Source of the DNA: Nitrospinota bacterium
Lineage (GTDB): Bacteria; Nitrospinota; Nitrospinia; UBA9942; JAHJSF01
Reading direction: 5' to 3'
Length of the DNA: 42,428 bases
NCBI GenBank assembly: GCA_018830405.1
Contig: JAHJSF010000046.1
Span: 1-42,428, forward strand
Below the pieces are notes generated by a model that had not been told where the DNA came from, did no database searches, and saw nothing but the letters and a program-made list of their open reading frames with translations. Within the stretch, counting starts at the first letter, position 1, and every line of letters begins with the position of its first letter. Below, piece by piece: positions 1-42,428 of this stretch. The position numbers were made by a program, and so were the translations under genes.

Positions 1-115
1 AGCCTCTGAAATTTTCGAACGTTTTGCATACCTGTTTTTTACTGTCATAGCTAGACATTAGCATATATTTTAATGTGCTGTTCTAGTCATGACCCTAATT
101 TTTTTTTATGTCCGT

Positions 116-874
116 CTATATGGAGTATAAGTACCAGCGGATTATATACCCCCCCCAGAGTATATATACGGTTGCCCCGATGATGAGGAATGGCCCGAAT
201 GGTATTTGACTCTTTCTCCCCTTTTTCCCCATAATCATCAGGGCTATTCCGACTATTGCCCCGAGAAGAGAGCCGATCATAGTAGTGACCAGTACCCCCG
301 GCCAGCCGACAAAAGTTCCTATCATAGCCATTAGTTTTATATCTCCCCCTCCCATTCCCCCTCGGCTTAACAAGGCTATCAGGAAAAAGAGGCCTCCCCC
401 GACCAACAGACCGATTATTGAGGCCTTCGGTGTCATATAGTTTAAAAAGAAGGGGGCGGCAATCCCTATGGCAGTACCGGGGAGAGTTATCATATCCGGG
501 ATTATCTGATGTTTAAAGTCTATAATAGCAATGACCAGAAAGGCGGAAAAGAGGAGGAGATATATAACAAGATATGGACTCTGGCCGTAGCGGAGATAGG
601 TAAAAAGATATATAAGCCCGGTTACAAACTCAACGATTGGATACTCAATGGATATAGGTGAACCGCATCCCCTGCATTTTCCCCGCAGGACAAGCCAGCT
701 AACGATTGGGACATTATCATACCAGGCTATTCTTGAATCGCACGATCGGCAGTGGGATGGGGGAGAGACGACCGATTCCTTGCGGGGGAGCCGATATATG
801 CAGACGTTGAGGAAACTCCCTATTATGGTTCCCAAGATGAAAGATATGAATGGAGCTATTTTGGCTATTCCCAT
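116..874 (-). CDS. pilD: Prepilin peptidase / N-methyltransferase (type IV leader peptidase)
   Basis: Polytopic inner-membrane aspartyl protease (A24 family) that removes the leader of type IV prepilins and type II secretion pseudopilins and methylates the new N-terminus. The 252-residue protein has the N-terminal domain with two CxxC pairs (C42/C45 and C67/C70), followed by several hydrophobic segments. The two expected catalytic aspartates are in IIDFKHQIIPD (near 119) and GGGDIK (near 178). Length is normal for the family. Its ATG lies inside the end of recX (10-nt overlap), so it is probably translated from the recA-recX-pilD transcript. No pilin genes are visible nearby. Family assignment is firm; the substrate system is unknown. 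Confidence 0.94.
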   Translation of the reverse strand: MGIAKIAPFISFILGTIIGSFLNVCIYRLPRKESVVSPPSHCRSCDSRIAWYDNVPIVSWLVLRGKCRGCGSPISIEYPIVEFVTGLIYLFTYLRYGQSPYLVIYLLLFSAFLVIAIIDFKHQIIPDMITLPGTAIGIAAPFFLNYMTPKASIIGLLVGGGLFFLIALLSRGGMGGGDIKLMAMIGTFVGWPGVLVTTMIGSLLGAIVGIALMIMGKKGRKSQIPFGPFLIIGATVYILWGGYIIRWYLYSI

Positions 875-1329
875 TCTATATCTTCCATGACATCTATAAC
901 GATTGTCGGGGGGAATCCCTTTCTCATCAGATATCCGTATAGCTTTCTAAGTGCAGACTGAGACTTTTGCATCCCCTTCACCTTTTTCTCAGCCGCAGCC
1001 ATGGCGATTTTTCTCTCATCAAACTCATCTCTCAGTCGATCTACTATCGTTGTTATAATCTGCCTATCAACCCCTTTTTCGTTCAGCTCGTAGGATATCC
1101 TTATAAGGCCGTATGACCTGTTTTCAATCCTGTACTTGGCCCACTGGTGGCCGAACTTCTCATCATCTGTGTAACCAAATTCCTTTAGCCAGGATATAGT
1201 TTCTTCTATTGTCCCTTCTTCAAAACCTTTATCCTTGAGCCTCTTCTCTATCTCTTTTTCACTCCGCCATCTTGAGGACAATATCTTAAGGGCGACCTCT
1301 TTGGCCCCTTTTTTTGAGACTTCCTCCAT
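865..1329 (-). CDS. recX: RecX regulatory protein (RecA inhibitor)
   Basis: Small helical protein of the RecX family, which binds RecA filaments and restrains recombinase activity. It is rich in charged residues and shows the three-helix repeat pattern of the family (segments such as SRWRSEKEIEKRL and TISWLKEFGYTDDEKF). I place the start at the ATG at 1329, 10 nt after the recA stop. An AAGGAG at 1343-1348, formed by the last recA codons, serves as a somewhat distant ribosome site. A TTG start at 1362 is possible but would overlap recA by 23 nt. Position directly downstream of recA is the usual arrangement and supports co-expression. Confidence 0.88.
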   Translation of the reverse strand: MEEVSKKGAKEVALKILSSRWRSEKEIEKRLKDKGFEEGTIEETISWLKEFGYTDDEKFGHQWAKYRIENRSYGLIRISYELNEKGVDRQIITTIVDRLRDEFDERKIAMAAAEKKVKGMQKSQSALRKLYGYLMRKGFPPTIVIDVMEDIEWE

Positions 1330-1339
1330 TGTAAGGTTG

Positions 1340-2362
1340 CTACTCCTTTTCCGCCTTAACAACCTTAAGACCGTGAGCCTCTCTTATCTTTTTTTCAATT
1401 TCCTCTTTGATCTCAGGATTATCGATTAGGTATTTTTTGGCGTTATCCCTCCCTTGGGCAATCCTTGTCCCATTGTAGGAATACCAAGCCCCGCTCCTTT
1501 CAACAATATTGTCATCGACTCCTATATCTATCAGATCCCCTTCTTTAGATATCCCCTCTCCGTAGATAATATCAAACTCGCATTCTCTGAACGGGGGGGC
1601 AAGCTTATTCTTGACCACCTTCACCTTTGTTCTAGCCCCTATGGTATCGCTCCCGCTCTTTATCGCCTCTCTTTTTCTTATATCGATGCGGATGGTGGAA
1701 TAGAACTTAAGGGCGTTTCCGCCGGTGGTTGTTTCAGGATTACCGAACATAACGCCTATCTTCATCCTTATCTGATTTATAAATATGACGGTGGTCTGAG
1801 ATTTGCTGATAACGGCGGTCAATTTTCGAAGGGCCTGCGACATGAGCCTGGCCTGCATCCCCATCTGGGCATCCCCCATCTCCCCGTCTATCTCTGCCTT
1901 AGGGACAAGGGCCGCCACTGAATCGATGACGATTACGTCAACCGACCCGCTCCTGACCAGCGCCTCGACTATCTCCAGGGCCTGTTCCCCTGTATCGGGC
2001 TGAGATATCAGAAGTTCTTCGATGTCCACCCCTATCTTGGCGGCGTACTTGGGATCCATAGCATGTTCCGCATCGACAAAGGCGGCTATCCCCCCCGTCT
2101 TTTGGGCCTCGGCCACGATATGAAGTGTCAGGGTGGTTTTACCGGATGATTCCGGGCCATATATCTCAACAACTCTCCCCCTGGGGATTCCCCCTATACC
2201 GAGGGCCATGTCGAGCGACATACAGCCTGTCGGGATGACCTTTATATCAGCTGCCCTTTGGCTGTCGCCGAGGCGCATTACTGCCCCTTTACCGAATTCC
2301 TTCTCTATATGAGATATTGCTATCTCAAGTGATTTTTTCTTCTCATCTTTTCCCTGGGCCAT
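1340..2362 (-). CDS. recA: Recombinase RecA
   Basis: DNA-dependent ATPase for homologous recombination and SOS co-protease activity. Walker A is GPESSGKT at about residues 69-76 and Walker B is [10 protein letters not shown]. The loop [13 protein letters not shown] and the [10 protein letters not shown] region are textbook RecA. The ATG at 2362 is preceded by GGAGGAGAAT at ideal spacing; an in-frame TTG at 2374 would place that ribosome site inside the gene. The result is 340 residues, normal for the family. The C-terminus is acidic and lysine-rich. I saw no clear LexA box in the repeat-filled 213-bp spacer upstream. Confidence 0.97.
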
Positions 2363-2400
2363 ATTCTCCTCCAAAGTTTAATACGAAATCGCAGGCATAC

Positions 2401-2440
2401 AACCCCCGATCCCCCTTTGTTAAGGGGGAATAAGGGGGCT
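2401..2440. repeat. G/C-skewed intergenic palindrome (recA upstream copy)
   Basis: Stem CCCCCTT (2411-2417) pairs with AAGGGGG (2422-2428). An outer run of C (2403-2407) faces an outer run of G (2434-2438). It is one of about nine related palindromes in this window, all in spacers. It lies just upstream of recA. Confidence 0.7.
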
Positions 2441-2510
2441 GTGAATGCAACTCCGTACAATGTTAATACCAGACCAATCTATAGTAACGGCAGAAAGAAA
2501 ATTACCATAA

Positions 2511-2553
2511 TCCCCCCATCCCCCCTTTAGAAAAGGGGGGGAAGGCGGGATTT
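2511..2553. repeat. G/C-skewed intergenic palindrome (downstream of cheR)
   Basis: A nine-base stem, CCCCCCTTT (2520-2528) with AAAGGGGGG (2532-2540), plus outer C and G runs. Same family as the copy at 2401-2440, placed about 25 nt after the cheR stop. It could double as a transcription end, but it has no clear T-run. Confidence 0.65.
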
Positions 2554-2575
2554 GATGCCAAAATATTTAATGCCT

Positions 2576-3403
2576 TCACTGTAACATCTTTTTCTGATAT
2601 ATCCTCTCTCTTCTGGCGATCTCTCTGAATTTGGGATAGATATTAGAATATTTTATACTCTCCGAGTTTCCGACGCATAGAAACCCTCCATGAGTAAGAC
2701 TCTCAAAAAAAATATTTAATATATGTTCCTGCAAAATGTCGTTGAAATATATCAAAACATTGCGGCACATGATTATATTCATTTCTCCGAATATGTGGTC
2801 TGAGACAAGGTTATGATTGGCAAATATTATATTTTCTTTCAGGCCTCGGTCCATTATTATGGAGTTGTCTATACTACTGTAGTAATCGGAAAAGGCGTAG
2901 TGGCCTCCTGCTTCTTTATAGTTACGACTGTATTTCTTGGCATCTTTTATCGGGAATATCCCATCTCTGGCGGCATTGAGGGCGGAATCGTTTATGTCGG
3001 TTGCGTAGATGTGGCATCTGTCGTAAATCCCCTCTTCCTTAAGGAGTATGGCCATAGAGTAGACCTCTTCTCCCGTGGCGCACCCGGCGTGCCATATCTT
3101 TATGTGGGGATATGTCTTAAGGTAGGGGATAACCGATTCTCTCAGTTTACGGCAGGTCAGCGGATTGCGGAACATCTCGGTTACCGTTATCGAGAAATAG
3201 TAGATTAGTGATTCCAGTATCGACCTGTCAGATACGATCCTCTGCGAGACCTCGGGGAGGCTTTCAAATTTTGTTTCAAACATAAAGGAGGCCAGTCTCC
3301 GTTTTATCATAGCCGGGGCATAGTTGCGGAAATCATACCCATAATGTCTATGAACAACGGAGAGGAGCTCCATCTCTTCGTTGTTTATACCTTCGTTAAT
3401 CAT
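2576..3403 (-). CDS. CheR-type protein-glutamate O-methyltransferase
   Basis: SAM-dependent methyltransferase that esterifies glutamates on chemoreceptors. The N-terminal helical CheR domain (residues ~10-75, with FRNYAPAMIKRRL) is followed by the SAM-binding domain. Motif I is IWHAGCATGEEVYS (~103-116), then YATDIND, and the characteristic NIIMCRNVLIYF. It is 275 residues, full length. The ATG at 3403 overlaps the ribD end by 8 nt. No receptor, cheA, cheB or cheW is visible in the window, so its partners lie elsewhere or it serves a non-flagellar chemosensory system. The family is clear; the pathway is not. Confidence 0.9.
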   Translation of the reverse strand: MINEGINNEEMELLSVVHRHYGYDFRNYAPAMIKRRLASFMFETKFESLPEVSQRIVSDRSILESLIYYFSITVTEMFRNPLTCRKLRESVIPYLKTYPHIKIWHAGCATGEEVYSMAILLKEEGIYDRCHIYATDINDSALNAARDGIFPIKDAKKYSRNYKEAGGHYAFSDYYSSIDNSIIMDRGLKENIIFANHNLVSDHIFGEMNIIMCRNVLIYFNDILQEHILNIFFESLTHGGFLCVGNSESIKYSNIYPKFREIARRERIYQKKMLQ

Positions 3404-4514
3404 TGTAGGCTGTCTTTCTCCCTTTTTTCTGTTTGATATACCCTTCCACTATAATATCTTTCCCCTCCTCTTTTAAAGATATATCTGTTAAATGAAAGGC
3501 ATCCTTAAGATCTGCTATCCCTTTTCCCCCCACCGAGCTTATCCCATCTTTACCGCCTATTATCTTGGGGGCGATGAAGAAGATGACCTTGTCAACCAAC
3601 TCCTTGCTTAGGCAGGAGTAATTAAGGTCCGAGCCCCCCTCAAGCATTATGCTGGTAATCCCCATCTCTCCTAATTTTTTCATCCCCTCTTTTATGTCTA
3701 CCCGTCCCGAATCAAGGGGGGTTAGAATAATTTCAGCCCCCTTATCTTGGAATAGTTTTATTTTTTTCTTATCAGCCAGCTCGGTGGTTATAAATATCGT
3801 TCTGGCTATGGAGAGATTATCCAAGACATTATAATCGATGGGGGTCTTTAGGCTTGAATCGACGATGATACGGGCGGCATTTTTTCTCTTCCTCGGGGTA
3901 ACCAGGAGGTTGGGGTTATCCTGAAGGAGTGTCCCCGCCCCTATCATAATGCCGTCAACCTCGCTTCTTATGGAGTGGACAATCTTACGCGAAGTCTCCG
4001 AGGTAATCCATTTTGATTCTCTGGCCGAGGTGGCTATTTTGCCGTCGAGACTCATCCCCACCTTCATCAGGACAAAGGGATAGCCGGTTTTGATATATTT
4101 TATATAGCTTTCGTTTATCCTCTTGACATCCCTCTCTAACAGCCCTGTTAGAACAAGTATCCCCGCATCCTGCAACTCTTTTATCCCCTTGCCGGCCACG
4201 ATTGGGTTGGGATCATGCATCCCTATGACAACCTTTTTGATCCCGCTTTTGATGATTGTCTTGGTACATGGGGGAGTCCGGCCGGTGTGGCAGCAGGGTT
4301 CGAGGGTTACATAGAGGGCGGCGTCCTTGGTAAGTTTCCCCGCCTTTTTTATGGCTACTATCTCGGCGTGGTCTGTCCCCGCCTTTCGATGGTATCCTTC
4401 CCCTACAATCTTTCTGTTATTGTAGATGACTGCTCCGACCATCGGGTTAGGGCTTGTCTTGCCTTTCCCCTTCAGGGCCAGTTCAATCGCCCTCTCCATA
4501 AGCTTACTTTTCAA
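3396..4514 (-). CDS. ribD: Bifunctional riboflavin deaminase/reductase RibD
   Basis: Catalyses the second and third steps of riboflavin synthesis: deamination of the diaminopyrimidine and NADPH-dependent reduction of the ribosyl side chain. The N-terminal deaminase has the zinc motif HAE (49-51) and PCCHTGRTPPC (73-83). The C-terminal reductase domain (from ~150) includes LMKVGMSLDGKIA and the ending MLEGGSDLNYS. The start is a TTG at 4514 with GGAG seven bases upstream; an ATG at 4499 is the alternative. No other rib gene is nearby. Downstream cheR overlaps it by 8 nt, an unusual pairing. Confidence 0.95.
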   Translation of the reverse strand: MKSKLMERAIELALKGKGKTSPNPMVGAVIYNNRKIVGEGYHRKAGTDHAEIVAIKKAGKLTKDAALYVTLEPCCHTGRTPPCTKTIIKSGIKKVVIGMHDPNPIVAGKGIKELQDAGILVLTGLLERDVKRINESYIKYIKTGYPFVLMKVGMSLDGKIATSARESKWITSETSRKIVHSIRSEVDGIMIGAGTLLQDNPNLLVTPRKRKNAARIIVDSSLKTPIDYNVLDNLSIARTIFITTELADKKKIKLFQDKGAEIILTPLDSGRVDIKEGMKKLGEMGITSIMLEGGSDLNYSCLSKELVDKVIFFIAPKIIGGKDGISSVGGKGIADLKDAFHLTDISLKEEGKDIIVEGYIKQKKGRKTAYND

Positions 4515-4639
4515 GGCACATCTCCGCTATAGACAGAAAGGAAGGATTCTTTTTGGAATCAATACGTTGCCATAAAATGATATCAATAAATAAGGGAAAA
4601 GGTAATAGCATTTTTGGTTCCTTCTCATTTTAACTTACC

Positions 4640-4725
4640 ACCCCGGCCTTCGGCCACCCCTCCTAAAATAGGAGGGGAGTTTGATGAAGTTGTATTTTGT
4701 TCCCCTCCTTGGTTAAGGAGGGGCA
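4640..4725. repeat. Two tandem G/C-skewed palindromes between ribD and the GHMP kinase gene
   Basis: The first stem is CCCCTCCTA (4657-4665) with TAGGAGGGG (4669-4677). The second is CCCCTCCTT (4702-4710) with AAGGAGGGG (4715-4723). A small GGCC-TTC-GGCC hairpin precedes them at 4645-4655. Two copies of the same palindrome family lie 24 bp apart, filling much of the 226-bp spacer. Confidence 0.7.
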
Positions 4726-4740
4726 GGGGTGGTTGGGTGC

Positions 4741-5763
4741 CTACTCCAGACGGTCGATTATCCTGACTCCCTTTTTATCGATGGAGGAATTGAGGAGCCT
4801 TACCCCCTGCTCTTGCAGCTTATCGGCTAGGGCCTTCTTTTTTCCCTTGGCGGCGTAGATGAGGATACATCCTCCCCCGCCTGCACCGCAGACCTTGGCT
4901 GACATAGCCCCATTGGAAAGGGAATAGGCAATTATCTCTTCTATCTTTGGGGTGGATATCCCCCCCCAAAGACTTTTTCTCTTCTTCCACTCTCTTTGGA
5001 TAAGTTTCCCCAATTGGTCGAAGTCATTATCCTTTATTGCCCTACCAACCTCCTCAGATATACGGGCTAGGGCGTTTAGATTTGTTAGGAGTTTTTTATT
5101 CCCCTCTATCACCCCCTTATAAACCTCCCAATTGTTTATCCCCGAATTGCGTGATTCCCCCGAATAGGCTATGATGAGCCTCTCCTCCAGCTCTTTAAGT
5201 TTAGCCCCCTTAAAGCCCCTTCTCTCCACCCCGTCTATATTGAGGGCGATGTTGGAAAGGCTACCGTAGAGGGGAGGAAAATAATCCTGTTCCCCGGCAG
5301 GAACCCCCAACACCCGGGCCTCTATGTTGCGGGCTATTACCTGCAGTTCCTTTTTCTTGTATCCTTTCTCGGTAACAAGGTTTAGGGCGTAGCATAGTGC
5401 AATATTCAGGGCCGATGACCCCCCCAAACCGGAACCGGCCGGGGCCTCGGAGTCGGTCTCTATTGTTAGTCCCATGGTTGGATTAAAGAAGGCTGTAATC
5501 CTAGTGACCAGTGGAAGTATATGGCGATGGTGGATTTCGGAAATAGACCCGAAAGATATCCCCTTTCCCCTGTCCTTGGAGACAACAACTATCTTTTTGT
5601 CTTTCCTAATATCTATCTTGACCTTGGCGTATATCGATAGGGCCACATTTATTGTGGAGGGCCTCTCAAGGAGAAGATAGAGGGGCCAAATATCGAGTGT
5701 CCCCCCGGCCAAATCTCCCCTCAAGGGGGCAATAACCTCTATATGTTTAAGCCTTTCCACCAT
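4741..5763 (-). CDS. GHMP-family small-molecule kinase (heptose-7-phosphate kinase-like)
   Basis: ATP-dependent sugar or metabolite kinase of the GHMP superfamily. The three expected motifs are present: an N-terminal substrate motif, PLRGDLAGGTLDIWP (~13-27); the ATP-binding motif PAGSGLGGSSA (~108-118); and the C-terminal KVCGAGGGGCILIYA. The LAGGTLD form resembles HddA-type D-glycero-D-manno-heptose 7-phosphate kinases more than mevalonate or homoserine kinases, but no other heptose gene lies near, so the substrate is not settled. It is 340 residues. Its ATG lies inside the last codons of prfB (17-nt overlap), making it the last gene of the lnt-prfB operon. Confidence 0.82.
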   Translation of the reverse strand: MVERLKHIEVIAPLRGDLAGGTLDIWPLYLLLERPSTINVALSIYAKVKIDIRKDKKIVVVSKDRGKGISFGSISEIHHRHILPLVTRITAFFNPTMGLTIETDSEAPAGSGLGGSSALNIALCYALNLVTEKGYKKKELQVIARNIEARVLGVPAGEQDYFPPLYGSLSNIALNIDGVERRGFKGAKLKELEERLIIAYSGESRNSGINNWEVYKGVIEGNKKLLTNLNALARISEEVGRAIKDNDFDQLGKLIQREWKKRKSLWGGISTPKIEEIIAYSLSNGAMSAKVCGAGGGGCILIYAAKGKKKALADKLQEQGVRLLNSSIDKKGVRIIDRLE

Positions 5764-6851
5764 CTTTTCCCATAAGTAGATATGCCTCTATAAAATCGTC
5801 GATCTCTCCGTCAAAGACCGCATCGGTATTTCCCGTTTCGTGGCGGGTTCTCAAATCCTTAATCATCCGATAGGGATGGAGGACATAGGAACGTATCTGG
5901 CTACCCCAGCCGATCTCCTTCCTTTCCCCCTGCGTCTCTTTGGCCGTTTCTTCATGTTTCAACCGCTCCAATTCATATAGCTTGGAACGGAGAACCTTCA
6001 TGGCCGTGGCCTTATTCTTATGCTGCGACCTTTCATTCTGACACTGGGCAATGGTGTTGGTAGGGACGTGGGTAATCCTAACCGCCGAATCGGTCACGTT
6101 TACATGCTGCCCTCCCGCGCCGCTGCTCCGATAGGTGTCTATCCTCAGGTCTTCATCCCTGATATCGACGACTATATCGTTATCCAACTCAGGAGAAACG
6201 AAGACGGAACAGAATGAGGTATGTCGTCTCTTATTGGCATCGAAAGGGGATATCCTGACTAGCCGGTGTATCCCATTTTCCGCCTTCAGATAACCGTAGG
6301 CATAGTCTCCCGATATAGTTACGGTAGCCCCTTTAAGACCGGCCTCTTCCCCCGGCTGATAATCGGTAATCTCGGCCTTGAAACCTTTACGCTCGGCCCA
6401 GCGGAGATACATCCTCATAACCATCTCGGCCCAATCCTGCGCCTCTGTCCCCCCCGCCCCGGAATTTATCGAGACGATGGCGTTTGAGGGGTCATGTTTC
6501 CCCGAGAGCATGGAGGCAAACTCGAATGAAGCCACTTCTTTGTCTATTCTATTCAGCTCCCCCCTTATCTCTTCTTCTATCGATTCATCCTCATCCGATA
6601 GTTGGGCCAGTTCTTCCGAATCGCTAAGGGCCTGATTAAGTTTCTTCCAGCTTTCGAGCGGCTTGGACAAGGAGGAGCGCTCTTTTAATATCTTTTGCGC
6701 CTCCTCATTATCGTTCCAAAATCCGTCTTGAGAGACGACAAGGTCGAGTTCCTTTATCTTGGCTTCATTCTTGTCGAGGTCAAAGATGCCTCCGTAATCT
6801 AAGGAGTCTTTCCTTTAAGTCCTTCAACTTGGTCTTTATAGCTTCATCCAT
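5747..6851 (-). CDS. prfB: Peptide chain release factor 2 (programmed +1 frameshift)
   Basis: Class I release factor reading UGA and UAA. A 23-codon leader from the ATG at 6851 ends at CTT-TGA. A +1 slip there joins the main frame, which begins at the GAC at 6781-6779 and runs to 5747, giving about 367 residues, the usual RF2 length. The joined sequence reads LRRHL|DLDKNEAKIKEL, matching RF2. The SPF codon-recognition motif is in RISPFDANKRRH and the catalytic GGQ is in SSGAGGQHVNV. Without the shift, translation would have to begin inside the gene. The leader ATG overlaps the lnt end by 8 nt, and the 3' end overlaps the GHMP kinase gene by 17 nt. Confidence 0.96.
6779..6794 (-). promoter_or_regulatory. 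prfB: prfB +1 programmed frameshift site
   Basis: On the minus strand the site reads CGGAGG-CAT-CTT-TGA-C. CGGAGG (6794-6789) is the internal Shine-Dalgarno-like stimulator, three bases before the CTT slip codon. TGA is at 6782-6780 and the following C completes the poor termination context. The geometry is the same as in the well-studied E. coli prfB. When RF2 is scarce, slow termination at UGA allows the slip, so the protein controls its own synthesis. Confidence 0.95.
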
Positions 6852-8415
6852 CTTCTCGGCCCATCTCCTCTTTATGTCTAAATTTAATATAAAATATTGC
6901 GGTTATCGATATCAGTAGGCAGATGTAGGCAAAGATATCGCCATACCTGCTGTAAAATGTCTTACCGACATTATCGTTCAATCTTATATCCCCAATCAAT
7001 GTTTCCCCTACGAATATATCACTATATTGAACAATATTACCTATCGGGTTGATAAAGCCGCTTATCCCTGTGTTGGCTCCTCGGACTATCGGTATGCGGT
7101 TTTCCACCGCCCTAAAGGGAACCATGGCTATATGCTGATAGGGGGCGGAACTTACCCCGAACCAGGCATCATTGGTTATGTTTACCAAAAACTGCGCCCC
7201 CTCCCCGACAAACTTACGGGTCAGGTCGGGGAATATAATCTCGTAGCAGATAAGGGTGGCGAACCTCCCCTTGGGGAGGTCGAATACCTTGTAGGTATCC
7301 CCTGTCCCAAAATCCCCGACCCCTTCGACAAGCTTGCCTAGGAAGGGGAACAGTGGTTTTAAAGGGATATACTCCCCATAGGGGACTAGGTGTATCTTGT
7401 CGTAATAGTTTCCTTTGTTATCGGGGGTGAGGAAATAGGCGCGGTTGTAACTCTCTATCTGCCTATTTACTATTCGATAGCCATCGGCCCCGATTAGAAA
7501 ACTTATTCCGCTCTTGTCAACAAAGCCTAAGAGATTGTCTCTCTCCTCCCCCTCCTCCTGAAGGTAGAAGGGGAGTGATGATTCGGGCCAGACTATCAGG
7601 TCAGGCCTTTCAGATAGTATCGATTCGGTCATCCCTTTATAGGTATCGACAATTAAATTTTTATAGGCCGAATCCCACTTCATATTCTGGGCTATATTTC
7701 CCTGTATCAGGGCGACCTTCAAAGGTTTTCCCTCCTCAGGGTTGTAATTTACAACCCTCTTTCGCCCATATATTGCAGTTCCTCCGATTAATATAGTTGA
7801 AACCAGGAGATAGGCAGAGACGAGCCGCCTGTTCTTCTTTCTATCCTTAAGGTTGCTTACATAGAGATAGAGGGAGATGTTCACGATGATGATTAGAAAT
7901 GAAACCCCATAGACCCCGGTTATATCGGCTATCTGAATCAGCCTAAGATTGTCAAACTGCGAATAACCTATAAGCCCCCAAGGGAACCCGGTGAATAGAT
8001 GGCTCCGTATCAGCTCCAAGGCCACCCAAGCCAAGGGGGCGGTGAACCATTTAATGTGTGAACTCTCCCCAGGGAAGAGGGAGAGAATCCAGGCGAAGAG
8101 GGCGAAATAGCCAGCCAGATATGTGGCCAAGACGAAGAGGATTATTACCCCTACAGATCTGGGGAGCCCTCCATAGTTGGTCATCGAGTTGGTTACCCAA
8201 TAGAGTAGGAGGGTAAAGAAAACAAAACCGGATATAAATCCCCCCCTGACTGCCTCTCTCCTTGTTCCCTTATCTATTATGTAGAAGAGGGGAATGAGGG
8301 CCAACCAGGCCATAATTTTCAGACCGGGCAAAGGGAAACTTATGGCCAGAAGTAGCCCGGATATGAGAGGGAAAATAGTTGCCTGCCACCTTAAATTTTT
8401 ATTGATAAATATCAT
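6844..8415 (-). CDS. lnt: Apolipoprotein N-acyltransferase Lnt
   Basis: Inner-membrane enzyme that adds the third acyl chain to lipoproteins, completing their maturation. The N-terminal ~200 residues hold several membrane segments. A nitrilase-like domain follows, with the catalytic triad visible as E in VWPESSLPF, K in YDKIHLVPYGEY and C in LICYEIIFPDL. A final membrane helix lies near the C-terminus. At 523 residues it is full length. The ATG is at 8415; no strong ribosome site is seen, and an inverted-repeat element begins ten bases upstream. The end overlaps prfB by 8 nt. Presence of lnt indicates a diderm cell. Confidence 0.95.
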   Translation of the reverse strand: MIFINKNLRWQATIFPLISGLLLAISFPLPGLKIMAWLALIPLFYIIDKGTRREAVRGGFISGFVFFTLLLYWVTNSMTNYGGLPRSVGVIILFVLATYLAGYFALFAWILSLFPGESSHIKWFTAPLAWVALELIRSHLFTGFPWGLIGYSQFDNLRLIQIADITGVYGVSFLIIIVNISLYLYVSNLKDRKKNRRLVSAYLLVSTILIGGTAIYGRKRVVNYNPEEGKPLKVALIQGNIAQNMKWDSAYKNLIVDTYKGMTESILSERPDLIVWPESSLPFYLQEEGEERDNLLGFVDKSGISFLIGADGYRIVNRQIESYNRAYFLTPDNKGNYYDKIHLVPYGEYIPLKPLFPFLGKLVEGVGDFGTGDTYKVFDLPKGRFATLICYEIIFPDLTRKFVGEGAQFLVNITNDAWFGVSSAPYQHIAMVPFRAVENRIPIVRGANTGISGFINPIGNIVQYSDIFVGETLIGDIRLNDNVGKTFYSRYGDIFAYICLLISITAIFYIKFRHKEEMGREDG

Positions 8416-8424
8416 AATAAGAGC

Positions 8425-8580
8425 TTATGCAAAGTTGTATTCAAAATGATAACAAGGCGGCAAGGAGGAAGCGACTCACAACCCCCTTATTCCCCCTTAA
8501 TAAAGGGGGATAGGGGGTTGTATGTCGAGGAGCTGACGACGAAGCCAACGCAGTTAGCGGTTGAAAGCGACTTTGCATAA
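8425..8580. mobile_element. 156-bp MITE-like element with 11-bp terminal inverted repeats
   Basis: The ends are a perfect inverted repeat: TTATGCAAAGT at 8425-8435 and ACTTTGCATAA at 8570-8580. The inside has no credible gene and carries a strong palindrome at 8478-8522. The element fills most of the 246-bp spacer between divergent lnt and hemE. No obvious target-site duplication was found. Calling it mobile is inference from the terminal repeats and size. Confidence 0.5.
8478..8522. repeat. Nested G/C palindrome inside the lnt-hemE element
   Basis: The left arm ACAACCCCC...TTCCCCCTT pairs with the right arm AAAGGGGGA...GGGGGTTGT, with one small indel and a short AAT-type loop. The core matches the palindrome family near recA (2401-2440), so it may have entered a pre-existing element. 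Confidence 0.65.
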
Positions 8581-8593
8581 AGGTTTTGTTCAC

Positions 8594-8622
8594 TTGCCCG
8601 ATACCCGTTTATAAGTTAGCAT
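8594..8622 (+). promoter_or_regulatory. Possible hemE promoter
   Basis: TTGCCC (8594-8599) and TAGCAT (8617-8622) are separated by 17 bases, about 40 nt before the hemE GTG and outside the inverted-repeat element. Both boxes deviate from the sigma70 consensus; there is no other support. Confidence 0.25.
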
Positions 8623-8661
8623 AAGATTATATAGTACTAAATTTAGATATAGGAAGCGACA

Positions 8662-9702
8662 GTGACGAAAATCAAGAACGACAACTTTTTAAGGGCCTGC
8701 CGTAGAGAGGCTACCGATTACACCCCAATCTGGCTTATGCGCCAAGCCGGTCGCTATATGGCCGAGTATAGAAAACTGAGGGAGAAGGCCGATTTTCTAA
8801 CCATGTGTAAAACCCCGGAGCTGGCCGCCGAGGTTACCATGCAGCCGATAAACCGTTTCGATCTCGACGCCGCCATAATATTTGCCGATATCCTCCTCCC
8901 GGTTGAGGGGATGGGGATAAACCTTGAGTTTAAAGAGAAGACCGGCCCGATAATCCATAACCCGGTCAGGAACAGAAAGGATATCGATGCGCTCAGAATA
9001 ATAGATGCGGAGCGGGATGTTCCCTATCTCTCCAAGGCGATATCTTTAGTTAAGCAAGAACTTAACAATAAAATCCCACTTATCGGCTTCTCCTCCGCCC
9101 CATTTACCCTGGCAAGTTATATGATTGAAGGGGGGCATTCGAGGAACTATCTTGAAACGAAGCAGATGTTCTACAACGAGCCTGAGATGTGGAACGACTT
9201 GATGACTAAGATAGTCGATGTTCTTATTATCTCCCTAAAGGCGCAGGTTGAAGCCGGGGTTGATGTTTTACAGCTATTCGATAGTTGGGTTGGATGTCTC
9301 TCAACAGGTGACTATAGAGAATATGTCCTCCCTCATTCCAAGAGGCTTATCGATTCAGTTAAAGGGGAGGGGCTACCGATTATCCATTTCGGCACCGACA
9401 CCGCCACACTCCTAACATCAATGAAAGAGGCGGGGGGAGATGTTATCGGGGCCGACTGGAGGATAAACCTTGATGAGGCCTGGAAGATGATAGGGGATGA
9501 TGTAGGAATACAGGGGAACATAGACCCACTCATTCTCTTCTCTAACCAGAAAGAGATAGAGAAGAGGGTCAAAGACATTTTGAATAGAGCCGAGGGGAGA
9601 CCCGGGCATATATTCAACCTTGGTCATGGAATACTTCCAAAAACCCCGATCGATAATGTCGCCTTCCTCATAGATACTGTCCACAACCTGAGCCGAAAAT
9701 GA
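8662..9702 (+). CDS. hemE: Uroporphyrinogen decarboxylase
   Basis: Cytoplasmic enzyme converting uroporphyrinogen III to coproporphyrinogen III by four decarboxylations. Signature sequences are PIWLMRQAGRYMAEYR near the N-terminus, the aspartate-containing IIFADILLP, GFSSAPFTLASYMIEGG and LFDSWVG. It has 346 residues, the normal length. The start is a GTG with AGGAAG at 8651-8656. It begins a three-gene plus-strand operon, and its TGA overlaps the hemH ATG as ATGA, implying coupled translation. No coproporphyrinogen oxidase lies in this cluster, so the intervening step is encoded elsewhere. Confidence 0.97.
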   Translation: MTKIKNDNFLRACRREATDYTPIWLMRQAGRYMAEYRKLREKADFLTMCKTPELAAEVTMQPINRFDLDAAIIFADILLPVEGMGINLEFKEKTGPIIHNPVRNRKDIDALRIIDAERDVPYLSKAISLVKQELNNKIPLIGFSSAPFTLASYMIEGGHSRNYLETKQMFYNEPEMWNDLMTKIVDVLIISLKAQVEAGVDVLQLFDSWVGCLSTGDYREYVLPHSKRLIDSVKGEGLPIIHFGTDTATLLTSMKEAGGDVIGADWRINLDEAWKMIGDDVGIQGNIDPLILFSNQKEIEKRVKDILNRAEGRPGHIFNLGHGILPKTPIDNVAFLIDTVHNLSRK

Positions 9703-10622
9703 AAAATTCCAGCCCCGATTATGCCCTTATCCTTATGGCACTTGGCGGGCTTGAATCGATAGCTGATATCGAGCCCTTCTTAAGAAGGATTATGAAGAAG
9801 CGCCCTCCGACCGAGGCTCAGATATCGGAGATAAAGGAGAGGTATCAGCTAATCGGCGGCAAATCTCCCCTCAATGAAATCACTAAAGCCCAGGCTGAAA
9901 TGTTGCAGGCCAGGTTTGATAAGGAAGATATTAGAGTCAAGGTTTTTACCGCCTTCCGCTTTTCTCCCCCATACATAGCCGACACCCTATCGGCCATATC
10001 GGCCCTCGGCATTGAAAATGTTTTGGCCTTTAACATCGCCCCCCAAAGATCGGAGATGATGATCTGCCAATATCGGGAGGAGATAGATATCGCCCTGGCC
10101 GATATGGTTTATCCCCCACGCTTCTCATTTATCAACGGTTACTACAGCAATGAAAACTTCTTAAAAGGGATGGCCGAAAATGTAAAGAAGGCTATGGCCA
10201 ATATTGATGGGGGGAAGACGACTATTATCTTCACTGCCCACTCCGTCCCTGTGCGGCAGGAGGATAAAACCGATGAGTATGAAAAACAGCTTAGAGAAAC
10301 GGTTGAAGGTATTCTTAAATATACGGGGGAGATAAACCATCTCTTCGGCTATCAGAGCAAAGGCTTTTCCCAAGGAGATTGGCTTGAACCGAGTGTTGAG
10401 ACAGTTATAGAAACATTGGCTGATAAGGATATTAAAAATGTTCTCTTTGTTTCGGTCGGTTTCGTCTCCGACAATCTGGAGATTCTCTATGATATCGATA
10501 TCTGCTACCGAAAGCTGGTTGAAGATATGGGGCTTAAATTTTACAGATCAGAATCGCTCAATAAGAATTCAAAACTGATAGAGGCGATTTATGAAACCTC
10601 AAGGGAGCGGTTTAAGATATGA
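9699..10622 (+). CDS. hemH: Ferrochelatase
   Basis: Inserts ferrous iron into a porphyrin; given the neighbouring HemY-type oxidase the substrate is most likely protoporphyrin IX, the last step of the protoporphyrin route. The catalytic histidine sits in FTAHSVPVRQED, and the conserved carboxylates are in VSVGFVSDNLEILYDID. The N-terminal LILMALGG and the NIAPQRSEMM segment fit the family. It is 307 residues, typical of a bacterial single-domain enzyme, and no cysteine-rich iron-sulfur tail is seen. ATGA overlaps couple it to hemE upstream and the oxidase gene downstream. Confidence 0.95.
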   Translation: MKNSSPDYALILMALGGLESIADIEPFLRRIMKKRPPTEAQISEIKERYQLIGGKSPLNEITKAQAEMLQARFDKEDIRVKVFTAFRFSPPYIADTLSAISALGIENVLAFNIAPQRSEMMICQYREEIDIALADMVYPPRFSFINGYYSNENFLKGMAENVKKAMANIDGGKTTIIFTAHSVPVRQEDKTDEYEKQLRETVEGILKYTGEINHLFGYQSKGFSQGDWLEPSVETVIETLADKDIKNVLFVSVGFVSDNLEILYDIDICYRKLVEDMGLKFYRSESLNKNSKLIEAIYETSRERFKI

Positions 10623-12022
10623 AGCAGATTGCAATTGTAGGTGGAGGGATATCAGGGTTAGCCGCCGCCAACGCCCTTGAAAAGAGAGCCGCCGAACAGA
10701 ACATTCCTATCAAGATAACTATTATCGAAAGAGCCAATCGTATCGGGGGGAATATCTCTACCGAAGATTACAATGGCTTCAAAATTGAAGGGGGTCCCGA
10801 TTCCTTCTTCTCCCCAAAACCTGCCGCAATTAAACTGGCTATCGAACTTGGGCTCACAGATTCTCTCCTAAATACCAACAGCGAGAAGAAGGGGATATCT
10901 GTCTATCACAAGAAGAGATTACACAATATTCCGGATGGGGTTATCCTCCTAAACCGCTCGATGATTAAACCTCTCCTCTTCGGTTCCCTAATGTCAATCA
11001 GAGGGAAGCTGAGAATGGCCCTCGAACCTTTTATTCCTAAGAAGAATGATGGTGAGGATGAATCTCTGGCCAACTTTATCCGAAGAAGGGTAGGGGGAGA
11101 ATTTCTCTATAAGATTACCGAACCGCTCCTGGCCGGCATTCACGCCGGAAACGCCGAGACGATGTCTATCCGCTCAACCTTCCCCCAATTTGTTCAGTTG
11201 GAGGAAGAGTATGGGAGTATCACCAGGGCCATCTTTTCCCCAAAAAGAAGCGATGCCGGAGGAAAGCGTTCTTCTTCATATACCCCTTTCGTAACCTTAA
11301 AGGACGGGATGAAACAACTCCCCGAAGCGATTGTGAGCAAACTTAAAGATACAGAGATAAACCTTAATATTGAGGTTGAGAAAATATCTGAGACAGGAAG
11401 CGGATATAAAATATCGGCTAAAGGGGGGAAAGAGGTTGAGGCCGATGTGGTTATCATCACCACCCCTGCCTACTCCGCCGCCGACATGCTTGAAGAGACA
11501 GATGCTGAATTGGACGCTAAACTTAGAGAGATTAATTACGCCTCCACCGCAACCATTACCCTCGCCTACCCGAAAGAAAAGATAGACCAATCTTTCATGA
11601 AAGGTTTCGGAATAATTATTCCGAGAAGCGGGGATAACCTAATAAAGGCGATTACCATAACATCTAATAAATTTTTTCACCGCGCTCCTGATGGCGCACT
11701 TCTTATTAGGGTATTTGTAGGGGGAGGGGGGGATGATAAAATTCTTTCCCTTAGCGACTCTGACATCATGCAAAAGGTCAGAGAAGAATTGAAAAGTATA
11801 ATGGGGATAGCCGAAGAACCTCTCTTAAATAGAATTAATAGGTGGAATAATGTCTGGCCTCAATATGAGGTAGGGCATAAGAAGAGGGTTGATAGAATAG
11901 AAGAAATTGTCTCAAAACATAAAGGACTCTACCTGACCGGAGCGGCCTATCGGGGAATTGGGATAGCCGACTCGGTTTTGAACTCGGACAAGATTGCGGA
12001 ACAAATTCTTTCCTTAAAATAA
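10619..12022 (+). CDS. hemG: Protoporphyrinogen oxidase, HemY/PPOX type
   Basis: FAD enzyme oxidising protoporphyrinogen IX (or coproporphyrinogen in the coproporphyrin route). The dinucleotide-binding motif VGGGISGLAAANAL is at the N-terminus, followed by GGNISTEDYNGFKIEGGPDSF, a family hallmark shown here in part by GGPDSF. The C-terminal FAD contact is LTGAAYRGIGIADSV. At 467 residues it is the flavin PPOX family, also called hemY, unrelated to the flavodoxin-like HemG of E. coli. This family normally uses oxygen, suggesting at least microaerobic life. Last gene of the hem operon. Confidence 0.93.
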   Translation: MKQIAIVGGGISGLAAANALEKRAAEQNIPIKITIIERANRIGGNISTEDYNGFKIEGGPDSFFSPKPAAIKLAIELGLTDSLLNTNSEKKGISVYHKKRLHNIPDGVILLNRSMIKPLLFGSLMSIRGKLRMALEPFIPKKNDGEDESLANFIRRRVGGEFLYKITEPLLAGIHAGNAETMSIRSTFPQFVQLEEEYGSITRAIFSPKRSDAGGKRSSSYTPFVTLKDGMKQLPEAIVSKLKDTEINLNIEVEKISETGSGYKISAKGGKEVEADVVIITTPAYSAADMLEETDAELDAKLREINYASTATITLAYPKEKIDQSFMKGFGIIIPRSGDNLIKAITITSNKFFHRAPDGALLIRVFVGGGGDDKILSLSDSDIMQKVREELKSIMGIAEEPLLNRINRWNNVWPQYEVGHKKRVDRIEEIVSKHKGLYLTGAAYRGIGIADSVLNSDKIAEQILSLK

Positions 12023-12024
12023 AT

Positions 12025-12048
12025 CTCCTCTCCCTTGAGGGGAGAGGA
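12025..12048. repeat. G/C palindrome after the hem operon
   Basis: A perfect nine-base stem TCCTCTCCC / GGGAGAGGA with a TTGAG loop, starting two bases after the hemG stop. It has no T-run on the plus strand, so it is better read as a member of the dispersed palindrome family than a standard terminator. Confidence 0.65.
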
Positions 12049-12079
12049 TTTAAGGTGAGGGCGGAATTTTAGCCCTGTC

Positions 12080-12099
12080 ATTCCCGTGAAAACGGGAAT
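12080..12099. repeat. ATTCCCG-type short hairpin repeat
   Basis: ATTCCCGT-GAAA-ACGGGAAT, an eight-base perfect stem with a GAAA loop. Variants of this ATTCCCGC...GCGGGAAT hairpin are scattered in many proteobacterial genomes. Confidence 0.6.
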
Positions 12100-12168
12100 C
12101 CATGAATTTGAATATTTTCTTCTTCATTTCTTGCTCGTCCAAGAAACGAAGCAAAGAAGGACGGTCTG

Positions 12169-12294
12169 CTCATTTTTTAAACGGCTTGAAATAACGGTTG
12201 GTCTCGGAGCCTAAAGAACTCGCAAGGCTATGCCTTGCTCAGACATGCTTTAGGCTTTTTCCCTCAACCGACCTATTCCAATCCTAAAAATGAG
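12169..12294. repeat. ~126-bp imperfect inverted-repeat (hairpin) element
   Basis: The left arm (12169-12216) and right arm (12248-12294) pair over nearly their whole length with mismatches. The shared inner end is GCCTAAAG / CTTTAGGC and the outer end is CTCATTTTT. The loop holds a smaller hairpin, GCAAGG-CTAT-GCCTTGC. No gene fits inside. Together with the two hairpins before it, it fills the 392-bp spacer before the HEPN gene; the last ~100 bp (12310-12410) hold only that gene's leader. Parts of the right arm recur near 28470. Confidence 0.55.
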
Positions 12295-12414
12295 ATGGCG
12301 GGGATTGAAGATAGGTAGGCTTCAGATTATTTATCTATCTTTTTCAATACAGTAGATAGTGTTATATTTGATGGGTAATTATTAGGTCTTTAATCTCAAT
12401 TATGGGAGATTTCC

Positions 12415-13812
12415 GTGCACCTTCACCTTAGCGACTTAGATGAGCTCTATCAGAGTGTCCGTAATACAAAATCAAAGAAATATCTACAAGAAGCTATTTC
12501 CTCTTACCGAGCCGGGGCTTATAGGTCGGCAATCATAACTACATGGATAGCAGTTTGTGTGGATATTATAGAAAAAATAGCGGAGCTTGGAATCAGTGGT
12601 GATACTGCAGCAAAAGAAATATACGGTAGACTACAAAATATATCAGCAAATAATGTCAGTGAAATGCTCTCGTTTGAGAAGGGAATATTAGATTACGCTT
12701 GTGATAAGCTTGAGTTGATATCTTTTATCGAGAAAGCTCATCTTCAAAGGTTGAATGATGACAGAAACATTTGTGCCCATCCTACATTTTCTGAAGATGG
12801 TAGTCAATTTAGCCCATCGCCTGAGTTAGCAAGAGCCTACATTGTACAAGCATCAAACTACTTGCTTATACAAGTCCCCGTTAAAGGTAAGGTGGCGATA
12901 GACCGTACATATAATGTTATCACAGAAGAATCATTCCCTCAGAATGAAGAGCTGGCTTTCGATGTACTTTCATCTGGTAATTATTTGGGGCGAGTACGAG
13001 ATAGTGTCATAAGAAATTTAACTATAATTTTAATAAAAAGATTGTTCCTAGATAATGAATCTATTGCCAAACCTATGTTTAATAGGATATCTGCTGCTCT
13101 AGGAGCCATCAGTAGAATTAATGGGCAAGCCTATAAAGAAGTTCTTAAAGAAAAATTAAGTCCAATGCTGGTCGATGCGGGCGATAAAAAGCTTAAGCGT
13201 ATATTTCCTTTCCTCATCAATCGAGTTGAGGCATGGGATAATATAGAAAAAGCAGACAAAATAAGAATAGTAGTCCTAATAGAGTCAATGACTGTTGAAG
13301 AGTTGATTAAGTATAATATCCCTAGCTTGGCTAACATCAATAAAGATATAAATCCAGCTCTCCAATCTCGGATTGGAACTTTAGATCAACTTGCAATCAG
13401 GAAGTTTTTAGAGTCGGTTCCGACATCTCAGGTGCTTAAAAAATACGCTTTGAACCTATTTATATCATCTGGAAGCTTTGATGCAACTTACGGGATTGGA
13501 ACAAAAATTCTTGTGCCTTATTGTAAGTACTTTAATGAAGAGGATGTTATTTTACTTTTCGATGGAATATATAAAAATAGCTCATGGGATATAAATCAAA
13601 TACTAAACGCAGGAGGCATAGATCAAATATTGTCTGAGCTTTACATTGGCACAAAAAGCAATATAAACGAACACGGAAAAACTTGGATGGAATTCTGGAG
13701 CAACGTCAAGGCGACGGGTCATGATTATCCAACCTTAAAGACTCGTTTTATTGAAGACAAATTATTAGACGAAGTTGTTGAAGACTTTGATGCAGATAAT
13801 ATCCCCTTTTGA
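12415..13812 (+). CDS. HEPN-like domain protein, unknown function
   Basis: A 465-residue cytoplasmic protein without signal peptide or membrane helices. The N-terminal ~130 residues are helical (EAISSYRAGAYRSAIITTWI...) and end in RLNDDRNICAHP. R117-x4-H122 has the form of the HEPN ribonuclease motif, and the layout resembles HEPN proteins of abortive infection and RNA-processing systems. The remaining ~330 residues are mostly helical and I do not recognise them. The start is a GTG at 12415 with GGGAG at 12404-12408. It stands alone, flanked by repeat-rich spacers and an AT-richer codon style than the hem genes, suggesting acquired DNA. Nuclease activity is inference from one motif. Confidence 0.6.
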   Translation: MHLHLSDLDELYQSVRNTKSKKYLQEAISSYRAGAYRSAIITTWIAVCVDIIEKIAELGISGDTAAKEIYGRLQNISANNVSEMLSFEKGILDYACDKLELISFIEKAHLQRLNDDRNICAHPTFSEDGSQFSPSPELARAYIVQASNYLLIQVPVKGKVAIDRTYNVITEESFPQNEELAFDVLSSGNYLGRVRDSVIRNLTIILIKRLFLDNESIAKPMFNRISAALGAISRINGQAYKEVLKEKLSPMLVDAGDKKLKRIFPFLINRVEAWDNIEKADKIRIVVLIESMTVEELIKYNIPSLANINKDINPALQSRIGTLDQLAIRKFLESVPTSQVLKKYALNLFISSGSFDATYGIGTKILVPYCKYFNEEDVILLFDGIYKNSSWDINQILNAGGIDQILSELYIGTKSNINEHGKTWMEFWSNVKATGHDYPTLKTRFIEDKLLDEVVEDFDADNIPF

Positions 13813-13884
13813 GTAGGGCTAGGGTCACCTGTCGAGGGTCGATGGTCAGGTCTATAATGTTTATATCCTTGGAAACCACATAGA

Positions 13885-13903
13885 TTCCGCATCAAGTGCG
13901 GAA
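13885..13903. repeat. Short hairpin TTCCGCA-TCAAG-TGCGGAA
   Basis: A perfect seven-base stem with a five-base loop, about 70 nt after the HEPN gene stop. A T-rich stretch follows after some ten bases, too far for a standard terminator. It looks like another dispersed hairpin of the ATTCCGC kind. Confidence 0.45.
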
Positions 13904-13985
13904 GGACAAGAGGTATATTTTTTTCGTGTCTTTTGTGTGTTTCGTGGTTAAAAACCTCGGCAGTTAAGCCATTTTAATGTCAATC

Positions 13986-14162
13986 CTAAATTAGCCCATC
14001 GGATTTCAGTTTAGCTTTGAGTTTATCAAAACTGATTGTCGGTTCATTTTTTCTTTCTTCAAAAACAGCCAAATCATGTATGTCTTCTTTCGTCAACTTG
14101 CCATGATTTTGAACGACACATTTCTTCTTGCCCGATTCATCAGCTATAATTTTTTTGCTCAT
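13986..14162 (-). CDS. Small antitoxin-like protein, no toxin partner seen
   Basis: A 58-residue charged protein. Its C-terminal half (FEERKNEPTISFDKLKAKLK) resembles the tail of short RelB- or YefM-like antitoxins, where a 'P.IS.e.lK..L' segment wraps the toxin. The N-terminal half has two short beta-like stretches and a helix (TKEDIHDLAVFEERK), not a clear DNA-binding fold. ATG at 14162 is preferred over an in-frame TTG at 14174; no good ribosome site is seen for either. No toxin-sized reading frame overlaps or adjoins it. It may be an orphan antitoxin or an unrelated small protein. Confidence 0.4.
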   Translation of the reverse strand: MSKKIIADESGKKKCVVQNHGKLTKEDIHDLAVFEERKNEPTISFDKLKAKLKSDGLI

Positions 14163-14314
14163 AGTCACACTCAAACATGAAATAACTTTTTGGAGACAAT
14201 AAAGCCCTTGTTTATTAAGCTATTATATCTTCAAGACTAACATAATATTAGGGATTACTTCTATAGGGAATTAATCTCAGTGCCTCAGCGTTTTATATGT
14301 TTCAAATCCCTCCC

Positions 14315-14339
14315 AACCTCCCTTTTCTAAAGGGAGGTT
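14315..14339. repeat. G/C palindrome between antitoxin-like and zinc mini-protein genes
   Basis: A perfect eleven-base stem AACCTCCCTTT / AAAGGGAGGTT with a TCT loop, 30 bp beyond the stop of the zinc mini-protein gene at 14370. Same C-rich/G-rich family as the copies at 2401, 4657 and 8478. Confidence 0.65.
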
Positions 14340-14369
14340 TTTAGAGGTGTCCTCGGCGGTTAATAATGT

Positions 14370-14600
14370 TTAATCCTTATGGTACTCGCTTAAACAATGC
14401 CTACAACCGTTATATCCATCTTCTTCGAGGGCTTTCTTTGCTTCCTCTAATGTATAGAAGAGTACCTTATCATCTTCTTTCATCTGCCAGATTTGGCAGG
14501 CGTAGAGACTGTTCATAAGGTGGTGTATCTCTTTTGTTTTTACATTGCCGACGTATTCAACCTTCCTGACCGGCTCCTCTTCTTCTCCTATGACTGACAT
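14370..14600 (-). CDS. Ada-like metal-binding mini-protein
   Basis: A 76-residue protein whose centre and C-terminus match the pattern of the Ada-type zinc domain: VGNVKTKEIHHL, a cysteine in LYACQIW, FYTLEEAKKALEEDGYNGC and a closing CRHC. Such domains in small or nuclease-linked proteins bind one zinc with three or four cysteines; here the likely ligands are the first cysteine, the final CxxC pair and a nearby histidine. The ATG at 14600 has AGGAGA close upstream, better than the in-frame start 13 codons earlier. It has no DNA methyltransferase part, so it is not an Ada repair protein. Function unknown. Confidence 0.6.
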   Translation of the reverse strand: MSVIGEEEEPVRKVEYVGNVKTKEIHHLMNSLYACQIWQMKEDDKVLFYTLEEAKKALEEDGYNGCRHCLSEYHKD

Positions 14601-14778
14601 TACGTTCTCCTCATTAAAAGTTAACGATGAAACAATCACTGATCCTAATTCTATTGTAAAAACCTCTGTTTTAAAAGCAAATATAGGTTATCCTATAAGA
14701 GTAAGTTTGCTTATAGAAAAGGCGTTATAGATAATGTTATAGGCCTGATAATCAATGCTGTAATTAGAGGCCGTAAAA

Positions 14779-15360
14779 ATGGAAATTATCAAAAATGTTG
14801 CGCCGCCGGTTCCTGATGAGCTGATGCAAAAGGCCCAGGAGCTGTATGACTATATAGAGAAGTCGTCTGATACCCCCCTCAAAAAGCTATCCCATATATA
14901 TGATTACCTGACGGAATTTTCAATCTTTGCGCAGACATTTTCGAAATGTTCTAAGGGGTGTTCGGCCTGTTGCGCTTACGGGGTGAGTATTACCACCTTT
15001 GAGGCAGAATATATTTCCCTCAAAACGGGAATAGAATATAGCCGGGAGACTGTATTTGCAAAAAATGATAATGCCGATTGTCCTTTCCTTGGGAATAGTG
15101 GTGAGTGCTCTATCTATGATTGCCGGCCTATAATTTGTTGGATGGTTCACACCCTGGGTGACCCTAAAAATTGTGAAATTGGTGTTGGGGAAAACCAGGT
15201 TTGGTACGGGTCTCAAGGCGCCAATTTCAGCAATTCCGTTTATAGTGAACTTATTCAGTTGATTAATATTCAAAACCTTTTATTGGGTGGAGATGTGAGG
15301 GATATAAGATTCTTTTTCCCCTACGATAATTTGTCTCTGCCAAAGTCTCTCCTTTTCTGA
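14779..15360 (+). CDS. YkgJ-family cysteine-cluster protein
   Basis: A 193-residue protein with the zinc- or iron-chelating cluster of the YkgJ family: FSKCSKGCSACCAYGVSIT (~55-73), then CPFL...GECSIYDCRPIICW. The cysteine spacing and the 'CsiYdcRPiiCw' segment are diagnostic. The N-terminal ~45 residues are helical. Proteins of this family are widespread metal-cluster proteins without an agreed role. It stands between repeat-rich spacers with its own leader and is not clearly operonic with the deacetylase gene 92 bp further on. Family call is sound; function is not known. Confidence 0.8.
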   Translation: MEIIKNVAPPVPDELMQKAQELYDYIEKSSDTPLKKLSHIYDYLTEFSIFAQTFSKCSKGCSACCAYGVSITTFEAEYISLKTGIEYSRETVFAKNDNADCPFLGNSGECSIYDCRPIICWMVHTLGDPKNCEIGVGENQVWYGSQGANFSNSVYSELIQLINIQNLLLGGDVRDIRFFFPYDNLSLPKSLLF

Positions 15361-15452
15361 ATATCCTTGCCGATGTCCCCTTTATCTAATATTATGTATC
15401 TTCTATTAAACTTAAAAACAAACAGTTAGATGGCATAACTGTAAAGATAAAA

Positions 15453-16412
15453 ATGGATATTATCTACAATAAAATATTTCTTGAGCATAATACGGGGAAT
15501 CATCCTGAGAGTATTCAGCGCCTCCTCTCGTTTGGCGAGCTTGAGGAGACCGAGATTCCGAGTGGTGAGGAATATCTGGGGCTTATCCATTCGAGGGAAT
15601 ATGTTGATTCGGTTAAGGCGGCCTGCAAGGTTGGCGGATATATGGATGCCGATACAGTTGTTTCGGCGAGGAGTTATGAGGCGGCTATATATGGGGTGGG
15701 TGCGGCGGTGATGGCCTCCGAAACAAATGGCTTTGCCCTTGTTCGTCCTCCGGGGCATCACGGCTTTCCAAATAAATCGAGCGGTTTCTGCATCTTCAAT
15801 AATATTGCCATCGCCTCCAAGAGGTTGGTTGATATGGGGAAGAGGGTCTTTATTCTCGATTTTGACGGCCATCTTGGAGACGGAACAGAGCACTGTTTCT
15901 ACAATTCGGATAAGGTCTTATATTGGTCGCTCCACCAGTCGCATGCCTTTCCCGGGGGGGGCGACGTTGTGGAGATTGGAGAGGGGGCAGGGAAGGGCTA
16001 TACGATAAATATCACTTTATTTGCCGGTGCCGGTGACGACATCTATATGAGGGCCGTAGACGATTTTATGACCATCGCTGAGCAGTTTAAACCTGATGTG
16101 GTAGCCGTCTCGGCCGGTTTTGACGCTCATCAGAGCGATTTTCTCCTTGACCTTAGGCTGAGCCTTGATACCTATTATAAGATTGGCAAAATATTACGGG
16201 AGCGGTTCGACAATATATTTGCCGTCCTTGAAGGGGGCTACAATACAGATTTTCTCTCTAAGGGGGTCTACAATTTTATAGATGGGATAAATGGGGAGAA
16301 GATGAGGTTTAGAGAGAAGGAAACCGAGTCTAAGATATCAATCATCGAGCAGTATCATCACTATACGGCGCAGCATCTTAAGGAACTGCTTTCACCGTAC
16401 TGGTCTCTCTAG
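15453..16412 (+). CDS. Histone deacetylase-family (AcuC/acetylpolyamine amidohydrolase-like) enzyme
   Basis: Zinc-dependent amidohydrolase of the arginase/deacetylase fold; bacterial members act on acetyl-lysine, acetylpolyamines or similar amides. The catalytic His pair is PPGHHGFP (H102, H103). Zinc ligands are D138 and H140 in LDFDGHLGDG plus the Asp in VSAGFDAHQSD. The catalytic tyrosine is in LEGGYN. Most relatives have a second His after the DxH ligand (DVHHGDG); here it is Leu141, a small departure. Length 319 fits single-domain bacterial members. Substrate cannot be told from sequence. A ~120-bp repeat begins three bases after the stop. Confidence 0.88.
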   Translation: MDIIYNKIFLEHNTGNHPESIQRLLSFGELEETEIPSGEEYLGLIHSREYVDSVKAACKVGGYMDADTVVSARSYEAAIYGVGAAVMASETNGFALVRPPGHHGFPNKSSGFCIFNNIAIASKRLVDMGKRVFILDFDGHLGDGTEHCFYNSDKVLYWSLHQSHAFPGGGDVVEIGEGAGKGYTINITLFAGAGDDIYMRAVDDFMTIAEQFKPDVVAVSAGFDAHQSDFLLDLRLSLDTYYKIGKILRERFDNIFAVLEGGYNTDFLSKGVYNFIDGINGEKMRFREKETESKISIIEQYHHYTAQHLKELLSPYWSL

Positions 16413-16414
16413 GT

Positions 16415-16532
16415 ACAGAGCGGCATAAATTTGTATCCCTTTGTTACTCCTTGCCTCGTCGTTACGACGTATGCCTAATACGCCTCACTCCTCACCTTCG
16501 TTGCGCCTCGGCCTACTTCTTTCTCCCGCTCT
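16415..16532. repeat. ~120-bp interspersed repeat, copy 1
   Basis: Begins ACAGAGCGGCATAAA and ends CCCGCTCT, giving imperfect terminal inverted repeats. It is closely similar along its whole length to the copy at 28324-28445; both share the cores CCTTTGTT, ACGCCTCACTCCTC and GCCTCGGCCTACTT. Any reading frame through it is unlikely to be a gene. The rest of the 279-bp spacer (16533-16691) shows nothing more than the leader of the next gene. Confidence 0.8.
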
Positions 16533-16691
16533 TGATAAAGACAATTCCCCTTTTTATGAAGAGGGATGTAAAATAATATCTAACTACCTGAATAATGATA
16601 CAATACATTTGCTTAGTCCTGACATTCTTATGTTGTTAAAACCATGCCTAATGATATAATGTTATTCCAAATTGAAAAAAAGGAGGTTGCA

Positions 16692-16916
16692 ATGAGCAAA
16701 ACAAGAAAAGCTAAAATCACAAGTTTTTTATACGCAAGACCTTCATTTCTCGAAGGAGTTGGTCGAGTTGTCGATTTTGGAAATGCTTTACAGAAATATA
16801 ATACTTCATCCTCGTCAGCGAGAGCCGATGAAAGGTCTATTCGATCTGACTGGGCTTCTGTAGGGAGCGACATGTGCCAAGTGCTGGAAAACACACAAAT
16901 TAATCATAAAATTTGA
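16692..16916 (+). CDS. Small protein upstream of a DUF2335 gene
   Basis: A 74-residue basic-to-neutral protein containing FLYARPSFLEGVGRVVDFGN and RSDWASVGSD. I recall similar short proteins encoded beside DUF2335 genes in other bacteria, but they have no assigned function. The ATG at 16692 has a near-perfect AGGAGG at 16680-16685; an in-frame ATG at 16644 lacks one. Its TGA shares a base with the ATG of the next gene (TGATG), so the two are translationally coupled. No signal peptide or membrane helix. Likely works with its neighbour; the role is unknown. Confidence 0.65.
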   Translation: MSKTRKAKITSFLYARPSFLEGVGRVVDFGNALQKYNTSSSSARADERSIRSDWASVGSDMCQVLENTQINHKI

Positions 16917-17431
16917 TGACGGAAAAAGACGAACAACGCGAAGAACTTCAAAATAAGATTTTTTCATCTCCTGAAGAGCGTTCTGCTGCGCAAGGTAATA
17001 TTCCTGATGATGGGGATGTAAAAAACAGGAAGGGCTCGCAAATTACTTGTGTGCAAGGATCTCATTTTTCTGGTCCTCTTCCCCCGCCACAATTATTAGA
17101 ACATTACGATAAAGTTGTGCCTGGATGCGCTGAAACCATTATTGAGCAATTTGTCGCTCAAGGAAACCATAATAGGCGAGAATTAGAAAAATTAGTCATT
17201 GCAGGAGACGTGAGGCGCTCTAACTTGGGATTAGTGGCTGGATTTATTTTGGGGCTAGTGGGATTGCTAGGTTCGTTTTATCTTATCTCACATGGATATA
17301 GTGTTGAAGGATTGACAACAGTAATAATAGCGCTTGTTTCACTTGTAGGGTCATTCATCTATGCGGTATGGGAAAGAAAAAAGGAACGAGAGGAGAAGGC
17401 AGAGTTGGTTCCACCCTCAGCGGAAGATTAA
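16916..17431 (+). CDS. DUF2335 membrane protein
   Basis: A 171-residue protein. After a hydrophilic, low-complexity first third comes the DUF2335 core: FSGPLPPPQLLEHYDKVVPG, then ETIIEQFVAQGNHNRRELEK. Two membrane helices follow (SNLGLVAGFILGLVGLLGSF and GLTTVIIALVSLVGSFIYAV), and the C-terminus is charged and probably cytoplasmic. The ATG at 16916 overlaps the preceding stop by one base; a TTG one codon earlier is not needed. The family is common in accessory regions but unexplained. Together with the 74-residue protein it forms a compact two-gene cassette. Confidence 0.82.
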   Translation: MTEKDEQREELQNKIFSSPEERSAAQGNIPDDGDVKNRKGSQITCVQGSHFSGPLPPPQLLEHYDKVVPGCAETIIEQFVAQGNHNRRELEKLVIAGDVRRSNLGLVAGFILGLVGLLGSFYLISHGYSVEGLTTVIIALVSLVGSFIYAVWERKKEREEKAELVPPSAED

Positions 17432-17558
17432 AAAGCACCGTGCCTTTGTATTTAACCCCTTTTAGTGCATTTCGTGTGTTTCGCGGTTAAGCCCTCTCCG
17501 CTCTCAGCGTCCTCGGCGGTTAATAAGAGAGGCGGTCTATGATTAGCAACCAGTATTG

Positions 17559-18890
17559 CTACTCGTTATCAAGATGATCGTATATTGCCTTTTTAACGCT
17601 CTCGGTCTTGGCCGGAAGGTCTATCGGTAGGTTGGCATATTTATTGTCAATCCCCTTCAATGCCCCGGTATGGTAATCCTTCTTAAACTCGGTAAACTTT
17701 AGTCCGTGGGCGGTTGAAACAACTACAACCTTATCGTTCTGTTTAATCTCTCCCCGATCAACCATCTTAATAAGGGCGGCCAGGGCGACACCCGTGTGAG
17801 GGCAGTTGAACAGACCATATTTATCCCCCATAGCGGCGGCGTTGGCCAATTCTTCTTCGCTGGCCTCTTCAACCTGCCCGTCGAACTGTTTCAAAACCTT
17901 GATGGCCTTATCAACACTTACCGGGTTTCCTATCTGGATGGCGCTGGCCAGGGTCTTCTTAGCGGTTACAGGGGCAAACTCTTTAAAGCCTGTCTGATAA
18001 CTTAGGTAGAGCGGGTTGGCCTGAGCGGCTTGGGCAACCACTATCTTGGGGAGTTTATTTATAAGTCCAAGCTCCTGCATCATCAGGAAACCTTTGCCGA
18101 GGGCGCTGACATTGCCGAGGTTGCCCCCCGGAATGATTACGATGTCGGGGACCTCCCAATCGAACTGCTGAACAATCTCAAAGGCTACGGTCTTTTGCCC
18201 CTCTATGCGGAGGGAGTTCATCGAATTGGCCAGATAGATATGCTGGTCGGCCGTTACCTCCTGAACAACCTTCATACAGCCGTCGAAGTCCGTATCCAGA
18301 GAGAGGACGAGTGAGTTGTTGGCGATAGGCTGAATAAGCTGGGCAATCGAGACCTTATTCTTCGGCAGAAAGACGATAGACCTTATTCCAGCCGCCGCGC
18401 AGTAGGCCGCCAGAGCAGCCGAGGTGTCGCCGGTGGAGGCGCAGGCAATAGCCCTGATATCCTTCCCCTCGGCAATCATCTGTTTAACCATCGAGACGAG
18501 GACTGTCATCCCCAAGTCTTTAAAAGACCCGCTGTGGCTGTTGCCGCAAAGCTTTATCCAGAGGTCGTTAAGCCCCAGCTTATGTCCGAACCTCTCGGCC
18601 CAGAATAGGTTGGTATGTCCCTCAAGAAGGGAGACGATGTTTTCATTATCAACCTCGGGGCAGACCAACTCCTTTTTCCCCCAGATACCGCTTCCGTAGG
18701 GCCAAACATTTTTTCTTGTCCTATCTTCGAATAGTTTTTTCCACTCCTCGGCCGACTTCTTTTTAAGCTCAGCCACATCGTGGACAACCTCAAGGAGGCT
18801 GCCGCACTTTTTGCAGCGGTAGACTACCTCGTTTAGGGGATAGCTTTCTCCGCAACCGGCGAAACATTCGAATCTGGCGCTATATGACAC
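17559..18890 (-). CDS. thrC: Threonine synthase
   Basis: PLP enzyme converting O-phosphohomoserine to threonine. The N-terminus has a small zinc-ribbon-like segment ([20 protein letters not shown] and a following CGSLLEV). The PLP-lysine is in [12 protein letters not shown], the phosphate loop is IIPGGNLGN, and [14 protein letters not shown] is the substrate-binding segment. I chose the GTG at 18890, which has AGGA six bases upstream; the TTG at 18935 has no ribosome site. This gives about 443 residues, typical of the thrC class with an N-terminal ribbon. No other threonine genes adjoin it. Confidence 0.93.
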
Positions 18891-18966
18891 GATTTTTCCT
18901 ATCTGTTTATTGTTTATACCTTTGCTGTTACTCAATTTTTCGTTAGGGCGTATGCCCTCCTTTTAA

Positions 18967-19113
18967 CCCTAAAAATCAAATGGCGAACTAACTTCTCCCC
19001 TCCCTTGAGGGGAGGGGACTAAGGGGAGGGTGAATTAATTGTCCCCCCTCACCCCACCCCTCTCCCGCTAGGGGAGAGGGAGTTGTTGAGAAAGCCTAAA
19101 AATCAAATGGCGG
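18967..19113. repeat. Repeat-filled spacer: two palindromes flanked by a CCTAAAAATCAAATGGCG motif
   Basis: Two copies of CCTAAAAATCAAATGGCG (at 18968 and 19095) bracket two G/C palindromes: CCCCTCCC (18997-19004) with GGGAGGGG (19010-19017), and CCCTCTCCC (19058-19066) with GGGAGAGGG (19072-19080). The same flanking motif, slightly altered, occurs at 12283 and 28499. Just after (about 19140-19180) is an 'ATCTGTGTTTATCCGTG' style repeat. No gene fits in this spacer. Confidence 0.6.
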
Positions 19114-19196
19114 AGTTGCTGAGCGGTAGCCATCAGCTTTTGTCTTTTATCTGTGTTTATCCGTGTTAATCTGTGGTTCCAACTCCCCATTTTTTA

Positions 19197-20564
19197 TTAA
19201 AACGGTTTTAAGTCTACAAATACAGGATAATTCTTTATCTTGTTATAGAAAAGACCTCTCATCCTTTCCAGCCCTTCCGGGGTGAGCGATTCAAACCGAA
19301 GAACCAGAATAGGCTGCGTGTTTGAGGCCCTAATCAGCCCCCAGCCATCTTCAAAGATAACCCTGGCCCCGTCTACATCAACTACGTTATATTTTTCTTT
19401 AAGCTCTTTGGTCATATCGGCCACTATATTGAACTTCTCACTATCGGGGCAGTCTATCCTTATCTCCGGCGTGGTGAATGTTTTGGGTAAATCGGCCAGC
19501 ATGTCGGAGATAGTTTGGTCGCTGTTAGAGAGTATCTGAAGCAGGCGGCAGGAGGCGTAGATGGCGTCATCAAAGCCATGATAGCCGTCGCTGAAGAAGA
19601 TATGCCCGCTCATCTCTCCGGCCAGTTCTGCCCCGACCTCTTTCATCTTATTCTTGATGAGGGAGTGACCTGTGGCTGACATGACAGGAACTCCGCCATG
19701 CTTCTCGATATCCTTGGGGAGATTCTGGGAACATTTAACCTCGAAGACAATCCTGGCTCCCTTTTTCCGGCTCAGAATCTCACGGGCGAAGATAACCATC
19801 AGCTGGTCTCCCCAGATGATTCCCCCTTTTTCATCAACTACTCCGATACGGTCGGCATCACCATCGTAGGCAATACCTACATCTGCCTTTTCTTCTTTGA
19901 CTTTTTTAATCAGGTCGAGCAGGTTTTTTTCTACGGTCGGGTCGGGGAAATGATTGGGGAAATGGCCGTCCGGTTCGCAGTATAGTTCAACAACCTCGCA
20001 CCCCAAGTCTCTTATCAGCTGCGGGGCGAACATGCCGCCGACACCGTTTCCGGCATCTAGGACAACCTTGAGCTTCTTCCCGAACTTTATCCGTTCTTTG
20101 ATCATCTCAAGATAGGCCGGGACTATATTCTCTTCAAGGAGTCTCCCCTCTCCTTTGGCGAACATCCCCCCCTCTATAATCTCTCTTATCTCTTGAATCT
20201 CTTTTCCATGTATGGTGCTGTCGCCGATGGCCACCTTGAAGCCGTTAAACTCAGGCGGGTTATGGCTGCCGGTAATCATAATGCCCCCTTCAACATCCAG
20301 GCTGAAGAGGGAGTAGTAGAGAATGGGCGTAGCTGTCAGGCCGAGATCAACAACGTCGACACCGGTTGAACGTAGTCCACTGATAAGGGCCTTGGAGAAA
20401 CCTTCCGAGCTGAGTCTGACGTCGCGGGAAACGGATACCCTGACGAGTCCCTGACGTCTCATCTTTGTTCCGATACCTTGGCCGAGTTGGGTAACAACCT
20501 CGTCGGTTAGATCCGTGCCGACCATTCCCCTTATGTCGTATTCTCTGAATATCTCGCTATTCAT
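19197..20564 (-). CDS. Phosphomannomutase / phosphoglucomutase (AlgC type)
   Basis: Alpha-D-phosphohexomutase interconverting hexose 1- and 6-phosphates, feeding GDP-mannose or UDP-glucose synthesis for surface polysaccharides. It has 455 residues with the four family sites in order: the phosphoserine loop MITGSHNPPEFNGFK (~97-111), the magnesium loop AYDGDADRIGVV, the sugar-specificity loop GEMSGHIFF (the GEMSGH form is typical of dual PMM/PGM enzymes) and the phosphate-binding RASNTQP. The ATG at 20564 follows the fumarase beta stop closely, with GGGAGG between. galU, a user of glucose 1-phosphate, lies 7 kb away. Confidence 0.93.
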   Translation of the reverse strand: MNSEIFREYDIRGMVGTDLTDEVVTQLGQGIGTKMRRQGLVRVSVSRDVRLSSEGFSKALISGLRSTGVDVVDLGLTATPILYYSLFSLDVEGGIMITGSHNPPEFNGFKVAIGDSTIHGKEIQEIREIIEGGMFAKGEGRLLEENIVPAYLEMIKERIKFGKKLKVVLDAGNGVGGMFAPQLIRDLGCEVVELYCEPDGHFPNHFPDPTVEKNLLDLIKKVKEEKADVGIAYDGDADRIGVVDEKGGIIWGDQLMVIFAREILSRKKGARIVFEVKCSQNLPKDIEKHGGVPVMSATGHSLIKNKMKEVGAELAGEMSGHIFFSDGYHGFDDAIYASCRLLQILSNSDQTISDMLADLPKTFTTPEIRIDCPDSEKFNIVADMTKELKEKYNVVDVDGARVIFEDGWGLIRASNTQPILVLRFESLTPEGLERMRGLFYNKIKNYPVFVDLKPF

Positions 20565-20572
20565 GAGCCTCC

Positions 20573-21136
20573 CTATTCATTACGGGCATATTTGGCGCGC
20601 CCAATCTGATAGATATCGTTACCGTATATATCGTTTATTACGATAGCCTGAAAATCCTCCACTTCCATTTTTCTAATCGCCTCCGGCCCAAGATCTTCAT
20701 AGGCGATTATCTCTACCTTTTTTATGGAGCGGGCAATAAGGGCGCCTGCCCCGCCAATGGCAGCGAAATAGACCGCCTTATGTTTTTTCATCGCCTCGAT
20801 TACCTCCGGGGCGCGTCCCCCTTTCCCTATCATCCCCTTTAGGCCAACCTCCATCAGGCGCGGGGCGTAAGGGTCCATCCGGTAGCTTGTGGTCGGGCCG
20901 GCCGAGCCGATTACCTTCCCCGGTCTGGCCGGAGCAGGACCCACATAATATATGATCTGCCCTTTCGGGTCAAAGGGGAGAGGTTTCCCAGCATCCAAGA
21001 GGTCTACCATCCTCTTATGGGCGGTATCACGGGCGGTATAGATTGTCCCTGATATCTTGACCATATCCCCAGCCTTAAGTTTGCTGACAACCGCATCATC
21101 CATCGGGGGAACTATCTTTATAAAGTTATCCATCAT
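20573..21136 (-). CDS. Class I fumarate hydratase, beta (C-terminal) subunit
   Basis: C-terminal half of the two-subunit iron-sulfur fumarase / tartrate dehydratase family. Conserved segments are LKAGDMVKISGTIYTARDTAHKR near the N-terminus, GPTTSYRMDPY, MIGKGG and AAIGGAGALIARSIK. The ATG at 21136 is seven bases after the alpha stop and gives 187 residues, the standard length. An in-frame ATG at 21187 exists but would overlap alpha by 44 nt and add a non-conserved lead. The enzyme interconverts fumarate and malate in the TCA cycle. A tartrate dehydratase role cannot be excluded. Confidence 0.92.
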   Translation of the reverse strand: MMDNFIKIVPPMDDAVVSKLKAGDMVKISGTIYTARDTAHKRMVDLLDAGKPLPFDPKGQIIYYVGPAPARPGKVIGSAGPTTSYRMDPYAPRLMEVGLKGMIGKGGRAPEVIEAMKKHKAVYFAAIGGAGALIARSIKKVEIIAYEDLGPEAIRKMEVEDFQAIVINDIYGNDIYQIGRAKYARNE

Positions 21137-21143
21137 TAAATTC

Positions 21144-21980
21144 TCATATTGTGATTTCTTTGTGTCTGCTGGCGTGGCAACAGACATTGACCCCTACCGG
21201 AAGCGAGGCTATGTGGGTGGGGAACATCTTTATGTGTACCGCCATGGCGTAGAATCTTCCCCCCAAACCTTGCGGTCCCATTCCAAGGTTGTTTATCTTC
21301 TCCAACAACTCTTCTTCCAAAGCAGCTAGTCTTGGCTCCGGGTTCTTGCTCCCTATCGGCCTTAAGAGAGCCTCAGTAGCCAGCATAGCAACCTTTTCCA
21401 AGCTCCCTCCGATGCCTACTCCGACAATAACCGGAGGGCATGGGTTTGCTCCTGATTCAGACATCCTTTTAATGACAAAATCTTTTATCCCTTCAACCCC
21501 GTCGGCCGGTTTGAGCATGGTAACACGCCCCATATTGTTACATCCGCCCCCCTTGGGAGATACTGTTATCTTAAGTTTGTCTCCGGGAACTATGTTGTAA
21601 TAGATAGAGGCGGGGGTATTGGTTTCGGTGTTTTGTCTGGTCAGCGGATCGCAGATAGATTTTCTAAGATAGCCATCTTTGTATCCCGCCTCTACGCCTG
21701 CATTGATTGCCTCATCAATGGAACCCTCTATGCAGACATCTTCTCCGATATCGACGAAGACCATGGCCACTCCCGTATCTTGGCAGATTGGCATCTGTTC
21801 GGTGCGGGCAATCTCGGCATTCTCAAGGAGGGCCTTTAAAATCTCTTTTCCCACCGGGGACTCCTCCAGCTCCAACCCTTTCTTAAAGGCCTTGATTACA
21901 TCCTCCCCAAGGTTGTAGTTGGCGCTCATACAGAGTTCCTTAACCTTCTCTTCTATCTCTTTTGATGCGATTTTTCTCAT
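21144..21980 (-). CDS. Class I fumarate hydratase, alpha (N-terminal) subunit
   Basis: N-terminal half of the oxygen-sensitive [4Fe-4S] fumarase, 278 residues. The cluster cysteines are visible in QMPICQDTGVAMVF, PKGGGCNNMGRV and GANPCPPVIVGVG. The latter two segments are the usual family signatures. The ending VNVCCHASRH is also conserved. The 3' end lies directly before the beta subunit gene, so the two form an operon with the phosphohexomutase gene downstream. Split alpha/beta genes are typical of anaerobes and deltaproteobacteria, whereas many enterics have a fused chain. Confidence 0.93.
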   Translation of the reverse strand: MRKIASKEIEEKVKELCMSANYNLGEDVIKAFKKGLELEESPVGKEILKALLENAEIARTEQMPICQDTGVAMVFVDIGEDVCIEGSIDEAINAGVEAGYKDGYLRKSICDPLTRQNTETNTPASIYYNIVPGDKLKITVSPKGGGCNNMGRVTMLKPADGVEGIKDFVIKRMSESGANPCPPVIVGVGIGGSLEKVAMLATEALLRPIGSKNPEPRLAALEEELLEKINNLGMGPQGLGGRFYAMAVHIKMFPTHIASLPVGVNVCCHASRHKEITI

Positions 21981-22075
21981 TTAAGTATTTATCTTATTGG
22001 TATGGTTGTAATTATTAAAACATGTCTGGACATGATATCAGGAAAAGGGCTGAACAGGCAAATAGAAGGGGACGG

Positions 22076-23557
22076 CTATAGACTCTTGAGGAGCGTTTCT
22101 GCGGCGTGTATGGCTGCTTTGGCGGTGCAGGCGGAGCTGTGGAATAGAGGGGCAGAGTCGTCGATAGAGTATAGTCCGCCTATGGGGGTCTTGGCCCGTA
22201 GCTTTGGCAGTTTGTAGAGATGCCGCTCTCCTATATATTTAGAGACCCCATCTTTGCCGCTTATGCTTTTATACGATTCGTGGTCGACGATACTATAGCT
22301 ATCTATATGTTTGGACAGAAAAGGCAGAGACCCCTCAAGCCTGGAGATAATCTCTTCGGCCTTTAAATTTTTATTCTCTTGGCTAACTTCCTCCCCCTCT
22401 ATTATCGGGGTCCAGGATGTTACCGTTAGAGTTCTTTTTCCTGTTGGGGCGTGTTTTGTATCGTTGTCCCGGTTTAGATAGATATGAAGAATCTTGCTTT
22501 GATCTTCGGAGTCCTGCAGTAATACCCTTTCCATCATAGGTTCAGGGATGACCTTTGAGTCTACCCCGATAAACAGTGTAAAGGGGACGAGGGTCTCCCT
22601 CTTCGGTGGCCTGCCCTTCTTGGCCAAATAGTTACTTAAGCTCCCACTTGGCAGCAACTTTGAGTTTATCTGGTAGAAAGGGAGGGAGGCCAAGACGTAG
22701 TTTGATTCAAGTTCAATCGGGGAGTCTCCTTCTCTTCCCACTATACCGCAGGCCCTGTTTTTCCTGATGATTAGGTTGTCGCACTTCGTGTTGGTTACTA
22801 TTTTACCCCCCAGGGAGATGATACTATCCCTTAACTTGTCGACCAGCGTCCCGTATCCCCCCCTAATCTTGTAGACCCCCCTCTTTGTCCTTCCTATCAA
22901 TACTGATGAGGTGGTTAGGGGGATGTCGTGACTATTCTGACCCATGATGGGAAAGTTTTGTATGGAGAAAAAGTCTTTTATCTCTTTGGGCTGTTGCCCG
23001 ATTATTTTCGATAGAGGCCTTTCGGCGTTAAAGAGGGCCTTCATCCTTCTGTTAGATTGAAGTATGGGGGAGTTTTTATTTGTATCGTAGTGATCCAGCA
23101 TTGAATAGGGATGCCTCTCAGGGATAGCATTAAAGATAATCTCCTCCAGGCTATCCATCTTGTCATATATGCTCAGGATATCAGTTGTGTGTCCCGGGAA
23201 TTCTCTACCCAGCTCTGCGGCCATATCCTCCCGTTTGGAGAGTATGTTGATTCGGTGTTTGGGGAGTAGAAGCTGCAGGGGGGTAGAAATTGGTTCTACT
23301 ATCCCTCCTTCGGCAAGGGGGTCGCCTAATTTAAGTTCTCTGAAGAGCCAATGAAAGACCTCTCCATATCCGAAGCCGGATAGGATGTCGGTTCCGACGT
23401 TGCAATGATAACCGATCTTATCGGTCAAATATCGAGAAAAGCCGCCGACGGCCGAGGCCTGTTCTACGACAGTTACGTCTAATCCGTTCTTGGCCAGTAT
23501 GGAGGCTGCGGTAAGACCGGCTATCCCCCCCCCGATTATAATTGCTTTATTTTTCAC
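22076..23557 (-). CDS. Phytoene desaturase-like (CrtI/carotenoid isomerase family) flavoprotein
   Basis: A 493-residue FAD-dependent oxidoreductase. The N-terminal dinucleotide fold is IIGGGIAGLTAASILAKNGL with VVEQASAVGGFSRY following. The C-terminus GGLYSIDDSAPLFHSSACTA matches the FAD-contact end of the CrtI / retinol-saturase group, though weakly. The protein belongs to the broad NAD(P)/FAD amine-oxidase-like superfamily that also includes carotene isomerases. No other carotenoid gene is near, so the substrate is unknown. It sits between accC (58 bp upstream) and the fumarase genes on the same strand and may share a transcript with accC. No strong ribosome site. Confidence 0.75.
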   Translation of the reverse strand: MKNKAIIIGGGIAGLTAASILAKNGLDVTVVEQASAVGGFSRYLTDKIGYHCNVGTDILSGFGYGEVFHWLFRELKLGDPLAEGGIVEPISTPLQLLLPKHRINILSKREDMAAELGREFPGHTTDILSIYDKMDSLEEIIFNAIPERHPYSMLDHYDTNKNSPILQSNRRMKALFNAERPLSKIIGQQPKEIKDFFSIQNFPIMGQNSHDIPLTTSSVLIGRTKRGVYKIRGGYGTLVDKLRDSIISLGGKIVTNTKCDNLIIRKNRACGIVGREGDSPIELESNYVLASLPFYQINSKLLPSGSLSNYLAKKGRPPKRETLVPFTLFIGVDSKVIPEPMMERVLLQDSEDQSKILHIYLNRDNDTKHAPTGKRTLTVTSWTPIIEGEEVSQENKNLKAEEIISRLEGSLPFLSKHIDSYSIVDHESYKSISGKDGVSKYIGERHLYKLPKLRAKTPIGGLYSIDDSAPLFHSSACTAKAAIHAAETLLKSL

Positions 23558-23615
23558 GCTATCTATAGTATTGGAGGCCTGCTCTCCTCCAACCGAGGGG
23601 GAGACAATAGGGTCT

Positions 23616-24956
23616 TTATTTAGAGAAATGCTCGCTTATGAAGTTCGTGGAAAAATGCCCTTCCCTGAACGCTTTATTTGCCAAAACCTTCCTGTGGAAC
23701 GGGATGGTGGTTTTAATCCCCTCCACGTGGAACTCTTCAAGGGCCCTATTCATCTTGGCCAAGGCATCCTCACGGTCGATTCCATGCACAATAAGTTTAC
23801 ATATCAAAGAATCGTAGTTAGGCAAGACGGTATAGTCGGTGTATATAGCGGTATCGACCCTTATTCCTGGGCCTCCCGGGAAGTTTAGGGCGGTTATCTT
23901 GCCGGGGCAGGGGATAAATTTATCAGGGTCTTCGGCGTTGATTCTACACTCTATGCTATGTCCGAATATCTTTACATCCTCCTGCTTAAGTTTTAGACTT
24001 TCTCCGGCCGCTATCCTTATCTGTTCCTTTACCAGGTCGACTCCTGTAACCATCTCGGTAACCGGGTGTTCTACCTGTATTCTGGTATTCATCTCTATGA
24101 AATAATAATTACCGTCGCTATCCATAAGGAACTCTATCGTTCCGGCACTTACATATCCAACGGTGGCGGCCGCCTTGACCGCTGTCTTACCCATCTTTTC
24201 ACGCTGCTTAGGGGAGATGATGGCGCATGGGGCCTCTTCCAGGAGTTTTTGGTGCCTCCTCTGTATGGAGCAGTCCCTCTCTCCCAGATGAATGATCTGA
24301 CCTGATGAGTCCCCCAATATCTGGAATTCTATATGCTTGGGGTTTATGAGGAATTTTTCTATATAGACGTTGGCTTCACCGAAGGCCGCCTCTATCTCCT
24401 TCTTTATAAGATTGAAAGACTTGGCGACATCCTCCTTCTTTTCGACTACCCTTAGTCCTTTTCCCCCGCCCCCTTCGGCTGCCTTCATGATTATCGGGTA
24501 GCCTATCTTATCGGCGACTATGACCGCCTCTTCAGCCGATTCAATCTGGCCGTCGCTCCCGGGAATGGTAGGGATACCGGCCCCTTTCATAATGCTTATG
24601 GCCCTAACCTTGTTCCCCATCAGTCTTATATTTTCGGGGGTAGGGCCTATAAATGTAATACCGCAGGCCTCGCAGACCTCAGGGAGGGCCGGGTTTTCAG
24701 AGAGAAAGCCGTATCCGGGGTGAATGGCATCGGCCCCTGTAATCTCGGCGGCACTTATTATGCTTGGAATATGAAGGTAGCTCTTGCTGCTTGCGGCAGG
24801 TCCTATACAGACAGATTCATCGGCAAATTTAACGTGGAGGGCATTGGCATCGACCGTTGAATGGACGGCAACGCTCTTAATGCCGAGTTCTTTACAGGCC
24901 CTTATTATTCTGAGGGCTATCTCCCCTCTATTGGCTATCAATATTTTTTGAAACAT
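23616..24956 (-). CDS. accC: Acetyl-CoA carboxylase, biotin carboxylase subunit
   Basis: ATP-grasp enzyme that carboxylates biotin on AccB, the first half of the acetyl-CoA carboxylase reaction opening fatty-acid synthesis. It has 446 residues, full length. The N-terminal biotin carboxylase fold starts [21 protein letters not shown]; the glycine-rich ATP loop is [13 protein letters not shown]; and [18 protein letters not shown] is diagnostic of this subunit. Immediately downstream of accB (3-nt gap). It lacks the carboxyltransferase domains of propionyl or pyruvate carboxylases, and its pairing with a stand-alone AccB supports the acetyl-CoA assignment. The carboxyltransferase genes accA and accD are not in this window. 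Confidence 0.96.
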
Positions 24957-24959
24957 AAC

Positions 24960-25412
24960 TTACTTCTCTATCACAAAGAGGGTTTCGTCATACTCGACAG
25001 GAGCAGCATTTTCAGCAACGATGGAGATAATCTTACCGGAGGCCTCTGCCTCTATTTCGTTCATAAGTTTCATCGCTTCGACTATACATAGAACCTGTCC
25101 CTTTTGAACCATATCCCCCTCCTTAACGTAAGGGTCCTCCCCCTCTCCCGGAGACCTGTAGAAGGTGCCGACCATAGGAGAATTAATCTTTATATAGTTG
25201 TCCCCTTCGGGTATTACCTTCCCTTTAGGTGTGGCGGCGGCTTTAGGGGTCGCCGGCGCAGGGACTGCGGCATGTCTAACGGCTGGGGCTGTCTCAATAA
25301 ATCCCCCCCCTTTTCTTAGGCGAACCTTGGAGTTGTCCTTTTCAATCTCTAATTCATTAAGGTCGCTCTTCTCGAAAATGTCGATTAGTTTTTTAATCTC
25401 ATTTAAGTCCAT
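24960..25412 (-). CDS. accB: Biotin carboxyl carrier protein of acetyl-CoA carboxylase
   Basis: A 150-residue carrier with a biotinyl domain. The biotin-accepting lysine is in [15 protein letters not shown]. The domain is preceded by an alanine/proline/lysine-rich linker ([14 protein letters not shown]), the usual flexible arm, and by a helical N-terminus ([20 protein letters not shown]). AAGGAG lies upstream of the ATG. It forms an operon with accC. Homologs in many bacteria have efp next to accB and an M24 peptidase; here the peptidase is present but efp is absent. Confidence 0.97.
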
Positions 25413-25518
25413 TTTCTGTTATCTCCTTTATCTTTGGTAAAAAATCGATTATCTATTAGGATTATGAAGTCCAATGATACCATACGAGGAGGGTATTTTA
25501 CTATTCAGATTCTTAAAA

Positions 25519-26619
25519 TTACCCCCCCAAGTTGGCCTTAGGTATACCTGAGGTTAATATCTCGCAGCCTTCTTTGGTTACGAGTATCATATCCTCTATT
25601 CTTGCCCCGCCCCAACCGGGGATATATATACCGGGCTCCACCGTTATGACCATCCCGGCCTTTAATATCGTATCGCTTTTGGCCGACACCCTTGGTGACT
25701 CATGTACCTCAAGACCCACACCATGCCCTGTGCCGTGCCCGAAGAATTCCCCATAGCCGGCATCCTCGATAATGTCTCTGGCAATCTTGTCTATATCTTT
25801 AGCCGGAACACCTGCCTTTACCCCCTTGATTGCCTCCATTTGAGCCGATAGAACGATATTGTATATTTCAGCCTCTTTTGGGCCTAAATCTCCGATTGGC
25901 AGGGTTCTGGTGCAGTCGGAATGGTAGCCGTTATATTTGGCCCCGAAATCTATGGTTATCATTTCCCCCGTTTCTACTCTCCTCTTGGTTCCGATACCAT
26001 GGGGAAGTGAACCTCTTTCCCCCGAGACAACTATAAAGTCAAAGGCGGTTTTTTCGGCCCCCCCTTTTCTTATCTGATATTCAAGTTTGGCCGATATATC
26101 CCATTCAGAAGCACCCGGCAGAAGGTTTTTACAGGTTTTCTTAAAGGCTTTGGCGGCTATATCGATGGCCCTTTTTATCTCCCCTATCTCCCCTTCATCC
26201 TTAATAATTCTAATATCTTCTACCAGGCCATAGGTTGGGTTTAGGCGAACCGAGGGGAGGCTACCCATTATTTTTTCGTACTGGGAGTAGGTTATTTCTT
26301 CCGCCTCAAAACCGATAGACTTGTGCGAATATGTTTCCAATTCCTTTATGAGATCGTCTAAGATATTAGTCCCGATCTTTACTTCAACACCAACCGTCTC
26401 TTCGGCCGCTTCTTCTCCATATCTTGGGTCGGTGAAGAGAAGAGTCCTATTCTCGGTAACAAGGAGTAGGCCGTTGCCGCCCGAAAAATTGGAGAGGTAG
26501 CGTATGTTTTCTGATTTAAAGGTAAAGAAGATATCTATCCCCGATTTGGGGAAGGCGTCTTTTAGGGAGTTCCGCCGCGATATATATATATCCTCTTTGG
26601 ATCTAATCTTTCTCTTCAT
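25519..26619 (-). CDS. M24-family Xaa-Pro peptidase
   Basis: Metallopeptidase of the pita-bread fold that cleaves Xaa-Pro peptides, probably cytoplasmic. The N-terminal creatinase-like domain (to ~130) precedes the catalytic domain. The five metal ligands are visible: D in MITIDFGAKYNGYHSDCTR (two aspartates), H in FGHGTGHGVGLEVHE, E in VITVEPGIYIP and E in GARIEDMILV. I use the ATG at 26619, which overlaps the upstream TPR gene by 17 nt; the TTG at 26643 is an alternative. About 366 residues. Aminopeptidase P versus dipeptidase cannot be told apart. Confidence 0.9.
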   Translation of the reverse strand: MKRKIRSKEDIYISRRNSLKDAFPKSGIDIFFTFKSENIRYLSNFSGGNGLLLVTENRTLLFTDPRYGEEAAEETVGVEVKIGTNILDDLIKELETYSHKSIGFEAEEITYSQYEKIMGSLPSVRLNPTYGLVEDIRIIKDEGEIGEIKRAIDIAAKAFKKTCKNLLPGASEWDISAKLEYQIRKGGAEKTAFDFIVVSGERGSLPHGIGTKRRVETGEMITIDFGAKYNGYHSDCTRTLPIGDLGPKEAEIYNIVLSAQMEAIKGVKAGVPAKDIDKIARDIIEDAGYGEFFGHGTGHGVGLEVHESPRVSAKSDTILKAGMVITVEPGIYIPGWGGARIEDMILVTKEGCEILTSGIPKANLGG

Positions 26620-27238
26620 GAATTTCAGATGAGATATTTTCAAAGATTGGCGGCCGCCTCTTTTTTTCGGAAAAGAGAGTTCTTATCTCCTTGAAGGCCG
26701 GGCTGTCGTCTATTAGGTGGTCGTCTGCCTCCCTGCTTCCGCCAACTTCCGTATCTTTAGGGGGGGGTGTAATCTGCCCCCCTTGTGTATCTTGGCTCCT
26801 CCTGCGTTGATAAGGGTTTATATGCTTTTTAATATCCCTTCTAACGTAATCTAGACTATTCCCCACCGAGCATATCTCTGCCAGTTCTTTTCCCATCTCG
26901 GCCGCTTCGGCAGCCAGGCCATTATTTAGGTATATTTCTATTAAGAGGCTTTTGGCTACTATATTTTCAGGGTCAGACTGGGTGACTATCTTTAGCTCTT
27001 TGGCCGCTTCTTTATATCTCTTGCAGATAAAATAAAGCTCTCCAAGAAGAGCGCGCCCGCTGGTGCAGTTGGGGTGGTGTTTTAGTCCATTTTGGCAGAT
27101 CTCTATGGCTATCTCGGGATTCCCCCTCATTTTGAACGAATTGGCCAAAGGGAGAAAGAGGAGAGAGCGAGGATTCTTTGTAAGCATCTCTGAATAATGC
27201 TTTATAAGGTATCTTTCTATTCCGATATCTTTTTTCAT
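26603..27238 (-). CDS. TPR-repeat protein, unknown function
   Basis: A 211-residue protein with three to four tetratricopeptide repeats in its first half: NPRSLLFLPLANSFKMRGNP, AIEICQNGLKHHPNC, SGRALLGELYFICKRYKEAA and ENIVAKSLLIEIYLNNG show the paired-helix spacing. The second half is basic and low in hydrophobics, rich in proline, serine and acidic residues, and likely disordered, with a final charged stretch (FSEKKRRPPIFENIS). No signal peptide. It is coupled to the M24 peptidase gene by overlap. TPR proteins act as scaffolds; the partner here cannot be named. Confidence 0.75.
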   Translation of the reverse strand: MKKDIGIERYLIKHYSEMLTKNPRSLLFLPLANSFKMRGNPEIAIEICQNGLKHHPNCTSGRALLGELYFICKRYKEAAKELKIVTQSDPENIVAKSLLIEIYLNNGLAAEAAEMGKELAEICSVGNSLDYVRRDIKKHINPYQRRRSQDTQGGQITPPPKDTEVGGSREADDHLIDDSPAFKEIRTLFSEKKRRPPIFENISSEIHEEKD

Positions 27239-27380
27239 TAAACTTATTTATTTTCCCTTTAGGTATTATGCCGAAGTATGAACATATGAGATGAGAATCT
27301 TTCCCCTGGTAAGTAGTATATTGGAGAGGAGGTTGTTCTGCAATTCCTTTTTGTCCGTACAGGTCTCCGCAATCTTCAGA

Positions 27381-27409
27381 TTCGCCTTGTCCAAACAAGG
27401 TGTTATGAT
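27381..27409 (+). promoter_or_regulatory. Possible galU promoter with an embedded inverted repeat
   Basis: TATGAT (27404-27409) sits 17 bases after a poor -35 (TTCGCC, 27381-27386). Between them is a perfect six-base inverted repeat CCTTGT-CCAA-ACAAGG (27385-27400), positioned as an operator could be. It lies about 50 nt before the galU ATG. Weak support only. Confidence 0.25.
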
Positions 27410-27461
27410 ATAAATTACTTGCTAATGGTTTTAATCGTTAACACCTATATTAAGGTTAATA

Positions 27462-28337
27462 ATGAAAATTAGAAAAGCCGTCTTTCCAGTTGCCGGTCTG
27501 GGCACCAGATTTTTACCAGCCACCAAGGCGTCGCCTAAAGAGATGCTCCCCATCGTCGATAAGCCCCTTATTCAGTATGCCGTGGAGGAGGCGATTGCCG
27601 CCGGCATAGAAGAGATTATCATGATTACCGGCCGGGGGAAGAATAGCATAGAAGACCATTTTGACAGGTCAATAGAGCTTGAGCAGGCCCTTGGTGTGGA
27701 GAATAGCGGCCATCTGGAAAGTGTCGACAAGATATCTGAACAGGCCAACTTTTGCTACATTCGGCAGAAGGAACCCCTCGGACTTGGCCACGCCATCCTT
27801 AGGGCCAGGGGAGTCATAGGGGATGAGCCCTTTGCCGTCCTGTTGGGGGACGATGTTATTCGTTCCGAGAGATCGGCCATAGGGCAGCTTATTGAAAAAT
27901 ATTACCAGTATGATACGCCGGTGATTGCCCTTGAAGAGGTTGATATGAAAACCATATCAAACTACGGGGTTATTGCTTACGATAAGGCCATCGATGAATC
28001 AACCTACAAGATTAAAGATATGGTGGAAAAGCCTGAGGCCTCAGCCGCCCCTTCAAACCTGGCTATTATCGGCCGATATGTCCTGACCCCAGATATCTTT
28101 CCTATTCTTGAAAAACAGGAGAAGGGGAGGGGGGGGGAGATACAGTTGACAGATGGGATGAGAAAACTACTCACCACCCGCGATATTTTAGGATACAAGT
28201 TTGAGGGGGAGAGGTTTGATGCCGGAAGCAAGATCGGTTTCCTCAAGGCGACAGTTCAGTTTGCCCTGAATAGACCGGATCTTGGGGAGGAGTTTCTTGA
28301 ATACCTTAAAAAGGTTACCTCCGACAGAGCGACATAA
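27462..28337 (+). CDS. galU: UTP-glucose-1-phosphate uridylyltransferase
   Basis: Makes UDP-glucose from UTP and glucose 1-phosphate, for surface polysaccharide, trehalose or glycogen use. The N-terminal nucleotide signature FPVAGLGTRFLPATKASPKE and the following MLPIVDKPLIQYAVEEA are the GalU hallmark. VLLGDDVI is the metal-binding loop and KEPLGLGHAI fits the family. 291 residues, normal length. Upstream AAGG precedes the ATG. Its last codons and stop (TCC GAC AGA GCG ACA TAA) lie inside a ~120-bp repeat that starts at 28324, so the C-terminal residues come from the repeat. Confidence 0.96.
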   Translation: MKIRKAVFPVAGLGTRFLPATKASPKEMLPIVDKPLIQYAVEEAIAAGIEEIIMITGRGKNSIEDHFDRSIELEQALGVENSGHLESVDKISEQANFCYIRQKEPLGLGHAILRARGVIGDEPFAVLLGDDVIRSERSAIGQLIEKYYQYDTPVIALEEVDMKTISNYGVIAYDKAIDESTYKIKDMVEKPEASAAPSNLAIIGRYVLTPDIFPILEKQEKGRGGEIQLTDGMRKLLTTRDILGYKFEGERFDAGSKIGFLKATVQFALNRPDLGEEFLEYLKKVTSDRAT

Positions 28338-28445
28338 ATTCGTATACCTTTGTTGCTCCTTGGCTCATCGTTACGGCGTACGCTAAAAGTACGCCTCACT
28401 CCTCGCCTTTGTCGAGCCTCGGCCTACTTTTTTCTGCCGTTCTGT
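28324..28445. repeat. ~120-bp interspersed repeat, copy 2 (overlaps galU end)
   Basis: Starts ACAGAGCGACATAAA and ends TGCCGTTCTGT, so the ends form an imperfect inverted repeat (ACAGAGCGACA against ACAGAACGGCA). The centre has a small hairpin, GGCGTAC / GTACGCC. It matches the copy at 16415-16532 over the whole length with scattered substitutions. The first bases form the last codons and stop of galU. Confidence 0.8.
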
Positions 28446-28469
28446 AGAATTTCTGAGTCAGAAAGTTTT

Positions 28470-28520
28470 AGGCTTTGCCCTCAACCAACCTATTTCAACC
28501 CTAAACAATGAAATGGCGGC
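28470..28520. repeat. Partial copy of the 12.2-kb inverted-repeat element
   Basis: Contains TTTTAGGCTTTGCCCTCAA followed by an ACCTATTTCAACCCTAAA-like stretch and ATGAAATGGCGG, closely matching the right arm and flank at 12248-12301. Only one arm is present here. It abuts the ~120-bp repeat and precedes the 148-residue protein gene's 3' end. Confidence 0.55.
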
Positions 28521-28563
28521 TAAGGATTGAGACGTTAAATATTATAAGCCTGGCCACCTTCAC

Positions 28564-29010
28564 TTATTTTGCAAAATTAAGAATGTTTTCGATCTTCTCT
28601 TTTATAAGCTCTAAATATTTACCTTCGGGTGAGCAACGACCAGCAAAAAGACTAACGCAGCCTCCGTTTGGCTCAAGAACGCAGTAATTTTCCCATGCTT
28701 TTTTGAATGCTTTTCTCCTGCGTTTACTGGTTATTCTGAGGCTGAATTTTTTAACAGCAGCGGAATGGAGCTCAAAATTTTCTTTCAAGAACTCGTTTAC
28801 TTCAGGACTATCTTGATGGCCAACGTGTTTAATGGCAGATTCAATTCGAGCTATAGCGGGAGCGAAGGCAGAGATAAGCTCATTTGATTCAGCAGCAAGA
28901 ATGTTATTCTTGTCTCTGAAAGAGGCAAGCCAATGAGTAACGATTATCCCCAAAAGAATAACAATAGTTCCCAATGACCAATATATATTTTCGCTGAAGA
29001 TATTGCTCAT
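28564..29010 (-). CDS. Membrane-anchored protein of unknown function
   Basis: A 148-residue protein with one N-terminal membrane helix (WSLGTIVILLGIIVTHWLAS) and a mainly helical soluble region. Notable segments are SAFAPAIARIESAI, NEFLKENFELHSAAVKKF and RKAFKKAWENYCV. I have seen a similar layout (membrane helix, 'H..AV..F', 'AW..Y') in uncharacterised proteins of other bacteria but cannot name a family. AT-rich sequence and flanking repeats suggest acquired DNA. The ATG follows a weak ribosome site. Transcribed on the same strand as the PEBP-like lipoprotein 62 bp upstream, though no operon is proven. Confidence 0.6.
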   Translation of the reverse strand: MSNIFSENIYWSLGTIVILLGIIVTHWLASFRDKNNILAAESNELISAFAPAIARIESAIKHVGHQDSPEVNEFLKENFELHSAAVKKFSLRITSKRRRKAFKKAWENYCVLEPNGGCVSLFAGRCSPEGKYLELIKEKIENILNFAK

Positions 29011-29072
29011 GCGCTTCCAATTTTATCCCCTATTGGAGGGATTAGTTTGCCAAATTAGTTAATAATAGAGAC

Positions 29073-29624
29073 TTAGTACTTCCCCAGTTGAATCATTCCT
29101 TCAGCCAAGACCTTAGCTTCCTTTCCTTCAGCTACTTGGACAGCCTTTACGGTAACGTAGTAACGGTTCCCTTTGCCACCTGAACAGGGGGGCATATAGG
29201 CCCCGGCCTTATCCCACTTCGGGTTACTATGGGCAGTAACCAGAAAGAAACCTTTGGGGAGTTTGAAGGTGTGTCCCGGAACAGAAGGGATGGTTACCTC
29301 TGATATTCCCGGTTTGATTTTGTAGCCAATCTTTCCATGTCCGCCGTTATCCATCGGCTTATGGTCTTTGTCGCTATACTCCATTATGATGGCATTGGCT
29401 TCGGCGGGGATGTTGGTTATCAGCAATCTTGGGGTGGATGCCTTCCCTCCAAATTTGCTACACTGCTCCCCGGCAGGTATTTTCTTCCCGTCCCATTTGG
29501 CATCGGCCAATGAAATCTTGAAATCGGCTGTTTTGCGATTTTGGATATATTTGCCGCAGCCGGCCAAAAGAAATGAAACGGTTACAAAAAGAGAAACCTT
29601 TTTTAGAATATCTTTCTTTTTCAT
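29073..29624 (-). CDS. PEBP-like lipoprotein
   Basis: A 183-residue protein with a lipoprotein signal: KKVSLFVTVSFLLAGC, the lipobox cysteine at about residue 22, and a lysine-rich N-terminus. The mature part resembles the phosphatidylethanolamine-binding / YbhB fold: PRLLITNIPAEANAIIMEYS, then DKDHKPMDNGGHGKIGY, and later YMPPCSGGKGNRYYVTVKAV, which parallels the 'PP.G..HrY.f.v.aL' of YbhB. Similarity is moderate. A strong AAGGAGGAAGG site precedes the ATG. Probably anchored to the outer or inner membrane facing the periplasm. Ligand unknown. Confidence 0.72.
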   Translation of the reverse strand: MKKKDILKKVSLFVTVSFLLAGCGKYIQNRKTADFKISLADAKWDGKKIPAGEQCSKFGGKASTPRLLITNIPAEANAIIMEYSDKDHKPMDNGGHGKIGYKIKPGISEVTIPSVPGHTFKLPKGFFLVTAHSNPKWDKAGAYMPPCSGGKGNRYYVTVKAVQVAEGKEAKVLAEGMIQLGKY

Positions 29625-29669
29625 TGCACCTTCCTCCTTCAGATCATTGTTGATCTGTAACCGAAATAG

Positions 29670-30560
29670 CTAATACTCGAAATTTGTTTTTACTATTGTC
29701 CTAAAATTTGTCTCAAAGAGACTGTTGGCAAATTTTACAAGCAGCCAGAAGACCATTATAGGTAGGGCAATCACCTGAATTATAAAGACCCCTACATATA
29801 AAAAAGTGAGTTTCAGGAGGGCCTCTACAATGGTTCCCGCGTTGCTGACCGTGGCCACGATGGCGTCTTTAAATTCTACTGTTTTACGCTGAATGAAGGA
29901 GGCGTTATTCTTTATCGTTCCCAATACGCCGTTGACCTCCGGGACTGAAAATTCCATTAATTTATCAAGTTCCGTGGAGCCAACTAGTAGCTCTTTATTG
30001 GCGTTTGATATCTTTTCGCCCAGAAAATTTTCCTGAATGTAGTTGCTGGCCAGCGCCGATATCGGCAGGGCCAACCTGGCAACCATAATCAATATAATGA
30101 AACTCATTGTCGTTTTCTTGATGGAGCTTAACTGTTCATTTTCAAACCAGGTCAGGATGGAGAGTATAAGGAGAAAGAGGGCAAGTATGCGCGGAGCAAT
30201 TGATACCCCAATTTCAAAGGCCAGTTTTTGAACCCCCAATGATGTAATGGCTGTAACGAGTAGATCAGACACCCGTTCGGTCATATCATCAATCGGGTCT
30301 AAGGCTTGCCCTACGGCCAAGGTTATGCCTACGCCTGCCGGTTCCAGGTTCAGGGTCGATTCTTTGGCAATTGAAACGGAGGCGTTTATAACTCTGCATG
30401 TTGCATAAACAACGGCCGCTTTGGTTATCGATTCACTAAAATAATCATCAGCTATATTGTCCAGGCCGGGGATTCTCAGGCCTGGAGAGAAAAAAAGAAA
30501 TATTGCCAATAAGGCTCCAATAGATGATCTGACAATCTTTTCTTTTTTGCTGGTTTCCAT
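29670..30560 (-). CDS. Uncharacterised polytopic membrane protein
   Basis: A 296-residue protein with about five hydrophobic segments: SSIGALLAIFLFFSPGL near the N-terminus, LALFLLILSILTWF, TTMSFIILIMVARLALPISA, and a pair in LTFLYVGVFIIQVIALPIMVF. Between helices is a conserved-looking loop, STLNLEPAGVGITLAVGQAL, and LVTAITSLGVQKL. I recall similar proteins in gamma- and deltaproteobacteria but no assigned role. The long hydrophilic part before the last helices (VGSTELDKLMEFS...) looks coiled-coil-like. Its stop is 45 bp upstream of the PEBP lipoprotein gene on the same strand. Confidence 0.65.
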   Translation of the reverse strand: METSKKEKIVRSSIGALLAIFLFFSPGLRIPGLDNIADDYFSESITKAAVVYATCRVINASVSIAKESTLNLEPAGVGITLAVGQALDPIDDMTERVSDLLVTAITSLGVQKLAFEIGVSIAPRILALFLLILSILTWFENEQLSSIKKTTMSFIILIMVARLALPISALASNYIQENFLGEKISNANKELLVGSTELDKLMEFSVPEVNGVLGTIKNNASFIQRKTVEFKDAIVATVSNAGTIVEALLKLTFLYVGVFIIQVIALPIMVFWLLVKFANSLFETNFRTIVKTNFEY

Positions 30561-30707
30561 GGCATTGCCTACTGATGATAGTTTATGCCGCTCCGTTTAC
30601 CACTATCTGAGGCGGATAGTTGAAAGCGTGATTAACGACAGCCACAATTATATCAAATGGTTAGGTTTGGTAAGGGATAATTTTAACTCTTATTTAAACC
30701 TTACGGT

Positions 30708-31715
30708 TTAATTCTGCACAATTCCCCTCAGCAATCTCCCCAATATATCGGTGCCGGTGACGATTCTTTTTTGCTCGCCCCAGAAGAGGATAATATCTTT
30801 ATCAACTACGTCGTCGCCGGGTATCTTCGATTCTACCTTAAATTCTAATATCGCCTCTCCTATGGAGACCTTTGGGTTGCGGATGATAATCGGCCGGTGG
30901 CAAAATTCCAGTGGGTTAAATCCTGCTTTTTCAAAAAGGGCTGCCCGCAGGAAGGAGTTTGAATTTAAAGTAAGCCTCGGCACCCCTTCCATATCTGTCA
31001 GCACTATCCACTTTTTTTCTCCTTTTTGTATTTTATGAAGAAAAGGGGCGTCACATGAGTGACCTATTTCCGGGAAAACCGGTTTATCATCTATGAAATT
31101 TAGGGGGAGGATGCTTGCAGGGAAGATTACCTCTCCCTCTTCGGTAATTGACAAGTCATCAATGGCCAGAAAGTTCAATGCCCCCCTGCCTTCCATATGG
31201 GCAATGTTAGTTTCCGGTGCTTCCACATGCATCTTTAGAAGTTCCCGCATGTCTTGTTCCTGAAAATATTGTATGGCCTCCGTGCCTAACCATTTGTCCA
31301 GAAGGAGAGAGGTAGGCTTGGCCACAGGGTACAACAAAAATCGGTAAGACCTAATAACCGGCGACAAGAGTGAGGCGGTCCGCATGGCGTGCCTTGAAAA
31401 ATAGGCCTGCGGTATGATTTCGCCCATAAGGGTGATAATAAAGGTCGAAAATATAAAGGCGGCGACACCGGCCATAACTGAATGTGATAAGAGTGTCAGT
31501 AATACATTTATTCCGACATTTCCCCACAATATTGTTGTTAGAAGGAGATTTGAATCGTCCCGCAACTTGGCGATTTTTAGGGCGTCCTTATTTTGTTTAT
31601 TGATTTCTATTTCGAGCTGCAGCTTGCTGATACTGAAAAAAGCAAGATTGAGGCCTGAAAAAATGGCTGATTGAGAGATACAAAATCCAATTCCAATCCA
31701 GATTAAATAGTTCAT
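30708..31715 (-). CDS. CNNM/HlyC-CorC-type transporter (DUF21 plus CBS)
   Basis: A 335-residue inner-membrane protein. The N-terminal DUF21 domain (~1-150) has the marker AIFSGLNLAFFSISKLQLE and GEIIPQAYFSRHA, the latter being the conserved 'GE..PK' region here as GEIIPQ. The cytoplasmic part has two CBS-like segments (around 215-260 and 285-330). Members of this family export or sense Mg2+ and Co2+. The usual C-terminal CorC_HlyC domain is not evident, so this is a short form. Divergent from hsp20, with a 242-bp spacer between. Confidence 0.82.
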   Translation of the reverse strand: MNYLIWIGIGFCISQSAIFSGLNLAFFSISKLQLEIEINKQNKDALKIAKLRDDSNLLLTTILWGNVGINVLLTLLSHSVMAGVAAFIFSTFIITLMGEIIPQAYFSRHAMRTASLLSPVIRSYRFLLYPVAKPTSLLLDKWLGTEAIQYFQEQDMRELLKMHVEAPETNIAHMEGRGALNFLAIDDLSITEEGEVIFPASILPLNFIDDKPVFPEIGHSCDAPFLHKIQKGEKKWIVLTDMEGVPRLTLNSNSFLRAALFEKAGFNPLEFCHRPIIIRNPKVSIGEAILEFKVESKIPGDDVVDKDIILFWGEQKRIVTGTDILGRLLRGIVQN

Positions 31716-31875
31716 AGTCCCTTCTGTTTGAAGCCCGGCACAATTTTCATTCTCATTACGAGAGGTATTTTGCTAACTTATTGATAATAGCAAAGTTATT
31801 TATTAATACATTGAAATCTTTTTAAGAGAAGAGAGCCGGTCCCGACGATATGACCCTTTCTGTCAACTCCCTGAC

Positions 31876-31905
31876 TTGTTAAAGGGGCATATATTCCTAT
31901 ATAAT
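31876..31905 (+). promoter_or_regulatory. Candidate promoter for hsp20-lon
   Basis: TTGTTA (31876-31881) and TATAAT (31900-31905) with an 18-base spacer, about 50 nt before the hsp20 start. The -10 box is perfect for sigma70. I saw no CIRCE inverted repeat and no clear sigma32 CCCCAT box in this spacer. Confidence 0.45.
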
Positions 31906-31957
31906 CCAAGACAGAAGTTATTTATATCTCCAATCTCTATACTACGGGATAAACCGG

Positions 31958-32392
31958 ATGGGTAAGAAGATTTATATCTATGGTGGTATTAATCAAGGTG
32001 GAGGGGCTGACCCTTTACCTCCGGTAGAACAATACTCTGCTCAGAGCACCCATTTTGCCCCTATAGACATCTATGAAACGGACGATTGTCTTGTTATCGA
32101 TGTTGAAATCCCCGGTATGTCAACGGACGACATCTCTGTTTCAATAGAGAACAATATTCTGATTATCGAGGGGGTTAAGCGGAAGGATTCATCCGGGGGA
32201 AAAAGGCTTCATTACCTTTGCATGGAGAGAACCTTCGGGGCATTTAGGCGGGGGATAAAGATAGATTTGGATATCGATGATACCTCAGGACTGGATGCCA
32301 ACTATTCCGGTGGCGTCTTGCGGATTAAGATTGCTAAGAGACCCAAGAAAAATAAGGAAAAGATATTTATTCCTATTAAAGAGGGGGGATAG
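31958..32392 (+). CDS. Small heat shock protein, Hsp20/alpha-crystallin family
   Basis: ATP-independent chaperone that holds unfolding proteins. The alpha-crystallin domain runs from ~42 to ~130: PIDIYETDDCLVIDVEIPG, then the 'GVLRIKIAKR' ending, which is the standard A-x-x-x-n-G-v-L form. The oligomerisation motif IFIPI follows near the C-terminus. The N-terminal arm of ~40 residues is glycine-rich. 144 residues, normal size. It directly precedes lon (its stop touches the lon ATG), a logical pairing of holdase and protease. Confidence 0.93.
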   Translation: MGKKIYIYGGINQGGGADPLPPVEQYSAQSTHFAPIDIYETDDCLVIDVEIPGMSTDDISVSIENNILIIEGVKRKDSSGGKRLHYLCMERTFGAFRRGIKIDLDIDDTSGLDANYSGGVLRIKIAKRPKKNKEKIFIPIKEGG

Positions 32393-34867
32393 ATGGCCAA
32401 AAAGAATGAGAAGGATAAAGATTCGTCCGGCAAAAATAAGAACAATAGTGACAATATTATCACTACCACTAATATAACCGAGAGTCAGGTGCAGTTGACT
32501 ATACCGAGCGAGCTGCCGGTTATTCCGGTGCGCGATTTGGTTGTTTTCCCCTACATGATTGTCCCCCTATTCGTGGGTCGAGATAGTTCCGTGGAGGCGG
32601 TTAACAGCGCCTTGGCCGCCGACCGGATGATGTTTCTTGTGACCCAAAGGGATCCGGAACTTGAAATCCCTGACGAGAGTCAGCTCTATTCAACCGGAAC
32701 GGTTGTTATGGTTATAAGGATGGTTAAGCTTGATGATGGACGGATAAAGATTCTCGTTCAGGGTCTCTCAAGGGGAACTATAGAGGAATTTACCCAGAAG
32801 GAACCATTCTATAAGGTCAAGATACATCTTATAAAGGATGCCGAGCCGGTGGCGGGAGACAATGAAAGGCCCATAGGTTCAGAGGCCCTTTTGCGTAATG
32901 TTAAGGGGCAGATAAAAAAGATACTCTCTCTTGATAAGATGCTTTCTCCTGAGATTAGTGTGGTGGCCGAGGGTATTAGTGCCCCCGGAAAGTTGGCCGA
33001 CCTTATTGCGGCCAATCTTGGACTTAAGGTTGATGAGTCGCAGCAGGTTCTTGAGCTGGTTGACCCTGAGGAGCGGCTGAAGAAGGTCAGCAGTCTGCTT
33101 GATAAGGAGATAGAGCTTCTATCTATGCAGCAGAAGATTCATTCCGCCACGCATGAGGAGATAGGCAAGACCCAGAAGGAATATTATCTGAGAGAGCAGT
33201 TGAAGGCCATCCAGAAGGAGTTGGGGGAGAGTGATAACAAAGGGGTGGAGATAGAGGAGTTTAGAGCCAATATCAAAAAGGCCAAGATGCCCTCCGAGGT
33301 TGAAGCGGAGGCCCTTAAGCAGTTGGATAGATTCTCGAAGATGCACCCCGAATCGGCTGAAGCGACCACTATAAGAACCTATCTTGAGTGGATGACTGAG
33401 CTCCCTTGGAGCAAATCTACCAAGGATAAACTGGATATAAAGAATGCGGCCAAGATTCTGGATGAGGACCACTACGGTCTGGAGAAGATTAAAGCTCGTA
33501 TCCTCGAATACTTAGGGGTTAGAAAACTGAAGGGGAAGATGAAGGGGCCTATCCTCTGTTTTGTGGGTCCTCCCGGTGTAGGTAAAACATCCCTCGGCAA
33601 GTCTATTGCCAGGTCTATCGGGAGAAAGTTTTTGAGGATATCGCTCGGCGGGATGAGAGACGAGGCTGAGATACGGGGGCATCGCAGGACATATATAGGG
33701 GCAATGCCGGGGAGGATTATTCAGGGATTAAAGCAGGTCAAGGCCAACAATCCTGTCTTTATGATGGATGAGATAGATAAGATAGGGACAGACTTTAGGG
33801 GAGACCCATCATCTGCCCTCCTTGAGGTTCTCGATCCGGAACAAAATTTTTCCTTCAGCGATCACTATATCGGGGCTCCTTTTGACCTTTCTAACATAAT
33901 GTTTATCATGACCGCCAATACCAACGAGACTATCCCCCACGCCCTGCGGGACAGGATGGAGATTATATATCTTTCCGGGTATACGGTTGAAGAGAAGATG
34001 ATGATAGCCCGCCGATATCTTTTAGGAAGACAGATGGAGCAGAATGGTATAAGTGAGAAATATATAACCATGTCGGATGGAGTGCTAAAAAGGACCATTC
34101 TCGACTACACCAGGGAAGCGGGCCTCCGAAATATGGAGAGACAGATTGCCTCTGTCTGTCGTAAAGTGGCCAAGAAGGTGGCCGAAGGGGATAAGACGTT
34201 GCATCATATTACCACCGGAAATCTGCACAAATATTTGGGAACCCCCATATTTCTCCCCGAGGGGGAACTTGGGTCACATAGGATTGGGGTGGCGACAGGT
34301 TTGGCCTGGACCTCCTTTGGCGGAGAGATTATGTATATAGAGGTTCAGACGATGAAGGGAGGAGGGCACCTGACCCTTACCGGCCAGCTTGGTGACGTCA
34401 TGAAGGAATCGGGACGAGCGGCCATAAGCTACGCCAGATCCCAGGCGGCTAAACTTGGTCTAAAGCCTGACTTTTATCAGAAGATGGATATCCATATACA
34501 TGTTCCGGCCGGTGCTATTCCTAAGGATGGCCCATCCGCCGGTATCACGATGGCCGCCGCCCTCATATCGAGATTGACTGGTAGAGAACTCAAAAAGGAT
34601 GTTGCCATGACCGGAGAGATTACCCTGACAGGACGAGTCCTTCCTATTGGAGGTCTAAAGGAGAAATCACTGGCGGCGAGGGCTGCCGGAATAAAGACGA
34701 TTATTATCCCGGAGGCAAACAGGAAAGACCTGGACGATATCCCTCAGAATGTCAGAAAGGAGATAACCTTTGTTCCCGTTTCTACCATGGACGAGGTTGT
34801 GGAGAAGGCCTTAAGACCGGAGAAAAAGCGCCGAGCCAAGACTACTAACAAGCCCAAAAAGAAATAA
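32393..34867 (+). CDS. lon: ATP-dependent protease Lon
   Basis: Homohexameric AAA+ serine protease degrading damaged and regulatory proteins. The N-terminal substrate-binding domain spans ~40-300. The AAA+ part has Walker A GPPGVGKTSLGK (~391) and Walker B VFMMDEIDKIG. The protease domain has the serine in PKDGPSAGITM (~713) and its lysine in GGLKEKSLAARAAG (~757). At 824 residues it is slightly longer than usual, owing to a lysine/asparagine-rich N-terminal lead and a basic tail (RRAKTTNKPKKK). The end of hsp20 supplies an AGGGGGG ribosome site. The adjacent gene on the other strand converges three bases beyond the stop. Confidence 0.97.
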   Translation: MAKKNEKDKDSSGKNKNNSDNIITTTNITESQVQLTIPSELPVIPVRDLVVFPYMIVPLFVGRDSSVEAVNSALAADRMMFLVTQRDPELEIPDESQLYSTGTVVMVIRMVKLDDGRIKILVQGLSRGTIEEFTQKEPFYKVKIHLIKDAEPVAGDNERPIGSEALLRNVKGQIKKILSLDKMLSPEISVVAEGISAPGKLADLIAANLGLKVDESQQVLELVDPEERLKKVSSLLDKEIELLSMQQKIHSATHEEIGKTQKEYYLREQLKAIQKELGESDNKGVEIEEFRANIKKAKMPSEVEAEALKQLDRFSKMHPESAEATTIRTYLEWMTELPWSKSTKDKLDIKNAAKILDEDHYGLEKIKARILEYLGVRKLKGKMKGPILCFVGPPGVGKTSLGKSIARSIGRKFLRISLGGMRDEAEIRGHRRTYIGAMPGRIIQGLKQVKANNPVFMMDEIDKIGTDFRGDPSSALLEVLDPEQNFSFSDHYIGAPFDLSNIMFIMTANTNETIPHALRDRMEIIYLSGYTVEEKMMIARRYLLGRQMEQNGISEKYITMSDGVLKRTILDYTREAGLRNMERQIASVCRKVAKKVAEGDKTLHHITTGNLHKYLGTPIFLPEGELGSHRIGVATGLAWTSFGGEIMYIEVQTMKGGGHLTLTGQLGDVMKESGRAAISYARSQAAKLGLKPDFYQKMDIHIHVPAGAIPKDGPSAGITMAAALISRLTGRELKKDVAMTGEITLTGRVLPIGGLKEKSLAARAAGIKTIIIPEANRKDLDDIPQNVRKEITFVPVSTMDEVVEKALRPEKKRRAKTTNKPKKK

Positions 34868-34870
34868 AAT

Positions 34871-35779
34871 CTAGTCTATGATGTAGCGGAACGGGTTTAC
34901 CGGTATGCCGTTTAACCGGACCTCGTAATGGACGTGAGGGCCGGTGCTTCTTCCGGTATTTCCAAGGGTTGCTATTTTCTTCCCCCTCTTTACAGTATCC
35001 CCGACGGAAACGAATATATCTGAGTTGTGTCCGTAGAGGGTGACAACACCATAGCCATGGTCGATTTCCACCAGTTTCCCGTAACCTGTGTCATAGCCCA
35101 CCCTGACTACTGTTCCATTAGCCGGGGCAAGTATAGGGCTTCCGAAACGTCCGGCTATATCGAGGCCCTCGTGCATCTCTTTCCTGCCGGTGAAGGGGGA
35201 GTTACGATAACCAAACCCGCCTGTTACCCAACCCTGAACCGGCCATATTGAAGGTGTGGCGGATAGAAGCGATGATTGTTTATTGAAGAAGAGGTTGATC
35301 TCTTCAAGGCTTGCCTCTCGGAGCTGAGCATATTTTTTGAGGTGGTCAAGCTCACTATCTATCTTAGCCATCAGGTCATTATTTCCGTCGGCTACAGAAT
35401 CGGACAGAGAAAGGTTTTCATCCGCCGGTCCGCCAAGAGCATTCAACGAACCATCTTCCTCGTGGCTGCTTTCAAGAGAGGTTATAATCCTCAATTTTTT
35501 ATCGAGGTTTTTTAACCTATCCATGGCCACGTCAAACTCTTTTACTTTTTTGCTGAAATTATTTATCTGGGTATCCTGCTGGGCGGTTTTGGTCCTTAGA
35601 TTATCTAGCTCAACCACCTCTAGGCTCAGTTTTATATGACGGTATCCGAAATATAGAGAGCCAACTACGACAATGGCGCAGGCGGCTATGATTGAATTGA
35701 AGGCTTTGCTTGATATGCTGAATCTTTTAGGCGTCCCCGTCAGGTTGGGAATGACGACTATAGCGTATTTTTTTTCCAT
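34871..35779 (-). CDS. M23-family (LytM) peptidase
   Basis: Zinc endopeptidase or cell-wall regulator anchored by a single N-terminal membrane helix (FNSIIAACAIVVVGSLYFGY). A coiled coil (~50-110, LRTKTAQQDTQINNFSKKV) leads to a LytM domain with HEGLDIAGRFGSPI (first His and Asp ligands) and GPHVHYEVRLNG (HxH). All three zinc ligands are present, so it can be catalytic, unlike the degenerate EnvC class. Length 302. The substrate is presumably peptidoglycan cross-links. It ends three bases from the lon stop, converging. No transcription terminator is visible between them. Confidence 0.92.
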   Translation of the reverse strand: MEKKYAIVVIPNLTGTPKRFSISSKAFNSIIAACAIVVVGSLYFGYRHIKLSLEVVELDNLRTKTAQQDTQINNFSKKVKEFDVAMDRLKNLDKKLRIITSLESSHEEDGSLNALGGPADENLSLSDSVADGNNDLMAKIDSELDHLKKYAQLREASLEEINLFFNKQSSLLSATPSIWPVQGWVTGGFGYRNSPFTGRKEMHEGLDIAGRFGSPILAPANGTVVRVGYDTGYGKLVEIDHGYGVVTLYGHNSDIFVSVGDTVKRGKKIATLGNTGRSTGPHVHYEVRLNGIPVNPFRYIID

Positions 35780-35895
35780 TATTCCTTATCCCTGCATTGT
35801 CTTTCGTTTGACCGGCTATGTCTGCAAGTTAACATATTATTATCTTGTTTTCAACACTAATCGGCAAAAATTGGGAAATCTTTTAACGCCCGCTT

Positions 35896-36918
35896 TCATA
35901 GTATCAGCATCGCATCACCATAGCTACAGAATCTATACCTTTTACCAATAGCCTCTTGGTAGGCTCTTTTTATATAATCCGCCCCGGCATAGGCCGATAC
36001 GAGGAAGAGGGGGGTAGATTTGGGGGGGTGAAAGTTGGTAAATACGCCCCCAACTACTTTGAATTTGTAGCCGGGTAGAATAAAAAGGTTGCTGCTGCCG
36101 CTCAATTTTTCGAGAAACCCATCCTCTCCTGCCGCAGTTTCAAGGGTGCGTATTGAGGTTGTCCCTGCCGCAACTACCCTCTTCCCCTCTTTTATTGCCC
36201 TGTTTATCTTAGCCGCCTCGGCTTCCTCTATCTTGTAGTTTTCGTAGTCCATGACATGGTTATTGACTATTTTCTCCCTAACCGGCTGGAAGGTTCCTAT
36301 CCCTACGTGTAGGGTTATGAAGGCCGTTTCCGTTCCATTTTTCTTTAGTTGTTTGAATACCTTATCGGTGAAATGGAGCCCGGCAGTCGGGGCGGCTATG
36401 GCCCCCTCTTCTTTGGCATAAACGGTCTGATACCTCTCCCTATCCGATTCCTCGGCTAGCCCTTTTCTTATGTAAGGAGGCAGTGGGGGGTAGCCATTTT
36501 CTAGTATCCACTCCCTTATCCCTTCAATTGCGGAGAGATCGGCTATATAGCCGTTATTACTCCTTTTTAGGGTGAAACCCTTGTCACTATCGAGATATAG
36601 CTCTATACCGTCTTTAACCCTGCTCCCTTGCCTGACGAGGGCCTCCCATATCTTGGGGGCAATCTCTTTTGTTAAGAGGATATCTATCCGCCCGCCGCTC
36701 TTTTTATGGGCCACCAGATGGGAGGGAATAACACGGGTATTGTTTAAGACGAGCAGGTCATCTTTCCCTAAATATTTGCAAAGGTCTTTTATCCCTCCAT
36801 CTTCTATGGTTCCTGTTCGGCGGTTGAGTATCATTAACCTGGCATCATCCCTATTAGCGGCCGGGTGCTGGGCTATAAGCTCCTTAGGAAGGTCATAGTT
36901 AAATTCCGACAGTTTCAT
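35896..36918 (-). CDS. queA: S-adenosylmethionine:tRNA ribosyltransferase-isomerase
   Basis: Adds the epoxycyclopentane precursor to preQ1 at tRNA wobble position 34 during queuosine synthesis. Typical sequences are LSEFNYDLPKELIAQHPAANRDDARL at the N-terminus (shown in part as FNYDLPKELIAQ), APTAGLHFT, LHVGIGTFQPV and GTTSIRTLE, ending in FLVSAYAG. I chose the ATG at 36918, matching homolog starts and giving 340 residues; AAAGGAGAA abuts it. An upstream ATG at 36939 overlaps the radical SAM gene end by 14 nt. It lies downstream of ruvB, as in many genomes; tgt is not visible. Confidence 0.96.
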   Translation of the reverse strand: MKLSEFNYDLPKELIAQHPAANRDDARLMILNRRTGTIEDGGIKDLCKYLGKDDLLVLNNTRVIPSHLVAHKKSGGRIDILLTKEIAPKIWEALVRQGSRVKDGIELYLDSDKGFTLKRSNNGYIADLSAIEGIREWILENGYPPLPPYIRKGLAEESDRERYQTVYAKEEGAIAAPTAGLHFTDKVFKQLKKNGTETAFITLHVGIGTFQPVREKIVNNHVMDYENYKIEEAEAAKINRAIKEGKRVVAAGTTSIRTLETAAGEDGFLEKLSGSSNLFILPGYKFKVVGGVFTNFHPPKSTPLFLVSAYAGADYIKRAYQEAIGKRYRFCSYGDAMLIL

Positions 36919-36925
36919 TTCTCCT

Positions 36926-37852
36926 TTAATATGCGCCATATCTCTTCCCCTGATACGACCCCCTCGACTTCAATTCCTTTTTTACCTCATTAATTATCCT
37001 TAATTTATTGCCGCTCCAGTCGGGGGCAACGAGTAGCTCCTTTGGGGCATCACCGGCCACCCTGTGTATAACCGTATCGGGAGGGAGATACTCTATAAAA
37101 TCTACGACCGTCTGAACATATTCTTGTAGGGTTGGGAGGAAAACATTGCCGGACTGATGTGTGTTATATAGTTTTGTCCCCTTTAAGATATGGAGGTGAT
37201 GCAGTTTGACCCCCTCTACCCTCAGTTCGGCTAGGGCTGCGGCGGTCTGCAGGATATCTTTTCTTTTTTCTCCGGGGAGGTAGAGGATTGTATGGGCGCA
37301 GACCTGTATCCCCGCCTCTTGAGCCATAATAACCGCCTCCCTGAACGTCTCAAAGGTATGTCCCCTGTTAATAGCGGTCAGTGTCTTGTTATGCATGCTC
37401 TCAAGGCCCAGCTCGAGCCAGAGGTATTTTTTTTGGGAGATAGTTTTGAGCAGCTCTATCTTTTCTTTATCCAAGCAATCGGGTCTGGTGGCGATTGACA
37501 GCCCGACTATCCGGTCAATGGATAGGGCCTCTTCATATATCTTTTTAAGGTAGTCGGTGTCGGCATAGGTATTGGAATAGGCCTGAAAATAGGCGATAAA
37601 TTTGTTCATCTCCGGTTTGACATTCCTAATATAGTCAATGCCGTTGAGTATCTGTTCCCGCACCGATAGAGCCCTTATCGAGTTTTTCCCGTAGTGGCTC
37701 CCGTTTAGGCAATATATACACCCTTCAGAGGAGATTGTTCCGTCAAGGTTGGGGCAGCTCATCCCACCGTCGACTGATATCTTGGAGACCTTTTCTCCAA
37801 AGTGGGCTCTCAGGGTCTCATTTATAGTTCTGTATCTGCTGCGGGCTGGCAT
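36926..37852 (-). CDS. TIGR01212-family radical SAM protein (YhcC-like)
   Basis: A 308-residue radical SAM protein. The cluster motif is spread as CPNLDGTISSEGCIYC, the C-x12-C-x2-C form of the YhcC/TIGR01212 group rather than the classical CxxxCxxC. Other group-typical parts are RPDCLDKEKIELL, LELGLESMHNKTLTAINRGH and CAHTILYLPGE. It acts in the cytoplasm on an unknown substrate. It follows ruvB by 12 bases and is coupled to queA, so the three are probably one transcript. No defined reaction can be stated. Confidence 0.88.
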   Translation of the reverse strand: MPARSRYRTINETLRAHFGEKVSKISVDGGMSCPNLDGTISSEGCIYCLNGSHYGKNSIRALSVREQILNGIDYIRNVKPEMNKFIAYFQAYSNTYADTDYLKKIYEEALSIDRIVGLSIATRPDCLDKEKIELLKTISQKKYLWLELGLESMHNKTLTAINRGHTFETFREAVIMAQEAGIQVCAHTILYLPGEKRKDILQTAAALAELRVEGVKLHHLHILKGTKLYNTHQSGNVFLPTLQEYVQTVVDFIEYLPPDTVIHRVAGDAPKELLVAPDWSGNKLRIINEVKKELKSRGSYQGKRYGAY

Positions 37853-37864
37853 TGTTTCGGGAGG

Positions 37865-38896
37865 TTAAAATAGTGTCCCCGGCTCCTTATCTATTCGAGG
37901 TATCCCGAAGTGGTCGTAGGCGGTTTGGGTGGCTACCCGGCCGCGGGAGGTGCGGTTAAGGTATCCACGCTGGATAAGAAAAGGTTCGTAGACATCCTCT
38001 ATGGTGTCTTTCATCTCGCTCACCGAGGCGGCCAAGGTGTCGACACCGACAGGCCCGCCATTATATTTTTCGATTATGGTTAGGAGGAGTTTTCGGTCCA
38101 TCTTGTCAAACCCTAACTCATCTACATCGAGGAGGGAGAGGGCCGATTTGGCGACGCCTATGTCTATTGTTCCGTTTCCTTTGACCTGGGCATAATCTCT
38201 GACCCGCCTGAGGAGGCGATTGGCAATCCTTGGAGTTCCACGGGAACGTTTGGAAATCTCTTCCATCCCATCCTTGGTTACCTCTATTTTGAGGAGCTTG
38301 GCCGACCTACCTATGATTGTGGCCAGTTCTCCATCCGTGTAGTAGTCGAGGCGATGGACGATTCCAAAGCGGTCTCTAAGGGGGGATGTCAAAAGTCCGG
38401 CCCGTGTTGTGGCCCCGATGAGCGTGAAGCGTGGCAGGTCTATCTTGACCGACCTGGCGCTGGGCCCGCTCCCTATCATCAGGTCAAGATTATAATCCTC
38501 CATGGCCGGATATAGTATTTCCTCCACCGAAGAATTTAGGCGATGAATCTCGTCTATGAAGAGAACATCCTTTTCTTGGAGGTTGGTCAGGATGGCGGCC
38601 AAGTCCCCTTGTCTCTCTATTATCGGCCCTGAGGTGCTGCGGCAATTAACATTAAGCTCGGTGGCTATTATGTTGGCCAGGGTGGTCTTCCCCAGTCCCG
38701 GTGGGCCGTAGAAGAGGATGTGGTCTATTGCCTCTCCCCTCCTTTTGGCCGCCTCAATAGAGATATGGAGGTTATCCTTGATTCCTTTTTGTCCAACATA
38801 TTCGGAGAGGAGGCTCGGCCTGAGGGAGTTTTCTAACTGAATCTCTTCAGCCCCTTCGGGAGATAATATCCTGTCGTCTTCTAAGTCGTTGTTCAC
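37865..38896 (-). CDS. ruvB: Holliday junction branch migration ATPase RuvB
   Basis: Hexameric AAA+ motor that drives branch migration with RuvA at Holliday junctions. Signatures are [18 protein letters not shown] near the N-terminus, Walker [14 protein letters not shown], Walker [12 protein letters not shown] and the sensor [19 protein letters not shown]. The C-terminal winged-helix region ends [17 protein letters not shown]. 343 residues, full length. It starts with GTG at 38896 with GAGG just upstream. ruvA and ruvC do not flank it: the next gene upstream is divergent, so they are elsewhere. Confidence 0.97.
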
Positions 38897-39025
38897 TTTC
38901 CTCTGTCGGTAATGTTTGGGCGATATGGCCGGCTAAGGCAATCTTGTTAATATGTTACGACTATAATATCATAATCGCTAAATTGGTTGTATATTGGTTC
39001 TATTCTTGTTCGGAGGGGGGCTTGG

Positions 39026-39217
39026 ATGTCTTTTTGGCTGTCTGTTATAGGTGTGGTTTGTGTCATTGAGGGGGGGATCTATTTTATTTCTCCTCAAGGG
39101 GTCAAGGAACTTTCAAAGAGGATACTCTTTACCCCTGAACCGGTACTACGCCGTATAGGTTTTCTGATGATGGTGGTTGGGTTAATCCTAGCCTACCTGG
39201 GCCGTCGCGGGTTATAG
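39026..39217 (+). CDS. DUF2065 small membrane protein
   Basis: A 63-residue protein with two hydrophobic helices (SFWLSVIGVVCVIEGGIYFI and IGFLMMVVGLILAYLGRR) separated by a short loop ending in EPVLRRIGF. The layout and the 'viEG...p...lRriG....v.Gl.l' pattern are DUF2065. ATG at 39026 has GGAGG nine bases upstream. Some in-frame extension to 38987 exists but is not needed. It is the only plus-strand gene between ruvB and the right edge, converging on the LapA-LapB fusion gene. Function unknown. Confidence 0.75.
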   Translation: MSFWLSVIGVVCVIEGGIYFISPQGVKELSKRILFTPEPVLRRIGFLMMVVGLILAYLGRRGL

Positions 39218-39231
39218 TTTTTTCTTTTGAA

Positions 39232-40530
39232 TCAGACCGGATAGGCCCGAAGGGTGTTGTAATAGCCGCATGACGGGCATTCGCTAACCCACTCAGACTC
39301 TTCATGTCCGCAGTTGGAACACTTATGACGGGTAAGTTCTTTAGCCCCCGCCTTGAAGGCAAGATGACCGGCCTTTTGGCTCTCACCTTCCTTGCCTATC
39401 ATTTTGTAGCCTATGGACATTAGGAGGTGCAGAGACGTATGTGAGGGAAGTTTTTCCCTGGCCTTGGCCAGTTCGGCCAATCCCTCTTCCCCTCTCTCTT
39501 TCCTGATATACAATTCTCCGAGGAGAAGGTGCAGGTGTGGCGAGTCGGGGTTGACCGATATTCCCCAACGGTAGGCATCAAATGTGGCCTCGTCATCCCC
39601 GCTTAGCTGATAGAGGTCTATGAGATGCTTTAGAATGATAAATTCCTTGGTTGTTTTATAACCGGTCTCCCATATCTTTACCGCATCCTTTATCCTCTCT
39701 CCAGCGAGATAGGCATTGCCTATGTCTATGTAGGCAGGGACAAATTTTGGATTATCTTTTAATATCTCCTGCAGGCAGGAGATCACCTTTCTGTCTTCCC
39801 CCTTATCTATAAGATCAAGCCCCCTTTTATATTTCAGGATTAGAAGTTCATTGATCTCCTTTTGGTGGTTTGGGGTCTTCTTTTGCAGGGATATAAGTTG
39901 CCGCTGAACATCAATGGCCTTGTCCCATTCCCTCTTCTTGATATATATCCCCCTCATTTTTTCAAAGGGTTTTGGATTTCGCGGGTTTAGAGAGGTCATT
40001 TTTTTGATTATGCCCAAGGCCTCACCAAGTCTCTCGTCAGCTATAAAGTCTTCAAACAGGTTGTAGAGTATCTCGACGTTGTTTGGGTCTATCCTCATAC
40101 CCTTGGCATGATACTTTATCGCCTCTCCTATCTTTCCCTCTTCTCTTTTTATTTTTCCGAGAAGATTAAGAGTATGTACATGATTGGGGGTCTTTGACAG
40201 CAATTTGGTCAGGATATCAACCGCCTCGTTTCTGTTGCCTGACAAGTAGATTGAGTTTCCTCGGTTATAGAGTTCCTCTGCCCGCTCGTCACTCCTTTTC
40301 TTAAACTCCTTGATAAGGTTCTTGATATAGGCGATAAATCTCCTATAGCCATCGGCAATTAATATAATAATAACCCCCAGAAGTATGGAGGAGAGGATAA
40401 GAATAGCAATAGGGACCTCTATCGAAAGATTGTTAGATAGATGGAGCGTTACTACGGTCCAATTAAAATAGGATATATAAAGGGAGAAGGCTGAAATAGC
40501 CAGCAAGACTAAAAAAGTAAACAGACCCAT
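39232..40530 (-). CDS. LapA-LapB fusion: membrane-anchored TPR protein with zinc ribbon
   Basis: A 432-residue protein. Two N-terminal membrane helices (LVLLAISAFSLYISYFNWTV and PIAILILSSILLGVIIILI) bracket a short segment, VVTLHLSNNLSIEVP, in the style of the LapA/DUF1049 domain. About ten TPR units follow (~85-400). The end carries a rubredoxin-like knot, CSNCGHEESEWVSECPSCG (CxxC...CxxC), diagnostic of LapB/YciM. LapB tunes LPS synthesis through LpxC turnover in E. coli; a similar role is inferred here. In enterics LapA and LapB are separate adjacent genes, so this is a natural fusion. GAAGGA upstream supports the ATG, 4 bases after the rsfS stop. Confidence 0.85.
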   Translation of the reverse strand: MGLFTFLVLLAISAFSLYISYFNWTVVTLHLSNNLSIEVPIAILILSSILLGVIIILIADGYRRFIAYIKNLIKEFKKRSDERAEELYNRGNSIYLSGNRNEAVDILTKLLSKTPNHVHTLNLLGKIKREEGKIGEAIKYHAKGMRIDPNNVEILYNLFEDFIADERLGEALGIIKKMTSLNPRNPKPFEKMRGIYIKKREWDKAIDVQRQLISLQKKTPNHQKEINELLILKYKRGLDLIDKGEDRKVISCLQEILKDNPKFVPAYIDIGNAYLAGERIKDAVKIWETGYKTTKEFIILKHLIDLYQLSGDDEATFDAYRWGISVNPDSPHLHLLLGELYIRKERGEEGLAELAKAREKLPSHTSLHLLMSIGYKMIGKEGESQKAGHLAFKAGAKELTRHKCSNCGHEESEWVSECPSCGYYNTLRAYPV

Positions 40531-40534
40531 GATT

Positions 40535-40888
40535 TTATCCTTCGTTAACAGTTAACCTCGGGGCATCCCCCCAGAGTCTCTCCAGATCGTAATATTCTCT
40601 AGTTTCCTGATTGAATACATGTACAACCAGATCTCCAAAGTCGAGGAGGATCCAATATTGCCCATTAGCCCCCTCCCGATGATAATTCTTGACCCCTATT
40701 TTTCTTAGGCGGTCTTCTATTTCATCTGCAATGGCGCTGATTTGTGTAGTTGATGATCCACTGCAGATCATAAAGTAATCAGCTATACTCGATATCTTGC
40801 TTATATCGAGACAGATGATGTCAATTGCCTTTTTATCGGCGGCTGCCGCAACGGCAATCTTTGTTTTTTCTATTGTGTCTATTTTAAT
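40535..40888 (-). CDS. rsfS: Ribosomal silencing factor RsfS, apparent AUU start
   Basis: Binds ribosomal protein uL14 and blocks subunit joining during nutrient stress. The core is SSIADYFMICSGSS, then YWILLDFGDLVVHVFNQETR and YDLERLWGDAP, unmistakably RsfS. The only in-frame ATG (40771) would remove the first ~39 conserved residues. The frame is open further up with no ATG, GTG or TTG to the TAA above. ATT at 40888 follows GAGG by seven bases and gives 117 residues, the family length (lead IKIDTIEKTKIAVAAAADKK). An ATG at 40895 is out of frame by one base because of a GGGG run. Start is therefore uncertain; the gene is certain. Confidence 0.85.
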   Translation of the reverse strand: MKIDTIEKTKIAVAAAADKKAIDIICLDISKISSIADYFMICSGSSTTQISAIADEIEDRLRKIGVKNYHREGANGQYWILLDFGDLVVHVFNQETREYYDLERLWGDAPRLTVNEG

Positions 40889-40920
40889 TCCCCATCCTCG
40901 TAATGATAGCGTTTATCTGT

Positions 40921-41550
40921 TTACCTATTATAGCCGTAGAGACTATTTTTGGCGATATAATCTTCTACTTTTTGCGGAAGTAAGTAGTTTGTAACCAGTC
41001 CTCCACCAATCTTTTTCCTTATCTTGGTTGAGGAGATGTCAAGCAGTGTCGTTTTAATTATATATACCTTAAACGGTGACCCGCCCATTGTTATGGTACT
41101 ATCTATACTCTTTGTCTTAAGGTATCCTTCAATATCGGACACAGAGTCTTCTCCTCTAAGGTCGACAACGAAATTACATTCTTTAAACAATTGTTCCGTA
41201 TCCTTCCAGGTCCAAATATCGGCCAAGGCATCGGAACCAATTATAAAGAATATCTCGCAATCTTCTCCTCTTAGGCCCTTAAATTCTCTGATGGTATCTA
41301 TGGTGTATGATATGCCTCCCCGAACAATCTCCATATCGGAGACACTAAATAGGGGGTTATCTTCGGTGGCCAAGCGGCACATGGTTAACCTGTCGGCCGA
41401 TGAAACAAGCTCTCCTCTCTTGTGAGGAGGGGAGGAGGAGGGGATTATAACCACCTCCTCCAGGGCATATTCCTCGGCTATCTCTTGGGCGGCATTCAGG
41501 TGTCCCAAGTGTATCGGGTCAAATGTCCCCCCTATGATGCCGACTTTCAT
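40921..41550 (-). CDS. nadD: Nicotinate-nucleotide adenylyltransferase
   Basis: Adenylates nicotinate mononucleotide in NAD synthesis. The nucleotidyltransferase signature GGTFDPIHLGHLNAAQE is near the N-terminus, PPHKRG is the next conserved block and ISSTKIRKKI is the C-terminal ISSTxIR motif. About 209 residues. The ATG at 41550 has GGGAG upstream in the end of proA; a TTG one codon earlier is ignored. The proA-nadD-rsfS order is common in many bacteria, and spacing suggests one transcript, with rsfS 32 bp downstream. Confidence 0.95.
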   Translation of the reverse strand: MKVGIIGGTFDPIHLGHLNAAQEIAEEYALEEVVIIPSSSPPHKRGELVSSADRLTMCRLATEDNPLFSVSDMEIVRGGISYTIDTIREFKGLRGEDCEIFFIIGSDALADIWTWKDTEQLFKECNFVVDLRGEDSVSDIEGYLKTKSIDSTITMGGSPFKVYIIKTTLLDISSTKIRKKIGGGLVTNYLLPQKVEDYIAKNSLYGYNR

Positions 41551-41553
41551 CAA

Positions 41554-42428
41554 CTACTCCCTTACCTGGCCGTTGCCGAATATTATATATTTGGTCGAGG
41601 TTAGCTCTTCCAAACCCATCGGGCCGCGGCAGTGGAGTTTCTGGGTGCTTATCCCCATTTCTGCCCCCAGACCAAACTCCCCCCCATCGGTAAAACGGGT
41701 TGAGGCGTTTACATATACGGCCGCCGCATCCACCTCTCTTAAAAAACGCCAAGAGGTGCTGTAATCTTCAGTGACAATCGCCTCCGAATGCATTGAACCA
41801 TGTTCCGCTATATGGTCAACCGCCTCATCGAAACTATCCACAACCTTTATCGACAGAATTAGATCGAGATATTCGGTATCCCAATCCTCATCATTGGCCG
41901 CAATAATGTCGGAAACTATCTCCCTTGTCTTGGGGCAGCCTCGCACCTCAACCCCCTTTTCCTTCAGGAGCTTGATAGTCTCGGGGAGGAATTCCTCGGC
42001 TATATCCCTGTGGACAAGGAGGGTCTCCATGGCGTTACATACCCCCGGTCTCTGAACCTTGGCATTTATGGCAATAGCTCTCCCCTCCTCAAGGTTGGCC
42101 TCCTTATCGATGTAGACATGACACAACCCCTTGTCATGTTTGACTACCGGTATGGTGGAGTTCTCTGTAACCATCCTGATTAGGGAGTGACCGCCGCGGG
42201 GGATAATCATATCTATATACTTATCCTGTTTAAGCATTATCTTAACCGCCTCACGGTCGGTTGTCCCGATAAGCTGTATAACATTGTCGGGGAGACCTGC
42301 CTCTGCGGCCGCCTTCGATATAATTTCGGCAATGGCTATATTGGAGTGTATCGCCTCGGAACCACCTCTAAGAATTATGGCGTTTCCCGATTTAAGACAT
42401 AGGGCTGCGGCATCGGCCGTTACATTTG
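41554..42428 (-). CDS. proA: Gamma-glutamyl phosphate reductase, N-terminus outside window
   Basis: NADPH enzyme in proline synthesis reducing gamma-glutamyl phosphate to the semialdehyde. The visible ~291 residues are the C-terminal two thirds: TADAAALCLKSGNAIILRGG, SEAIHSNIAIAE, MIIPRGGHSLI, and the catalytic cysteine in VQRPGVCNAMETLLVH. The gene has no start here: the frame is open to the right edge, and the methionine at 42237 is internal. Ends with GNGQVRE, after which nadD begins within four bases. proB is expected to the right. Confidence 0.95.
   Translation of the reverse strand, partial: NVTADAAALCLKSGNAIILRGGSEAIHSNIAIAEIISKAAAEAGLPDNVIQLIGTTDREAVKIMLKQDKYIDMIIPRGGHSLIRMVTENSTIPVVKHDKGLCHVYIDKEANLEEGRAIAINAKVQRPGVCNAMETLLVHRDIAEEFLPETIKLLKEKGVEVRGCPKTREIVSDIIAANDEDWDTEYLDLILSIKVVDSFDEAVDHIAEHGSMHSEAIVTEDYSTSWRFLREVDAAAVYVNASTRFTDGGEFGLGAEMGISTQKLHCRGPMGLEELTSTKYIIFGNGQVRE

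Follow-up and report, generated by a model that had tools for sequence, protein, structure and literature searches.

The rsfS gene lies on the minus strand of a 42,428-nucleotide contig from a Nitrospinota bacterium (hereafter, the window), between nadD and a gene for a LapB-like protein (Table 1). A scan of the minus strand finds no ATG, GTG or TTG in the rsfS frame between the TAA at 40913-40915 and the ATG at 40771. The leader comprises GAGG (40899-40896), ATGGGGA and ATT (40888-40886), with 7 nt separating GAGG from ATT, and the protein read from ATT has 117 residues. The ATG at 40895-40893, which shares one G with the GGGG run at 40893-40890, is out of the rsfS frame and reads ATG GGG AAT TAA. 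The original prediction, made from the letters alone, had claimed that the frame lacks the three canonical codons upstream of 40771 as far as the TAA, that ATT at 40888 sits seven bases past GAGG, and that the RsfS N-terminus is encoded upstream of 40771. Each of these claims held when the coordinates were checked on the minus strand and the product was compared with family profiles.

Table 1. Features of the rsfS region (window positions)
Feature	Position	Strand	Basis or remark
rsfS coding frame, 117 aa, from proposed AUU start to stop	40535..40888	minus	PF02410, TIGR00090, solved homologues
ATT, proposed AUU initiation codon	40886..40888	minus	7 nt past GAGG; Shine-Dalgarno duplex
GAGG, Shine-Dalgarno core	40896..40899	minus	sequence, duplex scan
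Out-of-frame ATG GGG AAT TAA, directly past the Shine-Dalgarno core	40884..40895	minus	sequence; decoy ATG of the indel hypothesis
In-frame TAA, upstream bound of the rsfS frame	40913..40915	minus	sequence
First in-frame ATG, internal Met40 of RsfS	40769..40771	minus	not plausible as start
nadD, nicotinate-nucleotide adenylyltransferase, upstream gene	40921..41550	minus	NF000840, E 5e-61
LapB-like TPR / zinc-ribbon protein, downstream gene	39232..40530	minus	profile matches

The 117-residue product matches PF02410 from residue 11 (E 2e-35; 121.4 bits, with a cut-off of 21.6) and the NCBIfam model TIGR00090 from residue 10 (E 5e-35; 119.5 bits, with a cut-off of 56.9). Alignments with solved RsfS structures begin at residues 5-7 (2o5a, E 8e-28; 4wcw, E 2e-26). 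Whole-domain matches over curated cut-offs, together with similarity to solved structures, establish membership in the RsfS / YbeB / iojap family. Because the profiles match from residues 10-11 and the structures from residues 5-7, the start must be near the ATT.

A duplex scan, in which the anti-Shine-Dalgarno (SD) sequence was assumed because none of these assemblies yielded the 3' end of the 16S rRNA, gives the AUU a best SD duplex of ~-8.5 kcal/mol at normal spacing. The corresponding values are about -5.3 kcal/mol for the ATG at 40895, where GAGG touches the ATG (spacing 0), and only -2.5 kcal/mol for the ATG at 40771. By itself, a stretch of nine upstream codons free of the three canonical ones is not improbable. 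The weight comes from the presence of a conserved gene that needs a start there, and from relatives that are also without one. The window's rsfS is without an ordinary start codon and most likely begins at AUU, an assignment that we regard as likely in the absence of reads, ribosome profiling or peptides.

rsfS starts within the order and phylum

The order comparison covers six other genomes, which belong to a different family and to four genera; the window's own family is represented by one genome only. A CTG is found near the window's start position, in one aligned column, in all six relatives. Three codons later comes a conserved GAT AAG, and upstream of the CTG lies AAGGAG, GGAGG or AGGGGTGA. 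No ATG, GTG or TTG occurs before the conserved domain in 4/6 relatives. In one of the remaining two (G004), an ATG lies two codons before the CTG, but is only 1 nt past GGAGG, whereas the CTG is 7 nt past it; in the other (G002), a GTG precedes the CTG by four codons. Elsewhere in the phylum, outside the order, ATG is present in 58 of 59 distinct rsfS start regions. Since most relatives in the order lack a canonical start and nearly all of the rest of the phylum has ATG, the loss is a property of the order, not a one-off sequencing slip, and is specific to this lineage. The outcome that would have refuted the original prediction, namely that close relatives all have an in-frame ATG, does not occur within the order, although the remainder of the phylum fits it.

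An infC-like start would combine the absence of a canonical in-frame codon, an SD sequence at normal spacing to a non-AUG codon, and conservation of a non-AUG start in relatives. The window's rsfS shows the former two, and the last is met through the CTG, because the exact AUU is not shared. The window's AUU is not exactly aligned with the relatives' CUG, and the N-terminus of the window's protein extends two residues further. With a single genome in the window's family, the AUU itself is seen only once. The sole ATG-less rsfS examined outside the order but within the phylum (locus L200, genome G043) has ATT in its relatives' ATG column and TTG four codons on.

An all-against-all control of open reading frames was swamped by antisense frames, and was replaced by controls using conserved starts and neighboring genes. 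Among 153 conserved gene starts in the order, a canonical codon is convincingly missing only from rsfS (five of seven genomes, counting the window's) and proB (three). rsfS escaped the flag in G004 and G002, the two genomes with the extra upstream ATG or GTG. The rsfS neighbor nadD has no canonical codon in only 3/144 loci, two of which adjoin runs of N. The positive control, infC, has none in 20/28 loci/genomes of the same phylum, where mostly ATT, ATA or ATC is found. rsfS is not the only gene with the trait, given proB in the window's order and nadD in a Nitrospirae family.

Several other flags were rejected. Those for rplX among the 153 starts reflect alignment overextension, and a flagged response regulator in G006 has a sequence containing an N. 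The rplW gene flagged in G004 (L214, G004:C82) appears to be missing its N-terminal part in frame, probably through an assembly frameshift.

Two further observations concern neighboring or related genes. The window genome's own infC (L145, G000:C173) appears to start at TTG, whereas most of the phylum uses ATT, ATA or ATC, so rsfS and infC have opposite start habits in this genome. The proB genes of three same-order relatives (L205, L206 and L208), located near rsfS, have no ATG, GTG or TTG before the conserved N-terminus; L205 has an ATT after AAGGAG-AAAGAT.

Probable non-AUG rsfS starts in other lineages

A scan of genome contigs gave further rsfS genes without canonical starts, of which three were followed to their kin. 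The first kin group lies in the Dehalococcoidia (Chloroflexota), reached from UBA10535. The start column there is CTG in 25 of 26 family members and ATG in one; across 114 loci of the class, it is CTG in 82, TTG in 8 and ATG in 1, with the rest unaligned or other. No usable canonical start is present for rsfS in 48/110 Dehalococcoidia cases, versus 4/159 for neighboring genes (Fisher p ~8e-18, ignoring relatedness). These tests count related genomes, so the p-values overstate independence. An SD core is found upstream of 75/78 start CTGs versus 69/268 internal ones, and CTG makes up only 36% of leucine codons inside Dehalococcoidia rsfS genes. The class-wide CTG is therefore not ordinary leucine coding. 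Its retention throughout the class, though a single mutation would give ATG, GTG or TTG, implies together with the rsfS enrichment that there has been selection for weakness.

The rsfS start region of an Acidimicrobiia family shows a conserved GAGAGG-TA-ATC-ATC and lacks canonical codons in 5/7 members; the other two have TTG. An AUC start is suggested for L349-L353 of this family, with TAC in place of TAATC in L351. In a Nitrospirae family, most members have ATT in the probable rsfS start column, two have ATG, and others have ATC or ATA. This column is less certain, as many members have GTG codons just upstream. Several nadD genes of the same family (among L245, L246, L247, L253, L255, L259 and L260) have no canonical start before GGTFNPIH, and it is possible that non-canonical starts are common in this lineage. 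Because nadD is often non-canonical too, the Nitrospirae family gives no evidence for rsfS specificity. Many Acidobacteria loci (for example, L042 and L059) have a GTG start for rsfS in a conserved CCGGTGA context, perhaps overlapping the stop codon of the upstream gene.

By sequence, then, the absence of a canonical start, a conserved position with an SD sequence, and enrichment for rsfS are shown in the window's order and in the Dehalococcoidia. The AUU described here, with the CUG of the same order and of the Dehalococcoidia, suggests that rsfS repeatedly adopts weak start codons. We found no report of conserved non-AUG rsfS starts in the open-access literature that we searched, a scope that leaves out most subscription journals, and the sole rsfS start codon given in the papers that we read is the UUG of Escherichia coli. 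What appears to be new is the conserved CUG rsfS start across a class, with its parallel cases; infC-like non-AUG starts were already known.

Alternative explanations

An assembly or sequencing error could account for the window's gene if the run is really three Gs long and the ATG at 40895 is the start of rsfS. This ATG is just upstream and comes into frame once one G is removed, and the rest of the phylum has ATG starts. The geometry, which was part of the original prediction, is correct, but the ATG would abut GAGG with a spacing of 0, and no better SD sequence lies upstream. Same-order relatives are also without a usable ATG and have CTG, and the remaining rsfS frame is intact. A run of four Gs is too short to be error-prone with short reads; the platform used here is unknown. 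Between the two options that had been put forward, an AUU start or a homopolymer indel, SD strength and spacing and the same-order relatives favor AUU. The indel is thus unlikely, but cannot be excluded for a single assembly. A minor rival, also unlikely, places the start at AUA (40882-40880), two codons downstream of the AUU. Counting back from the conserved DKKA motif, this codon occupies the same column as the sister family's CTG. However, it is 13 nt from GAGG and has nearer to it only a weak GGGGA, whereas the AUU is at the standard 7-nt spacing. Very unlikely is a truncated or decaying gene that starts at the ATG at 40771. Although this is the first canonical in-frame start, its use would drop 39 residues that belong to the conserved domain and to the solved structures; moreover, it has no SD sequence, and the frame upstream of it is open and conserved.

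The rival that is hardest to dismiss accepts the non-AUG start as real but holds that it serves merely to lower expression, or arose by drift, a strong SD sequence being enough, without any feedback specific to RsfS. In its favor, canonical starts are also missing from proB within the order and from nadD in the Nitrospirae family, and in Staphylococcus a non-canonical start lowers expression to roughly 10%, with no factor-specific loop shown (PMC13009471). Against it, the class-wide CTG of the Dehalococcoidia and the strong enrichment of rsfS over its neighbors imply selection for weakness. On balance, we lean slightly away from this view.

A weak start codon as a possible regulatory element

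The explanation that we prefer is that the AUU at 40888-40886 would be read by the initiator tRNA, with the well-placed SD sequence compensating for the weak codon. The window's rsfS would then be one case of recurrent non-AUG rsfS starts, which include CUG in the sister family and the Dehalococcoidia, AUC in the Acidimicrobiia family and AUU in the Nitrospirae family. We consider this explanation as a whole likely, although its low expression and feedback are inferred. The most likely reading, itself an inference, is that a weak start, offset by the SD sequence, keeps rsfS expression low. The weak codon would keep RsfS scarce, and would also render the rsfS mRNA unusually responsive to the condition of the initiation machinery.

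RsfS binds uL14 and is an anti-association factor, possibly acting at the 50S-joining step of initiation (PMC7125091), and initiation complexes formed on CUG have lower stability than those on AUG, GUG or UUG (PMC11497404). By binding uL14 on the 50S subunit and blocking its joining to 30S complexes, RsfS in excess may affect its own weak initiation complexes before others. The result would be negative feedback that mirrors that of IF3 on infC. This feedback is inferred by analogy with IF3 and infC; autoregulation and uL14 binding are untested here. A bolder reading, which is no more than possible, is that rsfS joins infC as a recurring, selectively maintained non-AUG gene in several phyla, and that RsfS autoregulates. 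The step that RsfS most readily blocks would then be 50S joining to non-AUG initiation complexes.

The textbook non-AUG gene is infC, which encodes IF3, has an AUU or AUA start and is under autogenous control. Like infC, the window's rsfS combines a non-AUG start and a good SD sequence with a product that prevents ribosomal subunits from associating. Unlike IF3, RsfS has the 50S subunit as its target, and it is not known to check the start codon; feedback has yet to be demonstrated, and CUG and AUC are among the non-AUG codons of rsfS. The E. coli rsfS (ybeB) is the same gene and also has a weak start codon, the minor start UUG (PMC10917681), but UUG is within the accepted bacterial starts, whereas the window's rsfS has no accepted start in frame. 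The Staphylococcus genes cvfC1 (AUU), ccpN (AUA) and infC (AUA) similarly have conserved non-canonical starts aided by strong SD sequences (PMC13009471). However, these are other genes, and their starts have been shown experimentally, through ribosome profiling and, in the case of cvfC1 and ccpN, reporters.

Conserved CUG, AUC or AUU starts are rare in bacteria, and gene callers that accept only ATG, GTG and TTG miss them. Many genome annotations therefore probably show a falsely truncated rsfS. The class-wide CUG start of rsfS yields a testable hypothesis, that IF3, acting on the 30S subunit, and RsfS, acting on the 50S subunit, may both limit themselves through poor start codons.
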